From contig CANQQE010000018.1 in assembly GCA_947625935.1 (NCBI GenBank), positions 1-56,431 on the forward strand: DNA of 56,431 nucleotides, read 5' to 3'. A program made the translations under genes and the position numbers. The notes under the pieces were generated by a model. That model saw only the letters and a program-made list of their open reading frames with translations. It was not told where the DNA came from and did no database searches. The stretch's first letter is position 1, and each line of letters begins with the position of its first letter. This DNA is from an uncultured Muribaculaceae bacterium. Its GTDB lineage: Bacteria; Bacteroidota; Bacteroidia; Bacteroidales; Muribaculaceae. This document shows, piece after piece, positions 1 to 56,431 of the stretch.

Positions 1-1
1 G

Positions 2-577
2 ATTATAATACTCATAATAAGTTTTGTATCGCTTATAATCATGATCGGAGCGTTATGGATTATAAAGACGCGTCGCCAGCGGGAACGGGAGAATGATGAG
101 CGTATCGAGGCATTGCAAAAGATGGTCGATGAGTATCGGGCCTTCCCGCATACCCAGGGTCACGAAACCAATGATTCGTCGGCGTTGAGGAGTGCCATGC
201 TCAAGCAGCTCGGCATCATCAAAATGGTAGCCGAGACCCCGACCGAACAGAACCGTGAGATGCTCCGCAAAATCTCAGCCATCGAGGGAGAGATTGACGG
301 CGAACTTGTCGACTGGACGAATCTTTTTGAAATAATCGACAGCCTATATTCGGGTTTCTACCGAAAGCTCCACGGCAAATACGGCGACATACTCAACTTG
401 AAAGAGGAGCAGATAATCGTCCTGATGGTGGCCGGATTCTCGACGAAAGAGATAAGCGTTATCACCGGGCAAAGCACATCCACAATCTATGTCAGGAAAT
501 CATCAATAAGAAAAAAGCTCGGAGTGCCCGAGAAGGAGGATATCGTCAGATTCATGGGAAGCAGCCACCAAGTTTAA
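2..577 (+). CDS. Membrane-bound LuxR-type regulator, C-terminal part (5' truncated)
   Basis: The frame is open to the left edge, so this is the C-terminal part of a longer gene; the first in-frame ATG (41) lies inside a hydrophobic stretch and is not a convincing start. Visible order: a membrane segment rich in Ile/Leu, a basic stop-transfer stretch (KTRRQRER), a helical charged region, and a C-terminal LuxR/GerE-like helix-turn-helix (KEEQIIVLMVAGFSTKEI, then STSTIYVRKSSIRKKLG). Bacteroidales carry many regulators with N-terminal TPR or sensor repeats, one membrane helix and this type of HTH. The missing N-terminus would decide the subfamily. The neighbour downstream is an outer membrane receptor-like gene, which it could control (inference). 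Confidence 0.75.
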   Translation: MIILIISFVSLIIMIGALWIIKTRRQRERENDERIEALQKMVDEYRAFPHTQGHETNDSSALRSAMLKQLGIIKMVAETPTEQNREMLRKISAIEGEIDGELVDWTNLFEIIDSLYSGFYRKLHGKYGDILNLKEEQIIVLMVAGFSTKEISVITGQSTSTIYVRKSSIRKKLGVPEKEDIVRFMGSSHQV

Positions 578-583
578 GCCGCT

Positions 584-666
584 ATTAAGACCGCACGACG
601 CGGCATTAAGACTTTTAAGAGATGCAACCGTTGATTTTCAGCAGGTTGCATCTTTCGTATTAAGAC
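584..666 (+). repeat. Three direct copies of ATTAAGAC
   Basis: ATTAAGAC occurs at 584-591, 605-612 and 659-666, just upstream of the -33 box of the next gene. The second and third copies extend to ATTAAGACTTTT. Start-to-start distances are 21 and 54 bases, close to two and five helical turns, so the copies face the same side of the DNA. This looks like a regulator binding array, but no protein can be assigned. Confidence 0.4.
620..653. terminator. Perfect 10-bp inverted repeat after the LuxR-type gene
   Basis: GATGCAACC (621-629) and GGTTGCATC (644-652) are perfect inverted copies, extended by one A-T pair, with a 14-base loop. Only three T follow, so it is either a weak terminator of the upstream gene or an operator between the ATTAAGAC copies. 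Confidence 0.45.
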
Positions 667-673
667 TTTTGTA

Positions 674-706
674 TTTGGCGTTAAAACCCCGTCAGAGATA
701 ATTTTG
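674..706 (+). promoter_or_regulatory. Bacteroidetes-type promoter for the outer membrane protein gene
   Basis: TTTG at 674-677 and TAATTTTG at 699-706 are 21 bases apart, matching the Bacteroidetes -33/-7 pattern. The ATG of the next gene is 28 bases after the -7 box. Confidence 0.6.
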
Positions 707-734
707 CATCAGTGAAATCAAAAAAACGTAGAAC

Positions 735-3041
735 ATGAGAACAACACTTACACTGATTATCGCGGCGATATTTTCAGTCGCCGCAAATGCGCACAACATC
801 ACAGGCAAAGTGGTGGATGAAAACAAATCTCCGCTTGACTTTGTGAATGTAGTCGTACACAAAGCCGACTCTACCTACTTAGCGGGCACAGTCACTGACG
901 AAAACGGGGTATTCCTATTCAATGAAAGAGATGATAAACCCAAATTCGTGAAAGTGTCATCTATCGGCTATGCCAATCAGACTCTCGTCATCCCGCCGGC
1001 AGGTGATCTGGGCGTTATAATCCTTAAGCCGGAAAGCGTCATGCTGGGTGAGGTTGTGGTTAAGTCAAACCGCCCTGTGACCGCAATAAAAGGAGATGCT
1101 CTCGTAACCAATGTGGCCGGCTCACAGCTTGAACACGCGGGCACGGCAAATGACGTTCTCCCTCAGGTGCCTATGGTGCTCGGCCGTGACGGGAACTTTG
1201 AGGTGTTCGGCAAAGGCACCTCTGTCATATATGTCAATGGGAGGGAAATTAGAGATGTGAACGAACTGACTCAGATTAACTCGGCCGATATAAAGAACAT
1301 CGAGGTAGTGACAAACCCCGGAGCAAAATATGACGCATCGGTAAAATCCGTTATCCGCATCCGCACAAAACGACCTCAGGGAGAAGGATTCAGCGGCACC
1401 TTACGCACAATGGGAGTGGCACAGAAATATTTTCGCAATGTGGATCAGGCAAATCTCAAATTCAGAGCAGGAGGTCTTGAGGTGTTCGCCAATTTCGGTT
1501 ATATGATCGGTAAATTCCAAAGCGACGCCCGCGCAGAGATGATTACCAATTCCACAATACGCTGGGACGAGTTATTCTCTCAAAGGGGGTCAATGCATCA
1601 GAATGACTTTTTTGGCAAGACAGGTCTATCATATCTTTTCAATGAGAACCATTCGATAGGAGGCTACTACCTCAACAGCTTCACCAGGCAAAAATCATCA
1701 CATACGGGGACAACCAGCGTGTGGGCCAACGATGCTCTTTATGACAGATTCACTATTAACCGTGCAGCCGAGACCAAAACACTTCCATCACACTATGCGA
1801 ATATCTATTATAGTGGCAAAGTCGGTGGTCTGGGTATTGATTTCAACGCCGATTATCTCTGGCGTAAGGTGACTAATCCGGTTTCCACCCAAGAACAGAG
1901 CGAGATGCAGGAAAATTCGATGATAAATTCCACCGGCACAAGCCGCAGCCGTATGTTTGCAGAAAAACTTGTTTTAAGTTATCCGATATGGAAGGGTTCT
2001 ATTGAATTGGGGGAAGAATTTGCTTCATCACGTTTCTCGACAATTTATACCACCGACGCTGAGATAGTAGGCAACGTCGACTCAAGGGTCGATGAAAACA
2101 ATATATCCACTTTCATGGAGCTACGACAGTCCTTTGGTAACTTTAATTTCGGAGCGGGTATCAGATATGAGCATGTAGGGTTTGAATATCTCGAGAACGG
2201 TCAGAAAAATGAAGACCAAAGCAGAACCTATAATAATCTATTCCCTTCACTATCCCTATCGACTACGGTAAAAAATGTGCAGCTTTCATTGAGTTACACC
2301 CACAAAACCCAGCGGCCAAGCTACACAGATCTTGACGGGACTGTCGATTATGTCAACCGCTTTACCCTTGAAAATGGCAATCCGTATCTGAAACCCGAAA
2401 AAAACCATACTGTTGAAGCCATGGGCGCATGGAAAAAGTTTTTCGGCCAAATAAGTTATACATACAAGAAAGACCCGATAATGCACACCACCCGACCCTA
2501 TGGCGACAATGGCGAAATCAAACTCATCACGTTGGAGAACTTTCCTAAAATCCAAACCCTTCAGGCGTTTATCGGAAGCCGTTTCAAAGTCGGCTTATGG
2601 CAACCGACGGTCAATGCGGGTATCATGAAACAATGGTTTTCCATAGATTTTGTGGACGGATGCCGTAATTTGGGTAACCCTATCGGGATGGTGCAATTCC
2701 AAAACGCGATTCATCTGCCTTTAGACATATGGATGAATATTGATTTGCAATGGATGAGCGCAGGCGACGACAAGAATATGCGTCAGGCTTCGTCATCGTA
2801 TCTCAACGCCAAACTATATAAGGCTTTTTTCAAAAACAACTTCAGCGTTTCTCTTGAGGCTAACGACATCTTCGACAAAGGCAATTATGGCGCGACTATG
2901 ATGAGCCGCTACGTTTCAATCTACAGATGCTCGGAAGACCTCAACCGCTCATTCATAATCACGCTTCAATACACATTCAATTCCAGCCGAGACCGATACA
3001 GAGGTAAAGGAGCCGGTAACTCTGAAAAATCAAGGTTTTAA
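735..3041 (+). CDS. TonB-dependent receptor-like outer membrane beta-barrel protein
   Basis: 768 residues. A signal peptide (residues 1-19, ending ANA) is followed by a carboxypeptidase-regulatory-like domain (about 22-95, beginning ITGKVVDENKSPL), a plug-like domain (about 110-215, with SVIYVNGREI and IEVVTNPGAKYDA), and a long C-terminal region of alternating aromatic strands typical of the OMP_b-brl_3 barrel. It belongs to the short, non-SusC branch of TonB-dependent-receptor-like proteins; no SusD partner follows, so a glycan-uptake role is not supported. It stands alone behind its own promoter. The substrate is unknown. The upstream LuxR-type gene may control it (inference). Confidence 0.85.
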   Translation: MRTTLTLIIAAIFSVAANAHNITGKVVDENKSPLDFVNVVVHKADSTYLAGTVTDENGVFLFNERDDKPKFVKVSSIGYANQTLVIPPAGDLGVIILKPESVMLGEVVVKSNRPVTAIKGDALVTNVAGSQLEHAGTANDVLPQVPMVLGRDGNFEVFGKGTSVIYVNGREIRDVNELTQINSADIKNIEVVTNPGAKYDASVKSVIRIRTKRPQGEGFSGTLRTMGVAQKYFRNVDQANLKFRAGGLEVFANFGYMIGKFQSDARAEMITNSTIRWDELFSQRGSMHQNDFFGKTGLSYLFNENHSIGGYYLNSFTRQKSSHTGTTSVWANDALYDRFTINRAAETKTLPSHYANIYYSGKVGGLGIDFNADYLWRKVTNPVSTQEQSEMQENSMINSTGTSRSRMFAEKLVLSYPIWKGSIELGEEFASSRFSTIYTTDAEIVGNVDSRVDENNISTFMELRQSFGNFNFGAGIRYEHVGFEYLENGQKNEDQSRTYNNLFPSLSLSTTVKNVQLSLSYTHKTQRPSYTDLDGTVDYVNRFTLENGNPYLKPEKNHTVEAMGAWKKFFGQISYTYKKDPIMHTTRPYGDNGEIKLITLENFPKIQTLQAFIGSRFKVGLWQPTVNAGIMKQWFSIDFVDGCRNLGNPIGMVQFQNAIHLPLDIWMNIDLQWMSAGDDKNMRQASSSYLNAKLYKAFFKNNFSVSLEANDIFDKGNYGATMMSRYVSIYRCSEDLNRSFIITLQYTFNSSRDRYRGKGAGNSEKSRF

Positions 3042-3095
3042 CTAAACAGAAAGCAAGAACCGCAGCATTAATAAACGAAACCGGCTTTGTTCATG

Positions 3096-3461
3096 TCATT
3101 TGCAAGCAGTCACGGCGAGGTAATTATCCATGGCCCATGACACTAACGCATCGATATGCGGCATAAGACTTTCTCCAAGTTCCGTGAGCGTGTATTCGAC
3201 ACGAGGAGGAATCTCCGCATATATTTTTCTTGATATTAGCCTGTCGGCCTCAAGACTTTTAAGTGTCTCGGCCAACACCTTAGGCGAGATGTCGGGCAAT
3301 GCCTTTCCGATTTCGTTGAAACGCGTGACCCCATTGTCGGCGAGCACGCAAAGAATCAGCATAGACCATTTGCCTGAGAATCGCGCTATGACGTTTCTCA
3401 CGGGGCAAGTTTCAGTGCAGGTAAATTTTTTCAAATTTTCTTTCAGTTGCAATCGGCTCAT
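3096..3461 (-). CDS. HxlR-family transcriptional regulator
   Basis: About 121 residues from the ATG at 3461; a TTG two codons further upstream is also in frame but falls inside a likely -7 box (TAATTTTG on the minus strand, 3465-3472), so the ATG is preferred. The protein has the HxlR hallmarks: the conserved CPVRNVIARFSGKWSMLIL segment, a winged helix (RFNEIGKALPDISPKVLAETL) and the wing EIPPRVEYTLTELG. Cys residues at the N-terminus (CTETCPV) resemble those of redox- or electrophile-sensing relatives such as YodB and HypR, but sensing is inference. It is divergent from a cupin gene, and two matched palindromes lie between them, so autoregulation and control of the cupin are likely. Confidence 0.88.
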   Translation of the reverse strand: MSRLQLKENLKKFTCTETCPVRNVIARFSGKWSMLILCVLADNGVTRFNEIGKALPDISPKVLAETLKSLEADRLISRKIYAEIPPRVEYTLTELGESLMPHIDALVSWAMDNYLAVTACK

Positions 3462-3472
3462 TTTCAAAATTA

Positions 3473-3507
3473 GTTACTTAACGGTAAGTGGGTTACATTT
3501 CCGTAAC
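3473..3507. promoter_or_regulatory. Two palindromic operator candidates between hxlR-type gene and cupin
   Basis: GTTAC-N6-GTAAG (3473-3488) and GTTAC-N6-GTAAC (3492-3507) share the same half sites and spacer and are offset by 19 bases. The left copy abuts the regulator's possible -7 box; the right copy lies just before the cupin -33 element at 3511. This placement fits a dimeric HxlR protein repressing both genes. Confidence 0.55.
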
Positions 3508-3510
3508 GTC

Positions 3511-3541
3511 TTGCAAATATGAATTTTGCGCTGTAGCTTTG
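3511..3541 (+). promoter_or_regulatory. Promoter of the cupin gene
   Basis: TTG at 3511-3513 and TAGCTTTG at 3534-3541, 20 bases apart, match the Bacteroidetes pattern. About 60 bases of leader would precede the ATG at 3612. Confidence 0.6.
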
Positions 3542-3611
3542 CGCTATCAAAACGATAGTGGCTATCAACCGCAAAGTTAATCAACAAAATTCATCTAAAA
3601 AATTTAAGAAT

Positions 3612-4022
3612 ATGAATGAAGTGACAGTACTCAACAAAAGCGACAAATTCACCCATGCCACAGTAGGGAAATTAAACGGATTTGAAGGTAAACAATTCGT
3701 TAAGGATGCCACCGGTGCAACCTCTTGCGAGATTTCTTTCGGCACTTTGCCTGAGGGGGAAGCAGTCCCGTTTTTCCACTCCCATAAGAAGAATGAAGAA
3801 AATTACATAATTCTTTCGGGAGAAGGAAAATTCCAAGTAAACGAGGAAGTTTTTGAAATAGGCGAAGGCTCTGTAATCAGGGTGGCCACCAATTGCGACC
3901 GCAACCTGCGCTGCACATCTCATCAGCCGCTGACGTATATTTGCATTCAGGCCACTGAAGGGAGTCTCGGGGGATATACTATGACCGACGCCGAGATTAC
4001 CGAGCGGGAGAACAAATTGTAA
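3612..4022 (+). CDS. Small cupin-domain protein
   Basis: 136 residues from the ATG at 3612; an in-frame start at 3558 would add an unlikely 18-residue basic stretch lying in the leader. A single cupin barrel is visible: the first motif HSHKKNEENYIILSGEG (His and Glu metal ligands) and the second part FEIGEGSVIRV, where the usual His ligand is not evident. Such small cupins bind a metal or a small ligand; the substrate cannot be read from sequence. Its divergence from an HxlR regulator suggests induction by a reactive or redox compound, a common theme for HxlR targets (inference). Confidence 0.8.
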   Translation: MNEVTVLNKSDKFTHATVGKLNGFEGKQFVKDATGATSCEISFGTLPEGEAVPFFHSHKKNEENYIILSGEGKFQVNEEVFEIGEGSVIRVATNCDRNLRCTSHQPLTYICIQATEGSLGGYTMTDAEITERENKL

Positions 4023-4036
4023 AAATGCCAAATAAA

Positions 4037-4093
4037 ACACCCGGTTTAGCTCCGCCGTCTCAAACCCGCCGGCGACGGAGCAGCCGCGTGTTA
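4037..4093. terminator. Long imperfect hairpin after the cupin gene
   Basis: An outer stem AACAC/GTGTT with neighbouring GC pairs encloses GCTCCG/CGGAGC. It ends just before the next promoter and probably terminates the cupin transcript, although the T run is short. Confidence 0.45.
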
Positions 4094-4124
4094 TTGCCTG
4101 ATTGAGGAATTTTGTGTAAGTTCG
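4094..4124 (+). promoter_or_regulatory. Promoter for the PASTA-rluD operon
   Basis: TTG at 4094-4096 and TAAGTTCG at 4117-4124 are 20 bases apart. The -7 box has C in place of the third T, a variant seen several times in this window. The gene starts at 4187. Confidence 0.5.
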
Positions 4125-4186
4125 CGATAAATTAACCCCCATCGCGCCCGAACGGCACGCATGACAAACAATCGCTTTCTTCTCAG

Positions 4187-4813
4187 ATGGAAACCAACAA
4201 AGGCAACTTCATAAAACAACATCCCGTGGTGATGAATATTCTCTACATAATCGTCACCGCCATAATACTGTCATGGCTGGCCTCGCTATTCCTCGATTTC
4301 TGGACCGACCATGGCGACGAGCGCATCGTGCCAAACGTCAAGGGACTGTCATATTCACAAGCTGAAAGCGTGCTCAAAGTCGCGGACCTGACTGTGGAAA
4401 TCTCAGACTCGGTTTACGACTCCGCCGCCAAACCCGGCACTGTGATAGAACAGTCACCGCATAAAAACGCCAAAGTCAAACCCGGACGCATAGTCTACCT
4501 GACGATTGTGGCATTTTCACCTAAAACAGTGACCATACCCGACATATCAAACGTGTCGCTCCGACAGGCTCAGTCGATTTTCGAAGGTCTCGGCATCAAA
4601 AAGATTAAAGTTGTGGAAGTCGAATCGGAATATCAGGATTTGCTTCTCAGCGCAAAATACAACGGACTGCCTTTAAGTGCCGGAGCACGAATCCCGGTGA
4701 CGGCCACCATAACCCTCGAAGTCGGCAAAGGGCTGTCGATGGACGAACTCGACTCGCTGTCGATGGACTCACTTTCAGAGATTCCGGCACCCGACGAACT
4801 TGACCTCGAATGA
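4187..4813 (+). CDS. PASTA-domain membrane protein
   Basis: 208 residues: a cytoplasmic N-terminus, one membrane helix (about 14-36), then two to three PASTA repeats outside the membrane (VPNVKGLSYSQAESVLK, then IPDISNVSLRQAQSIFEGLG, and a degenerate third), ending in an acidic tail. Unlike PASTA proteins of Gram-positive bacteria it has no kinase or penicillin-binding domain. In Bacteroidetes this stand-alone form commonly precedes an RluD-type gene, as here, where the two genes overlap by four bases (ATGA) and so are translationally coupled. PASTA repeats can bind peptidoglycan fragments; that role is inferred from the family only. Confidence 0.85.
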   Translation: METNKGNFIKQHPVVMNILYIIVTAIILSWLASLFLDFWTDHGDERIVPNVKGLSYSQAESVLKVADLTVEISDSVYDSAAKPGTVIEQSPHKNAKVKPGRIVYLTIVAFSPKTVTIPDISNVSLRQAQSIFEGLGIKKIKVVEVESEYQDLLLSAKYNGLPLSAGARIPVTATITLEVGKGLSMDELDSLSMDSLSEIPAPDELDLE

Positions 4814-5898
4814 CAGACGGAATTATAACGGCGATGAACGAAGATTTTGTCAATTATTCCGACCCCGATTTTGACGACGAAGCGGCCGAGAGCAGCGATG
4901 ACGGCTCGCAAATGTATGAACATTTCAGATTTGTAGCCGACAAAGGACAGGCTCTGCTGAGAGTCGACAAATTTTTGGTCGCCAGACTTGAAAAATCGTC
5001 GCGAAACCGAGTGCAGCAGGCCGCCGAAGCGGGGTGTATCATAGTCAATGGCAAGGCGGTAAAATCCAACTACCGCGTAAAGCCTCTCGACGTGGTGAGC
5101 GTGGTCATGGACCGTCCCAGATATGAGCTTGAGATAATACCCGAGGATATACCTCTCGACATCGTGTATGAGGACGAGCACCTCCTCGTCGTCAACAAAC
5201 CCGCCGGATTGGTCGTCCATCCCGGGCACGGCAACTATAGCGGGACACTGGTCAACGCCTTGGCCTACCATTTCCGCGACAATCCCGATTACGATGTCAA
5301 CGACCCCAGAATGGGATTGGTGCACCGCATAGACAAAGACACATCAGGGCTTCTCGTCGTGGCAAAAACCCCCGACGCCAAGACCTCTTTGGGCAAACAG
5401 TTCTTCAACAAGACAACAAAACGCGAATATGTGGCCGTGGTATGGGGCGTGCCTACCCCGGAGACAGGCCGCATCGAGGGCAACATAGGCCGCTCGCTGA
5501 AAGACCGGCTGCAGATGGCAGTGTTCCCCGACGGTGATTACGGCAAGCACGCAGTCACCCATTACAGGGTAATCGAACCTCTCGGCCATGTGGCGGTGGT
5601 GAAATGCGTGCTCGAAACAGGCCGCACCCACCAGATTCGCGTACACATGAAACATATCGGGCATCCGCTGTTCAACGACGCCCGTTATGGCGGCGACCAA
5701 ATCCTTCGCGGCACCAACAGCGGCAAATACCGACAATTCATCGACAACTGCTTCACCGCCTGTCCCCGGCAGGCATTGCACGCCCGCACCCTCGGATTCG
5801 TCCATCCCCACACCGGCGAGGAGATGTTTTTTTCCGCACCTATTCCCGATGACATCGAATCGCTTATCGAGCGTTGGCGCACCTATATCAAAGCATAG
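4810..5898 (+). CDS. rluD: RluA/RluD-family rRNA pseudouridine synthase
   Basis: 362 residues. An S4 RNA-binding domain follows an acidic N-terminal extension (residues about 1-40): LRVDKFLVARLEKSSRNRVQ, then IIVNGKAVKSNYRVK. The catalytic domain carries the family signature MGLVHRIDKDTSGLLVVAKT with the nucleophilic Asp of HRIDKDTSG, and later the GRTHQIRVHM motif. RluD relatives convert uridines in helix 69 of 23S rRNA; the exact target here is assumed from similarity. The start overlaps the stop of the PASTA gene (ATGA). The acidic N-terminal extension is longer than in E. coli RluD, and a start at 4843 would shorten it. Confidence 0.92.
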   Translation: MTDGIITAMNEDFVNYSDPDFDDEAAESSDDGSQMYEHFRFVADKGQALLRVDKFLVARLEKSSRNRVQQAAEAGCIIVNGKAVKSNYRVKPLDVVSVVMDRPRYELEIIPEDIPLDIVYEDEHLLVVNKPAGLVVHPGHGNYSGTLVNALAYHFRDNPDYDVNDPRMGLVHRIDKDTSGLLVVAKTPDAKTSLGKQFFNKTTKREYVAVVWGVPTPETGRIEGNIGRSLKDRLQMAVFPDGDYGKHAVTHYRVIEPLGHVAVVKCVLETGRTHQIRVHMKHIGHPLFNDARYGGDQILRGTNSGKYRQFIDNCFTACPRQALHARTLGFVHPHTGEEMFFSAPIPDDIESLIERWRTYIKA

Positions 5899-6036
5899 CA
5901 CCACACAAGCCGCGTTACTCTTAAAATTCCCTAAGAAATTAACACTCCAAGAGAATATTGGAGAAATTTCACTATCTTTGAAAATCAATTTTTCACTATT
6001 CATGTCTACAGGCACGCCTAAAACACTGAAAAAGAT

Positions 6037-7206
6037 ATGATTAAAGAAGAATATCTCGATATAGCCCCTTACAGCGACAACGAGTTTCAACATAAGATGG
6101 CCGAGATGGTCAATGATCCGGGTCTGGAGCATGCCGTGAGATACGTCATGCCCGACGTTGATTATCCAGAGTTTGTCAAAGGACTCAGGTCGCTCACCAC
6201 GGCCCACCAGTTCCAACAGCAGGTGATGCGCCCGTTTATTGAACTTCTCGCACAGCGCACCACAAGCGGAATCAGCTCAAGCGGAATCGAAAACGTAGCT
6301 GACGGTGAAACCTACACTTTCATCACCAATCACCGCGACATAGTTCTCGACGCATCATTCCTCAATCTTTGCTTCATGAGAGCCGACAAGCCCACTTCGG
6401 AAGTGGCCATCGGCAACAACCTGCTCATATATGACTGGATTACCCATTTAGTCAAGCTCAACCAGAGTTTCATAGTCAAGCGCGACCTCAAGATGATTCA
6501 GGCTCTTGAAGCCGCCAAGCAACTTTCGGGATATATCCACTTCTGTCTCAACGAGAAGCACCGTTCGGTATGGATAGCCCAGCGCGAAGGGCGCGCGAAG
6601 GACTCCAACGACCTAACGCAGGAAAGCCTCGTCAAAATGCTCGGTCTCGGCGGTGGCGGCACCATACTCGAAAATCTGAAATCCGCACGGCTGCTGCCCG
6701 TGTCAATTTCGTATGAATATGACCCTAACGACTACCTGAAAGCCCGCGAATTTCTGTTGAAACGCAACGACCCATCGTTCAAAAAGAGCAAGCGCGACGA
6801 CCTTTTCAGCATGGAGACCGGTCTGCTCGGCCACAAAGGACGAGTGCACTTCACTATCGGGAAGTGCATAAACCCCGGACTTGACAAAATAAGCCCCGAC
6901 GCAGAGAGACAAGAAGTTGTCAAATCGACCTGCAGTCTTATAGACCGCACAATCCACCGCGGTTACATGATTTTCCCGATCAACTACATAGCCTACGACA
7001 AAATCACCGGAACAGACCGATTCATCGGTCATTACACCGATGAAGAAATCAAAAGAGTTGATAACTACATCGACGGACAACTCGCCAAGGTTGACCTTGA
7101 AGATCTCACCGATGACGATTACGACTATATGCGCCGCATGATGTTACAGATGTATGCCAACCCGCTTACCAACAAACTGCGCGCCGAAGGCGACAACAGA
7201 TCCTGA
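6037..7206 (+). CDS. Glycerolipid acyltransferase-like protein
   Basis: 389 residues, cytoplasmic or membrane-peripheral. The segment TFITNHRDIVLDASFLNLC looks like the PlsC/PlsB acyltransferase first block, although the spacing (NHRDIVLD) departs from the classical H-X4-D. SVWIAQREGRAKDSND resembles the EGTR-like block. Proteins like this are annotated as 1-acyl-glycerol-3-phosphate acyltransferases in Bacteroidetes. The role would be phospholipid or aminolipid assembly using acyl-ACP or acyl-CoA; the acceptor is unknown. A possible -7 box (TATCTTTG, 5973-5980) lies upstream without a good -33. The next gene follows after two bases. Confidence 0.75.
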   Translation: MIKEEYLDIAPYSDNEFQHKMAEMVNDPGLEHAVRYVMPDVDYPEFVKGLRSLTTAHQFQQQVMRPFIELLAQRTTSGISSSGIENVADGETYTFITNHRDIVLDASFLNLCFMRADKPTSEVAIGNNLLIYDWITHLVKLNQSFIVKRDLKMIQALEAAKQLSGYIHFCLNEKHRSVWIAQREGRAKDSNDLTQESLVKMLGLGGGGTILENLKSARLLPVSISYEYDPNDYLKAREFLLKRNDPSFKKSKRDDLFSMETGLLGHKGRVHFTIGKCINPGLDKISPDAERQEVVKSTCSLIDRTIHRGYMIFPINYIAYDKITGTDRFIGHYTDEEIKRVDNYIDGQLAKVDLEDLTDDDYDYMRRMMLQMYANPLTNKLRAEGDNRS

Positions 7207-7208
7207 CA

Positions 7209-8399
7209 ATGAGGCTGCCGTTACTGCCCGTATTGGTTATTGTCGCTATCAACATTCTGGTTGACTGGTACATTTTCAATGTATGCCGTCAAAGGCTGAC
7301 TAATAAATTTTGGTCAAGACTGCATCTCGCTTTCTCGACCCTGATGACGTTGGTCATCATTGTAGCCGTCTGCCTGCCGCGCCGTTCAGGCAGCTGCGAC
7401 ATACTTCTGGCAGATATGTGGTTAATCTATAGCTATATAACTGTCTATCTCCCTAAAACGGTATTTCTCATATTTGACATTTTAGCCCGTCTGCCGCAAT
7501 TGTTTCATCGCTCCAGGATAAAATGGTTATCTTACACAGGTTGCGGATTAGCCATAGCGGCATTTGTCACTATGTGGTGGGGGGCACTGATCAACAGGTT
7601 CGACTATCAGGTGAAAGAAGTGGAAGTCGATGTCTGCGGTCTCCCGGATTCATTTGACGGTTACCGCATACTGCAATTCTCTGATTTCCATGTCGGGACA
7701 TACGGAAACGATACAGCCTATGTCGCAAAAATCGTGAACGCCGTCAATGAAAACAGCGTTGACCTGATAACCTTTACCGGCGACATTGTCAACCGCGAGG
7801 CTACCGAACTGCGTCCGTTTGTCTCCACCCTCTCCCGCATGAAAGCCAAGGACGGAGTGATGGCCATACTCGGCAACCACGACTACGGCGACTACCGGGA
7901 ATGGGCATCAGACACCGACAAGCAGGCCGACCGGGCAACCTTGTCGGAATGCTTTGACAAAATGGGATGGAGACTCCTTCTTAACGAAACCGAAATGATA
8001 CACTGCGGAAGCGACTCAATCGCAGTAATAGGTGTGGAGAACATAGGCGACCCGCCATTCAAAGTCTACGGCGACCTCGCTAAAGCCTATCCCAACACGT
8101 CAGACAGCGTCACCAAGATATTGCTCACTCACACCCCCGCCCATTGGGTCAGCGACATAAAAAACAACCCGCGGCACAATATCGCACTCACGCTATCGGG
8201 CCACACCCATGCGATGCAGATTGAACTGCTGGGGATATCGCCCGCGGCATTGCGTTATCCGACATGGGGGGGACTATATTCCGATGATGAGGGACGGCAT
8301 CGCCTGTATGTCAACATCGGGCTCGGAGCCGTCGGCTTGCCGATGAGGATAGGGGCGACTCCCGAATTGACAATAATCACGCTGCGCAAAGCACGATAA
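7209..8399 (+). CDS. Membrane-anchored metallophosphoesterase
   Basis: 396 residues. The N-terminal 130 residues form about four membrane helices. The calcineurin-like metallophosphoesterase domain follows, with all metal-binding blocks visible: LQFSDFHVG, FTGDIVNR, LGNHDYGD, LLTHTP and LSGHTHAMQ. This architecture matches YkuE/YaeI-like proteins, some of which hydrolyse UDP-2,3-diacylglucosamine or cell-wall-linked phosphodiesters; the substrate cannot be fixed here. It starts two bases after the acyltransferase stop, so both are probably co-transcribed and may act in envelope lipid metabolism (inference). Confidence 0.85.
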   Translation: MRLPLLPVLVIVAINILVDWYIFNVCRQRLTNKFWSRLHLAFSTLMTLVIIVAVCLPRRSGSCDILLADMWLIYSYITVYLPKTVFLIFDILARLPQLFHRSRIKWLSYTGCGLAIAAFVTMWWGALINRFDYQVKEVEVDVCGLPDSFDGYRILQFSDFHVGTYGNDTAYVAKIVNAVNENSVDLITFTGDIVNREATELRPFVSTLSRMKAKDGVMAILGNHDYGDYREWASDTDKQADRATLSECFDKMGWRLLLNETEMIHCGSDSIAVIGVENIGDPPFKVYGDLAKAYPNTSDSVTKILLTHTPAHWVSDIKNNPRHNIALTLSGHTHAMQIELLGISPAALRYPTWGGLYSDDEGRHRLYVNIGLGAVGLPMRIGATPELTIITLRKAR

Positions 8400-8415
8400 T
8401 CATCAGTTTCCAACC

Positions 8416-9408
8416 ATGCCCGACACTCTCCGCCCAAAAGATATAAAGGTATCTGTGATAGTCCCGTTTCTTAACGCCCAGGACTACATAGAGCGTAGCG
8501 CTACATCAATCCTGTCGCAGACGCTGAAAGAGATGGAGGTAATATTTGTCAATGACGGGAGCTTCGACCGGGGTGCCGAGGTGCTCGATTTGGTGTTGCA
8601 AAAATTCCCCGAGCGCGCCGACAACGTGATTGTGATACATTTACCGATAAGGCACGGGGTGCACCACGCCAACCATGAGGCCATGGTCAAAGCCTCAGGC
8701 AAATATCTAATCAGATGCGATGCCGACGATGAGTTCAACGACCCCGGCGCATTGCAAAGACTGGTTGATGCCGCAGAGCGCGACGATGCCGACATAGCAG
8801 TGGCCCCCTACGTCAAAGTCAACGGAGAAAAGGAAACTGTCATAAAGACATCCCCCAACTTTCCGGATATAAATAGAATCAGAATCCACACCGAGAATTA
8901 CTCGCTGTGGAACAAACTGATTTCCCGCAAATTTTGTTTTGACAACGATATATTTCCGCTTGCCGGCGTCGATTGTTGGGAAGACCTCATAATGGTGTCA
9001 AGGCTGCTGGCTCTCAACCCCGGAATCGCCATCATCGACACTCCGGTCTACCGCTACTATACGAACCCCAATGTGCGCACATTGTCAAGGGCATCGCGCG
9101 ACACACAACTGCGGCAGCACCTGCGGGCGGCATTGATGCTCGAGGAATGGTTTGCAAATCGCTATCCCGACAATAGATACGAACCATTTCTAAACAGGCT
9201 CAAACTGATAGCCAAAGTTAAGTTTCTGAAAGGGAAGGGGAAAGATGTCGACCAATGGAAAAAGACTTTTCCCGAAGTCAACGACCGCATAATGTCGATA
9301 ACAGAGGTGCCGCTGATCTACCGGCTGATGTTCGCGGCTGTGGCGGCACTCCCCACCCGGTTAACCCAATGGATCGCCAATCAATGTGACCGTTTTTATA
9401 AGGATTAG
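8416..9408 (+). CDS. Family 2 glycosyltransferase
   Basis: 330 residues. The GT-A fold of family GT2 is clear: VSVIVPFLNAQDYIERSATS at the N-terminus, EVIFVNDGSFDRG for nucleotide binding, and a DxD-type metal site in IRCDADDEF. The C-terminal half is helical, and no membrane-spanning pair typical of processive synthases is seen. It would add a sugar from a nucleotide donor to a cell-surface glycan; donor and acceptor are unknown. It follows the phosphoesterase after 16 bases and probably ends that operon. Confidence 0.85.
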   Translation: MPDTLRPKDIKVSVIVPFLNAQDYIERSATSILSQTLKEMEVIFVNDGSFDRGAEVLDLVLQKFPERADNVIVIHLPIRHGVHHANHEAMVKASGKYLIRCDADDEFNDPGALQRLVDAAERDDADIAVAPYVKVNGEKETVIKTSPNFPDINRIRIHTENYSLWNKLISRKFCFDNDIFPLAGVDCWEDLIMVSRLLALNPGIAIIDTPVYRYYTNPNVRTLSRASRDTQLRQHLRAALMLEEWFANRYPDNRYEPFLNRLKLIAKVKFLKGKGKDVDQWKKTFPEVNDRIMSITEVPLIYRLMFAAVAALPTRLTQWIANQCDRFYKD

Positions 9409-9422
9409 CGAAAAAATATAAC

Positions 9423-9430
9423 TAACTTCG
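9423..9430 (+). promoter_or_regulatory. Probable -7 box of tsaD
   Basis: TAACTTCG followed by CG lies 34 bases before the tsaD start. No convincing -33 was found. The motif equals that before the nDsbD-like gene (25358-25365). Confidence 0.4.
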
Positions 9431-9464
9431 CGCCTACGATTATCTGATTAAAACCAATGGGTAA

Positions 9465-10481
9465 ATGAGTACGATTATCTTAGGCATCGAATCGTCATGC
9501 GATGACACGAGCGCAGCCGTAATATCCGACGGGCTTCTGCTGTCAAATGTCATCGCAAGCCAAAAGGTGCATGAAGAATTTGGAGGCGTCGTGCCCGAGC
9601 TGGCATCTCGCGCACACCAGCAAAATATAGTCCCCGTGGTCGATACCGCCATCAAACGCGCCGGCATTGACAAAAGCGACCTCAGTGCGATCGCTTTCAC
9701 CCGCGGCCCCGGACTGCTCGGCTCCCTGCTTGTGGGCACGTCGTTCGCGAAAGGGATGTCACTTGGATTAAGAGTGCCGATTGTCGATGTCAACCATCTT
9801 CACGGTCATGTACTGTCACATTTTATTCGCGAGAAGGCTGATGACCCGGTACCGCAATATCCGTTCTTATGTCTGCTTATCTCAGGCGGGAACTCACAGA
9901 TAATCCTCGTGAAGAGCTACGATGACATGGAAATTCTGGGGCAGACCATAGATGACGCCGCCGGCGAAGCCTTCGACAAATGCGCCAAAATAATGGGATT
10001 GCCCTACCCCGGCGGCCCACACATAGACCGCCTCGCCTCAAAGGGCGACCCCGCTAAATTTAAATTTACCAAGCCTCATATAGGCGGCCTTGACTACAGT
10101 TTCAGCGGGCTAAAAACGGCATTTCTCTACACCCTGCGCGACGCCGTCAAAACCGACCCCGGATTCATTGAAAAAAACCTCGCCGACCTCGCCGCCTCGC
10201 TCCAAGCAACCATCATATCCATATTGATGGACAAACTCGACAAAGCGGTAAAAATGACCGACGTAAAGACAGTTGCCATAGGTGGCGGAGTATCAGCCAA
10301 CAGCGGAGTGCGCCAGGCCGTAGCCGATTACTGCGACCGTCACAATCTGAAGGCGTTTATACCGAAACGCTCATTCACCACCGACAACGCAGCCATGGTG
10401 GCCATTGCCGGATATTACAAATATCTTTCAAAAGAGTTCTGCCCTTACGACGCCGCCCCCTATGCCCGCGTAACCGTGTAG
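9465..10481 (+). CDS. tsaD: tRNA N6-adenosine threonylcarbamoyltransferase
   Basis: 338 residues, full length. TsaD transfers threonylcarbamoyl from TC-AMP to A37 of ANN-decoding tRNAs, together with TsaB and TsaE. Visible signatures: ILGIESSCDDTSAAVI at the N-terminus, the metal-binding HxxxH in VNHLHGHVLSH, the ASKHA-fold loop LLISGGNSQIIL, and the C-terminal AIGGGVSANSGVR with TDNAAMVAIAG. The enzyme making TC-AMP, Sua5, is encoded at 18749 in the same window. It stands downstream of its own -7 box and 33 bases before cinA, probably one transcript. Confidence 0.96.
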   Translation: MSTIILGIESSCDDTSAAVISDGLLLSNVIASQKVHEEFGGVVPELASRAHQQNIVPVVDTAIKRAGIDKSDLSAIAFTRGPGLLGSLLVGTSFAKGMSLGLRVPIVDVNHLHGHVLSHFIREKADDPVPQYPFLCLLISGGNSQIILVKSYDDMEILGQTIDDAAGEAFDKCAKIMGLPYPGGPHIDRLASKGDPAKFKFTKPHIGGLDYSFSGLKTAFLYTLRDAVKTDPGFIEKNLADLAASLQATIISILMDKLDKAVKMTDVKTVAIGGGVSANSGVRQAVADYCDRHNLKAFIPKRSFTTDNAAMVAIAGYYKYLSKEFCPYDAAPYARVTV

Positions 10482-10514
10482 GCCCGAACATATTAAACGA
10501 ATTATTACAAAGGA

Positions 10515-11768
10515 ATGAAAGTCTCAATCATAGCCATAGGCGATGAGCTGCTCATCGGCCAGGTAATCGACACAAATTCAGGCGAAATAGCGCGTCAGAT
10601 AGGCCCGCATGGGTGGGAGGTCAACGACGTGCAGGTGATAGCCGACAATGCCACCGAAATCAGACGCGCCGTCGACAGAGCCTTTCAACTCAGCGACGTG
10701 GTGTTGACCACCGGCGGACTTGGCCCCACAAAGGACGACATAACCAAATTGACCATGTGTGACATATTCGGCGGTGAAATGCGTCTCGACCCCGCGACAC
10801 TCGAAAGCGTCAAAGAGGTCGTCGGCCGACGCGGCATATCGCTTAACAGCCTCACCGCCGACCAAGCCATAGTCCCCACAAGCTGCCGCGTGATTCAAAA
10901 CCGTGTGGGCACCGCGCCTATCATGTGGTTTGAACGCGACGGAGGTAAGAAAGTGCTGGTCTCGATGCCCGGCGTTCCTTTCGAAACCCGTCAGATGTTT
11001 GCCGAGGCTGTCCTTCCTATGCTGCTCGACAGATTCCCGTCGAAAGAAGTAGTGTTGCACACCAACACCATTGTGGCCGGCATGACCGAATCGGAAGTGG
11101 CCATAGCTCTTGCGCCGATCGAGGATGCGTTCCCCCCCGAATTGCATCTCGCCTATCTACCCAAGCCGGCATTGATTCGCCTTCGCCTCGACGCTCACGG
11201 CACGGATCGCGACAAGCTGCAATCTCTTATCGACGAAGCCACCTCAAAAATACGCCAACGCCTCGCCGGGCACATCCTATCGACTGGCGACCGCACCATC
11301 GGTGAAATCACCCTCGACACATTCAGAGAGTTGGGCCTCACCCTCGCCACGGCTGAAAGCTGTACAGGCGGCAACATAGCCCACACAATCACAGCAATCC
11401 CCGGAAGCTCAGAGTATTTCAAAGGCTCAGTGGTGGCCTATTCCAACGAAGTCAAGCGTAATCTGCTCGAAGTCAAGGCCGAGACACTTGATTCGTTCGG
11501 AGCTGTCAGCGAACAGGTCGCCTTGCAGATGGCCGAAGGAGTCGCTAAAGCCATATCGTCCGACTGCGCCATCGCCACTTCAGGCATAGCCGGGCCGGGC
11601 GGTGCCGTCGCCGGTAAACCTGTCGGCACGGTATGTATCGCCGTCAAAACCCCTAAAACGACAACCACGGTTACCCGCCACTTTCCCGGCTCACGCGACC
11701 GCGTGATAGACCGCGCCACCACCGAGGGATTAATCATGCTACTGCTCGCTTTGCGCCAAGACCGATAA
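10515..11768 (+). CDS. cinA: CinA-family protein
   Basis: 417 residues, two domains. The N-terminal MoCF-like (COG1058) domain covers about 1-170 (IIAIGDELLIGQVIDTNSGE, TTGGLGPTKDD). The C-terminal CinA/PncC amidase-like domain covers about 255-417 (ATAESCTGGNIAHTITAIPG, ATSGIAGPGGA). Full-length CinA proteins recycle NAD by-products: ADP-ribose pyrophosphatase in the N-terminal part and nicotinamide mononucleotide deamidase in the C-terminal part. The AESCTGG nucleophile block is intact. It sits 33 bases after tsaD and just before a Nudix gene, so a shared nucleotide-housekeeping transcript is likely. Confidence 0.92.
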   Translation: MKVSIIAIGDELLIGQVIDTNSGEIARQIGPHGWEVNDVQVIADNATEIRRAVDRAFQLSDVVLTTGGLGPTKDDITKLTMCDIFGGEMRLDPATLESVKEVVGRRGISLNSLTADQAIVPTSCRVIQNRVGTAPIMWFERDGGKKVLVSMPGVPFETRQMFAEAVLPMLLDRFPSKEVVLHTNTIVAGMTESEVAIALAPIEDAFPPELHLAYLPKPALIRLRLDAHGTDRDKLQSLIDEATSKIRQRLAGHILSTGDRTIGEITLDTFRELGLTLATAESCTGGNIAHTITAIPGSSEYFKGSVVAYSNEVKRNLLEVKAETLDSFGAVSEQVALQMAEGVAKAISSDCAIATSGIAGPGGAVAGKPVGTVCIAVKTPKTTTTVTRHFPGSRDRVIDRATTEGLIMLLLALRQDR

Positions 11769-11772
11769 CCTC

Positions 11773-12291
11773 ATGAACCAAGACAACTCCAACGAACTGT
11801 TTCCAATTGTCGATGAATCGGGCCGCGTAATAGGCTCGGCAACGCGAGACGAATGTCACAACGGGAGCAAGCTGCTTCACCCGGTGGTGCATCTCCACAT
11901 CTTCGACCGCGAAGGACGGCTATACCTACAGAAACGTCCTGACTGGAAAGATATTCAGCCCGGCAAATGGGACACAGCCGTCGGAGGCCACGTCGATTAC
12001 GGCGAGGAAATCGAAAACGCCTTGCGCCGGGAAGCGGCCGAGGAGGTGGGTCTGACTGACTTTGAGCCGAGATTCCTGCGACGTTACATCTTTGAGTCAC
12101 AGCGCGAACGCGAGATGGTCAACGCCTACTCCACTGTCACCGACACCCGCCCTACCCCGTCGGACGAAGTGGCTGACGGACGCTTCTGGACTCCGTCAGA
12201 AATAGCTGCCGCTTTAGGCCGCGGCATACTCACACCCAACTTCGAGCAAGAATACGCCGCCCTCTTCCTCCACGCCGACGCGCCATCATAA
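11773..12291 (+). CDS. Nudix hydrolase
   Basis: 172 residues. The Nudix box is perfect: GHVDYGEE, then the REAAEEVGL end of the GX5EX7REUXEEXGU pattern. The N-terminus (FPIVDESGRVIGSATRDECH) and LHPVVHLHIFDREGRLYLQKR are like those of isopentenyl-diphosphate isomerase-like and YfcD-like Nudix proteins, but the Cys/Glu pair of true isomerases cannot be confirmed, so no substrate is assigned. The gene starts four bases after cinA and shares its transcript. Confidence 0.88.
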   Translation: MNQDNSNELFPIVDESGRVIGSATRDECHNGSKLLHPVVHLHIFDREGRLYLQKRPDWKDIQPGKWDTAVGGHVDYGEEIENALRREAAEEVGLTDFEPRFLRRYIFESQREREMVNAYSTVTDTRPTPSDEVADGRFWTPSEIAAALGRGILTPNFEQEYAALFLHADAPS

Positions 12292-12345
12292 ACACCGGGG
12301 GAACCACACTTTTTCCCGGCGGAATCACTACATTAGAGATATCAT

Positions 12346-12606
12346 ATGGATAATGAAGAGCTTAGAAAGTTTTATAGGACTCCGTTTAATTTAAGATTAA
12401 AGCGCTTTGCTCTTTGCGCCATCGGGGCCGCAATAGCCATTCTGGTCAGCCTGATTTTTTTGATAGATCGAATCTCTTGGCAATTATGGCACTTCATGCG
12501 CGGATGCGCAGGAGTATTGGCAATCATTTTCGTTGTCATAGTGGCTATTCTTGTATATCGCGTGAACAACGCTTATATTTCAATGAATCGTCACAATAAA
12601 GTTTGA
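12346..12606 (+). CDS. Small two-helix membrane protein, unknown
   Basis: 86 residues. The sequence shows a charged N-terminus (about 1-20), a first hydrophobic helix (about 25-43, ALCAIGAAIAILVSLIFLI), a short Trp/His-rich loop and a second helix (about 52-73). Two membrane spans with both ends inside are predicted by eye. It carries no motif that I recognise. It lies between the Nudix gene and the ribosomal operon; the end of the gene adjoins the promoter at 12612. A conserved small membrane protein is likely, but a spurious call is not excluded. Confidence 0.55.
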   Translation: MDNEELRKFYRTPFNLRLKRFALCAIGAAIAILVSLIFLIDRISWQLWHFMRGCAGVLAIIFVVIVAILVYRVNNAYISMNRHNKV

Positions 12607-12611
12607 AAAAA

Positions 12612-12643
12612 TTTGCGTAGGTTAGGAAAAAGTTGTTACTTTG
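12612..12643 (+). promoter_or_regulatory. Promoter of the bL28-bL33-DUF4295 operon
   Basis: TTTG at 12612-12615 and TTACTTTG at 12636-12643, 20 bases apart, followed by CA. Transcription would start near 12650, leaving a leader of about 120 bases before rpmB. Confidence 0.6.
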
Positions 12644-12649
12644 CAGTCT

Positions 12650-12772
12650 GTTTTGTGGCTCATCCTGTAAAGCTGCTAAAAATGATGCGTTTAGCGGTGA
12701 TATGAGAACTGAGATGGCGGCCACAAAGCCAAATCTGTTAATCAAAACAAAACTCGATAAACATCAACAGCC
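12650..12772 (+). promoter_or_regulatory. Long structured leader of the ribosomal protein operon
   Basis: TTTGTGGC (12652-12659) can pair with GCCACAAA (12720-12727). Inside, GCTGCTAAA (12672-12680) pairs with TTTAGCGGT (12690-12698) using two G-U pairs. A closed multi-part structure upstream of ribosomal genes is typical of autogenous control by a ribosomal protein, but no known leader family is recognised. Confidence 0.4.
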
Positions 12773-13030
12773 ATGTCAAAGATTTGTCAAATCACAGGCA
12801 AAAAAGCGATCACCGGCAACAACGTGTCGCACTCAAAGCGCCGCACAAAGCGCAAATTCAACGTTAACCTGTTCAACAAAAAATTCTATTGGGTGGAGCA
12901 GGATGCTTGGATTACACTTTCTGTTTCAGCTAACGGCTTACGCACCATCAACAAGCTGGGCTTGGATGCCGCGATTAAAAAGGCCGCTGAAAAGGGTTAT
13001 TTAACTGAAATCAAATATTTAGCATTCTAA
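12773..13030 (+). CDS. rpmB: Ribosomal protein bL28
   Basis: 85 residues, full length. The N-terminus [21 protein letters not shown] and the basic [12 protein letters not shown] stretch are characteristic of bL28, a large-subunit protein near the E site. Only one Cys is present, so this is the zinc-free (C-minus) form. It is the first gene of the conserved Bacteroidetes order rpmB-rpmG-DUF4295; bL33 begins four bases after the stop. Confidence 0.97.
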
Positions 13031-13034
13031 GAAG

Positions 13035-13223
13035 ATGGCAAAGAAACCAAAAGGTAATCGTGTGCAGGTAATCCTTGAGTGCACCGAACATAAAGCAAGC
13101 GGTATGCCCGGTACTTCTCGTTATATCACCACAAAGAACCGCAAAAACACCACCGAGCGTCTGGAGTTGAAAAAATACAACCCCATCCTCAAGAAAGTAA
13201 CAGTTCACAAAGAAATCAAATAA
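13035..13223 (+). CDS. rpmG: Ribosomal protein bL33
   Basis: 62 residues. [31 protein letters not shown] and [18 protein letters not shown] identify bL33. The four zinc-binding Cys of the C-plus form are not present (a single Cys in ECTEHK), so this is a zinc-independent version. It is the second gene of the ribosomal operon. Confidence 0.96.
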
Positions 13224-13235
13224 TAACACCGAGAT

Positions 13236-13385
13236 ATGGCAAAGAAAACCGTCGCATCACTTCAGAAAGGTGAAGGCCGCACTTACAGCAAGGTCATCAA
13301 AATGGTGAAATCGCCTAAGACCGGCGCTTATGTTTTCAAAGAGGAAATGGTCCCCAACGACGCAGTTAAGGACGCTTTGAAATAA
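13236..13385 (+). CDS. DUF4295 ribosome-associated small protein (bL38-like)
   Basis: 49 residues, start ATG 13236, stop TAA 13383-13385. The sequence begins MAKKTVASLQKGEGRTYSK and continues KMVKSPKTGAYVFKEEMV, which is the DUF4295 family found after bL33 in Bacteroidetes. Members have been seen as an extra large-subunit ribosomal protein, named bL38, in a Flavobacterium ribosome structure; that is family knowledge from memory and not shown here. High Lys content and operon position with rpmB and rpmG support a ribosomal role. Confidence 0.88.
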   Translation: MAKKTVASLQKGEGRTYSKVIKMVKSPKTGAYVFKEEMVPNDAVKDALK

Positions 13386-13429
13386 TCATTGATTATACAA
13401 AGGGTACTACCCTGATAACAACAGATACA

Positions 13430-13466
13430 AGAGCCGCTGTCAAAGAGATAGCGGCTCTCGGTTTTT
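13430..13466 (+). terminator. Terminator of the ribosomal protein operon
   Basis: AGAGCCGCT (13430-13438) and AGCGGCTCT (13450-13458) form a perfect 9-bp stem, followed by CGGTTTTT. Textbook intrinsic terminator 45 bases after the DUF4295 stop. Confidence 0.9.
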
Positions 13467-13545
13467 AGCCGAGATACCGACCCGCGGCTACTGTTGCAGT
13501 AACGAGACTATTAAACTCCAACACCCGATAAAGCGTTATATTGAC

Positions 13546-14616
13546 ATGATGGACAACGTGAAAAAAACGGTAATGAAAATTTGGGCCGAGGCTTTCGACG
13601 ACAGCCCCGCTTATCGAGAGATGTATTTCAATCACATCTATCGGCCCGAAGATACCGTGACATTATGCGATGAGTCGGGTGTGATTGTCAGCTCATTGTT
13701 GCTACAACACTATCATATCGATTTCCACGGGGCCGCAATGCCGATGGGTTACATAGCCGGGGCCGCAACTCTGAGAAAGGCTCGCAACCACGGATATATG
13801 ACAGCTTTGGTGGCTAAAGCCCTAAAAGCAGCCCGCAACCGCGGGGATATGCTCGTTAGCCTGATACCCGCAAGCCGCCATCTCTATTTTTTCTATGACC
13901 GGCTTGGTTTCTCTACGATATTCTATATGGACCGACGGCATTATGTAGCCGGATCAGTGTTCCGTTTCTCCGGGGATTTCACGTTCAAAGAACTCGAATT
14001 ACCCCTGACTGATGATCTGATTGCCGCTTTTGAGAGGCTCGAATCGCTGCGGCGTGGAGCGGTAAGACACACGAGCGAACAGATTGAAGGCATCATGCGC
14101 GACAACGCTATGGATTGCGGGAAAGCCTATTGTCTGACCGACAACGACAGCGGCGAAATAGCTGCGATCGCGTTCACAGCCGCCCGTGACCACAGAATCC
14201 TGATAAAGGATATATTGAGCAACGACCTCAACTCCGAGAAAGCCATGCTGTCACATATTTCCGCAGTAAACGACGGCACGCCTATGACTTTCCCGGCCAC
14301 TCCTTCTCCCGGGCGACCCATACAATCGTTTGGGATGGGGCGCATTGTCAACGTCTACGACGCTTTGTCGCAAGTAGCCCGCGTGTCACGGCATCTCAAG
14401 GGGTCAATCAGAATCAACGACCCGCTGTTGCCTGAAAACAGTCATACTTACATCATCAATGAAGGTAGGGTAAATATCGATGACACGCCACTGAAGCGAT
14501 ATGATCTGGACATCTCGGTCACGGTGCTGACTTCACTGCTGTTTTCCACTCCGCGAATAGGCGCGATTTTCGGCATGGCGACCCATCGGCCTTTCCTTTC
14601 TCTGATGCTCGATTAA
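13546..14616 (+). CDS. GNAT-family N-acetyltransferase, Eis-like layout
   Basis: 356 residues. The N-terminal GNAT fold is visible: IWAEAFDDSPAYREMYFNHI, then MGYIAGAATLRKARNHGYMT with the acetyl-CoA pyrophosphate loop (R-x-x-G-Y), and FYDRLGFSTI. The C-terminal half contains a second GNAT-like part and an end resembling the sterol-carrier-like domain of Eis proteins (INEGRVNIDD, LTSLLFSTPRIGAIFG). Eis-like enzymes acetylate amines of aminoglycosides or peptides; the natural substrate here is unknown. Two adjacent ATG codons (13546, 13549) could both start it. Confidence 0.78.
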   Translation: MMDNVKKTVMKIWAEAFDDSPAYREMYFNHIYRPEDTVTLCDESGVIVSSLLLQHYHIDFHGAAMPMGYIAGAATLRKARNHGYMTALVAKALKAARNRGDMLVSLIPASRHLYFFYDRLGFSTIFYMDRRHYVAGSVFRFSGDFTFKELELPLTDDLIAAFERLESLRRGAVRHTSEQIEGIMRDNAMDCGKAYCLTDNDSGEIAAIAFTAARDHRILIKDILSNDLNSEKAMLSHISAVNDGTPMTFPATPSPGRPIQSFGMGRIVNVYDALSQVARVSRHLKGSIRINDPLLPENSHTYIINEGRVNIDDTPLKRYDLDISVTVLTSLLFSTPRIGAIFGMATHRPFLSLMLD

Positions 14617-14670
14617 AAACATAACAGAAACTTAACTATATAAACATCACATTTTAACCGACACAAGGAC

Positions 14671-15855
14671 ATGATTACCAATGTAACGCCTTCGATTATC
14701 TACGCCGGGGTAGATGATACCGCTCTCGATCTTTTCGAAAGCCAATATCCCACTCCCGACGGCATGGCCTATAACTCATATGTCATCATAGACAAAGAGA
14801 TTGCGATTCTCGACACAGTGGATTCTCGCATGGCCGGACAATGGCTTGACAATATCGAGGAAGCCCTGGCCGGACGCGTACCGGATTACCTCATCGTACA
14901 CCACCTTGAGCCTGACCACTCATCTGAGATAACGACAATCATGCGACGCTTCCCCGAAATGAAGATTGTGGCATCTAAAGCGGCCTTGAGGATGCTACCC
15001 GGTTTTTGTGACGGCGAGACTTACGAAAATCGCTCTATCGGCGTTGGAGACGGCTCAACCCTGAATCTCGGCGAACACACCCTGCGATTCATAACCGCAC
15101 CCATGGTCCATTGGCCCGAGGTAATCGTATCAGTCGATGAGAAAGAAAAGATACTTTTTTCTTCTGATGCCTTCGGACGCTTCGACACTGTCGGGCCCGA
15201 CATTTTCAATGCCGACGACTGGGCCGACAGCGCACGACGCTACTACTACAATATTATCGGGAAATATGGTCCTCAGGTTCAATCTCTGTTGAAAAAATTA
15301 GCCGGAACCGATATCTCTATAATATGCCCGCTCCACGGGCCGGTGCTGACCGAGACCGCAACCCCGATAAACCTTTATGACAAGTGGAGCAAATATGAAT
15401 ATGAGTTGAATGGAGTCTTCATTCCCTACGGGTCAATCTATGGCGGAACCGCCCGGGCCGCAATGGAACTGGCCAAAATCCTCCTTGACAAGGGGGTTAA
15501 GGATGTCGGCACTCTCGACCTTACCCGTACGCCTGCATTTCATGCCGTCGCCGAAGCCTTCCGTTACCGTGCGATGGTCGTCGCAGGCGCAAGCTACGAT
15601 GCCGACCTATTCCCACCCGTCTATGACTTCCTCCATAAACTCGGTTTGAAAAACTACAACAACCGCACTGTGGGATTAATCGAAAACGGATCGTGGGCAC
15701 CGACCGCAGCCCGCGTAATGAAGGGACAGCTCACCGCCATGCGAAGCGTCAATATAATAGAGCCGGCGGTCACAATCAAGTCTCGGATGACTGCCGCAGA
15801 CCTTCAGGCTCTTAATCAGCTCGCCGACGCTATAATCAATCAGCTCACCAACTGA
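14671..15855 (+). CDS. A-type flavoprotein (FprA/flavodiiron family)
   Basis: 394 residues: an N-terminal metallo-beta-lactamase-like diiron domain (about 1-250) and a C-terminal flavodoxin domain (about 252-394). The diiron ligands are visible: HLEPDH near residues 78-83 (H-x-E-x-D-H), a His in MVHWPEV, an Asp in FSSDAFG, and a His in CPLHGPV. The FMN-binding loop is IPYGSIYGGTARAA. Class A flavodiiron proteins reduce O2 to water and/or NO to N2O, protecting anaerobes. No rubredoxin domain is fused; a separate electron donor is needed. Rubrerythrin is encoded at 34066-34647. Confidence 0.93.
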   Translation: MITNVTPSIIYAGVDDTALDLFESQYPTPDGMAYNSYVIIDKEIAILDTVDSRMAGQWLDNIEEALAGRVPDYLIVHHLEPDHSSEITTIMRRFPEMKIVASKAALRMLPGFCDGETYENRSIGVGDGSTLNLGEHTLRFITAPMVHWPEVIVSVDEKEKILFSSDAFGRFDTVGPDIFNADDWADSARRYYYNIIGKYGPQVQSLLKKLAGTDISIICPLHGPVLTETATPINLYDKWSKYEYELNGVFIPYGSIYGGTARAAMELAKILLDKGVKDVGTLDLTRTPAFHAVAEAFRYRAMVVAGASYDADLFPPVYDFLHKLGLKNYNNRTVGLIENGSWAPTAARVMKGQLTAMRSVNIIEPAVTIKSRMTAADLQALNQLADAIINQLTN

Positions 15856-15883
15856 TCAGGCCCGGCAAAATTCACACACTAAA

Positions 15884-15924
15884 CAGGGTGGATGCGCTTT
15901 CCGCACCCACCCTGAACTGTTTTT
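15884..15924 (+). terminator. Terminator after the flavoprotein gene
   Basis: CAGGGTGG (from 15884) pairs with the CCACCCTG end (to 15914), with further pairs GCG/CGC inside and one mismatch. TTTTT follows at 15920-15924. Confidence 0.85.
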
Positions 15925-15945
15925 AAGCCATTAAAATAACGGATC

Positions 15946-17424
15946 TCACTTTATTTCCACCACCGACGAAGGCAGTGACTCGTTGTTGACCCGATCAAGA
16001 GCGGTGACAAAATATCGGCCATGGGTGTCGGACGGTATAGCCCATTCGTTACCATAGACGACATCAACAATATTGACCGGGTCATCCATGGCTGCGGCTG
16101 CATCACCACCGGGGAGATGATATACCACGAATTTAACCGTATCCTCCACTTTCCCCGCCGGTTTCGCTGATTTCCATGTCAGCCGTCCATCTTTGGCCTT
16201 CAACGACGACGGAGCAGCCGGAGTCTCATCGCTAATCCAGTCATATGCCGGAATCAACGCTATCGTCGATTGAAATTCATTAGCGAGCGAATCGGCCACA
16301 CCGTTCACATTTTTCGTTATCGAGTAGCCGGGCCACCAGCAATTGCCGTGGATGTTTTTGCCGGCGCGGGCCAGCTCTATCTTGTGGCGCAACTGCGTTT
16401 TCTCGGTAGATGGGGCTATGTCAGGAAGCGTCATGGCTTTGACTACATCCTGTCCGATATACATATGTCGCCCGTTTGACTGTTTTTCCCACCATTTGAC
16501 CAATTCGATATATGGGGCGCGTTTATGCTCAAGCTCCCAATAAAGTTGGGGCAGCATATAGTCCACCCAACCGTTCTTGGTCCAAAGCAACACGTCGGCA
16601 TATAAATCATCATAGTTTTGCAGGGCTTTAGTCTCGCTTCCGCGGGGGTCGGTCGATTTATTTCGCCACACGCCAAATGGGCTTATGCCGAGCCTCACCC
16701 ATGGTTTATTCTCGGCTATCGTCCGGTGCAACCCTTCGATTAGCATATCGACATTCTTGCGACGCCAGTCATCGCGCTTCATCCCTTTGCCATATTTTTT
16801 GTAGGACGCATCGTCAGGAAAATCGAGCTTTGCTACCGGATAGGGATAAAAATAGTCATCCATGTGTATGGCATCGACATCATAACGGGTGATTATGTCA
16901 CGCACTACATCGTTGATAAACTCTCGGTTTTCGGGCAATCCCGGGTCGAAATACAGCTTTTTGTCGTATGTGACGAAACGCTCGGGATGTTTATGATAGA
17001 TATGGTTTTTAGGTAACGTCTGTTTAGCCGTGGTGGTCACTCGGTAGGGATTGAGCCATGCGTGCAGCTCCATTCCTCGGGCGTGGGCTTCATCAATCAT
17101 GAACTGCAGGGGGTCCCATTCGGGCGACGGGGCGACCCCGGCCTTACCCGACAGAAAACGGCTCCATGGCTCAAGTTCCGACGGATAGAATGCGTCGGCC
17201 GACGGACGCACCTGAAAGATTACGGCATTGACACCGGCGTTTTTGAGCAAATCGAGCTGATTGCGGAGATATGCTTTATTCTCCTCGGTCGACTGTGAAG
17301 CATACTGCCCCTGATGCACGGTGTGCATCCAGGCCCCGCGAAACTCTGTTTTGGGATTGGCCGCTGTCATCGCAGCCACGCCGGCTGCGATAAGGCAAGC
17401 GAGCGAAATTACTTTTTTCATCAT
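15946..17424 (-). CDS. Exported GH10-like family (GHL10/YngK-type) glycosidase
   Basis: 492 residues with a signal peptide (MMKKVISLACLIAAGVAAMT, cut near residue 21). The mature part begins EFRGAWMHTVHQGQYA and contains AGVNAVIFQVRPSADAFYPS, LHAWLNPYRVT, VDAIHMDDYFYPYP and VRLGISPFGVWRN, all typical of the DUF187/GHL10 barrel. A C-terminal fibronectin-type-III-like region (about 395-490) follows. Members act on peptidoglycan-like or capsular glycans, but the substrate is not fixed; the Asp pair in HMDDYF is the likely active-site region. A start at 17421 is equally possible. Confidence 0.88.
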   Translation of the reverse strand: MMKKVISLACLIAAGVAAMTAANPKTEFRGAWMHTVHQGQYASQSTEENKAYLRNQLDLLKNAGVNAVIFQVRPSADAFYPSELEPWSRFLSGKAGVAPSPEWDPLQFMIDEAHARGMELHAWLNPYRVTTTAKQTLPKNHIYHKHPERFVTYDKKLYFDPGLPENREFINDVVRDIITRYDVDAIHMDDYFYPYPVAKLDFPDDASYKKYGKGMKRDDWRRKNVDMLIEGLHRTIAENKPWVRLGISPFGVWRNKSTDPRGSETKALQNYDDLYADVLLWTKNGWVDYMLPQLYWELEHKRAPYIELVKWWEKQSNGRHMYIGQDVVKAMTLPDIAPSTEKTQLRHKIELARAGKNIHGNCWWPGYSITKNVNGVADSLANEFQSTIALIPAYDWISDETPAAPSSLKAKDGRLTWKSAKPAGKVEDTVKFVVYHLPGGDAAAAMDDPVNIVDVVYGNEWAIPSDTHGRYFVTALDRVNNESLPSSVVEIK

Positions 17425-17477
17425 TTAAGGTTAATATAGATTGGTAAAATATTATGTATTTGGTTTTATCCGTATAT

Positions 17478-17508
17478 ACCCGGGGCCGCTTTATGAGCCG
17501 CCCCGGGT
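17478..17508. terminator. 9-bp GC-rich hairpin between lipoprotein and glycosidase genes
   Basis: ACCCGGGGC (17478-17486) and GCCCCGGGT (17500-17508) form a perfect stem with a 13-base loop. It lies downstream of the minus-strand lipoprotein gene; the T run is poor, so termination is moderately supported. Confidence 0.5.
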
Positions 17509-17533
17509 CATATATCTTCGTTATGCGAAACCG

Positions 17534-18025
17534 CTATTTTTTGTCACCCGCAGCGGAGTCTTTCATAATCTTTGCATGAAGCTGATAGGTAGTCGCAGGA
17601 TCGTCAGGGGCATCGCCGGGAATATCGTCGGCCGAGGCCACGACAACCACATCATACGAAAGGAAAGCTATCGCCGGAGAGTAGTCTACGGCATAGACCG
17701 CAGCTTCAAGCTGGAACAGATGATCTCCAAGCTCAGTTGCCGATGTGTTGAAATTATAACTGTAAGGGGCTATCACGCTGTCACCTACACGGCTGTAATC
17801 CCAAAGATAGACCACCGAACCGATCACGGCATTCTTGGTGCCGTGGTTCTCAAGATTAACCGACTCAACCTTGAACCCGTTGCCTTGGACTATGTAGACG
17901 ACATTATCGACGACCGTACAACCCGACACGGTGACAGTGACATCGACATCGGGAACATCGTCGCTGTGGTCACATGATGCTAACAATAGCGGCAGAGCGA
18001 AAAGTAATGTAATGATACGTTTCAT
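17534..18025 (-). CDS. Hypothetical lipoprotein
   Basis: 163 residues with a lipoprotein signal (MKRIITLLFALPLLLASC; lipobox LASC, Cys 18), then Asp-rich DHSDDVPDVD, which is typical of surface-exported Bacteroidetes lipoproteins. The rest resembles a single beta-sandwich (GFKVESVNLENHGTKN, VGDSVIAPYSYNFNT, HLFQLEAAVYAVDYSPA). No family is recognised. It is upstream of the glycosidase on the same strand, separated by 109 bases and a hairpin, so co-function is possible but not shown. No convincing promoter was found. Confidence 0.75.
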   Translation of the reverse strand: MKRIITLLFALPLLLASCDHSDDVPDVDVTVTVSGCTVVDNVVYIVQGNGFKVESVNLENHGTKNAVIGSVVYLWDYSRVGDSVIAPYSYNFNTSATELGDHLFQLEAAVYAVDYSPAIAFLSYDVVVVASADDIPGDAPDDPATTYQLHAKIMKDSAAGDKK

Positions 18026-18198
18026 AACGGCAATCTTGATTTTGTTTGGTTGTTAAAGTAGATAAGATGCAAAACGCCGGAGACCCTCGGCTCCATCGTT
18101 AAAATTTAAACAGCTTTAACCACTTTTTGTTTAGCGATAATCGAGATTTTAATAATCGGCCGATTGCGGTGGCCGACCATGCGATATAAAAGAAAATG

Positions 18199-18632
18199 AA
18201 TAACGGCTGCTCGGACTGTAAGCCGGGTTATGTCGAGACACCGCTGTCGGCACGACGGCCTGAGCCGCCTGCCGAGCCTGTGTCATCGGCTCGTCATTTA
18301 TCTATACCGACGGTCACCCGACGGCTAAAGCAGTCTACCCCCCGGCAATGGACGAGCAGCCCTTGAATGCCGGTATACTTGACCTTGCAACCCATAAGAC
18401 GTGCGGCCGGCCGCGTCACCGCTGCCGCCGGTGGGCTCTTACCCCACCTTTTCACCCTTACCCGCCCCGCTTGGGGAGAGGGCGGTTATTCTCTGTCACG
18501 CTACTCTACCGTCGCCGGTAGCTTCCCGTTAAGAAGTATGGCGCTCTTTGTTGCCCGGACTTTCCTCACGGCCATATGCCGCCGTAGCGGCTACAGCCCC
18601 GCGACGAGCCGTCCAAGCCGCCGTTTATCATT
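18199..18632 (-). ncRNA. rnpB: RNase P RNA (type A-like)
   Basis: On the minus strand the conserved pieces appear in order: GAGGAAAGTCCGGGC (complement of about 18554-18568), GACAGAGAATAACCGCC, GGTAAGGGTGAAAAGGTGGG and GGTAAGAGCCCACC, and near the 3' end ATAACCCGGCTTACAG. The P1 helix closes the molecule: minus-strand complement of 18611-18625 pairs with that of 18202-18216 with one bulge and a G-U pair. It cuts 5' leaders from tRNA precursors. Ends are estimated from P1 and from the -7 box at 18640-18647. Length about 430 bases. Short open frames crossing it are chance. Confidence 0.95.
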
Positions 18633-18639
18633 CTCACCG

Positions 18640-18647
18640 CAAAAATA
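18640..18647 (-). promoter_or_regulatory. -7 box of rnpB
   Basis: Minus-strand TATTTTTG followed by CGG, placed about 15 bases before the P1 helix. No clear -33 element. Confidence 0.45.
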
Positions 18648-18732
18648 GTAATTTTTCACGAACCCCGCCACGACGTGCCACCGATTTTGACACTGCGGCG
18701 ACTTCTAATTTCTGATATTTTACAAAATTTTG

Positions 18733-18740
18733 TAACTTTG
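18733..18740 (+). promoter_or_regulatory. -7 box very close to the sua5 start
   Basis: TAACTTTG ends 8 bases before the ATG at 18749, so transcription starting about 7 bases downstream would give a mRNA with almost no leader. No -33 element is evident. Confidence 0.4.
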
Positions 18741-18748
18741 TCGATGTG

Positions 18749-19321
18749 ATGACCAATTTCAAAGATGATATCGACCGTGCCGTAGCCGTCATGAAACGGG
18801 GAGGCATCATACTATATCCTACCGATACCGTGTGGGGCATCGGATGTGACGCGACCCGCTCCGACGCAGTGAAACGCGTCTATGAGTTAAAGCGGCGCGT
18901 TGACCACAAGGCTCTTATAGTCATGCTCGGCAATGCCGATCTCCTTGACCGTTATGTCGATGAAGTCCCCGACGCGGCAGCCCAACTGCTTGACGTAGCG
19001 GTTGACCCGCTGACAATCATATATGACCGCGGTCGCAACCTCGCCCCTGAGCTTCTCGGCCCCGACGGCAGCGTCGGAATCCGCGTCACCGCCGAGCGGG
19101 TGTCGCGCACCCTGTGCAATACCCTCCGCCGGCCGTTGGTGTCCACATCGGCAAACATAAGCGGACAACCCACACCGCGTCGTTTCGCCGAAATATCCCC
19201 CGAGATTATCGCCGGAGTCGATTACGTCATCGAGTGCCGGCGCAATGACCCCGACGAGGCCAAACCGTCATCAATCATCAAAGTATCGTCCGACAACTCC
19301 ATTAAAATCATACGCAAGTGA
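18749..19321 (+). CDS. tsaC: L-threonylcarbamoyladenylate synthase
   Basis: 190 residues from ATG 18749; GTG 18746 directly before it is an alternative. The YrdC/Sua5 fold is clear: KRGGIILYPTDTVWGIGCDA, VYELKRRVDHKALIVML, GSVGIRVTAERVSRTL and RPLVSTSANISGQPTP. It makes threonylcarbamoyl-AMP from Thr, bicarbonate and ATP for t6A37 in tRNA, the step before TsaD (9465-10481). It is the short YrdC-type form without the C-terminal Sua5 domain. The stop overlaps the GTG start of the next gene. Confidence 0.95.
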   Translation: MTNFKDDIDRAVAVMKRGGIILYPTDTVWGIGCDATRSDAVKRVYELKRRVDHKALIVMLGNADLLDRYVDEVPDAAAQLLDVAVDPLTIIYDRGRNLAPELLGPDGSVGIRVTAERVSRTLCNTLRRPLVSTSANISGQPTPRRFAEISPEIIAGVDYVIECRRNDPDEAKPSSIIKVSSDNSIKIIRK

Positions 19322-20736
19322 TAAGCGCAAAACGATACCGCACAATATATGTGTTGACCGACTTCCTGACGGCCAACATCGCTTGGTTGGTTTTCAACAT
19401 ACTGCGCTATCATATGCTTGGCACCCAGCAATATTTCAACGGCCTCGGATCGTTCCTGACAAGCCACTACGTCATTCTTGGGCAGATATTTTTCCCAATG
19501 ATGATGCTCGGCGTCTTCTATCTGTCAGGCTACTATGCGCAGGTGTTCTTCAAGTCGAGGCTCGACGAACTCATCAACACCGCCGGCTCGGCGATAGCAG
19601 GTACAATACTGATCTACTTCATAGCACTGATAAACGACGACATCCCCGACCGTCTGCGCAACTACGAGCTGCTAATGATATTGTTCTCGCTGATGACGGT
19701 CATTGTCTACTGCGGCCGCGCCGTGCTGACTAATATGGCAGCGCGCAACATCCACCGGCGTCGATGGCAGTTCAACACCCTGATTGTGGGCACATCGACT
19801 GCGGCAACCGAATTGGCCCAAAGGCTCAACTCTATGAAAAAAGCCATGGGATTCAAAATAGTGGGATATGTCGAGACCTGCCCGGAGTCCGCTACGGCCC
19901 GTCCGCTCGACCTCCCCGTCTACCCCATCGACAAGCTCCCCGAAATAGTGGCCGACCTCAGCATCGCCCATCTGCTCGTCACGCCCCACCGTCACGGCAT
20001 GAAAGCGTCGGTTGACCTGCTCAACAAGCTGTTTCCGCTCGACCTCCCCGTCTATATCTCTCCCGGATTATACCATATGATCACAGCGAGCACGCGCATC
20101 TCCAACATTGTCGGCGAGCCGCTTATCGACGTGTCAAGGGCGGTGATTTCACCTATGACGCTCACCATCAAGCGCGTCAGCGATGTCATCATATCGAGTG
20201 TCGCACTCGCGGTGCTATCACCATTTTTCCTAATCATCGCAGCCGTCATAAAACTCGACTCCAGAGGCCCCGTATTTTACCGTCAACGCCGCATAGGCTA
20301 CCACAAACGGCCCTTCAATATCTATAAGTTCCGCTCCATGCGAATCGACGCCGAGGAGACCGGGCCCGCGCTATCGTCGCTAAACGACCCGCGCGTCACC
20401 CCGTTCGGACGTTTCCTCCGAAAATACCGCATCGACGAGCTGCCCCAGTTCTGGAACGTCATAAGGGGGCATATGTCGCTTGTCGGACCCAGGCCCGAGC
20501 GCGAATACTACATACAGCAAATTATCCAGCGAGCCCCCTACTATTCACTCATCCATCAGGTAAGGCCGGGGATAACCTCGTGGGGAATGGTCAAGCATGG
20601 ATACGCCAGCAATGTCGACGAGATGATAAAACGTCTGCCCTACGACCTGCTCTACATCGAGAACATTTCGTTTTCGGTAGATCTGAAGATATTGTTTTAC
20701 ACCATCAGCACCGTCCTGACGGGGAAAGGAGTATGA
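19318..20736 (+). CDS. Undecaprenyl-phosphate sugar-phosphate transferase (WcaJ/WbaP type)
   Basis: 472 residues. It begins with GTG at 19318, overlapping the tsaC stop (GTGA), which indicates coupling. Four N-terminal membrane helices (about 12-125) are followed by a CoA-binding-3 type domain (NTLIVGTSTAATELAQRL) and a C-terminal bacterial sugar transferase domain (KRVSDVIISSVALAVLSPFF; RQRRIGYHKRPFNIYKFRSM; RKYRIDELPQFWNVIRGHMS; VGPRPERE). Such enzymes load the first sugar-1-phosphate onto undecaprenyl phosphate in capsule or exopolysaccharide synthesis. No other polysaccharide genes are adjacent. Confidence 0.92.
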   Translation: MISAKRYRTIYVLTDFLTANIAWLVFNILRYHMLGTQQYFNGLGSFLTSHYVILGQIFFPMMMLGVFYLSGYYAQVFFKSRLDELINTAGSAIAGTILIYFIALINDDIPDRLRNYELLMILFSLMTVIVYCGRAVLTNMAARNIHRRRWQFNTLIVGTSTAATELAQRLNSMKKAMGFKIVGYVETCPESATARPLDLPVYPIDKLPEIVADLSIAHLLVTPHRHGMKASVDLLNKLFPLDLPVYISPGLYHMITASTRISNIVGEPLIDVSRAVISPMTLTIKRVSDVIISSVALAVLSPFFLIIAAVIKLDSRGPVFYRQRRIGYHKRPFNIYKFRSMRIDAEETGPALSSLNDPRVTPFGRFLRKYRIDELPQFWNVIRGHMSLVGPRPEREYYIQQIIQRAPYYSLIHQVRPGITSWGMVKHGYASNVDEMIKRLPYDLLYIENISFSVDLKILFYTISTVLTGKGV

Positions 20737-20739
20737 GAG

Positions 20740-22557
20740 ATGACACAGACCACCGCCACAGAAACCGCTCCTTCGCGCCTGAAACAGATGTTCATGGCAT
20801 TGCTGATATGGCGTGAACGCCATGTCAAGGAAAAAACTTTTGTGATTATTCTCGCCCTGTTGGTAGGCATCGCCTGCGGCATAGCGGCTCTTGCTCTCAA
20901 ATGGGCCATACATTTCATATCAAGTATAGCGACGGCTCACCTGTCGATTACCACAGGCAACTACCTCTATTTCGTCCTCCCGGTCATCGGCATTATAATC
21001 TCAGGTCTATATGTGCGCTATGTCGTCAAGGACAACATATCCCACGGTGTCACCCGCGTGCTCTATGCCATATCCCAGAAAAAAAGCCGTCTGAAACGCC
21101 ACAATATGTACACCTCGGTCGTGGCCAGCTCCATCACGATCGGCATGGGTGGGTCTGTCGGAGCCGAGGGCCCCATAGTCTACACCGGGGCGGCCATCGG
21201 CTCCAACCTCGGCTCGCTTTTCCGTATGTCACCGAGGATTCTGATGATTCTTGTGGGCTGCGGGGCTGCCGCCGGTATCGCCGGCATCTTCAAGGCACCC
21301 ATTGCCGGGATGCTTTTCACACTCGAGGTGCTTATGCTCGACCTCACCACCGTGTCGGTGATGCCGCTGCTGATCGCATCCATTTCAAGCGCGACCGTGG
21401 CATATGTGTTCACAGGATACGATGTCGAGTTCTTCTTCGTCCAGAGCGAGCCATTTGTGACAGCGCGCATCCCCTACGTCATTCTGCTCGGGCTCTTTTG
21501 CGGCATGGTGTCGCTCTATTTCACCCGGGTGATGAACATGATGGAGAATTTCTTCAGCAACAGGCTTAAAACCCCATTGCGCAAGACCGCCGTCGGCGGT
21601 GCCGTGCTCGCCACCCTCATCTTCCTGTTCCCCCCTCTTTACGGCGAGGGATACGGAGCCATAACCGATCTGCTCGGCGGCGACCCGTCGTCGATTGTCA
21701 ACGGCTCGATTTTCTATGGCGACCGCTCATCAGTCTGGTTCATACTCCTGTTCATCGGGCTTATCATCCTAACCAAAGGCTTCGCCACATCGGCCACTAA
21801 CGGCGGCGGAGGTGTCGGCGGCACATTCGCCCCCTCGCTCTACGTCGGCTGCATGGCGGGATTCTTCTTCGCTTACCTCTGCAACAACCTCGGACTTGGA
21901 ATCGACCTGTCGATAAAAAATTTCGCACTCATGGGCATGGCCGGTGTCATGTCGGCAGTCATGCACGCACCTCTGATGGCAATCTTCCTCACGGCCGAGC
22001 TGACAGGCGGTTACGAACTGTTTCTCCCGCTGCTGATAGTATCGACCATCGCCTACGGCACCATCAAGATTTTCGAGCCTTACAGCATCTACACCATGCG
22101 TCTTGCCCAGCGCGGGGAACTCCTCACCCACCACAAGGACAAAGCGGTGCTGACCCTGCTGAAAACCGGAAGTGTCATCGAAACAGACTTCATACCCGTT
22201 AAACCCCGGATGAATCTTAAAGAGATGGTCGACGTCATAGCGCGCAGTAACCGAAACCTGTTCCCTGTCATCGACGAAAACGGCATGATGCTCGGAGTCG
22301 TGCTTCTCGACGAAATACGCAACATCATGTTCCGGCCCGACCTCTACAAACGTATGCACGTCGATACTTTCATGAGCATCCCCCCCGCCAAAATCTCCAT
22401 CGACGAACCGATGGACAAAGTAATGAAAACCTTTGACGACACCGGCGCATGGAACCTGCCTGTTGTCGACGCCGAGGGACGCTATCTCGGCTTCGTTTCA
22501 AAATCAAAGATTTTCAACTCCTACCGCCGCGTGCTGCGCCACTATTCCGAGGACTGA
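20740..22557 (+). CDS. ClC-family chloride channel/exchanger with CBS pair
   Basis: 605 residues. The ClC core (about 30-440) shows the ion-binding signatures GSVGAEGPIVYTGAAIGS, containing the gating Glu, and NGGGGVGGTFAPSLYVGC, plus GIFKAPIAGMLFTLEV. Two CBS domains follow (about 465-600: NLFPVIDENGMMLGVVLLDE and NLPVVDAEGRYLGFVSKSK), which usually bind adenine nucleotides. The gating Glu is compatible with Cl-/H+ exchange. It starts three bases after the sugar transferase stop, so it shares that transcript. A functional link to polysaccharide synthesis is not evident. Confidence 0.94.
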   Translation: MTQTTATETAPSRLKQMFMALLIWRERHVKEKTFVIILALLVGIACGIAALALKWAIHFISSIATAHLSITTGNYLYFVLPVIGIIISGLYVRYVVKDNISHGVTRVLYAISQKKSRLKRHNMYTSVVASSITIGMGGSVGAEGPIVYTGAAIGSNLGSLFRMSPRILMILVGCGAAAGIAGIFKAPIAGMLFTLEVLMLDLTTVSVMPLLIASISSATVAYVFTGYDVEFFFVQSEPFVTARIPYVILLGLFCGMVSLYFTRVMNMMENFFSNRLKTPLRKTAVGGAVLATLIFLFPPLYGEGYGAITDLLGGDPSSIVNGSIFYGDRSSVWFILLFIGLIILTKGFATSATNGGGGVGGTFAPSLYVGCMAGFFFAYLCNNLGLGIDLSIKNFALMGMAGVMSAVMHAPLMAIFLTAELTGGYELFLPLLIVSTIAYGTIKIFEPYSIYTMRLAQRGELLTHHKDKAVLTLLKTGSVIETDFIPVKPRMNLKEMVDVIARSNRNLFPVIDENGMMLGVVLLDEIRNIMFRPDLYKRMHVDTFMSIPPAKISIDEPMDKVMKTFDDTGAWNLPVVDAEGRYLGFVSKSKIFNSYRRVLRHYSED

Positions 22558-22635
22558 TTGATAATCATCAGGCTCCCCGGTGAACCCACACCGCCAAAAA
22601 ACTGTTTTTAGCGTATAACCAAAATTTTTTTGACT

Positions 22636-22842
22636 ATGATTACCAACGCTAAAGAGAACACCAACAGCCCGTTGACCGCCAAAGAGACGGCCGAGCAATA
22701 CGATCCAAAGCTGAAAAACGAGAAAAAATCGGTTCCCGGCCAACAGATTGGCCTATACAACGAAGGAGCGACATCCGACGTCGATGAAATGGTCGAAACC
22801 CTCAACAGCCCCTCAGAACACCCCCAAAGCGAGCGCGGCTAA
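22636..22842 (+). CDS. Small acidic hydrophilic protein, unknown
   Basis: 68 residues from ATG 22636 (an upstream TTG at 22630 is less likely). The protein is polar, without membrane helix or Cys: MITNAKENTNSPLTAKETAE, KNEKKSVPGQQIGLYNEG, then an Asp/Glu-rich end. No family is recognised. It lies 78 bases after the ClC gene and is closed by a strong terminator, which supports a real transcript. Function unknown. Confidence 0.5.
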   Translation: MITNAKENTNSPLTAKETAEQYDPKLKNEKKSVPGQQIGLYNEGATSDVDEMVETLNSPSEHPQSERG

Positions 22843-22891
22843 CCCGAGCCAACCACCCCAAATAAAAAAAAATTCCGATATGTTATAAAAC

Positions 22892-22935
22892 ACAAACTGG
22901 AAACCAGCCTAATAATATCCTGGTTTCCAGTTTGT
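22892..22935. terminator. 16-bp perfect hairpin, probably bidirectional terminator
   Basis: CAAACTGGAAACCAG (22893-22907) and CTGGTTTCCAGTTTG (22920-22934) are perfect inverted copies plus one outer A-T pair; the loop has 12 bases. It separates the plus-strand small gene from the minus-strand tRNA-Thr. Confidence 0.8.
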
Positions 22936-22943
22936 TTCATTTG

Positions 22944-23016
22944 AGCCGCGAGTGGGACTCGAACCCACGACCTTTTCGTTACGAATGAAATGCTCTACCG
23001 ACTGAGCTATTGCGGC
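22944..23016 (-). tRNA. tRNA-Thr (CGT)
   Basis: 73 bases on the minus strand. D arm GCTCAGTCGGTAGAGC, anticodon loop TTCGTAA (anticodon CGT, reads ACG) and T arm GTGGGTTCGAGTCCCAC are complete. Two positions are A-C mismatches: A6-C67 in the acceptor and A31-C39 in the anticodon stem. CCA is not encoded. The encoded discriminator base is T. Confidence 0.93.
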
Positions 23017-23050
23017 TTGATGAAACCCCGTCATGCGGGATTTACGGGTG

Positions 23051-23058
23051 CAAAGTTA
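23051..23058 (-). promoter_or_regulatory. -7 box of tRNA-Thr
   Basis: Minus-strand TAACTTTG followed by CA, 34 bases before the tRNA. It directly abuts the stop of the upstream DUF4270 gene. The -33 is not clear. Confidence 0.45.
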
Positions 23059-24438
23059 CTAAAAATTTACCGATTGTTTACTATAGGTGAACGTAATTTT
23101 TGCTTTATCCAGCAAAAGTTCGGCCATAGCGGGGGTATCGATATATGGGACAATCGCGCTGATGTAGAATGACGACGATGACGAATAGTTCTCTGTGTCG
23201 ATGCTCACCGGGGTGAGAGTGAACGTGAAGTCGTCGGGAGTCAGCGGCTCTTTTTTGTCGAGCATTGTCAGGAAATACTCGCGCAGCCCGTTGAAACGGT
23301 AGCGTTTGTTGACAGCGTCATATGCCGCATAAAACGAATATTTGTTGTCTGTTACCTGATTGGTCTCGAAAAATTCCGATTTACGCGAGCTCAGAACCAT
23401 CAGCAGGTTTGGCGGAGGTGTGATTCCGTAGCTGTTTTCTATTTCAGCCACAGGAATCTCAAGTGTCAATGTGTTGACCACAGCCAGACCGCCCGCATCT
23501 GCTCTGTACGACGCAAGCAACTCCTCTATGGGGAATGTCATCTCCACATCAAGCCCGGCGGGAGCGACGAGCAGGTTTTTCCCCGAAGACGCCATTGCGG
23601 TAAGGTCGCTCGACATATCAAAGTCTATATTGTTGTTGGTCACAACCTCGGGCGTGACGGCATAATAATTGCCCACATAGTTGTAGGTCGTGTCGCGGCC
23701 TGTAGCCTCATTCTTGACCTTGCGGTGATAGAAAAGCCTCATGGTGTTGCCGGCGATCTTGACCACGCGGCCCGACCCGTAGCTGTTAGCCACATAGAGT
23801 CCGGGGAAAAGGCGTGAGAAAGTGCCGGGTTCCTGGTAGATCGACGGATTAGCGCGATATGCGTTGAAAAGCTCGCGGCCAAGCTCAACAGGGAGTTGGC
23901 AATAGACGAAGCGGTAATTGTATTTCAGTAGCGAGTCGGCCATGCCGAGGGCCGAGCAGGTGTAGATTTTAGAGGCTATGGGTTTCGACTCGTCATAATA
24001 GTCAGCCGGGTCAAAATCGCTGTAGATTGGCGACGGGAGCTGCTTGGTAAGGCGGTAGATGCGCAACCCCATCGGAGCTATGGAATCGCCGATATATCCC
24101 CCGTTTGGGATGGCAAGCATCATCTGCAGCGAGTCGATGTCGTCAGCCGTGATTCCGACGGTGTCGATCTCTCCGGCAGGCATGAATTGCGTCACGAAAT
24201 CCGATTTGAATTTACCGTAACCTTTGGCGTCGATGCTGCCGAGCAACTGAGTGACGGTGCGCGACTGGATGCGGGTGTTGCCAACGGTGTGGCCCGACAG
24301 GGTGAAACCGTCTTTAACGACAACCTCAACCTCGTCCTGAATAATGGATGAACCTATATCCTCACTGTCGTCGCAGGCGGCCAGCATCGAAATCGCAACC
24401 GTCGCACCAAGGAAATAGGGAAGGAATTTCATTTTCAT
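23059..24438 (-). CDS. DUF4270 lipoprotein
   Basis: 459 residues. A lipoprotein signal (MKMKFLPYFLGATVAISMLA, lipobox LAAC at Cys 22) is followed by Asp-rich DDSEDIGSSI. The body matches the DUF4270 family: GFTLSGHTVGNTRIQSRTVT, a QLLGSIDAKGYGKFKSDFVT segment, and the C-terminal VDKAKITFTYSK-like end (here LLDKAKITFTYS). The family is restricted to Bacteroidetes and is of unknown function; it is repeatedly found beside a glycogen-synthase-like gene, as here (32 bases upstream on the same strand). It is probably anchored in the outer membrane and co-transcribed with that gene. Confidence 0.88.
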   Translation of the reverse strand: MKMKFLPYFLGATVAISMLAACDDSEDIGSSIIQDEVEVVVKDGFTLSGHTVGNTRIQSRTVTQLLGSIDAKGYGKFKSDFVTQFMPAGEIDTVGITADDIDSLQMMLAIPNGGYIGDSIAPMGLRIYRLTKQLPSPIYSDFDPADYYDESKPIASKIYTCSALGMADSLLKYNYRFVYCQLPVELGRELFNAYRANPSIYQEPGTFSRLFPGLYVANSYGSGRVVKIAGNTMRLFYHRKVKNEATGRDTTYNYVGNYYAVTPEVVTNNNIDFDMSSDLTAMASSGKNLLVAPAGLDVEMTFPIEELLASYRADAGGLAVVNTLTLEIPVAEIENSYGITPPPNLLMVLSSRKSEFFETNQVTDNKYSFYAAYDAVNKRYRFNGLREYFLTMLDKKEPLTPDDFTFTLTPVSIDTENYSSSSSFYISAIVPYIDTPAMAELLLDKAKITFTYSKQSVNF

Positions 24439-24470
24439 TGTGCGTTACAAAAATGTGAAAGTCACAAGTT

Positions 24471-25277
24471 TTAAAGCGAGTTGTAAAACCCAGCGTATGC
24501 GTCGGTATAATCTTCCACCCCCGGATAGTCGAGGAACGGCTTGCCCGATGCCATGGCATATTCGCGCAGCTCGGGCGGAATCGACTCCGAGGCTTGTACC
24601 ACGCCGTCGGCATAGTCGATGGCGAGTTTATTAAGGGCGATATAGTCGACGGGTTCCGACAATATGGCCGCTATATCTTTTTTGTCAAACTGATCCATGA
24701 GCAACTTCTCGGCGAAACGGGGGTCTAACGTGCCGTCAAAACTGTCGTCAAAAAGCGAATAGACCACCTTGGCCGAGCGGAACGACGGGTCATCGTTGTA
24801 GATGCGTTTGAGGTACATCGGAGCCAAAGCCGTTATCCAGCCCGAGCAATGAACTATGGCGGGGTCCCAACGAAGTTTCTTGACCGTCTCCACAACCCCT
24901 CTGACGAAGAACATCACACGCTCGTCGTTATCCTCCGGGGTCTGACGTATCTCAAGATCCGACAATGCATGGTGCTGGAAATAATCGTCGTTATCTATGA
25001 AATAGACCTGCATACGGGCAGGCTGCAACGTTGCGACCTTGATAATCAGCGGATGGTCGGTGTCATCGATGATAAGGTTCATGCCCGATAGGCGTATCAC
25101 CTCGTGCAGTTGATTGCGACGCTCGTTGATGCAACCATATTTCGGCATGAACGTACGCACCTCAAAACCTTTACCCTGAATCCCTTGCGGCAGCTTCTGT
25201 CCCAGCGCAGCCATGGGGGTTGAGGGCAAGTAAGGGGTTATTTCCTGGGAAACGTATAGAACTTTCTTTTTGTCCAT
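24471..25277 (-). CDS. Glycogen/starch synthase N-terminal domain protein (half-length GT5)
   Basis: 268 residues from ATG 25277; an in-frame start at 25337 would add residues overlapping the promoter. Only the GT5 N-terminal domain is present: KKVLYVSQEITPYLPSTPMA, a QGKGFEVRTFMPKYG segment, VYFIDNDDYF and IVHCSGWITALAPMYLK. Standard synthases (about 480 residues) have a second Rossmann domain that binds ADP-glucose; it is missing, and the KxGGL motif is replaced. Catalysis by itself is therefore unlikely. The short form is conserved next to DUF4270 genes in Bacteroidales, so it is probably not a pseudogene. Confidence 0.82.
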   Translation of the reverse strand: MDKKKVLYVSQEITPYLPSTPMAALGQKLPQGIQGKGFEVRTFMPKYGCINERRNQLHEVIRLSGMNLIIDDTDHPLIIKVATLQPARMQVYFIDNDDYFQHHALSDLEIRQTPEDNDERVMFFVRGVVETVKKLRWDPAIVHCSGWITALAPMYLKRIYNDDPSFRSAKVVYSLFDDSFDGTLDPRFAEKLLMDQFDKKDIAAILSEPVDYIALNKLAIDYADGVVQASESIPPELREYAMASGKPFLDYPGVEDYTDAYAGFYNSL

Positions 25278-25306
25278 TAAATTGCTCTGGATTGAAGATT
25301 TATCTG

Positions 25307-25314
25307 CAAAGTTA
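25307..25314 (-). promoter_or_regulatory. -7 box of the half-length glycogen synthase gene
   Basis: Minus-strand TAACTTTG followed by CA, 29 bases before the ATG. Its position supports the start at 25277. Confidence 0.45.
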
Positions 25315-25357
25315 GCGATTTTTTTTGAATTAGACACCCGCTCAGCACCATTTTTAG

Positions 25358-25365
25358 TAACTTCG
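25358..25365 (+). promoter_or_regulatory. -7 box of the nDsbD-like/dsbD operon
   Basis: TAACTTCG followed by CG, 22 bases before the ATG at 25388. No good -33. Confidence 0.4.
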
Positions 25366-25387
25366 CGTGTAAATGAACCCAGTTTTT

Positions 25388-25852
25388 ATGAAACGCACTA
25401 TTCTTATATTAGCCTTATTCATAGCCGCTGTCGCCACAGTCGCCGCACAAAGCCCGGTGAAGTGGAGAGTGACAGCGAGGCTCACATCGTCCCGCGCAGG
25501 AATCGCAACCGTGAAAGCGACAATCCAGCCGGGATGGCACCTATATTCCACCAAGATGCCCGACGGCGGCCCTCGACCCACTGTGATAGACCTGTCTAAA
25601 AGCAGCGGCGTTAAATTCAGCGGAGCCTTGACACCATCGGTGAAACCCGCCGAGAAGACCGACAAGAATTTCGGCGTCAGACTGAGCTATTGGGAGGACA
25701 CCGTTACATTCACAATTCCGTTCACACTCGACGGCCCGAGAGAAAAAGCCCGTGTTGCGGCGACTGTCAGCTTCATGGCCTGCGATGACAACACCTGCAC
25801 GCCGCCCAAAAGCGTTGAAATCTCATCTGCCGTTCTGCCCGTTAAAAAATGA
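25388..25852 (+). CDS. Stand-alone periplasmic nDsbD-like domain protein
   Basis: 154 residues from ATG 25388, giving a good signal peptide (MKRTILILALFIAAVATVAA); ATG 25373 would extend it by five residues. The domain matches the N-terminal domain of DsbD: KATIQPGWHLYSTKMPDGGP early on, and near the end FMACDDNTCTPPKSVEI, which carries the redox Cys pair (C-x4-C). DsbD proteins pass electrons from the cytoplasm to periplasmic thiol proteins through this domain. Here it is a separate copy directly before a complete dsbD, with a four-base overlap (ATGA), so the two are coupled. Confidence 0.85.
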   Translation: MKRTILILALFIAAVATVAAQSPVKWRVTARLTSSRAGIATVKATIQPGWHLYSTKMPDGGPRPTVIDLSKSSGVKFSGALTPSVKPAEKTDKNFGVRLSYWEDTVTFTIPFTLDGPREKARVAATVSFMACDDNTCTPPKSVEISSAVLPVKK

Positions 25853-27849
25853 CCGATATGAGACACCTGCTTATAACCCGATTCCTGATGTTTATGGCCT
25901 TGGTCGCCACAACGGCCATAAACGCCACCGGCCAGATGGTCAAGCCCATAAAATGGGACTGCGACGCATCCATGACATCGGCTTCGGAAGGAGAACTTAG
26001 ATTAAAAGCGTCCATCGACAAGGGCTGGCATCTGTACGGTTTCAACCTACCCGACGGCGGCCCCGTGTCGACAAGCGTAACCTTCGACCCTGCGCCGGGC
26101 GTGACATGGGTCGGGCCACTGGCCCCCTCTCAGGCACCCATCGAAAAAGTCGATATGGTTTTCCACCTGAAACTGACGTGGTGGGACTCTGACGTCACTT
26201 TTGTACAGAAATTCAGCCTCGACAGCGTTCCGGGAGCGACACTCTCAGGCACAATCCGATTCCAGGGATGCAACGACGCAAGCTGCATACCCCCAAGCCG
26301 CGAGCCTTTCTCGGTGACGGTCGGAAATCCCGCCGCCGCATCCCAATCAGCGGGAGACTCAATCGCCACGGACAAATCGGTTGCCGCCACTGACGATGAC
26401 AACATCGACACCGCTTCCGCCGACTGGTGGAAACCTGTCAATATCCCTGCGAAAGAGGAACATAAACTGAGCGATTCATCCTGGTGGTACATATTCATCT
26501 GGGGATTCCTTGGCGGACTACTCGCGCTGCTAACGCCATGCGTGTGGCCCATGATTCCAATGACCGTCAGCTTCTTCCTCAAAAAGAGTTCAAGCAAAGC
26601 GAGGTCTATCGGCGACGCCATGGTCTATGGGTTGGCCATAATAGTCATCTACCTGATTTTGGGATTGGCGATAACGCTCATATTCGGAGCCGGGAAGCTC
26701 AACGAGCTCGCGACCAACGCCGTGTTTAACCTCCTGTTTTTCGGCTTGCTTGTTCTGTTTGCCATCTCCTTTTTCGGAGCGTTCGACATCACCCTGCCTT
26801 CACGCTGGAGCAATTCTGTCGACAATAGAGCGGAACGCGCCACGGGGCTTCTGAGCATATTCTTCATGGCTTTCACGCTTGCTTTGGTATCTTTCTCTTG
26901 TACGGGGCCAATTATCGGCACTCTGCTTGTCGAGGCTGTCTCGATAGGCAGCATCACGGGCCCGGCAATCGGCATGGGTGGATTCGCTGTGGCACTGGCC
27001 TTGCCGTTCACGTTATTTGCCATCTTCCCATCATGGCTCAAGGAGATGCCGCGCTCCGGCGGCTGGCTCAATTCAGTCAAGGTGGTGCTGGGATTCCTCG
27101 AATTGGCTCTCTCCCTTAAATTCCTGTCGGTGGCCGATCTGGCCTATGGCTGGGGATTGCTCGACCGCGAGGTGTTCGTATCTCTATGGATTGTGATTTT
27201 CATGTTGCTCGGGCTATACCTGCTCGGAAAGATTCGTTTCAGCCACGATTCCGTTTTGGAGCATCTGTCAGTCACGCGTTTCTTCCTCGCATTGGCATCA
27301 CTCAGCTTCGCTGTCTATCTGATTCCCGGTCTGTGGGGAGCGCCGCTCAAAGGGGTCAGCGCGTTTGTCCCGCCGCTCTACACCCAGGACTTCAACCTTT
27401 ATGCCGGCGGAACGTTTGAAGAATTTGACGATTTCGACAAAGGCATGGCTTATGCCGCCGACAATAACCGCCCGGTACTTGTCGACTTTTCCGGCCATGG
27501 CTGCGTCAACTGCCGCAAAATGGAAGGAGCGGTGTTTGACACAGAGACCGTCAGCTCAATCATAAAGGAAAATTATGTGTTGATAAAATTGATGGTCGAC
27601 GACAAGCAAAAGCTCTCCAACCCCATTAAAGTGGAGGAAAACGGGAAGAAAATGACGCTTGAAACCGTCGGAGAGAAGTGGAGCTACCTGCAACGCCACA
27701 AATTTGCCGCCAATTCACAACCCTACTACATAGTGCTCGACAACAACGGCGAGGCTCTGACAGAGCCTGCATACTACGACGAGAACGTCGAGCGGTTTGT
27801 CGAGTGGCTTGACTCAGGCATCAAGAACTATGCCGCACGGCAACAATAG
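25849..27849 (+). CDS. dsbD: Thiol:disulfide interchange protein DsbD
   Basis: 666 residues; ATG 25858 is an alternative start. Order of domains: signal peptide; nDsbD (about 25-155, ending QGCNDASCIPPSREPFSV); linker with a DDDN stretch; a membrane domain of about eight helices (about 215-510) with the redox Cys in ALLTPCVWPMIPMTV and SFSCTGPIIGT; and a C-terminal thioredoxin domain (about 545-660) with CxxC in GHGCVNCRKMEG. All three Cys pairs needed for the electron relay are present. It moves reducing power from cytoplasmic thioredoxin to the periplasm for cytochrome maturation or disulfide repair. Confidence 0.94.
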   Translation: MTDMRHLLITRFLMFMALVATTAINATGQMVKPIKWDCDASMTSASEGELRLKASIDKGWHLYGFNLPDGGPVSTSVTFDPAPGVTWVGPLAPSQAPIEKVDMVFHLKLTWWDSDVTFVQKFSLDSVPGATLSGTIRFQGCNDASCIPPSREPFSVTVGNPAAASQSAGDSIATDKSVAATDDDNIDTASADWWKPVNIPAKEEHKLSDSSWWYIFIWGFLGGLLALLTPCVWPMIPMTVSFFLKKSSSKARSIGDAMVYGLAIIVIYLILGLAITLIFGAGKLNELATNAVFNLLFFGLLVLFAISFFGAFDITLPSRWSNSVDNRAERATGLLSIFFMAFTLALVSFSCTGPIIGTLLVEAVSIGSITGPAIGMGGFAVALALPFTLFAIFPSWLKEMPRSGGWLNSVKVVLGFLELALSLKFLSVADLAYGWGLLDREVFVSLWIVIFMLLGLYLLGKIRFSHDSVLEHLSVTRFFLALASLSFAVYLIPGLWGAPLKGVSAFVPPLYTQDFNLYAGGTFEEFDDFDKGMAYAADNNRPVLVDFSGHGCVNCRKMEGAVFDTETVSSIIKENYVLIKLMVDDKQKLSNPIKVEENGKKMTLETVGEKWSYLQRHKFAANSQPYYIVLDNNGEALTEPAYYDENVERFVEWLDSGIKNYAARQQ

Positions 27850-27865
27850 AAAAACTGAGATTGAT

Positions 27866-28657
27866 ATGAAACATACCCGTCAAGAAAAAATAGAAGCGCT
27901 TGGCCGAGTTATCGACACACTCGACATCCTCAGGGTAAAATGCCCCTGGGACGCTAAACAGACCAACGAAAGCCTGCGCGCGAACACCATAGAGGAGACC
28001 TATGAGCTGTGCGACGCTTTGCTCAACGACTCCACCGCCGAGATACGCAAAGAACTTGGCGATCTGCTGCTCCACATCCTTTTCTACGCTAAAATTGGCG
28101 ATGAAAAGGGGCAGTTTGACATTGCCGACGTAGCCGATGCGCTCAACGAGAAACTGATATTCCGTCACCCCCATGTTTTTGGCGACACAAAAGTCAAGGA
28201 CACCGACGAGGTGTTGCAAAACTGGGAACAGATAAAGCTAAAAGAGAAAGGCGGCAACAAGACGGTACTCGCCGGAGTACCCGCATCACTCCCGGCCATC
28301 ATAAAAGCCGACCGCATTCAGGAGAAAGCGTCCAACGTCGGGTTTGACTGGGAGACGCCGGAGCAAGTGTGGGACAAGGTCAAGGAAGAAATGGCCGAGG
28401 TTGAGGCTGAGACACGCTCTGGCGACCGCGAACGCCTTGAGGAGGAGTTTGGCGACCTGTTGTTCAGTGTCATCAACGCCGCCCGGCTCTACAAGGTCAA
28501 CCCCGACAACGCCCTCGAAAAGACCAACCGTAAATTTATCAATCGCTTCAACCATATAGAGCGTCGCGCCACCGAGGCCGGCCGCAAGCTCAAGGATATG
28601 ACCCTCGCCGAGATGGACGAGCTGTGGAACGAGGCAAAAAAACTTTACCCACGATGA
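27866..28657 (+). CDS. mazG: Nucleoside triphosphate pyrophosphohydrolase MazG
   Basis: 263 residues from ATG 27866 (16 bases after dsbD). It has two MazG repeats: the first with CPWDAKQTNESLRANTIEE, TYELCDALLN and KELGDLLLHILFYAKI; the second with EEMAEVEAETRSG and LEEEFGDLLFSVINAARL. The Glu/Asp metal sites are visible in both. It hydrolyses NTPs to NMP and PPi and so removes damaged nucleotides. The end overlaps the start of the next gene (ATGATG/TGA). Confidence 0.95.
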   Translation: MKHTRQEKIEALGRVIDTLDILRVKCPWDAKQTNESLRANTIEETYELCDALLNDSTAEIRKELGDLLLHILFYAKIGDEKGQFDIADVADALNEKLIFRHPHVFGDTKVKDTDEVLQNWEQIKLKEKGGNKTVLAGVPASLPAIIKADRIQEKASNVGFDWETPEQVWDKVKEEMAEVEAETRSGDRERLEEEFGDLLFSVINAARLYKVNPDNALEKTNRKFINRFNHIERRATEAGRKLKDMTLAEMDELWNEAKKLYPR

Positions 28658-29040
28658 TGTCGGCGCGAGTTTGTGCGGCTATATTGTCCCTGATTCTGCC
28701 GGCGGCGGTAATCTCCTTCGCACAGGCCCTACCGAGGCAATCTGTCGGCCGCCCGCTGTCGGTCAAGGTCGATTCGGTCTCGCTGCGGCCCGACCTCGCA
28801 CGCGTCTACGGCAAACTGATCGGCACGCCCCACACAAGCGACCGTGTCGACAGTGCGGTAATCGAGTCAGGCAAAAAACACTACAAGGCCACCGACATAG
28901 ACGGCATCGACTTCAAACGCTACTTCCAGTGGGAAGACGAGGGAGTCATACTTGTCGAGATTGACTTTCCGCCTATGAAAAAAGCCGACGGATGGCTCGT
29001 GCTGAAGACCATCCGGGGCGATGTCTCAACCCGGTTCTAA
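28654..29040 (+). CDS. Exported protein of unknown function
   Basis: 128 residues from ATG 28654, with a signal peptide (MMSARVCAAILSLILPAAVI, cut near residue 25 at FAQA). The mature part looks like one small beta-sandwich (VKVDSVSLRPDLARVYGKLI, DSAVIESGKKHYKATDID, ILVEIDFPPMKKADGWLVL). No family is recognised. It overlaps the stop of mazG by four bases and precedes topB by 12, so it belongs to the same transcript. The periplasm is the likely location. Confidence 0.65.
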   Translation: MMSARVCAAILSLILPAAVISFAQALPRQSVGRPLSVKVDSVSLRPDLARVYGKLIGTPHTSDRVDSAVIESGKKHYKATDIDGIDFKRYFQWEDEGVILVEIDFPPMKKADGWLVLKTIRGDVSTRF

Positions 29041-29052
29041 ATCAACTGAATT

Positions 29053-30894
29053 TTGATACTCTGCATAACCGAAAAGCCCAGTGTGGCGCGCGACATCGCA
29101 GCCCTGCTGGGGTCAACCACGCGTCGCGACGGATTCTTTGAGGGACCCGTCTATCATGTGACATGGACCTACGGACACCTTTGCACCCTCAAGGAGCCGG
29201 CCGACTATACACCGTTGTGGCAACGGTGGTCGCTCGGCGCGCTCCCTATGCTTCCGCAGCGATTTGGCATAAAGCTCATCGACCAGGAAAGCATCGCGCG
29301 GCAATTTGCCGTCATAAAAGAACAGATATCACAGGCCGATGAAGTCATAAACTGCGGCGATGCCGGCCAGGAAGGCGAACTGATACAGCGTTGGGTCATG
29401 CAGAAAGCCGGAATCAAATGCCCCGTGAAAAGGCTCTGGATTTCATCGCTGACCGACGACGCTATCCGCGAGGGATTCAAATCGCTTCGCCCCGAGAGGG
29501 AATTCGACCGCCTCTATCATGCGGGATTGTCCCGAGCCATCGGTGACTGGATTCTCGGCATGAACGCGACACGCCTTTATTCGCTGAAATACTCAGCCCC
29601 GGGCAATGTATTGTCGATAGGGCGCGTGCAGACCCCCACCCTCGCCCTCATCGTCAACCGACACCGCGAGATAACCGATTTCAAACCCGAGGATTACTGG
29701 GAACTGAAGACCGTGTATCGCGACGCCACTTTCAACGCCACAGCCGGACGATACAAAAATATCGACGAAGCTCAGAAAGCCATGGCGGCTATCGAGGGGC
29801 AACCATTCGTCATAACCGATGTGACCGACAAAAAAGGCCGCGAGGCACCGCCGAGGCTGTTTGACCTCACATCGCTGCAGGTTGAATGCAACAAACGGTG
29901 GGGATGGACCGCCGACGAGACGCTTAAACTCATACAGTCACTCTACGAGAAGAAAGTGACCACCTACCCCCGCGTCGACACAACCTATCTGAGCGAGGAC
30001 ATCTACCCCAAAGTGCCGACGATTATGCGGCAGATGACACCTTACGCCCCCATCACCGCGCCTGTTCTCGCGAAGAAGCTCCCGAAGAGCAAAAAAGTGT
30101 TTGACAACGCCAAGGTCACCGACCACCACGCCATCATTCCCACCGGGCAAAGCCCCGCCGCATTGATTGGCAACGAGCGGCAGCTCTATCATCTCATAGC
30201 GCAACGCTTCATCGCCGCTTTCTATCCCGATTGTATTTTCAACTCCACCACCGTCCTTGGCGAATCGGCGGGAGTGAAATTCAAGGCCACAGGCAAAGTC
30301 ATCGTCGAGCCGGGTTGGCGACAGGTCTACGCATCGGGAAAACAGGCCGATACGCCATCAGGCAACGACGACTCCGACGACAGCGTGCTACCACCCTTCA
30401 CAGTCGGCGAATCGGGGCCCCACACCCCGGCGTTGCAGCAGAAGCAGACACAACCCCCCAAACCATACACTGAGGGTACGCTCCTTCGCGCCATGGAGTC
30501 GGCCGGGAAGACCGTCGACGACGAGGAGCTGCGAGAGGCTATGAAAGAAAACGGCATAGGCCGACCGTCAACACGCGCCGCCATAATAGAGACCCTGTTC
30601 AAACGCCGATACATCTACCGGGAGCGGAAAAACATCATGCCCACGCAAGCCGGCATAGACCTTATAGCCACGATTAATCAGGATCTGCTGAAATCGGCGC
30701 AACTGACGGGCATCTGGGAACGCCGCCTGCGACTGATCGAGAGAGGCGACTACTCGCCCGCCGAATTTATCAATGAGCTGAAAACACAAATCAGCGAAAT
30801 TGTCATAAACGTCTTGAGCGACAACTCTGCCCGTAGGATCGAGGTGGTCGACCCGCCGCAAAAAACGTCCAAACGCCGCAAAAAGCAATCATGA
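29053..30894 (+). CDS. topB: DNA topoisomerase III
   Basis: 613 residues starting with TTG: an in-frame stop lies six bases upstream (TGA 29047), and MILCITEKPSVARDIAALLG is exactly the expected N-terminus, so no ATG is available without losing the Toprim motif. It shows the Toprim acidic residues (NCGDAGQEGELIQRWV), GRVQTPTLALIVNRHREI, the catalytic Tyr region TTYPRVDTTYLSEDIYP, and IGRPSTRAAIIETLFKRRY. Type IA topoisomerases relax and decatenate single-strand DNA. The C-terminal zinc fingers found in TopA are absent. The stop overlaps the next ORF by ATGA. Confidence 0.94.
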   Translation: MILCITEKPSVARDIAALLGSTTRRDGFFEGPVYHVTWTYGHLCTLKEPADYTPLWQRWSLGALPMLPQRFGIKLIDQESIARQFAVIKEQISQADEVINCGDAGQEGELIQRWVMQKAGIKCPVKRLWISSLTDDAIREGFKSLRPEREFDRLYHAGLSRAIGDWILGMNATRLYSLKYSAPGNVLSIGRVQTPTLALIVNRHREITDFKPEDYWELKTVYRDATFNATAGRYKNIDEAQKAMAAIEGQPFVITDVTDKKGREAPPRLFDLTSLQVECNKRWGWTADETLKLIQSLYEKKVTTYPRVDTTYLSEDIYPKVPTIMRQMTPYAPITAPVLAKKLPKSKKVFDNAKVTDHHAIIPTGQSPAALIGNERQLYHLIAQRFIAAFYPDCIFNSTTVLGESAGVKFKATGKVIVEPGWRQVYASGKQADTPSGNDDSDDSVLPPFTVGESGPHTPALQQKQTQPPKPYTEGTLLRAMESAGKTVDDEELREAMKENGIGRPSTRAAIIETLFKRRYIYRERKNIMPTQAGIDLIATINQDLLKSAQLTGIWERRLRLIERGDYSPAEFINELKTQISEIVINVLSDNSARRIEVVDPPQKTSKRRKKQS

Positions 30895-31130
30895 CACCCT
30901 CTGACATCCAACTCGTTGCAGTGTTCCTGATCATTGCCGCAGCTATCATCTATATCATCTTCAGAGTCATGCGCAGGCGCAGCGGCAACTGTCCCGACGG
31001 CCTTGCCGATGACGATTGCGGCGACTGCCCGCTGAAGAAAAATTGCAAAAAAGTTGGTCAAAAATTTGTCAGTTCAAAAAATATGCCTACCTTTGCAACG
31101 CAAAACCAAAAACGACGCTTGCGAAAATAG
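30891..31130 (+). CDS. Small Cys-rich single-helix membrane protein
   Basis: 79 residues: one membrane helix (about 8-24, VAVFLIIAAAIIYIIF), a basic stretch, then NCPDGLADDDCGDCPLKKNC with four Cys. This resembles the FeoB-associated Cys-rich membrane family, although no feoB is nearby. It overlaps the topB stop by four bases. The last 25 codons run through the promoter of the following tRNA-Gly, and its TAG stop lies within the first ten bases of that tRNA, so the C-terminal tail (after KKVGQKF) is probably unconstrained. Confidence 0.6.
   Translation: MTPSDIQLVAVFLIIAAAIIYIIFRVMRRRSGNCPDGLADDDCGDCPLKKNCKKVGQKFVSSKNMPTFATQNQKRRLRK
31065..31095 (+). promoter_or_regulatory. tRNA-Gly promoter inside the upstream ORF
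   Basis: TTTG at 31065-31068 and TACCTTTG at 31088-31095, 19 bases apart, followed by CA. It sits 26 bases before the first tRNA-Gly and inside the end of the small Cys-rich ORF. Confidence 0.7.
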
Positions 31131-31193
31131 CTCAGTTGGTAGAGCACAACCTTGCCAAGGTTGGGGTCGCGGGTTCGAGTCCCGTTTTTCGCT
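31121..31193 (+). tRNA. tRNA-Gly (GCC), first copy
   Basis: 73 bases: acceptor GCGAAAA/TTTTCGC, D arm GCTCAGTTGGTAGAGC, anticodon loop TTGCCAA (GCC), T arm GCGGGTTCGAGTCCCGT. CCA is not encoded. Identical to the copy at 31251-31323. Confidence 0.97.
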
Positions 31194-31250
31194 CAACGAG
31201 AACAATGAAATAATTCACATCGACGCCACGCAAGCCAATAGCTGCGATAT

Positions 31251-31323
31251 GCGAAAATAGCTCAGTTGGTAGAGCACAACCTTGCCAAGGTTGGGGTCGC
31301 GGGTTCGAGTCCCGTTTTTCGCT
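31251..31323 (+). tRNA. tRNA-Gly (GCC), second copy
   Basis: 73 bases identical to the first copy, 57 bases downstream and probably in one transcript. The duplication is confined to the tRNA; the spacers differ. Confidence 0.97.
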
Positions 31324-31346
31324 CTCATTATCATTATCACATTTTT

Positions 31347-31366
31347 ATGCAGACAGGTTTCTGCAT
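31347..31366 (+). other. Short hairpin between tRNA-Gly and tRNA-Leu
   Basis: ATGCAGA (31347-31353) and TCTGCAT (31360-31366) form a perfect 7-bp stem with a six-base loop. It may be a processing site or a weak stop between the tRNA genes. Confidence 0.4.
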
Positions 31367-31382
31367 GGCGTTGATTGAAAAT

Positions 31383-31466
31383 GTCCGGGTGGTGGAATTG
31401 GTAGACACGCTACTTTGAGGGGGTAGTGGCCGTTCGGCTGTGTGAGTTCGAATCTCATCTCGGACA
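31383..31466 (+). tRNA. tRNA-Leu (GAG)
   Basis: 84 bases, class II with a long variable arm. Acceptor GTCCGGG/CTCGGAC (one G-T pair), anticodon loop TTGAGGG (GAG, reads CTC/CTT), T arm with GTTCGAATC. CCA is not encoded. Confidence 0.95.
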
Positions 31467-31475
31467 CTCGTTAGG

Positions 31476-31520
31476 AAATCCGCAAGTGATTGATTTTTCA
31501 ATCGCCTGCGGATTTTTCTT
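31476..31520. terminator. Terminator after tRNA-Leu, shared with the convergent gene
   Basis: AAATCCGCA (31476-31484) pairs with TGCGGATTT (31507-31515), and GATTG/CAATC pair inside. T-rich sequence follows. It lies between the tRNA cluster and the minus-strand gene ending at 31523. Confidence 0.85.
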
Positions 31521-31522
31521 TT

Positions 31523-32077
31523 TCAGCTCAGTCGACCCGCGCCTCCCTTGACAACGGGCATACCGAACAGTCCTTTCTGCAACGTCAGTTCCCGTATCGA
31601 CCCGCTTTTTATTTTAGCATACCGCTTTTTAGTCACCTCGATTGGCTTGCGTCGACCGTCGGCAAACTCGACTGTGACATGATAAGTCCAGTAAGGCGCG
31701 CCGCGGGTATAGACCCTGCGGCTCACCCGACGACTCTTGTAATGCTTCTCCCGGTATTTATCCACCACCTCCACCTCCTCGGTGTGAGCGGTAGATTCAT
31801 CGGCCATATAATAATTGCCCCCGATGATGGCGAACGCCGATAACGCGCCGACCACGGCGAAACCGTAAAGAGCGTTAATCCACCACCTCGATGTGCCGGT
31901 CAAGCAGCGCCATACCCCCGAAACGGCGATTGAAGCCACCCCGAGAAGCAGGGCTATCCCATAAGGTAGCCACGGCTCGACAATAGTCTTGCCGTAAAGA
32001 TTCACACTTATCGACACCAACAAAAGGCCAATCACCAAAAGGCCCCACATGGCCACCTGTCTGAAAAAATCTTTCAT
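31523..32077 (-). CDS. Membrane protein with DUF3592-like periphery, unknown
   Basis: 184 residues from ATG 32077; upstream in-frame starts would overlap the -7 box at 32102-32109. Three hydrophobic helices lie in the first 95 residues (WGLLVIGLLLVSISV, LPYGIALLLGVASIAVSGVW, ALYGFAVVGALSAFAIIGG). A soluble C-terminal half follows with VDKYREKHYKSRRVSRRVY and YHVTVEFADGRRKPIEVTKK, suggesting a small beta domain. No function is assigned. It is convergent with the tRNA cluster and divergent from radA. Confidence 0.7.
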   Translation of the reverse strand: MKDFFRQVAMWGLLVIGLLLVSISVNLYGKTIVEPWLPYGIALLLGVASIAVSGVWRCLTGTSRWWINALYGFAVVGALSAFAIIGGNYYMADESTAHTEEVEVVDKYREKHYKSRRVSRRVYTRGAPYWTYHVTVEFADGRRKPIEVTKKRYAKIKSGSIRELTLQKGLFGMPVVKGGAGRLS

Positions 32078-32101
32078 ATACTCACAAATCATTAACTCAT
32101 G

Positions 32102-32109
32102 CAAAGATA
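32102..32109 (-). promoter_or_regulatory. -7 box of the membrane protein gene
   Basis: Minus-strand TATCTTTG followed by CA, 24 bases before the ATG at 32077. It supports that start over the longer reading. Confidence 0.45.
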
Positions 32110-32168
32110 GCCCCATTTGAATAATTATATTTATTTTTGTGACAGATTTGTTTTATACCGATTATAGC

Positions 32169-33527
32169 ATGGCAAAGATCAAAAGCAGATGGTTTTGTAG
32201 CGAATGCGGACATGAATCGCCCAAATGGGAAGGCCGGTGCTCCGAGTGCGGAGCATGGAACACGATGGTCGAAGAACGGGTGCCTGCCACTTCAGGAGGC
32301 CGTGCGACACAGCGGAGAACCAAAACTTCGCCCCGCAAAGTGTCAGAGATTGTCGCATCGGCCGAACAGCGTATACATATGCCCAGCGAGGAACTTAACC
32401 GCGTGCTTGGCGGCGGTCTCGTCGCAGGGTCTATGGTGCTTATCGGTGGCGAACCGGGTATTGGCAAATCGACGCTCGTGCTGCAAAACATTCTCTCCAT
32501 TAAATCCAAGCGCATCCTGTATGTGTCGGGAGAGGAAAGCGAGTCGCAACTTAAAATGCGCGCCGACCGCATCGGCCGGCAGAGCGACAACTGCTACATT
32601 GTCACCGACACATCCCTCGAAAACATATTCGACTATATCGCCGAGGTCAACCCCGAAATACTGATTGTAGACTCCATCCAGACAATCGCCTCCGACGCCA
32701 TAGAGTCGGCGGCGGGAAGCGTCAGCCAGGTGCGCGAATGCGCCGCGAGGCTCCTCCGCTACGCCAAAGAGTCGGGAGTCCCCGTGCTGCTTATCGGCCA
32801 CATCAACAAGGAGGGTAGCATAGCCGGGCCAAAGGTACTGGAGCATATCGTCGACGCCGTGCTGCAGTTTGAAGGCGACAGGCAATATATGTACCGCATA
32901 CTCCGCTCCATCAAAAACCGTTTTGGCAGCACATCAGAGTTAGGCATCTATGAAATGTGCCAGCGGGGACTGCGCGAGGTCGCCAACCCGTCCGAACTGC
33001 TGATGTCCCACTCATCGGAACGGCTTTCGGGGGTGTCTATCGGGGTGACTGTCGAGGGAGCGCGGCCATTGCTAATCGAGACACAGGCCCTGGTCAGCAC
33101 CGCGGCCTACGGCACGCCGCAACGCTCCGTCACCGGATTCGATTCCAAGCGCATGAATATGTTGCTCGCCGTACTCGAGAAACGCGTCGGGTTCAAACTC
33201 GCGCAGAAAGATGTGTTTCTAAACATCGCCGGCGGTCTTAAAGTCAATGACCCCGCTCTCGACCTTGCGGTCATATGCGCCATTCTGTCCTCTAACGTCG
33301 ACATGGCTATCCCCGCCGGATATTGCTGTGCGGGCGAAGTGGGACTGTCGGGAGAGATACGGCCCGTGACTCGCATTGAGCAACGGATTCTTGAAGCTCA
33401 GAAGCTCGGAATGACCGATATACTCGTCCCGGCAGGAAACCTCAAGGGATTCGACACCTCAAAATCGACAATCAACATCCATCAGGTAGCAAAGGTAGAA
33501 GAAGCCTTCCGAGAACTGTTCGCTTGA
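32169..33527 (+). CDS. radA: DNA repair protein RadA
   Basis: 452 residues from ATG 32169; the frame is open ten codons further up but overlaps a possible -7 box (TATTTTTG, 32132-32139). Domains: N-terminal C4 zinc finger (FCSECGHESPKWEGRCSECG), RecA-like ATPase with Walker A GGEPGIGKST, Walker B ILIVDSIQT, the RadA-specific KNRFGSTSE motif, and a C-terminal Lon-protease-like domain (about 290-450, GLKVNDPALDLAV) that has no protease activity in characterised relatives. RadA drives branch migration during recombinational repair. Confidence 0.96.
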   Translation: MAKIKSRWFCSECGHESPKWEGRCSECGAWNTMVEERVPATSGGRATQRRTKTSPRKVSEIVASAEQRIHMPSEELNRVLGGGLVAGSMVLIGGEPGIGKSTLVLQNILSIKSKRILYVSGEESESQLKMRADRIGRQSDNCYIVTDTSLENIFDYIAEVNPEILIVDSIQTIASDAIESAAGSVSQVRECAARLLRYAKESGVPVLLIGHINKEGSIAGPKVLEHIVDAVLQFEGDRQYMYRILRSIKNRFGSTSELGIYEMCQRGLREVANPSELLMSHSSERLSGVSIGVTVEGARPLLIETQALVSTAAYGTPQRSVTGFDSKRMNMLLAVLEKRVGFKLAQKDVFLNIAGGLKVNDPALDLAVICAILSSNVDMAIPAGYCCAGEVGLSGEIRPVTRIEQRILEAQKLGMTDILVPAGNLKGFDTSKSTINIHQVAKVEEAFRELFA

Positions 33528-33605
33528 TTTATATCTATTTTTCGTTACATTTTTTCATCATTCGCCCCATATTCGTCGTTTTATAAAGATTTTTTTTGCG
33601 ATTTA

Positions 33606-33638
33606 TTGCTCATTTTCCATTTTTTAGACTTATATTTG
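33606..33638 (+). promoter_or_regulatory. Promoter of the HU gene
   Basis: TTG at 33606-33608 and TATATTTG at 33631-33638, 22 bases apart, followed by CG. The region is extremely T-rich. Confidence 0.5.
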
Positions 33639-33678
33639 CGCATAACTAAAACACTAATCTATTTTTACCTAATTAATT

Positions 33679-33951
33679 ATGAACAAGACTGAACTTATCA
33701 ATGCCATCGCCGAAAAGGCAGGGCTAACCAAAGTTGACGCTAAAAACGCACTCGATGCCGCCACAACTGCTATCGCCGATGCTCTCGCCGCTAACGACAA
33801 AATCACCCTTATCGGTTTCGGGACTTTCTCTGTGGCTGAAAAAGGCGCTCGCACAGGTATCAACCCCCGCACTAAAGAAAAAATTGAAATTCCCGCTCGC
33901 AAACAGATTAAATTCAAAGCCGGTGCTGAACTGAACGACAAGGTCAAATAA
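33679..33951 (+). CDS. hup: HU-family DNA-binding protein
   Basis: 90 residues. MNKTELINAIAEKAGLTKVD, a DAATTAIADALAANDKITLI segment, GFGTFSVAEKGARTGINPRT and IPARKQIKFKAGAELNDKV match HU. Homodimeric HU bends and compacts DNA. The loop NPRTKEKIEIPA contains the Pro that inserts into the minor groove. It is a single gene with its own promoter and terminator. Confidence 0.97.
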   Translation: MNKTELINAIAEKAGLTKVDAKNALDAATTAIADALAANDKITLIGFGTFSVAEKGARTGINPRTKEKIEIPARKQIKFKAGAELNDKVK

Positions 33952-34001
33952 CCCCCCCATTGGGATATTTTGTGATTTAAAAGGAATTTAAGAGACAAAC
34001 G

Positions 34002-34039
34002 GCAGTGCCGCGAACCCGTTGGGGTATTCGCGGCACTGC
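34002..34039. terminator. 13-bp perfect hairpin between HU and rubrerythrin genes
   Basis: GCAGTGCCGCGAA (34002-34014) and TTCGCGGCACTGC (34027-34039), loop 12 bases. It is placed between two convergent genes and most likely ends both, although T runs are short. Confidence 0.75.
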
Positions 34040-34065
34040 TGCTATTGTGTATATATGTCAAGTGT

Positions 34066-34647
34066 TTACAGATTGTTCATCTTGCGCTCAAACCATCCCT
34101 GATCCGCACCGCACACCGGGCACTTCTTGGGTGCGCTGTTGCCTGTATAGACCCAGCCGCAACGACGGCATTGCCACTCTATGACCTCCGCACTCGAGAA
34201 CTCCGTACCGGTCTCGAGACGTTCAAGCAATTTCAGGTAACGCTTCTCATGCTCAACCTCTACGCTTGCGATGTTTTTGAACATAACTGCGATGTCGTTG
34301 AAGCCCTCGGCCTTGGCCGTCTCAGCGAAACTGCTGTACAGATCGCTCCACTCCTCATGCTCTCCCGCAGCAGCCTCGCGCAGATTGGTCATCGTGTCGG
34401 CCACAACGCCGGCGGGGTAAGCGGCTTTTATCTCAACCATTCCACCTTCGAGACGCGAGAAAAACTGTTTGGCGTGCTGGAGTTCCTGTTCCGCGGTAAT
34501 CATGAAGATTTCAGCGATTTGCTCATAACCTTCTTCGATAGCCTTTTGGGCAAACAAAGTGTAGCGGCCGCGAGCCTGGCTCTCGCCTGCGAACGAAGCA
34601 AGCAGATTGTGTTCGGTCTGCGTGCCTTTTATACTTTTCCTATCCAT
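34066..34647 (-). CDS. rbr: Rubrerythrin
   Basis: 193 residues: a ferritin-like four-helix domain with the diiron ligands in GESQARGRY, AEQELQHAKQFF, HEEWSDLY and VEVEHEKRY, and a C-terminal rubredoxin-like domain with two Cys pairs (CRRCGW and CPVCGA). It reduces hydrogen peroxide in anaerobes using electrons from rubredoxin or NADH systems. No promoter box was found in the 100 bases upstream. Functionally it complements the flavoprotein at 14671. Confidence 0.96.
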   Translation of the reverse strand: MDRKSIKGTQTEHNLLASFAGESQARGRYTLFAQKAIEEGYEQIAEIFMITAEQELQHAKQFFSRLEGGMVEIKAAYPAGVVADTMTNLREAAAGEHEEWSDLYSSFAETAKAEGFNDIAVMFKNIASVEVEHEKRYLKLLERLETGTEFSSAEVIEWQCRRCGWVYTGNSAPKKCPVCGADQGWFERKMNNL

Positions 34648-34747
34648 ATCAATGATAATTTAATTCTTTCTGTGTTTAATATTAAAAACGCTCGAGACTC
34701 CGGCATTGTTCATTCTGTAGCGGATTAATTTTGCCTCGTCAAGCAAA

Positions 34748-34785
34748 AAAAAGAGTCACGGCCCGGTCATGTCGTGACTCTTTTT
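34748..34785. terminator. Bidirectional terminator between rubrerythrin and BspA-like genes
   Basis: AAAAAGAGTCACG (34748-34760) pairs with CGTGACTCTTTTT (34773-34785); both strands read into a T run. It ends the minus-strand BspA-like transcript. Confidence 0.9.
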
Positions 34786-34812
34786 ATCTGATCACCTTAT
34801 TTATTATATTTA

Positions 34813-37800
34813 TTATTTAACTGCGATTTTTGCGGTCTGCTTGGCACCGTCGGCAAAGACTGCCTCGATGACATAGACACCGGCTGCACCCTCAACGGTA
34901 ACAGTCGCGCCGGCAGCTACATTGTCGGTCAACACGAGCGAACCGTTGGCTGCGTAAACGTTGACAGCGGCTGCATCGGTAACGGTGAACGATTTGCCGG
35001 CAACGAGCACGCGGTCATAAGCGGCCTTCTCGTTGACGATATTGTCAGCAACGCCGCTGGGTTTCACCGAACCCTCGAAGTTCACGGGAACAACACCGTA
35101 ACCTTCTGCGCCGGGAACAATCATCTCGGGGGTAGGAACGTCAGCACCAAGTTTGATGCGCTTGATACCGGTCTGGTGCAGCGGGTTTTCAGCGTTGTAG
35201 TCCTCAGCCCAGGCATAGTGGCCGTCGGTACCCTTTTCGAGGTCTTCGAGGTTCTTGGCTGTGGGAGCGCGGTGGCACCAGTAGAGATACTGACCGTTTT
35301 CGTCGGGTGAAAGCTGAGGGATGCCGACGTGCTCAACGCCTGCGCCTTCCCAGCATACGGGTGAACCGTCGATCAGCACCGGGTTCAGGTCAGCGAGCTT
35401 GCTGGGGTTGGGTGTAGCGAGCACATCGTCCATATTGAAACGATAAAGACCACCCTTGAACTCACCGCCGTTGGCCATTTCAATGTATGCGTAGAGATGC
35501 TTGTTTACCTCATCGATATAGAATGTCGAGATAACCGGGCCGGCGTTGACAAACATCGGGTCGAGACCGGTAGCGGGGCCGGCTGCGGCTGCCGAGCCGA
35601 TATGCTCCTCTTTGAAACGGAACAAGCCCTGGCCGTTGGTCTTCATTGCAACCCAGTAGAGAGGTTCAGGCTCTCCGGCGGCATTCTTGTCTTGAGTGAT
35701 GGCGAAACCGGCCTTGATGCAACCGTAAGTCCAGGGATTGCCGTAATAGTTCATCCAGTTGTTTTCCATCCATGACTCATAGTCCTGAGGAAGTGCGATG
35801 GCGCCTGCGGGAATCTTGCGGATGCAGACGTTGCGGTCGTTGACATAAAGAGTCTCGCCGTAGATATAGAGACCAAACGGATCTTTATAAGCGTTGTTGC
35901 CGGCGTTGTCAAGCACAGTGGCCTGGAACACATTGCCGTCCACGCGGGAGATGTAGAACAGCTTGCCGTCGCCCTCGTTGGCAGCGGTTGCCGAGTAATA
36001 CCATTTCTTACCTGCGCACGCGCCATAGATGCGGTTCTTGAACTGGATGAGCTGGAAAGTATGGAACATACCGCCCACGTCGTAAGTATCGCTGTTCTTA
36101 TCGGCATATGCGCAATGGATGTTACCGTCAGTGCCTGCATAGTAGAGACCGGCGGGCATTCCCATGTCAAGACCGCCTTCAGCGAGGTTGGCGTCACCCT
36201 TGATGGTCAGGTAGCTCCAGCCGTCGGCTGCCTTGTATGCGCCGACCAAAGCCTCGGGGACTGTGACGGTGATGGGGGTCGATTCGGTAAACACGCCTAC
36301 ACCGAGAGCGGCGGGAGTGTGGGCAGCCACGGTAAGTTCCATCGGGGTGATGCCTGCGAAGGCGTCAGCCTCTATGATCACCAGAATCTTGCCCAGGTCA
36401 AGCGACTTCAGCGAGGTGCAGTCCTTGAACGACTCCTGACGGACGATGGTTATATCGTCGGTGCGGTTATATTTGGTGAGAGCCGAGCAGCCTGAGCAGA
36501 TGCCGAAAGGTACCTCTTTTCCGCCAACGGTCACTTCCTCGAGAGCCTTGCAATCTTTCAGAAGATAGCGGCCCAAAGTGCCTGAAACTGCGATATTTTT
36601 GATGCTGGTGCCCGACAGCGAATAGTCGCCGTAGACATTGGCCTTGGCGAGATTGATTTCTGTCAGGTTTTTCGCTCCATAGAAAGCGTAAGCGTCAAGC
36701 TCCAGAGCTTCAGCGTCGGCAAAGACGGTTGCGGGGTTAGCGGCGGGATAGTTCAGAATCTTGGTGCCGTCGATAGTGGCAAGCGCGCCGGTGGGAAGCA
36801 CCTTGTAAGCCTCGTTACCCTCTGCGACAGTATATTTGGCCAATGCGGGGCAGTCCATAAACGCTGCCGAACCGATTGACTTCACTGTAGCCGGAAGGTT
36901 AAACGCGGTCACTGTCTTGTTTTTGGCGAAAGCCTGGGTGCCGATGGTCTCGACAGCCGCGGGGAGAGTAAGCTCACCCTCAAAGGCCGTGCCGCTGAAA
37001 GCATATGCGCCTATGCCGGTCAGAGCCGAGGGCCATGTGATGTTCTTGACACCTGCGTTATAGAAGGCCATGTCACCGATTTTGGTCACATTGTCGCCCA
37101 TCTTCACGTCGGCGAGAGCCTTGCAGTTATTGAATACCGACGAACCGATAGCGGTCACACCGGCGGGAATGTCGATTGAGGTCAGGCCGGTGTTAAGGAA
37201 CGCCTGGTCGCCGAGCGATGTCAATGCGGCGGGAAGTACCACCTCGGCCAGAAGCGTACAGTTCTGGAACGAATAGCTCGGAATTTCGGTGATGGCGTCG
37301 TTGCCGTAAACCACTTTGGCCAATTTGGCAGAGCCGGGGAAAGGCAGAGCCGCAGGGCCGCTCGCGCCGGCGGTAGTCACAGGGCGGTTGATGTAAAGCT
37401 CAACGACACCGCGGTCAGCAGCCTTGCTCGTACCCCAGATGTTTGCGCCTACCTCGATTGGAGTTGCCGACTGCTCGAAGGTGATTTTGGCGAGCGAAGT
37501 ACAGTTCTGGAACATATTGGCGGGCAAAGAGGTCACGCCGGCGGGTATCGATACCGACTCAAGCGCAAGACATCCGCTGAAAGCGTCCTGGTTAAACTTG
37601 GTCATGTTGGCCGGAAGCACAACCGACTTCAGCGCCGAACAGTTCTGGAAACAGCCGCGGGGAGTGTTGGGTATATCTGCCGGCAGCACAATGCTCGTTG
37701 TCTTGTCATTGGGGTTATCAGCACTCTTACCCTTAAATGCCGACCCGTTGATGGCCTGCACATTATAGGTCTTACCCTCATACTCGACGGTAGCAGGGAT

Positions 37801-37992
37801 CACGATGTCACCTTCATAAAAAGATTTGTCAGGTTTTGGAGCGACTGTAGCCTTGCTCCCGGAGGTGGTGTAAGTGATGCCGTCGACCGTGATCGTAGCC
37901 GCGTTGACTCCGAATATCGTCGCAAAAGCCATCATCGACACCGCAGTCGCGCGACCAAGCGCGCGTAACTTCAACTGTGTAGTCATGTTCAA
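34813..37992 (-). CDS. Secreted BspA-like leucine-rich repeat protein with sorting tail
   Basis: 1059 residues; ATG two codons later is an alternative start. A signal peptide (ending near residue 31, FGVNAA) is followed by about a dozen LRR_5/BspA repeats (roughly 40-600), e.g. LPANMTKFNQDAFSGC, SIPAGVTSLPANMFQNC and KIGDMAFYNAGVKNITWPS. A non-repeat region (about 610-985) with Trp/Tyr-rich stretches follows, perhaps a beta-propeller. The C-terminal 65 residues (AAVNVYAANGSLVLTDNV, AGVYVIEAVF, ending KIAVK) look like a type-IX secretion sorting domain. It is probably a surface adhesin or binding protein; the ligand is unknown. Confidence 0.85.
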   Translation of the reverse strand: MNMTTQLKLRALGRATAVSMMAFATIFGVNAATITVDGITYTTSGSKATVAPKPDKSFYEGDIVIPATVEYEGKTYNVQAINGSAFKGKSADNPNDKTTSIVLPADIPNTPRGCFQNCSALKSVVLPANMTKFNQDAFSGCLALESVSIPAGVTSLPANMFQNCTSLAKITFEQSATPIEVGANIWGTSKAADRGVVELYINRPVTTAGASGPAALPFPGSAKLAKVVYGNDAITEIPSYSFQNCTLLAEVVLPAALTSLGDQAFLNTGLTSIDIPAGVTAIGSSVFNNCKALADVKMGDNVTKIGDMAFYNAGVKNITWPSALTGIGAYAFSGTAFEGELTLPAAVETIGTQAFAKNKTVTAFNLPATVKSIGSAAFMDCPALAKYTVAEGNEAYKVLPTGALATIDGTKILNYPAANPATVFADAEALELDAYAFYGAKNLTEINLAKANVYGDYSLSGTSIKNIAVSGTLGRYLLKDCKALEEVTVGGKEVPFGICSGCSALTKYNRTDDITIVRQESFKDCTSLKSLDLGKILVIIEADAFAGITPMELTVAAHTPAALGVGVFTESTPITVTVPEALVGAYKAADGWSYLTIKGDANLAEGGLDMGMPAGLYYAGTDGNIHCAYADKNSDTYDVGGMFHTFQLIQFKNRIYGACAGKKWYYSATAANEGDGKLFYISRVDGNVFQATVLDNAGNNAYKDPFGLYIYGETLYVNDRNVCIRKIPAGAIALPQDYESWMENNWMNYYGNPWTYGCIKAGFAITQDKNAAGEPEPLYWVAMKTNGQGLFRFKEEHIGSAAAAGPATGLDPMFVNAGPVISTFYIDEVNKHLYAYIEMANGGEFKGGLYRFNMDDVLATPNPSKLADLNPVLIDGSPVCWEGAGVEHVGIPQLSPDENGQYLYWCHRAPTAKNLEDLEKGTDGHYAWAEDYNAENPLHQTGIKRIKLGADVPTPEMIVPGAEGYGVVPVNFEGSVKPSGVADNIVNEKAAYDRVLVAGKSFTVTDAAAVNVYAANGSLVLTDNVAAGATVTVEGAAGVYVIEAVFADGAKQTAKIAVK

Positions 37993-38405
37993 TATTGATG
38001 AATGGTTAGTAATTAGTTATTTTCAATATGTTTGATAAAATGGTTCTCATGGTCATCAACAGGCACAACTCGCCCGTTAATTTCACAAAAGTAATACCTA
38101 TTTCCCGAAATCCAACTATCCGAAAAACAAAATATCACAAAATTTCACTAACGATTCAAAACAAAAGTTAAACAAAGCCGCATAACAATCCCCTCTCGCA
38201 AGGTCGAGCTTGCAACCGAAACAAAAATCCATTATATTCGCAAACGAAAGTAGTCGCCGACGGCTGTAAAGACAAAATCTACAAAGGCACACATCTCACA
38301 TACCCCCGGGATGAGGCAAAAATTTAACGCTCGCAATGAGGCGATTATAAAATTTATATATATCTTCGCGGTAATAAGTTAACCAATTAAAACACATTTC
38401 ATATT
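37993..38405. other. Divergent intergenic region with promoters
   Basis: 413 bases without a gene, AT-rich. On the minus strand, CAA at 38113-38115 (TTG) and TACTTTTG at 38086-38093, 19-20 bases apart, form the promoter of the BspA-like gene. On the plus strand TTG 38210-38212 with TATATTCG 38233-38240 and, nearer the gene, TATCTTCG at 38361-38368 are candidate promoters for the 38406 gene, suggesting two start sites. No other structure is seen. Confidence 0.5.
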
Positions 38406-40415
38406 ATGAAAAAACTTCTACTCTCTATCTTTGCGGTAGCAGCCGCAGGTTGCGGCTGCTACTCGGCCGCGGCCGAAACCACAATCTCGTTTGGAACCGA
38501 TAATGCGAGTTTAGGTGGCAACAACACAGTTAGCGATATAACATCGACTACTTTAAAGTCGGGCGACATCTCCATTTCGTTCGCCAAAGGCAACTCAAGC
38601 AATACCCCGGCATATAACAAGAGCGGCGAAATCAGACTCTACGGCGGGAAAAGCAGTTCAGTGTTAGACGGAAACACGATGACCATATCATCGACCTCTA
38701 ACATAAAGAGCATTGACCTGACAGCCGGCAGCAATTGCACATGGGGTACCTTAACCGCCAATACCGGTAAAATAACCGTTGACAACAGCCACAATGCGAC
38801 CTGGACAGGAGATGCAAAATCAGTTGTATTCACCGCCAGCAGGAACTCGGATGCCTCTGGGACATCGACACAATGGCGCATGAAGTCAGCCAAGATAACG
38901 ACTGGCGACGCTCCGGTTGAAACCAAGTGCGCCACGCCCACTTTCAGTCCCGCCGAAGGTGCTGTCGAGGCCGGAACCGTTGTCACGATTTCTTGCGCTA
39001 CAGCCGACGCATACACCCGCCTGAACGTTGCAGCTCTCGCCAACAATGCCGAGACCGAAGTATTCACCGTGGCTTTCGAGCCGGTTGTGACATATGTCAA
39101 CGGAGCTAACGTTTATATCCACGACGGCGAGAAATACGGTCTTATTTTCAAATATGACTCTGGACTCAATGCAGGCGACAAAGTTGCCGCCAACTGGAAA
39201 TCGACCATCAAAAACTACTCCAATCTTTACGAGTTTATTCCCGCGGCGACACTCTCTGCCAACGGCACAGCCGATGTTCCCGCACCTGTCGAGATAACCC
39301 CGGCCCAGCTCACAGCCGACAACCAGTCGATGATCGTGACCATGAACAACGTTGTCCTCGCCTCAGCCACCCCGGCCGAGACAGTCACCGGCTCAGCACG
39401 CGGATACAAAGGCACAGTTGACGGCACGGAAATCAATCTCTTCAACAACTTCAAGAACACTTCGGTCGAAGCCGGCACCTACAACATCACCGGCATTATC
39501 GGAGTTTACAACACCACCGTACAGCTCCAGCCCATCTCTTTCGAGAAAGTCCAGGTTGTCGAGACCAAATGCGCCACCCCTACGTTTAGCCACAACGCCG
39601 GCGTGATTGCCAAAGGCACCGAGGTCACAATCTCATGCTCCACTGAAGGCTCTACCCTGATGTACACCGTCAACGACGAAATCTTCGAGAGCGAGACCAG
39701 CACCGCTACCGTCACTATCAACGAGACCACCACCATATCTGCTGTCGCTTCAAAGACCGGCCTTGAAGACAGCGACGAAGCCAACGTGACCTACATCGTC
39801 AACCAACAAGGCGGCGACGACCCCGTTGAAGGCACCGCCATTTTCAAAGTTTCCACCGTTACCGATCCCGCCAATGGAGCAGTGTTCGTCCACAACACGG
39901 ATGGCAATCTGATAGACCAGTCATTCACCGACAACGGCGTGACATTGGCTTTCACCGCCGACAACCCCAGCAATAAGGTGGGCATATTCAACAGCGAGAA
40001 AGAAGTCCGCTGGTACGCCAACAACTTCATAACCATCACTCCCGCCCAAAAGACCGCTATCACAGAAATCTATGTGCGCACCGTAGCCAACTCTAAAGGC
40101 AACTTCACTGCGACAGTCAATGGCAAGGAGCTTGGAACGGTTTCAGGAACAGGTGTAGGCGCAACCAACCCCATCACTTGGACAGGAGCTACCAACGCCC
40201 CGATTTTGCTGACCCCCAATGCCCAGATACGTTTCAGCTACATGACAGTCACATTCAAAGAAGACACCACAGGTGTTGAGGATATGACCGTAGCCGACGA
40301 AAACGCCCCCGTTGAATACTACAACCTTCAGGGAATACGCATCAGCGAGCCCGCAGCCGGCAGCATGGTTATCCGCCGTCAGGGCAACACCGTCACCAAA
40401 GTGCTTGTGAAATAA
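38406..40415 (+). CDS. Secreted multi-domain protein with chitobiase-like and OB-like modules
   Basis: 669 residues. The signal peptide ends AAA near residue 23; AAAGC could also be read as a lipobox. The N-terminal beta region covers about 24-165. ETKCATPTFSPAEG at about 172 begins a chitobiase C-terminal-like repeat that breaks off after ISCATADA, where a fold resembling an OB domain begins (NVYIHDGEKYGLIFKYDSG). A second complete repeat starts at about 386 (ETKCATPTFSHNAG). The last 30 residues (YYNLQGIRISEPAAGSMVIR, ending KVLVK) are a Bacteroidales C-terminal sorting motif. Function unknown; carbohydrate or nucleic-acid binding at the surface is possible. Confidence 0.78.
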   Translation: MKKLLLSIFAVAAAGCGCYSAAAETTISFGTDNASLGGNNTVSDITSTTLKSGDISISFAKGNSSNTPAYNKSGEIRLYGGKSSSVLDGNTMTISSTSNIKSIDLTAGSNCTWGTLTANTGKITVDNSHNATWTGDAKSVVFTASRNSDASGTSTQWRMKSAKITTGDAPVETKCATPTFSPAEGAVEAGTVVTISCATADAYTRLNVAALANNAETEVFTVAFEPVVTYVNGANVYIHDGEKYGLIFKYDSGLNAGDKVAANWKSTIKNYSNLYEFIPAATLSANGTADVPAPVEITPAQLTADNQSMIVTMNNVVLASATPAETVTGSARGYKGTVDGTEINLFNNFKNTSVEAGTYNITGIIGVYNTTVQLQPISFEKVQVVETKCATPTFSHNAGVIAKGTEVTISCSTEGSTLMYTVNDEIFESETSTATVTINETTTISAVASKTGLEDSDEANVTYIVNQQGGDDPVEGTAIFKVSTVTDPANGAVFVHNTDGNLIDQSFTDNGVTLAFTADNPSNKVGIFNSEKEVRWYANNFITITPAQKTAITEIYVRTVANSKGNFTATVNGKELGTVSGTGVGATNPITWTGATNAPILLTPNAQIRFSYMTVTFKEDTTGVEDMTVADENAPVEYYNLQGIRISEPAAGSMVIRRQGNTVTKVLVK

Positions 40416-40442
40416 ACCACACATCCACCAACCCATACAGCC

Positions 40443-40477
40443 AACCCCGCCGGCCTCGCCGCGCGGGGTTGCTTTTT
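40443..40477 (+). terminator. Terminator after the 38406 gene
   Basis: AACCCCGC (40443-40450) and GCGGGGTT (40463-40470) with a 12-base loop, followed by GCTTTTT. Confidence 0.88.
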
Positions 40478-40494
40478 CGCCCCTCCACCGGTAG

Positions 40495-40514
40495 GGCTTG
40501 CCCATGGGCAAGCC
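40495..40514. repeat. 20-bp perfect palindrome
   Basis: GGCTTGCCCATGGGCAAGCC is fully self-complementary with no spacer. Its right half continues into GCCGCCC, and GGCAAGCCGCCC recurs at 40616-40627 in the next hairpin. Confidence 0.6.
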
Positions 40515-40595
40515 GCCCCCACCCCCCCGGCATCGTGACATCGTTGAATGACCACCTTACCCGGTATGTCCTGGCCGTCCGCTGCGGTTTGCGTG

Positions 40596-40631
40596 GTGCG
40601 GGCGGCTTTCTCACCGGCAAGCCGCCCGCAC
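40596..40631. repeat. 13-bp perfect GC-rich hairpin
   Basis: GTGCGGGCGGCTT (40596-40608) pairs with AAGCCGCCCGCAC (40619-40631), loop ten bases. It sits directly before the bL31 terminator, and no ORF explains it. Confidence 0.55.
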
Positions 40632-40669
40632 AAAAAAGCGTCCGCCCCGGCGATCTCGGGGCGGACGCT
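40632..40669 (-). terminator. Terminator of the bL31 gene
   Basis: On the minus strand AGCGTCCGCCCC (complement of 40658-40669) and GGGGCGGACGCT form a 12-bp stem with nine-base loop, followed by TTTTT (complement of 40632-40637). Confidence 0.92.
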
Positions 40670-40692
40670 GTCAAAAGGCTATTTCTAACCTG

Positions 40693-40950
40693 TTATTTCT
40701 TCTTGTTACGGTTACCGTAGCGGCTCATGAACTTATCAACGCGGCCGGCAGTGTCGACGAGCTTCTGCTTACCGGTGAAGAAGGGGTGAGACGCGCTTGT
40801 GATTTCAAGCTTTACCAAGGGGTAAGTCACGCCATCAACTTCGATTGTTTCCTTTGAGGCAACAGTAGAGCGAGTGATAAAGATTTCGTCGTTTGACATA
40901 TCTTTGAACACCACTTCGCGGTAGTTGGAGGGATGGATGTCTTTTTTCAT
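40693..40950 (-). CDS. rpmE2: Ribosomal protein bL31, type B
   Basis: 85 residues. [37 protein letters not shown] and [20 protein letters not shown] identify bL31. It lacks the CxxC pairs and is the type B, zinc-independent form. In many bacteria it replaces the zinc form during zinc shortage and is then regulated by Zur; here a strong constitutive-looking promoter (41028-41058) stands about 70 bases upstream, so it may be the only form. Confidence 0.96.
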
Positions 40951-41027
40951 CTTGTCGTTATGATTTTATCGTTTTATTAATCAATGATTTGTATCCGCTG
41001 GTAAGGCGATATTGTCGTAATGGCTTG

Positions 41028-41058
41028 CAAATTTAGCCATTATTTTTCACCCGCCAAA
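41028..41058 (-). promoter_or_regulatory. Promoter of the bL31 gene
   Basis: Minus-strand TTTG (complement of 41055-41058) and TAAATTTG (complement of 41028-41035) are 19 bases apart; CA follows. Leader about 70 bases. Confidence 0.65.
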
Positions 41059-41139
41059 ATTTTTCAATCATCTTTTGGAACTTTTTTCGTCATCAACACG
41101 TTTCAATTGAACTAATACAAACTGCTTAACACGTTTATC

Positions 41140-41487
41140 ATGAATCTGATTAAATTGAAAAGAGCCTATGAGCCATCGTCGCCCGACGACGGTTACCGCG
41201 TGTTTGTCGATCGCCTTTGGCCCCGGGGGCTAAGCCGGGAAACGTTCCATTACGACGAGTGGGACAAGGAGATTGCGCCGAGCGAGGAATTGCGCCACTG
41301 GTTCCACGCCGACCCCGACGGACGCTGGGAAGAATTCGAGCGACGTTACCGCGCCGAACTCGACGCCACCCCCGCATTCGCAGCACTAAAGAAGCGGCTC
41401 GCCTCAAAACCAGCAGTGACCCTCATCTACAGTTCCCGCGACAACGCCCACAACAACGCCCAAGTCCTCGAACAAGCTCTGACCTAA
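41140..41487 (+). CDS. DUF488 family protein
   Basis: 115 residues, full length for the short form. IKLKRAYEPSSPDDGYRVFV, DRLWPRGLSRETFHYDEWDK, ELRHWFHADPDGRWEEFERR and VTLIYSSRDNAHNNAQVLEQ match DUF488 (YeaO-like). The function of the family is unsettled. No promoter pair was found. It is a single gene upstream of the aromatic operon; no terminator separates the two clearly, but the operon has its own promoter. Confidence 0.88.
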   Translation: MNLIKLKRAYEPSSPDDGYRVFVDRLWPRGLSRETFHYDEWDKEIAPSEELRHWFHADPDGRWEEFERRYRAELDATPAFAALKKRLASKPAVTLIYSSRDNAHNNAQVLEQALT

Positions 41488-41528
41488 CTCCCATCCATAA
41501 AATTTTGTGAATTTTTTGCCCGAAACTC

Positions 41529-41558
41529 TTGCTGATTGAAAATAAATGACTACTTTTG
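41529..41558 (+). promoter_or_regulatory. Promoter of the aromatic amino acid operon
   Basis: TTG at 41529-41531 and TACTTTTG at 41551-41558, 19 bases apart, followed by CG. Transcription would start near 41565, about 20 bases before the leader peptide and 170 before the first enzyme gene. Confidence 0.75.
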
Positions 41559-41582
41559 CGTCACAATCTTGAAGAAAAACAG

Positions 41583-41660
41583 ATGACACGTTTCTTTGCA
41601 TATTATTATTCCTTTTTTTACTACTTTACCAAAAGCGGTAGCGGGATTTTATGTGCATAA
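41583..41660 (+). CDS. Phe/Tyr leader peptide
   Basis: 25 codons, ATG 41583 to TAA 41658-41660. It starts MTR and then reads FFAYYYSFFYYF: five Phe and five Tyr within residues 4-15, with codons TTC TTT, three TAT, two TTT, two TAC and TTT, followed by a short tail ending ILCA. Aromatic density this high is expected only in a leader peptide that senses charged tRNA-Phe and tRNA-Tyr. The last codons and the stop overlap the 5' arm of the antiterminator (41641-41652), so a ribosome that reaches the stop masks this arm. It is not in the length range of normal gene calls. Role inferred from position and structure. Confidence 0.88.
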   Translation: MTRFFAYYYSFFYYFTKSGSGILCA

Positions 41661-41717
41661 CCTCAATGATTGAATGATTGACATAAATATAAAATCCCGC
41701 TTAAACGGGATTTTTTT
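41641..41717 (+). promoter_or_regulatory. Transcription attenuator (antiterminator/terminator switch)
   Basis: GCGGGATTTTAT (41641-41652) pairs perfectly over 12 bp with ATAAAATCCCGC (41689-41700), the antiterminator. The same right arm, AAAATCCCG (41691-41699), pairs with CGGGATTTT (41706-41714), a terminator stem with a six-base loop and seven T (41711-41717). The two structures exclude each other. If the ribosome stalls at Phe or Tyr codons, the left arm is free and readthrough follows; if it reaches the stop codon at 41658, the left arm is covered and the terminator forms. The loop between holds a tandem AATGATTG (41665-41680). Confidence 0.9.
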
Positions 41718-41732
41718 ATTATAGATACACCG

Positions 41733-42599
41733 ATGAAAGATAATCGTAAACGAGTGACAATACAAGGCGTGGCCGGATGCTACCACGATGCGGCGGCAAG
41801 AGGTTACTTCGCCGGCGACGACATCGAGACAATCCCCTGCGACTCCTTCCCGGAGATGTTCGAGACTCTCGGCGGCGACGCCTCGCTACTTGGCATAGTG
41901 GCCATCGAGAACACAATAGCCGGAAGCCTGCTCTACAACCATGAGCTGCTCAGACAGAGCAACATGGTGGTCATCGGCGAACACAAGATGCGCATATCCC
42001 ATGTGCTGGCAGCCCTCCCGGGACAGTCAATCGACGATCTCACCGAAGTCAACTCCCACCCCATGGCCCTGATGCAGTGCGAGCAGTTCCTGCGGCGGCA
42101 CCCCAACCTGAAAATGATCGAGGGTTTCGACACCGCCGGCAGCGCTAAAGAAATAGCCGAGAAAGGACTTACCGGCCACGCCGCCGTGTGTGGCGCCTAC
42201 GCCGCCGAGCTTTATGGCCTGAACATCCTTGAGCGCGGCATCGAGACCAACAAGCGCAACTTCACCCGCTTCCTCGTCATCGCCGACCCGTTGATGGCCG
42301 CGGAGCTGCGACCCGCCGACCGCGACATCAACAAAGCGTCTATTGTGTTCACCCTCCCCCACACCAACGGCGCGCTATCAAAAGCGTTGACAATCCTCTC
42401 ATTCTATGATATAAACCTGTCTAAAATCCAGTCCATGCCGATTATCGGACGCGAATGGGAATACCGTTTCTATGTCGATCTTACGTTCGACAGCCTCGCC
42501 CGTTACCACCAGGCCATAAACGCAGTCAGACCGCTGATCAACGACCTCAGGATTTTAGGAGAATACACCGAATTTGAATCACACGACAATGAAAACTAA
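41733..42599 (+). CDS. pheA: Prephenate dehydratase
   Basis: 288 residues without a chorismate mutase domain: the PDT domain (about 6-190, with TIQGVAGCYHDAAARGYF, the IVAIENTIAGS motif and the catalytic NFTRFLVI motif) and a C-terminal ACT domain (about 203-280). It makes phenylpyruvate for Phe synthesis. In the ACT domain the Phe-binding GALS is kept (TNGALSKAL), but the usual ESRP reads QSMP (KIQSMPIIG), so feedback inhibition may differ from that in well-studied enzymes. First enzyme gene of the operon; its end overlaps the next start by 11 bases. Confidence 0.95.
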   Translation: MKDNRKRVTIQGVAGCYHDAAARGYFAGDDIETIPCDSFPEMFETLGGDASLLGIVAIENTIAGSLLYNHELLRQSNMVVIGEHKMRISHVLAALPGQSIDDLTEVNSHPMALMQCEQFLRRHPNLKMIEGFDTAGSAKEIAEKGLTGHAAVCGAYAAELYGLNILERGIETNKRNFTRFLVIADPLMAAELRPADRDINKASIVFTLPHTNGALSKALTILSFYDINLSKIQSMPIIGREWEYRFYVDLTFDSLARYHQAINAVRPLINDLRILGEYTEFESHDNEN

Positions 42600-43770
42600 G
42601 CCATCCATAGCCCCCGCCCTACGCGTGGGCAACATATCGGAATACTATTTTGCCCGCAAGCTGCGGGAAGTGGCCCGGCTGAACGCTGAGGGGGCCGACA
42701 TAATATCAATGGCCATAGGGGGACCCGACAGACCGCCGCATGAATCGGTCATCGAAACCCTCTGCGAGTCGGCGCGCCGCGACAACACCCACAGCTACCA
42801 GCCCGGAGGGGGCATTCCCGAGCTGCGACAGGCTTTCGCCCGGTTCTACAAACGATGGTATGGAGTCGACATTGACCCGGCGACCGAGCTTAACCCGTTG
42901 ATCGGGTCAAAAGAAGGGATACTCCACATATCACTCGCTCTGCTCAATCCGGGCGACGGAGTGCTGGTGCCGAATCCCGGCTACCCAACATACACATCAG
43001 CAAGTCATCTGGCAATGGCCGAGATATACCCCTACGACCTGACAGCCGAGCAAGGCTGGCTCCCCGACTTCGACGCGCTCGAACGCCTGCCGCTCGACAA
43101 AATCAAACTCATGTGGATCAACTACCCCCATATGCCAACCGGCACCCGCGCCACCCGCGAACTGTTTGAGCAGGTGGTCGATTTCGGACACCGCCACAAC
43201 ATCGTCATCGCCCACGACAACCCCTACAGCTTCATCCTCAACGACAAACCCCTGAGCATCATGCAGGTCCCCGGGGCCAAAGAGATAGCCATCGAGCTAA
43301 ACTCAATGAGCAAAAGCCATAACATGGCCGGGTGGCGTATGGCTATGTTGACATCCAACGCCGAGTTCATCCAGTGGATTGTAAAGGTGAAAAGCAATGT
43401 CGATTCAGGGCAGTTCCGCCCTATGATGCTCGCCGCCGCCAAGGGCCTCGACCTCGACCGGGAGTGGTATGACAGCGTCAACGCCACCTACGCCCGCCGC
43501 CGGGAGATTGTGGAGCGCATCATGACGGCCCTACGATGCACATTCGACCCCGCGCAAAGAGGTATGTTCCTATGGGGACGCATACCCGATAGCGAGCCTT
43601 CGGGCGAAGCCCTCACCGAGCGGGTGCTGCGCGACGCGAGGGTGTTCATCGCCCCGGGATTCATCTTCGGTTCAAACGGCGACCGCTACATCAGGCTGTC
43701 GCTATGTGCCACCGAGGAGAACCTGCTACGCGCACTCGACCGCATCAACAAAATGAATACTGAAAACTAA
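42589..43770 (+). CDS. Class I/II aminotransferase of the aromatic operon
   Basis: 393 residues from ATG 42589, which overlaps the end of the dehydratase gene; a TTG at 42574 is less likely. The fold type I PLP pattern is visible: IAIGGPDRPPHESVIETLCE-like start, GSKEGILHISLALLNPGDGV, YPTYTSASHLA, NYPHMPTGTRATRELFEQ, AHDNPYSFILND, and the PLP Lys in ELNSMSKSHNMAGWRMAMLT. In this operon it most likely transaminates phenylpyruvate and 4-hydroxyphenylpyruvate, or prephenate to arogenate; the DapL/AspC-like sequence alone cannot separate these. 20 bases precede the next gene. Confidence 0.9.
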   Translation: MKTKPSIAPALRVGNISEYYFARKLREVARLNAEGADIISMAIGGPDRPPHESVIETLCESARRDNTHSYQPGGGIPELRQAFARFYKRWYGVDIDPATELNPLIGSKEGILHISLALLNPGDGVLVPNPGYPTYTSASHLAMAEIYPYDLTAEQGWLPDFDALERLPLDKIKLMWINYPHMPTGTRATRELFEQVVDFGHRHNIVIAHDNPYSFILNDKPLSIMQVPGAKEIAIELNSMSKSHNMAGWRMAMLTSNAEFIQWIVKVKSNVDSGQFRPMMLAAAKGLDLDREWYDSVNATYARRREIVERIMTALRCTFDPAQRGMFLWGRIPDSEPSGEALTERVLRDARVFIAPGFIFGSNGDRYIRLSLCATEENLLRALDRINKMNTEN

Positions 43771-43789
43771 AAACGATAAGACACCTATT

Positions 43790-44872
43790 ATGAAAGATTT
43801 GCTACCGATTGAGATACCGGGACTTGACCCCGAGAAACCGCTCATCATCGCCGGGCCCTGCAGCGCGGAGTCCGAGGAGCAAGTGCTGGAGACAGCGAAA
43901 GAACTCGCCGCAAGCGGCATCAAAGTGTTCCGCGCAGGCATCTGGAAACCGCGCACCAAGCCGGGCGGCTTCGAGGGAGTCGGCGCGCCGGGTCTGCAAT
44001 GGCTGAAAAAAGTAAAGGAGACGACCGGGATGCTGACAGCCACCGAGGTCGCCACAAAACAGCACGTCATGGACGCTCTCGCAGCCGGAATCGACATCCT
44101 ATGGATAGGAGCGCGCACTTCGGCCAACCCATTCGCCGTGCAGGAGATTGCCGATGCGATCAAGGAAGCCGGAGCCACCGACATACCCGTTCTCGTCAAG
44201 AACCCCGTCAACCCCGATCTGGAACTGTGGATCGGAGCCATGCAGCGTTTCTACAACGCCGGTGTACGCCGTCTCGGCGCCATCCACCGCGGCTTCAGCG
44301 CCTATGGTAAACACCTGTACCGAAATATGCCGCAATGGCACATCCCCACAGAGCTGCGTCTGCGTTACCCGTCGCTCCCCATCATCTGCGACCCCAGCCA
44401 CATCGGTGGCAAACGCGAACTAATCGCACCGCTGTCGCAACAGGCTCTCGACATGGGCTTCAGCGGCCTCATCGTAGAGAGCCACTGCAACCCCGACTGC
44501 GCGCTCAGCGACGCATCGCAGCAGGTTACCCCCGAGATCCTCAACTTCATTCTCAACACCCTCGTCGTACGCGACAGCAAGCAATCTACCGAAAACCTCG
44601 CATTGCTGCGCCAGCAAATCGACCAGATTGACAACGAACTGCTTGAGATTTTAAGCAAACGCCTACGCGTGTGCCGCGAGATTGGACAATACAAGAAAGA
44701 ACACCGTATGCCGGTCGTGCAGCCTAAGCGTTACAACGACATTCTCCACGGACGCGTGGCAGTCGCCGAGGAGATGGGATTAGGTGCCGACTTCATGCGC
44801 ACAGTGCTTCTCGCCATCCACGACGAGTCGGTGCGCCAACAGATTGAAGTGCTTAACGACCGCGCTCGTTAA
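43790..44872 (+). CDS. DAHP synthase (type I beta) fused to chorismate mutase
   Basis: 360 residues. The N-terminal DAHP synthase domain (about 1-255) has IIAGPCSAESEEQVLETAKE, FRAGIWKPRTKPGGFEGVGA, WIGARTSANP, VKNPVNPDLELWIGAMQR, ICDPSHIGGKRELI and ESHCNPDCALSDASQQ. The C-terminal AroQ-type chorismate mutase domain (about 268-355) has LRQQIDQIDNELLEILSKR and RVCREIGQYKKEHRMPV. It therefore makes both the first product of the shikimate pathway and prephenate. In a characterised Prevotella relative with the same order, the mutase domain regulates the synthase; this is family knowledge. The in-between shikimate genes are not here. Confidence 0.95.
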   Translation: MKDLLPIEIPGLDPEKPLIIAGPCSAESEEQVLETAKELAASGIKVFRAGIWKPRTKPGGFEGVGAPGLQWLKKVKETTGMLTATEVATKQHVMDALAAGIDILWIGARTSANPFAVQEIADAIKEAGATDIPVLVKNPVNPDLELWIGAMQRFYNAGVRRLGAIHRGFSAYGKHLYRNMPQWHIPTELRLRYPSLPIICDPSHIGGKRELIAPLSQQALDMGFSGLIVESHCNPDCALSDASQQVTPEILNFILNTLVVRDSKQSTENLALLRQQIDQIDNELLEILSKRLRVCREIGQYKKEHRMPVVQPKRYNDILHGRVAVAEEMGLGADFMRTVLLAIHDESVRQQIEVLNDRAR

Positions 44873-44908
44873 TATCGCAATGCCCACTAAATGAACTGAT
44901 TGGAAAAA

Positions 44909-45682
44909 ATGAAGATTCTGATTATAGGAGCGGGGAAAATGGGTTCTTTTTTCTGTGACCTGCTCTCTTTCAGCCACGATGTGGCTATCTACGACACTGA
45001 TCCCCGGCGGTTGAGATTCACCTTCAACTGCCGGCGGTTCTCCCGTCTCGATGAAATTGACGATTTCGCACCCGAAATGGTCATAAATGCCGCCACGGTG
45101 AAATACACCGTCGAAGCCTTCCGCAAAGTGCTTCCACACCTTCCTAAAAGCTGCATTCTTAGCGATATAGCCTCCGTGAAAACCGGTTTACCCGAGTTCT
45201 ACGCCGAAGCCGGACACCCTTTCGTGTCTACCCACCCCATGTTTGGCCCGACTTTCGCCTCTCTGAGCAATCTCGCCGACGAAAACGCCGTGATTATAAC
45301 CGAGAGCGACCATCTCGGCAAGGTATTCTTCCGTGACCTCTACAACCAGTTGCACCTACACATCGAGGAGTACAGCTTCGCCGAACACGATGCCACGACA
45401 GCCTACTCTCTGTCGATTCCTTTCGCGGCCACGCTCATGTTCGCCGGGATTATGAAACATCAGGACGCACCGGGAACAACATTCAAACGCCACATGGCAA
45501 TCGCCCGGGGGCTGATGTCGGAAGATGATTTTCTGATAAGCGAGATTCTTTTCAACCCCAACACCCCCGCCCAATTGGAACGGATGCAGGAGCGGCTGGC
45601 CGAGCTGAAAGCGATTATTGACCGACGCGACTCAGAGGCGATGAAAAGCTACCTCGACCAGGTGAGAGAGCGCATAAAATAA
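44909..45682 (+). CDS. tyrA: Prephenate dehydrogenase
   Basis: 257 residues from ATG 44909; a TTG three codons earlier is possible. It has a Rossmann NAD(P) motif (ILIIGAGKMGSFFCDLLS), the TyrA block VSTHPMFGPTFAS and a helical C-terminal dimerisation half. It oxidatively decarboxylates prephenate (or arogenate) to the Tyr precursor. No ACT domain follows, so Tyr feedback through an ACT domain is not expected. Last gene of the operon; it completes a set leading to both Phe and Tyr, which agrees with the mixed leader peptide. It converges on the P-ATPase gene 18 bases away without an obvious terminator. Confidence 0.94.
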   Translation: MKILIIGAGKMGSFFCDLLSFSHDVAIYDTDPRRLRFTFNCRRFSRLDEIDDFAPEMVINAATVKYTVEAFRKVLPHLPKSCILSDIASVKTGLPEFYAEAGHPFVSTHPMFGPTFASLSNLADENAVIITESDHLGKVFFRDLYNQLHLHIEEYSFAEHDATTAYSLSIPFAATLMFAGIMKHQDAPGTTFKRHMAIARGLMSEDDFLISEILFNPNTPAQLERMQERLAELKAIIDRRDSEAMKSYLDQVRERIK

Positions 45683-45700
45683 CGCCTTAGACATGGCAAG

Positions 45701-48388
45701 TTAGCGTCTTTCAAACAATCGACGCAACTCGCCGACCCACAGCACTAATGATGTCGAGGCGATTATCACGAGCCAATCAATCGGTTTGAGCGGCACCACG
45801 TTAAAGAAACTGCCGCCGAACGTGACAATGATGAACTGGCCGCCGATAATAACTATTGCTATCAACACAAACTCTGAGCAGTGCGCGAAGTGAAACGCGC
45901 TGCGATGGCTCTCGAACGCCTTGGCGTTAAACATATTCCAGAACTGGAGCATGACAAACGTTGTGAAAAACAAGCTCAATTCATAGGGAGTCAGGCCGTC
46001 GTAGGCTCCCATTTTCGGATGCAGCAACTGCAATGACGATGTCACCGGGCTGTGTTCCATAACCCACAACAGGCCGAGCAGCACAACAAAAAATATCCCC
46101 CCGGTGACTATTATGTTCCACTTCATCAACGGATTGATGATAAATGCGTTACGGTCGCGCGGAGGGTCGGCCATCACACTCGGCGACGGGGGCAACGACG
46201 CAAGCCCCATGGCGGCGAATGTATCCATTATCAGGTTGACCCACAACATCTGGGTGACAGTCAGCGGCGACTCTGTGCCCATGAACGCTCCGAAAAGCAC
46301 TATCAGACACGCCACCACATTGACCGTCAACTGGAAAAGCACAAATCTCTGTATATTCTTATAAAGCGACCGCCCCCACATGACGGCGCGGCCTATGCTG
46401 GCAAACGAGTTGTCGACAATGGTTATGTCGCTTGCCTCCTTGGCGACCGAAGTGCCGTCACCCATCGAAAGCCCTACCTGAGCGGTTTTCAGGGCCGGAG
46501 CGTCGTTGGTGCCGTCGCCGGTTACAGCCACGACCTCTCCGCGGCGTTGCAACGTCTCTACAAGGCGTTTTTTGTCTAAAGGACGGGCGCGGGCTATTAT
46601 TTTCAAGCTGTCGATGCGGTCGTCAAGATCATCATCGCTGAGTGCGGCAAACTCAGGACCCGTTATGACCCCTCCGACATTTTCATCCGCGCCAAGCAAA
46701 CCGATCTGACGCCCTATCTCGCTCGCCGTCCCTACGGTATCGCCTGTGACGATTTTGATGGCGATTCCCGCATCGACACACTCCTTGACCGCAGCGGGGA
46801 CATCGGAGCGCACAGGGTCAGAGATAGCAACCACACCAAGCAGCGTCAGGCCGTCGGCTGTCACACGCCCGTCGGCAATCGGCGATTCTCCGTCCGAAAG
46901 CTCTTTATAGGCAAATCCGAGAGTGCGCATGGCTCTCGACTGATAGCCCGTCAATCTCTTGGCGACATCATCCTTTTTAACGCCTCCGTCGACGGTCGAG
47001 CAAAGCCCCATGACGATTTCAGGCGCACCCTTGACATACAGCCTCCTTCCACCTTCGGGACGGCTGATTACGGTAGCCATATATTTTCGCTCGGTCGAGA
47101 AAGGCAACGTCTCAGTCACCACAGCCGACACGCGCAATGCCCCGTAGTCGATTCCGGCGGCCTTCAGCCACAGCAGCAAAGCGCCCTCGGTCGGGTTACC
47201 CAATGCAACCGGCTTCGACGGGTCACTCATGTCGAGTTCGGCAGTCGAGTTGACAGCTATACCCTCCTCCACAAGTCGGCTTTCGGGATTATCGCCAAGC
47301 GTGCTACCCGGAAGCCCGAAGAAATCGGCTTCGGCAACCTGCATACGGTTCTGCGTCAGCGTCCCGGTCTTATCTGTACATATCACGGTCGCCGCGCCCA
47401 TGGTCTCGCAGGCGTGCATCTTGCGCACAAGGTTGTTTGTTTTAAGCATACGCCTCATGCTGTAGGCGAGGCTGAGAGTTACAGCCATCGGCAACCCTTC
47501 GGGGACGGCCACCACTATCAACGCGACAGCTATCATCACTGTCTGCAACGCATATGAGATAAATTCAAGCCAGTCTGACACCCCACAATTCTCAACGAAA
47601 TACATCACTATGCGGCCTACCACCACGAGCGATGCTATGGCATAGGTGATTCTTGTTATCAGTGTGCCGAGACGGTCAAGCTGCTCATTGAGCGGGGTCT
47701 TGATGCTGTTGTCAATCTGAGCCGCCTCAAACACTTTGCCGTTCTCGGTAGCGTCCCCTACGGCAAGCACCCGGGCCACCCCATGTCCCTCCATCACCTT
47801 TGTGCCGCGCATCACGCGGTCGGTTGGGAATGTCGCCTCGGGGTCGGCATCGGCCGGATCGGCCGATTTATGGCAAAGCGGCTCGCCGGTGAGCGTCGAT
47901 TCATCGACACTTAACGATGTGGCGCTCATAAGCCCGGAGTCCGCGGGGACCTCCTCGCCGGCATCAAGCACCACTATATCGCCAACCACGACGTCGCGGC
48001 GAGGTATGGCGGTGATGATCCCCCCGTTGCGTATCACCTTGACAGGCTCATCGTCATTGACCTTGTTCAGTATGGAGAACTCCTTGTCGGCCCGCAACTC
48101 AAAATAAAATGACAGCCCGGTAGCAAGGATAATAGCTGCGAAAATACCGACAGGCTCAAAAAAGACACCTGCGCTCTGACCGTGTCCCCAGTATTCGTAG
48201 CACGAAATGCCGATTGAAAGCACCCCGGCCACAAGGAGTATCAATATCAGCGGGTCGCGGAATTTATCAATAAACAGTTTCCATAACGAGTCTTTAGCCG
48301 CTGGAGTCAACACATTACTCCCATATTTCGCCCGGCTTTCGGATACCTCCTTATCAGTCAGACCGATATATTTGTTTTCTACTTTCAT
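45701..48388 (-). CDS. Calcium-type P-type ATPase
   Basis: 895 residues. P2-type ATPase layout: cation ATPase N-domain (YIGLTDKEVSESRAKYGSNV), actuator domain (SVDESTLTGEPLCHKSA), helix 4 with VPEGLPMAVTLSLAYSM, phosphorylation site VICTDKTGTLTQNRMQ, nucleotide domain, hinge VTGDGTNDAPALKTA, and a C-terminal membrane region with WVNLIMDTFAAMGLAS. The VPEGLP sequence resembles plasma-membrane Ca pumps. It probably exports Ca2+, though related pumps move Na/K. A minus-strand TAATTTTA (48407-48414) may be its -7 box. It is convergent with tyrA. Confidence 0.9.
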   Translation of the reverse strand: MKVENKYIGLTDKEVSESRAKYGSNVLTPAAKDSLWKLFIDKFRDPLILILLVAGVLSIGISCYEYWGHGQSAGVFFEPVGIFAAIILATGLSFYFELRADKEFSILNKVNDDEPVKVIRNGGIITAIPRRDVVVGDIVVLDAGEEVPADSGLMSATSLSVDESTLTGEPLCHKSADPADADPEATFPTDRVMRGTKVMEGHGVARVLAVGDATENGKVFEAAQIDNSIKTPLNEQLDRLGTLITRITYAIASLVVVGRIVMYFVENCGVSDWLEFISYALQTVMIAVALIVVAVPEGLPMAVTLSLAYSMRRMLKTNNLVRKMHACETMGAATVICTDKTGTLTQNRMQVAEADFFGLPGSTLGDNPESRLVEEGIAVNSTAELDMSDPSKPVALGNPTEGALLLWLKAAGIDYGALRVSAVVTETLPFSTERKYMATVISRPEGGRRLYVKGAPEIVMGLCSTVDGGVKKDDVAKRLTGYQSRAMRTLGFAYKELSDGESPIADGRVTADGLTLLGVVAISDPVRSDVPAAVKECVDAGIAIKIVTGDTVGTASEIGRQIGLLGADENVGGVITGPEFAALSDDDLDDRIDSLKIIARARPLDKKRLVETLQRRGEVVAVTGDGTNDAPALKTAQVGLSMGDGTSVAKEASDITIVDNSFASIGRAVMWGRSLYKNIQRFVLFQLTVNVVACLIVLFGAFMGTESPLTVTQMLWVNLIMDTFAAMGLASLPPSPSVMADPPRDRNAFIINPLMKWNIIVTGGIFFVVLLGLLWVMEHSPVTSSLQLLHPKMGAYDGLTPYELSLFFTTFVMLQFWNMFNAKAFESHRSAFHFAHCSEFVLIAIVIIGGQFIIVTFGGSFFNVVPLKPIDWLVIIASTSLVLWVGELRRLFERR

Positions 48389-48562
48389 TCTCTATATTTT
48401 AGGGCGTAAAATTACTCATTTAACCACTAACAGGCACCTATCGGTCGATTAAATTTTTATTAAGCATAACTAAACTTTAACCAACCATTGTTGTCATTAT
48501 AGTTATAGTTATAACATTAATAACTCCGACATGATTAAACATTAAATAAATTCATCAAAAAA

Positions 48563-49258
48563 ATGGAAATCTTCAAAAAAACATTGCCGGCTCTGCTCAT
48601 CGCTGTCGGCATCGTGATTCTCGGATTGTGCATCAAAGCTGGTATCGACAACGTGGCCTACCGCGACCGTGAAGTGACAGTGAGAGGGCTCGCCGAACGC
48701 GAAGTCCAGGCCGACCTCGTCACCTGGCCCATCACCTACAGCCTTGCCGGTAACGACCTCGTGACCATCTACAATCAGATGAACGCCAACAACGACATCA
48801 TCGTCAAATTCCTGACTTCCAACGGCATCAGCAACGATGAAATATCGGTGAACCCGCCCGACGCATACGACGCTGCGACAAATCGTTACCGCTCCGATTC
48901 CTTCTCCTACAACTACTCGATTAACTGCACGGTGACCGTGACCACCAAAAAGGTTGAAAAAGTGCGCCAGCTACTGAACCGCCAGGCCGAACTGATCAAA
49001 GAGGGAATCGCATTCTCCAACTCCTACATCAACTATCAGTTCACCGGGCTTAACTCAATCAAACCCGAAATGATAGCCGAGGCCACTAAAAACGCCCGTG
49101 CCGCAGCCGACCAGTTCGCAGCCGACAGTGAGAGCCATGTAGGAAAAATCAAGACCGCGTCACAGGGGCAATTCTCAATCGAGGACAGCGATTCAAGCAC
49201 CCCGTTCATTAAAAAAGTACGAGTGGTATCCACTATCGTCTACTATCTCGAAGACTAA
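48563..49258 (+). CDS. SIMPL-domain (DUF541) protein
   Basis: 231 residues: an N-terminal anchor or signal helix (about 8-27, LPALLIAVGIVILGLCIKAG) and a SIMPL domain (VTVRGLAEREVQADLVTWPI; FLTSNGISNDEISVNPPDAY; INCTVTVTTKKVEKVRQLLN; ATKNARAAADQFAADSESHV). SIMPL proteins such as YggE reduce oxidative damage or form channel-like oligomers; the precise role is unsettled. It is a single gene between two minus-strand genes. A tandem ATAGTT lies upstream at about 48499-48510, but no clear promoter pair was seen. Confidence 0.9.
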   Translation: MEIFKKTLPALLIAVGIVILGLCIKAGIDNVAYRDREVTVRGLAEREVQADLVTWPITYSLAGNDLVTIYNQMNANNDIIVKFLTSNGISNDEISVNPPDAYDAATNRYRSDSFSYNYSINCTVTVTTKKVEKVRQLLNRQAELIKEGIAFSNSYINYQFTGLNSIKPEMIAEATKNARAAADQFAADSESHVGKIKTASQGQFSIEDSDSSTPFIKKVRVVSTIVYYLED

Positions 49259-49280
49259 TCCCTCCCCACCCTATAACACG

Positions 49281-49317
49281 ACAATCCCCCGAATCTCAAA
49301 AAGGTCCGGGGGATTGT
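49281..49317. terminator. Terminator shared by SIMPL and M3 peptidase genes
   Basis: ACAATCCCCCG (49281-49291) and CGGGGGATTGT (49307-49317) form a perfect 11-bp stem with a 15-base loop between two convergent genes. Confidence 0.82.
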
Positions 49318-49336
49318 TGTATATGGAAAAACCGCT

Positions 49337-51505
49337 TTATTTACCGGCCGGGGCAGGGAGCTCGCCGCGTTTAGGCTCGGCGGGACGCAAAAGTCCGCGG
49401 TTGCGCAGCAATGCGTCGGGAGTGGGTTTCTGGCCGCGGAATTTGACGTAGAGCGTCATCGGGTCATCGCTTCCACCCATCTCAAGAATATTTTCTTTGA
49501 ATGACTTGGCTGTAGCCGGGTCAAAAATACCCTTCTCCTTAAACAACTCGAAGCCGTCGGCATCAAGCACCTCAGCCCACAGGTAGGTATAGTAGCCCGA
49601 AGCATAGCCGTCACTGCCGAATATATGTTTAAAATAAGGCGAGCGATAGCGGTAGGCGATTTGAGCCGGTTTGCCCAATTTCTCAGCGACCTGCGCCTCA
49701 AACGCGTCGACATCCACATCGCCATCAGGGTTAAGCGCACCCCAGTTAAGGTCAAGCAACGCCGCACCGACAAGTTCTGTGGTCATGAACCCCTGATTGT
49801 GGGTCGACGCAGCTTGCAGTTTTGTAATCAACGAGTCGGGAATAACCTCGCCAGTCTTGTAGTGGTGGGCATACTCCTTGAGAAGTTCAGGTTCGAGAGC
49901 CCAGTGTTCATGAATCTGCGAGGGCAGCTCCACGAAGTCGCGGTCTACGTTTGTACCCGCCTGACTGCGTAGCTTGGCGCGGGTGAGCATTCCGTGCAGA
50001 CCGTGGCCAAACTCATGGAACATCGTGGTCACCTCATCGAGCGAGAGCAACGAGGGTGCGTCGGCGGTGGGCTTCGGGAAATTGCCGACATTATACACAA
50101 TCGGACGCTCCGACACCCCGTCGGGACGCTCATAAGACTCCTTGAACACAAACATCCACGCACCCTGACGCTTTGACGGACGGGTGAAATAGTCGGTCAT
50201 GAACACCGAAACGTGCTTCCCGTCAGCATCTTTCACATCATAGACCTTGACATCGGGATGATATTTGGGAGCGTCGGGCATCTCCTCGAAGGTGAGACCA
50301 TAGAGGCGGTTAGCCATAGTGAAAATACCTTTGAGGACGCTATCGACGGCGAAGTACTCGCTAACCTCGTCGGGATTGATATTATACTTGTTTTTGCGCA
50401 CTTTCTCAGCGTAGTAGTAATAATCCCACGGGGCGATTTCAAAGTTTCCACCCTCAGCGTTGACCACCGCCTGCATCTCGGCGACCTCCTCACCAACGCG
50501 GGCTACAGCCGGTTTCCAGATTTGCATCAACAGATTTTCAGCCGCCTCGGGAGTCTTGGCCATCACATTCTCGGTCATGTAAGCCGCATAGGTCGGATAC
50601 CCAAGTAATTTGGCTTTTTGGGCGCGAGTCTTGACAATCTCATTGATGACGGGGTAATTGTTATACTCACCTTTTGATGCGAGAGTGGTGTACCCTTCAT
50701 ACATCTGACGGCGCAAATCGCGGTCTGAGGCATATTGCAGCACCGCTAAACGGCTCGGTGCGTGGAGCGTGAACACCCACTTGCCGGCCTTGCCGCGCGA
50801 AGCGGCCTCCTCGGCAGCGGCGGCTATAGTCGTCGCCGGCAACCCCGCCAGGCACGCTTTGTCGTCAACGGTAATCTCAAATGCGTTGGTAGCGTTGAGC
50901 AGGTTGCGGTTAAATTTGAAATAAAGGTCGGTCAATTTGGTGTTGAGAGCTTTAAGCTGCTCCTTCTCGGCTGAGGGAAGAAGCGCGCCGTTGCGGGTGA
51001 ACGACCTATAGCTCTCCTCGATGGCGCGGCGACGCGAAGTGTCGTATCCCGCTTTGTCGCGTTCGTCATAAAGTTTCTTGACACGCTGGAAAAGGGCGTC
51101 GTTCATCGCTATTTCATCAGCGTTCTGCGACACCATGGGGTTGAACACCTCGGCGATAGCTACAATCTCGGGCGACGAATTAGCCTCCTCAAGCGCGCTG
51201 AACAAGAGCACTACCTTCTGAACAGGATCGTTTGACGCCTCAAGCGCGAGGATGGTGTTGTCAAACGTCGGTGCTGCCGGATTGTCTACGATAGCCTTCA
51301 CGGCGGCTTGCTGCGACGCTATCGCCGCCTTCAGTGCCGGCAGATAGTCGTCAGACTTGATTTGGTCAAACGGAGGGATGCCATAAGGCGTCGTGTATTC
51401 GGCCAAAATCGGATTGTCTTGGGTTTTCTGAGCCATGGAAGTTGATGGAATCGCCGCCAGACAAGCACCGACGGCCAATGTTAACAGATTAATTTTCATG
51501 GGCAT
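49337..51505 (-). CDS. dcp: M3-family peptidyl-dipeptidase
   Basis: 722 residues; ATG 51499 (MKINLL) is an alternative start giving a cleaner signal peptide (ending STSMAQ). The zinc site FHEFGHGLHGMLTRAKLRSQ (HExxH with the third ligand Glu further on in QIHEHWA) is typical of oligopeptidase A/Dcp. N-terminal helices (about 30-250) and the C-terminal DLNWGALNPDGDVDVDAFEA to YLWAEVLDADGFELFKEKGI complete the fold. It removes dipeptides from short peptides and, because of the signal peptide, acts outside the cytoplasm. It is 23 bases downstream of the EEP-family gene, on the same strand. Confidence 0.94.
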   Translation of the reverse strand: MPMKINLLTLAVGACLAAIPSTSMAQKTQDNPILAEYTTPYGIPPFDQIKSDDYLPALKAAIASQQAAVKAIVDNPAAPTFDNTILALEASNDPVQKVVLLFSALEEANSSPEIVAIAEVFNPMVSQNADEIAMNDALFQRVKKLYDERDKAGYDTSRRRAIEESYRSFTRNGALLPSAEKEQLKALNTKLTDLYFKFNRNLLNATNAFEITVDDKACLAGLPATTIAAAAEEAASRGKAGKWVFTLHAPSRLAVLQYASDRDLRRQMYEGYTTLASKGEYNNYPVINEIVKTRAQKAKLLGYPTYAAYMTENVMAKTPEAAENLLMQIWKPAVARVGEEVAEMQAVVNAEGGNFEIAPWDYYYYAEKVRKNKYNINPDEVSEYFAVDSVLKGIFTMANRLYGLTFEEMPDAPKYHPDVKVYDVKDADGKHVSVFMTDYFTRPSKRQGAWMFVFKESYERPDGVSERPIVYNVGNFPKPTADAPSLLSLDEVTTMFHEFGHGLHGMLTRAKLRSQAGTNVDRDFVELPSQIHEHWALEPELLKEYAHHYKTGEVIPDSLITKLQAASTHNQGFMTTELVGAALLDLNWGALNPDGDVDVDAFEAQVAEKLGKPAQIAYRYRSPYFKHIFGSDGYASGYYTYLWAEVLDADGFELFKEKGIFDPATAKSFKENILEMGGSDDPMTLYVKFRGQKPTPDALLRNRGLLRPAEPKRGELPAPAGK

Positions 51506-51528
51506 TATTTTTTTGATTCATAATTTTA

Positions 51529-52683
51529 TTAATTGCTCGTGCGGTTTGGAAAAGCCATCCTCGACGGAGCTTTCTGCCGCTCTTTCCACATGAACTGAGC
51601 CATCAGCGGATAATGGTCTGACGTGCGTATGTCGCCGCGTTTAATCCACACTGGGTCAAGATCGCCGCTGTAAAGTATGTGGTCTATACGGAAATAGAAA
51701 CGATTGGCATAGTAAGTAATCGACGGCCCGAAACCGACCTCGGTAAAAGCGTTTTCGAGATTGTCGCCGCAAATGGTGCGTATGGCGTAACAGTCGGGGA
51801 TATCGTTGAAATCCCCGCACACTATTATGTTCTCACCGCCGACGCGGTTTATGTTGTCGCGGAGGTTGCGCGCCTGCTGCGCTCTCGCGCGGAACGCCAC
51901 CGACAGTTTGCCGAGAAGCTGATGCCGCACCTTGTCAAAATCAGCCACAGCGTTGAGATGGGTCAACGCCTTGAACAGCTCCTTGTCATCGGCCGACAGC
52001 CCGATAGAAGTCATATGTACCTCAAAAATCGTGAGTCGCCGCCATTTGACATACACCCTATAGGCAGCCAGACGACCCTCGAAACTCGACGGAACCTGAA
52101 GCTCCACCTTGTGGAACGGCCATTTCGACAGGATGCTGTTACCTCCGTCATCGATATGAATGTATGGGTAACGCTCCTTAATCGAATCGACTTGCGCCTT
52201 ATAGACGTGCGCCCACGGCATATCGCATAGATACTCACACTCGACTAAACACGCTATGTCAGGGTCGGCTTTAAGTATATAGGTCAACGTCGCATTGGTG
52301 GAATCGGAAGGATACTCCTCCTTATAATTTCTGAAATTCAACACATTGTACGACATGAGAGTGAAGCCGCGCTCCTCCTCTTCCTCAGGCGTCGGATGTC
52401 GGTGTACGATGTTCAACGGGCAAAATTCCCACATCGGCCCGATTGTCGCCAACAGAGCCACACCAAGCGGAATCATGCACCAACGGTCAATCCAATAAGA
52501 AATCACCAACGCTATGAGCGTCAGGAGTGCAAGCATGGGGAAAGCCATCGCCGCGAACGCCCCCGACGTGGTGACATCGGGATTGACCATACCGCCAAAC
52601 CCGCCGTAGACGGTTATAGCGGCGAGTGCCACCGTCATCGTCCACCAGATAACCCTGAATATCTTATTTTTGACAGTTTTCAT
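51529..52683 (-). CDS. Membrane-anchored endonuclease/exonuclease/phosphatase family protein
   Basis: 384 residues. Three N-terminal membrane helices (about 10-100) precede an EEP domain with TLMSYNVLNFRNYKEEY, DIACLVECEYLCDM, FEVHMTSIGL, IIVCGDFNDIP and IRTSDHYPLMAQF, containing the Glu, Asp-x-Asn and Asp-His catalytic residues. The family hydrolyses phosphodiesters in nucleic acids, lipids or sugars. This membrane-anchored form beside rhomboid genes is common in Bacteroidetes; the substrate is unknown. It lies nine bases after the second rhomboid gene, so they form one operon. Confidence 0.88.
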   Translation of the reverse strand: MKTVKNKIFRVIWWTMTVALAAITVYGGFGGMVNPDVTTSGAFAAMAFPMLALLTLIALVISYWIDRWCMIPLGVALLATIGPMWEFCPLNIVHRHPTPEEEEERGFTLMSYNVLNFRNYKEEYPSDSTNATLTYILKADPDIACLVECEYLCDMPWAHVYKAQVDSIKERYPYIHIDDGGNSILSKWPFHKVELQVPSSFEGRLAAYRVYVKWRRLTIFEVHMTSIGLSADDKELFKALTHLNAVADFDKVRHQLLGKLSVAFRARAQQARNLRDNINRVGGENIIVCGDFNDIPDCYAIRTICGDNLENAFTEVGFGPSITYYANRFYFRIDHILYSGDLDPVWIKRGDIRTSDHYPLMAQFMWKERQKAPSRMAFPNRTSN

Positions 52684-52692
52684 AATCTTATG

Positions 52693-53577
52693 TTATTTCA
52701 TGCGGCTCGACGCCTCAAACAGGCGTCTCTTTTCCTCAGTGGTCAGCGAGGCATAACCGCTTTTCTTGATTTTGTCGAGAATCGGGTCGATGTCGTCCAT
52801 AGAAGCCGTGGCGGTTTTCGCCGTCTGTTCACGGCGGTCCGATGCCTTGTAATGGTAGCGTTTAGCCTGAGGTTGCCGCTTCCGGCACCCACCGATTGAA
52901 CAGATTGAGTCGAGAAGGCGGTTAAACGGTTTAGCCAAATCATGTCCGCGGCGGAAAGCCACTCCATAAATCGCTCCCATGGCCACCCCGCCAAGATGAG
53001 CGGCGTGCCCACCGGCATTATTGCCGGTCAAACCTAAAGCAAACAGTACCACCGTAACGACGGCCAGCCATTTGAGTTTGACCTCACCGAAAAACAGCAA
53101 CGACACCGGCACATCCGGCGTGATAACGGCGGTGGCGATGACTATGGCCATTATAGCCGCCGAGGCGCCTATCAGCCCCCCTCCCCCAATCCATGGAGAA
53201 ATAAGGCAAAACTCGATATATAGCGCAGCTCCCGCCACGCCGCCGTAAATATAAAGGGCAAACAGTTGCTTCGGTGTGGCTATCGAAATGAACATCCGTC
53301 CGAACCAGTAGAGCCACAGCATATTGAACAGCACATGAAACACATCGTAATGGCAGAACATATAGCTGACTATTGTCCACGGTTCGCGCAACGCCCCCGA
53401 GAGCACAGGCGGCACCATCACCCATCGCAACACCTCGTCGATATTGGCATGGGTAAACATCAGCACGATAGCCACCGCCCTGATAAGCAAAAATATAGCC
53501 ACATTGACGGCGATGAGGCGCAACACCATATCGGCTGCCATCCACTTCGACTTTATCCAATCAATAGAAGTTGCCAT
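52693..53577 (-). CDS. Rhomboid-family intramembrane serine protease, second copy
   Basis: 294 residues. Six hydrophobic helices, the HxxFN-type motif DVFHVLFNMLWLYWFGR, the active-site Ser in GGGLIGASAAIMAIV and the catalytic His in GHAAHLGGVAMG. A basic C-terminal tail (about 225-294) ends with ILDKIKKSGYASLTTEEKRR, conserved in Bacteroidetes rhomboids. Its start overlaps the end of the upstream rhomboid gene by 17 bases. The copy uses GASA where GxSG is more usual; activity is still plausible. Confidence 0.9.
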   Translation of the reverse strand: MATSIDWIKSKWMAADMVLRLIAVNVAIFLLIRAVAIVLMFTHANIDEVLRWVMVPPVLSGALREPWTIVSYMFCHYDVFHVLFNMLWLYWFGRMFISIATPKQLFALYIYGGVAGAALYIEFCLISPWIGGGGLIGASAAIMAIVIATAVITPDVPVSLLFFGEVKLKWLAVVTVVLFALGLTGNNAGGHAAHLGGVAMGAIYGVAFRRGHDLAKPFNRLLDSICSIGGCRKRQPQAKRYHYKASDRREQTAKTATASMDDIDPILDKIKKSGYASLTTEEKRRLFEASSRMK

Positions 53578-54286
53578 GAATAGTGCCTTTCTTCTTCCAG
53601 TAGAGTATCATCACAAGCCCTACGAGCATACCGCCGAGATGGGCCACATGGGCCACATTGTCACCCGGGTTGTTGCTTACGGCCTGCAATAGTTCGATAA
53701 CAGCATAGCCGATCACCACCCATTTGGCCTTGACCGGGACAGGGATAAACATGATGTAAAGCGGCAAATTCGGGAAAATCATGGCGAAAGCGAGCAATAT
53801 GCCATAGACTGCACCCGAAGCACCGATTACAGGGGTATTTATCAAGGCCGCGAGCTTGAACGACGCAGGTTCTCCCATATAATACTGGCCGTGCTCGGCT
53901 GCGGTCACCATAGAGTCGGGCAACACCGAGGCATAGTGATTGACCATTATGGCGAATACACCCTCCTGAATCAGTGCGGCGCCGAGGCCACAGGCCACAT
54001 AGTAGAACAGGAACCGCGACTGCCCCAGCACCCGCTCCAATGTCATGCCAAACATGAACAAAGCGAACATATTGAAAAACAGATGCCAGAAATCAAAATG
54101 CAGGAACATATAGGTCAGCAACTGCACCGGGTTAAACTGCGAGCTGGTGAAATAGTATAACGCTCCATAACGTTCAAAGACGCCCCTTATGTCGGGGGAG
54201 ATGAAAGCGGCGAGCCACACAATCGCATTCACGATTATCAGGTGCTTGGTGACAGGCGGCATCGCGGCAAAGCTGAAATTTCTCAT
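53561..54286 (-). CDS. Rhomboid-family intramembrane serine protease, first copy
   Basis: 241 residues. Six membrane helices, HFDFWHLFFNMFALFMFGMT, active Ser in VIGASGAVYGILLAF (GASG) and His in VAHVAHLGGMLVG. It cuts substrates within or near membrane segments. A -7 box (minus-strand TAAATTTG, 54309-54316) lies about 23 bases upstream without a good -33. First gene of a rhomboid-rhomboid-EEP unit, possibly including the M3 peptidase. Confidence 0.93.
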   Translation of the reverse strand: MRNFSFAAMPPVTKHLIIVNAIVWLAAFISPDIRGVFERYGALYYFTSSQFNPVQLLTYMFLHFDFWHLFFNMFALFMFGMTLERVLGQSRFLFYYVACGLGAALIQEGVFAIMVNHYASVLPDSMVTAAEHGQYYMGEPASFKLAALINTPVIGASGAVYGILLAFAMIFPNLPLYIMFIPVPVKAKWVVIGYAVIELLQAVSNNPGDNVAHVAHLGGMLVGLVMILYWKKKGTIHGNFY

Positions 54287-54308
54287 CTATAATACACAAT
54301 TAGAATGG

Positions 54309-54316
54309 CAAATTTA
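54309..54316 (-). promoter_or_regulatory. -7 box of the rhomboid operon
   Basis: Minus-strand TAAATTTG followed by CC, about 23 bases before the ATG of the first rhomboid gene. Confidence 0.4.
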
Positions 54317-54400
54317 CTAATTTTTACTCACTAACCCATAAGTCAACCCGCTCCCCGGTCAAAAATTATCTTACTTTATCATTAACGCATTGGCTGCGCA

Positions 54401-54441
54401 AAAAAACGACGGGGGTCGCTGCCGGTAACGGCGCGACCCCC
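54401..54441 (-). terminator. Terminator of the biotin-dependent carboxyltransferase gene
   Basis: On the minus strand GGGGGTCGC (complement of 54433-54441) pairs with GCGACCCCC (complement of 54411-54419), followed by GTCGTTTTTTT (complement of 54401-54410). Confidence 0.9.
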
Positions 54442-54466
54442 TCTAAGCATATCAGTTATGCAAAAG

Positions 54467-56335
54467 TTACTCAAACTCAACAAGAACCGCATCAGTGCCT
54501 ACCACATCATCGGGCTTCACGAAGATACGTTTCACTGTCTCATCTTTCTCGGCTGTGACATCGTTTTCCATCTTCATAGCCTCATAGACGAGCAATATGT
54601 CACCCTTCTTGACTTTGTCGCCCGGTTTCACCTTGACCGAGATAATGCGTCCTCCCATCGGGGCCTTGAGCGTCTCCCCCGTGATAGGTTCGTCGGCAGC
54701 CTTCTCCTCAGCCACCTCCGCGGTTGCCAGGCCATCGGCAGCGGTCTTGGCCTTATACTCCTCCTGACGGCGACGGCGCAAGAAACCGTTGGCCACGCTT
54801 GGCAGTAGTTCAAGCAGCAGATATTCCTCATCGTTCGAGGCGAGCTTGACCCCTCCAAAATCGGGCAATTCGGGATTCTCGGGCTTACGGTAAGAGCTTA
54901 CGTCATAGGGATGCTCGACTGGACTGCCGGTGATTTTAGCGCGGAACTCAGGATCCACCGCAACGGGGGTATGGCCATACTCACCCTTGACAAGCGAGAT
55001 AAACTGGTTTGAAGGATTGGAATAGTCAGGGTTCCCCTTCTTGCGGTCAAGAGCCACACTCACCGCCTGAGAGCCTACAATCTGACTCGTCGGAGTGACA
55101 AGCGGCACAAGGCCGGCATCGCGGCGCACCTTGGGAATCAAGCGCATGGCGTCGTCGAGTAAATCCTCTGCGCCAAGCGATTTGAGTTGGGCTACCATAT
55201 TGGAATACATACCTCCGGGAACCTCTGCGTCCTTGACAAGCAAATTGGGCTTCGGGAAACCGAAATAATCCTCTATGGCATGGCAGGCATCAAGCAAAGC
55301 CGCCTCATTGAGAGCCTTGGCGGCAGCGATAGCGCGGTCAAACTGTGCATCGACTTCGGCGGGAAGCTGATCGGTGAGCGGGTCAAACTTACGCGGGAAC
55401 TTCTTGGTGAGGTCATACGCGTCAAGCTCGCGACGCACACCCTCAAGTTCATTGCGAATCAAACCGACTGCCTCCATGTTGACCTCAACCTCAACGCCGA
55501 GTTTCTTGCAGAACAGATAGACAAGTTCTATAGCGGGAGCTGCCGAGCCACCGCCGAAATACCATATGTTGGTGTCAAGTATATCAACGCCGTTGATTAT
55601 GGCCATGAGGGCCGAAGCGAGGCCATAGCCCGGTGTACAGTGCGTGTGGAAATCTACAGGAACCTTCAATGCCGCTTTTAGTTTGGATATGATGGCGGCG
55701 GCGCGTAACGGGTTCACAAGCCCGGCCATATCTTTAAGTGTGATAATCTTGGCACCGAGTGACTCCATCTCCTTGGCCTTGCCGACGAAATAATCATCGG
55801 TGAATATCTTTTCAGGAGCATCCTCCTTCTTGCCAAACAATTTGCTGAAGAATCCCTTCTGCGCTTTTGGCTCCTCTTTGGGATCCACTGTATAGCACAC
55901 CGCACCGTCCGCGATTCCCCCAAGCTCATTGATGAGCTTGATTGATTCCTTGACATTGTCTATATCGTTAAGTGCGTCGAAAATTCTCATTACATTGAGA
56001 CCGTTTTTAATAGCCTCCTTGTAAAAACCCTTCAACACCGTGTCGGGATAAGGCACATAGCCAAACAGGTTGCGGCCGCGCGACAATGCCGACAGCAACG
56101 AACGCCCCTTCATGGCCTTGCTGACAGAGCGCAAACGGTCCCATGGAGACTCGTCAAGATAACGCATAACTGAGTCAGGCACTGCCCCGCCCCACACTTC
56201 CATGATGTAGAAACCGGCATTCTCATAAAACGGGAGAAGGTGATCAATCTGTTTTTGGCTCATGCGTGTCGCAAACAGCGACTGCTGTCCATCGCGTAGG
56301 GTTAGGTCGCGAATCTTTAATTTTCTTGATTCCAT
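54467..56335 (-). CDS. oadA: Pyruvate/oxaloacetate carboxyltransferase subunit with biotin domain
   Basis: 622 residues. An N-terminal HMGL-like barrel (about 5-290) has RDLTLRDGQQSLFATRMSQK, YIMEVWGGAVPDSVMRYLDE, VMRIFDALNDIDN, IITLKDMAGLVNPL and VDFHTHCTPGYGLASALMAI. A conserved carboxylase middle domain (about 310-480), a linker, and a C-terminal biotinyl domain with the biotin Lys in YEAMKMENDV follow. It transfers carboxylate between oxaloacetate/pyruvate and biotin; partners (beta/gamma membrane subunits or a biotin carboxylase) are not in the window. A Lys/Pro/Phe-rich insertion (about 154-180, EPKAQKGFFSKLFGKKED) interrupts the barrel. Confidence 0.93.
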   Translation of the reverse strand: MESRKLKIRDLTLRDGQQSLFATRMSQKQIDHLLPFYENAGFYIMEVWGGAVPDSVMRYLDESPWDRLRSVSKAMKGRSLLSALSRGRNLFGYVPYPDTVLKGFYKEAIKNGLNVMRIFDALNDIDNVKESIKLINELGGIADGAVCYTVDPKEEPKAQKGFFSKLFGKKEDAPEKIFTDDYFVGKAKEMESLGAKIITLKDMAGLVNPLRAAAIISKLKAALKVPVDFHTHCTPGYGLASALMAIINGVDILDTNIWYFGGGSAAPAIELVYLFCKKLGVEVEVNMEAVGLIRNELEGVRRELDAYDLTKKFPRKFDPLTDQLPAEVDAQFDRAIAAAKALNEAALLDACHAIEDYFGFPKPNLLVKDAEVPGGMYSNMVAQLKSLGAEDLLDDAMRLIPKVRRDAGLVPLVTPTSQIVGSQAVSVALDRKKGNPDYSNPSNQFISLVKGEYGHTPVAVDPEFRAKITGSPVEHPYDVSSYRKPENPELPDFGGVKLASNDEEYLLLELLPSVANGFLRRRRQEEYKAKTAADGLATAEVAEEKAADEPITGETLKAPMGGRIISVKVKPGDKVKKGDILLVYEAMKMENDVTAEKDETVKRIFVKPDDVVGTDAVLVEFE

Positions 56336-56356
56336 CGTGTTATATAAAATAGGGCA

Positions 56357-56409
56357 TTAGTGTCCACTAAAAAATCATAGAAGTTCTTTGAAATAATTGA
56401 AATTCAATT
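56357..56409. repeat. Two short palindromes at the right end
   Basis: TTAGTG-TC-CACTAA (56357-56370) and AATTGAA-A-TTCAATT (56395-56409) lie upstream of the carboxyltransferase gene. The sequence is much more AT-rich than its neighbours and may include the end of an insertion sequence, but no transposase or terminal repeat can be shown. No promoter was recognised. Confidence 0.3.
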
Positions 56410-56431
56410 TGTTATAAGTGTTTTGTGAGTC

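Follow-up and report, generated by a model that had tools for sequence, protein, structure and literature searches.

The region upstream of pheA in an uncultured Muribaculaceae bacterium is very probably a ribosome-mediated transcription attenuator that reads the supply of both Phe-tRNA and Tyr-tRNA. It lies in a stretch of 56,431 nucleotides (hereafter the window) from a 3.69-Mb genome that counts Muribaculaceae such as Duncaniella muris among its named relatives. A leader peptide ORF with a mixed block of Phe and Tyr codons is followed by alternative RNA helices, and the four genes behind it comprise an operon in which Phe and Tyr are synthesized together (Table 1). As far as sequence can tell, all structural features of a ribosome-mediated attenuator are present, with a mixed outcome of the thermodynamic folding. 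The anatomy of the region, its conservation, covariation and geometry, and a match between codons and operon genes in a few lineages carry this reading.

Anatomy of the leader region

A scan with the sigma-70 consensus detected no promoter upstream of the leader on the + strand, and a Bacteroidota-type box was used instead. The TTG and TACTTTTG elements fit a promoter of this type. Of the 117 family leaders, 110 had a TANNTTTG box no more than 60 nt before their ATG, compared with 6 of 250 control windows. A promoter upstream of the leader is thus predicted by sequence match. The good promoter claimed in a preliminary description of this DNA holds as a Bacteroidota-type motif shared by relatives, not as a sigma-70 promoter.

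Table 1 Features of the pheA leader region and operon, with positions in the window.
Feature	Position	Strand	Remarks
DUF488 gene	41140-41487		Ends 95 nt before leader
Predicted Bacteroidota-type promoter	41529-41558	+	TTG 41529-41531, 19-nt spacer, TACTTTTG 41551-41558
Leader peptide ORF	41583-41660	+	25 codons, MTRFFAYYYSFFYYFTKSGSGILCA; conserved in family
Control codons 4-15	41592-41627	+	5 Phe, 5 Tyr, 1 Ala, 1 Ser
Helix S1, 5' arm	41597-41603	+	Within control codons
Hairpin S2, 5' arm	41618-41627	+	Last aromatic codons
Hairpin S2, 3' arm	41632-41641	+	Just before and overlapping arm 2
Arm 2	41640-41651	+	Antiterminator 5' arm
Helix S1, 3' arm	41651-41657	+	At the 3' end of arm 2
Arm 3	41690-41701	+	Antiterminator 3' arm, also part of terminator
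Intrinsic terminator hairpin	41691-41714	+	41691-41699 with 41706-41714
Terminator T run	41711-41717	+	Seven T
pheA, prephenate dehydratase	41733-42599	+	PF00800, E 3.5e-51
Class I/II aminotransferase	42589-43770	+	PF00155
DAHP synthase fused to chorismate mutase	43790-44872	+	PF00793, PF01817
tyrA, prephenate dehydrogenase	44909-45682	+	PF02153

The leader ORF with its Phe and Tyr codons was exactly as first described, and the terminator and its T run also kept their coordinates. The perfect 12-bp antiterminator exists, but its earlier coordinates (41641-41652 with 41689-41700) were off by one; when extended, it has 15 pairs including one G-U. The leader stop codon is at 41658-41660, and 72 nt and the terminator separate it from pheA.

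Helices S1 and S2 were absent from the earlier reading and were found in this follow-up. S1 connects the end of codon 5 through codon 7 with the bases that end arm 2, and S2 connects the last four aromatic codons with the bases directly before arm 2. In folding predictions, the 5' domain of the leader RNA in the window forms S1 and S2 when no ribosome is present, and in this fold the core of arm 2 is itself base-paired. Because S1 and S2 pair the control codons with the region of arm 2, they represent the 1:2 part of the classical 1:2, 2:3, 3:4 scheme; judged from its sequence, the region thus has the protector helix that includes the control codons of an attenuator. The end of arm 2 (41645-41655, GATTTTATGTG) presumably fits the RNA polymerase pause consensus (G-10, Y-1, G+1), and such a putative pause, directly preceded by S2, could keep polymerase and ribosome in step.

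Elsewhere in the window, RNase P RNA (class A) and four tRNA genes were located (18203-18620, − strand; 31121-31466, + strand; 22944-23016, − strand).

Proposed mechanism and ribosome geometry

From this anatomy we infer ribosome stalling, termination, coupling and the direction of the response as follows. Transcription would begin just upstream of the leader, and a ribosome would start the leader peptide. When Phe or Tyr is short, the ribosome would stall in codons 4-15 and open S1 and S2 with its front edge before arm 2; arm 2 would then pair with the newly made arm 3, no terminator would form and the operon would be read. When both amino acids are ample, the ribosome would reach the stop codon and cover arm 2, leaving arm 3 to pair with arm 4, and transcription would stop near 41717. 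If no ribosome is present, S1 and S2 would compete with the antiterminator.

We measured the distance to the core of arm 2 in 85 leaders, counting from the first base of the last F/Y codon that starts more than 6 nt before the core. It was 14-21 nt in 85/85 leaders and 17 or 18 nt in 64/85. The position of the stop codon was variable, its extremes being 26 nt downstream and 11 nt upstream of the core. A ribosome covers about 12 nt ahead and about 18 nt behind. With this footprint, a ribosome at the stop codon would cover the core of arm 2 in 77/85 leaders, and one stalled at the control codons would leave arm 2 free in 85/85. In the window, a ribosome at 41658-41660 would cover arm 2, as originally claimed.

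Folding was calculated with this footprint, and only for leaders with intact GGG/CCC/GGG cores, 62 of the 85 as whole leaders and 63 as truncated ones. Before arm 4 is made, the mean predicted probability of the antiterminator was 0.96 with a stalled ribosome, 0.03 with a ribosome at the stop codon and 0.55 for free RNA (63 sequences). For whole leaders at equilibrium, it was 0.07 when the ribosome was stalled at the last aromatic codon (antiterminator favoured in 5/62) and 0.22 when it was stalled in the middle of the run (12/62). That the terminator wins at equilibrium in most relatives counts against the mechanism, and the antiterminator there must therefore be kinetically trapped. The window itself switches at equilibrium, with predicted probabilities of 0.99 stalled, 0.49 free and 0.00 at the stop codon.

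Conservation in Muribaculaceae

We searched 198 genomes of the family, for which a completeness of at least 90% was asked, with the pheA of the window, and 107 matched, one of them weakly. The 91/198 genomes without a match may be auxotrophic or carry a divergent enzyme. Of 554 named relatives, the best 80 were taken. The 183 pheA loci in all included 176 with at least 180 nt upstream and gave 165 distinct upstream regions, among which near-duplicates from two collections remain (e.g., L011 and L113, the latter a leader-bearing locus of the cultured Duncaniella muris DSM 103720).

An F/Y-rich ORF followed by a terminator was found in 117/165 upstream regions, and the model added 4 of the remaining 48. 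The preliminary description had proposed to look for conservation of the leader ORF and for compensatory changes in its stems; the leader was conserved in 121/165 family pheA upstream regions. No leader was recognised in the other 44/165, which counts against the explanation. Within the first 20 residues, every one of the 117 leaders had at least three Phe and at least two Tyr; the totals were 529 Phe and 568 Tyr. Among the 1362 codons from the first to the last aromatic one, T occupied position 1 in 87%, T or A position 2 in 82% and T or C position 3 in 90%, a bias that is partly built in because the ORFs were picked on F/Y content.

An aminotransferase, DAHP synthase or tyrA gene was located behind pheA in 69/69 leader loci with enough downstream DNA (of 117). 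The same pathway genes were present at 20/20 checkable loci among the 48 first scored as leaderless. Thus, a broken operon does not explain the loss of the leader.

Covariation of the helices

Alignment A1 was composed of 85 leaders, thinned by shared 6-mers. In S2 and the terminator, 213 cells were changed on both sides, compared with a mean of 74.5 in shuffles (0/500 reached 213); neither these shuffles nor the permutations below take account of relatedness, and the structure under test had itself been derived from this alignment. The best slid version of S2 and the terminator gave 68 cells. For the antiterminator, 64 such cells were counted (shuffle mean 27.4, 0/500 reaching 64; best slid version 30). 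Counting instead the pairs in which both sides changed at least once gave 13 for S2 and the terminator (shuffle mean 9.8, 5/500) and 7 for the antiterminator (shuffle mean 5.3, 19/500 reaching 7), the latter being the weakest measure. The antiterminator that excludes the terminator, a mark of leader-peptide attenuators, is therefore present with covariation in the aligned sequences. In S2, the third-position columns of the aromatic codons (59, 62, 65 and 68) exchange U and C with A and G opposite; in the alignment, codon identity and base pairing are preserved together.

S1 was not visible in a scan of column pairs in the alignment, we suppose because its 3' arm shifts there. It was instead tested by comparing the duplex of each leader's own arms with those of permuted partners, giving means of −10.47 and −7.91 kcal/mol, respectively (0/5000 permutations reached the former). 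S1 of the window is unremarkable, as 25/84 other partners would pair better. Among the 41 leaders lacking the common 5' motif, five (L020, L033, L091, L126 and L169) paired worse than with the median stranger. The compensatory changes were thus observed in S1, S2, the antiterminator and the terminator.

At L069, L075, L078 and L086, arm 2 has CGAG, not CGGG, giving an A-C mismatch in the antiterminator and perhaps a weakened switch.

Distribution in the order and phylum

We searched with model R1 at a threshold of E 0.01 per genome. Matches were obtained in 111/295 genomes (78/178 genera) of the order and in 41/247 genomes of a phylum sample; as the E-values are per genome, about three chance matches are expected in each of the two sets. 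The genome of the window contains one real copy. A second match there (E 0.0155), which lacks an aromatic leader, looks like a terminator that was hit by chance. Seventeen newly found loci of the phylum were read, of which 14 precede pheA and 3 precede a DAHP synthase/chorismate mutase gene.

At the order level, 80 loci with downstream DNA were hand-picked from the R1 places and thinned by genus. A leader candidate starting with ATG was found in 68/80 (G264 and G240 are probably not leaders). Several of the other 12 have non-ATG leaders by eye, e.g., GTG in L263, L267 and L275 (L312 was unread). No aromatic leader was seen in the sequence of L308, L311 and L316, and L314 was rejected as an aromatic leader as it precedes leuA. 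At the R1 matches before leuA (L314/L231, G341:C3:1257-1412), the sequence is MNQAFIHILLCGIIILLAKFSGSEYCA, a similarly built leader rich in Ile and Leu.

A pattern scan for His codons in the genome of the window gave 59 places, 12 of which were made into loci, one having a His leader before hisG. This leader, MIAKYSFNRHHYHHHHPGCKD, is located on contig C3 near 25710 (L363:1465-1530); a TAACTTTG box precedes it, and a hairpin resembling a terminator was recognised by eye. It is probably a second attenuator in the same genome, judging by this arrangement.

Codon content and operon content

Among the 68 order-level candidates, the 12-residue block lacked Tyr in only two, G212 (FFTHFFFFFTQQ) and G221 (FRFFFFFAFFFC). 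These are also the only two of the 68 loci with a lone pheA on a continuing contig (G362 is at a contig end). G403, of the same genus as G221, has the same Phe-only kind of leader before a lone pheA. Thus, all three lone-pheA loci having a leader, in two lineages, have a Phe-only one, and Tyr-less leaders were seen nowhere else. A second leader in G212, with six Tyr and four Phe, precedes tyrA, and in G221 and G323 a mixed leader precedes the genes for an aminotransferase, DAHP synthase and tyrA. In the family of G212, the other pheA loci carried mixed leaders in 16/16 cases, each followed by an aminotransferase gene or tyrA; this survey covered 16 loci from 15 genomes, and 4/20 genomes had no pheA match. 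Some leaders, from the order-level set and from elsewhere, also contain Trp codons.

In the genus of G221, 6/8 lone pheA genes have no recognisable leader, which counts against the trend. No leader is recognisable before the lone pheA genes at L353-L358, of one genus, and coding-looking sequence, presumably truA-like, nearly reaches pheA in L353, L356 and L358.

As the codons match the operon in two independent lineages, the trend is clear but small. The earlier idea that one leader reads both Phe and Tyr is strengthened by these results, with mixed leaders in 117/117, pathway genes in 69/69 and Tyr-less leaders only before lone pheA.

Tandem leaders

Under a loose rule, two leader-terminator units in series were found in 20/83 order-level loci. 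L217, L223 and L224 were put among the 83 because of two R1 matches, and without them the count is 17/80. Under a strict rule, in which arm 2 has at least six Watson-Crick pairs in both units, 11/20 remained. L284 is doubtful as a strict tandem, as its first pairing is probably that of arm 3 with arm 4, and the tandems at L283, L293, L298 and L302 also look doubtful. A promoter box was located before the first unit in 16/20 and before the second in 0/20, suggesting that a single transcript crosses both. Loci in which a single promoter box is followed by two such Phe/Tyr units include L217, L245, L247, L250, L282, L287 and others. In the clearest cases, L217, L245, L247 and L250, the arms of the units differ outside the shared core, and cross-pairing would therefore be limited.

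Alternative explanations

A working leader might mainly sense one amino acid or slow translation, the mixture arising from U-rich codons or RNA structure. The aromatic codons double as arms of S1 and S2, so the sequence is partly fixed by structure, F and Y codons are one base apart, and the Phe-only contrast comes from two lineages. Both residues are nevertheless kept in all 117 family leaders, and G212 has no Tyr before its lone pheA, yet a Tyr-rich leader before its tyrA. We consider this explanation improbable, although less so than the others. A riboswitch or T-box, in which a ligand or tRNA is bound and the ORF is spurious, is very improbable. A terminator with an exclusive antiterminator is common to such devices, but no Rfam T-box or riboswitch matched the region up to E 10, the last aromatic codon lies at a fixed distance from arm 2, and Phe-only and Tyr-rich leaders precede matching genes. 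The codon-position bias, although partly built in by the F/Y selection, also fits an ORF.

The hairpin could also be the terminator of the upstream gene next to a chance U-rich reading frame, since the DUF488 gene ends 95 nt before the leader. However, the promoter box lies in between, and DUF488 was upstream in 1/63 leader loci checked, that of the window itself, indicating that the terminator is not that of the neighbour gene. Conservation in 121/165, together with covariation in the terminator and antiterminator, makes a chance origin untenable, and we give this explanation hardly any weight. Just as little is given to a short ORF that acts on translation, by re-initiation or nascent-peptide arrest, while the hairpins terminate a fraction of transcripts. 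Bacteroidetes are described as having many short leader genes, with a peak at 11-14 bp ahead of the following gene (PMC4833913), but here 72 nt and a terminator intervene before pheA, the location of the stop codon is variable and in many leaders it precedes arm 2. Attenuation by a ribosome reading both Phe and Tyr codons is thus the preferred reading.

Discussion

The enterobacterial pheL/pheA attenuator has a leader peptide with codons of the product, 1:2, 2:3 and 3:4 helices and a terminator before pheA. The region in the window shares with it (RF01859) the leader peptide, three alternative helices and terminator before pheA, but differs in having Tyr codons too, a four-gene operon for Phe and Tyr, and another sequence and host group. 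The ilvGMEDA and thr leaders are multivalent, each carrying codons for several operon-related amino acids; the leader in the window resembles them in this respect, whereas its amino acids, host group and sequence differ. No Rfam family reached the gathering score at the leader site in the window or in 20 relatives. Phe_leader (RF01859) scored 21 bits at the leader region against a gathering score of 55, so the region is not a member.

In the literature, we did not find a Phe/Tyr leader described in Bacteroidota. Lopatovskaya et al. reportedly made a large attenuation search in 2010 (cited in PMC4833913), and this survey could contain the operon. Bacteroid-trp RNA (RF01692), near trp genes by its name, is a candidate cis-regulatory RNA of Bacteroidetes (PMC2864571), like the RNA in the window; it had no gathering-level match in the window or 20 relatives. 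For Bacteroides, short ORFs that resemble leader peptides have been noted (PMC7366714). A transcriptome of Flavobacterium psychrophilum, of the same phylum, gave strong clues to leader-peptide attenuation in front of operons for amino acid biosynthesis, as in the window; in its main text, as available to us, the word phenylalanine is absent and no sequence family, geometry or codon tracking appears (PMC9723704). Thus, the kind of attenuator is known, and we did not find the Phe/Tyr pair in Bacteroidota, the codon tracking or the tandem form described in the literature.

Our results provide a covariation-backed anatomy of a classical attenuator in Bacteroidota, a major gut group, in which Tyr would be sensed along with Phe, and a new RNA family could be started from the alignment and model. 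Nature seems to have run a codon-swap experiment, given that the codons of the leader track the genes behind it in two lineages. We lean slightly toward the view that Bacteroidota have an evolvable aromatic sensor, in which the Phe:Tyr mix is re-tuned to the operon (mixed, Phe-only, Tyr-rich, sometimes with Trp) and several families place two complete attenuators, whose arms differ, in series behind one promoter, widening the range of control. Bacteroidota start translation without relying on Shine-Dalgarno pairing, and this leader makes it testable whether polymerase-ribosome coupling in such bacteria is tight enough for attenuation.
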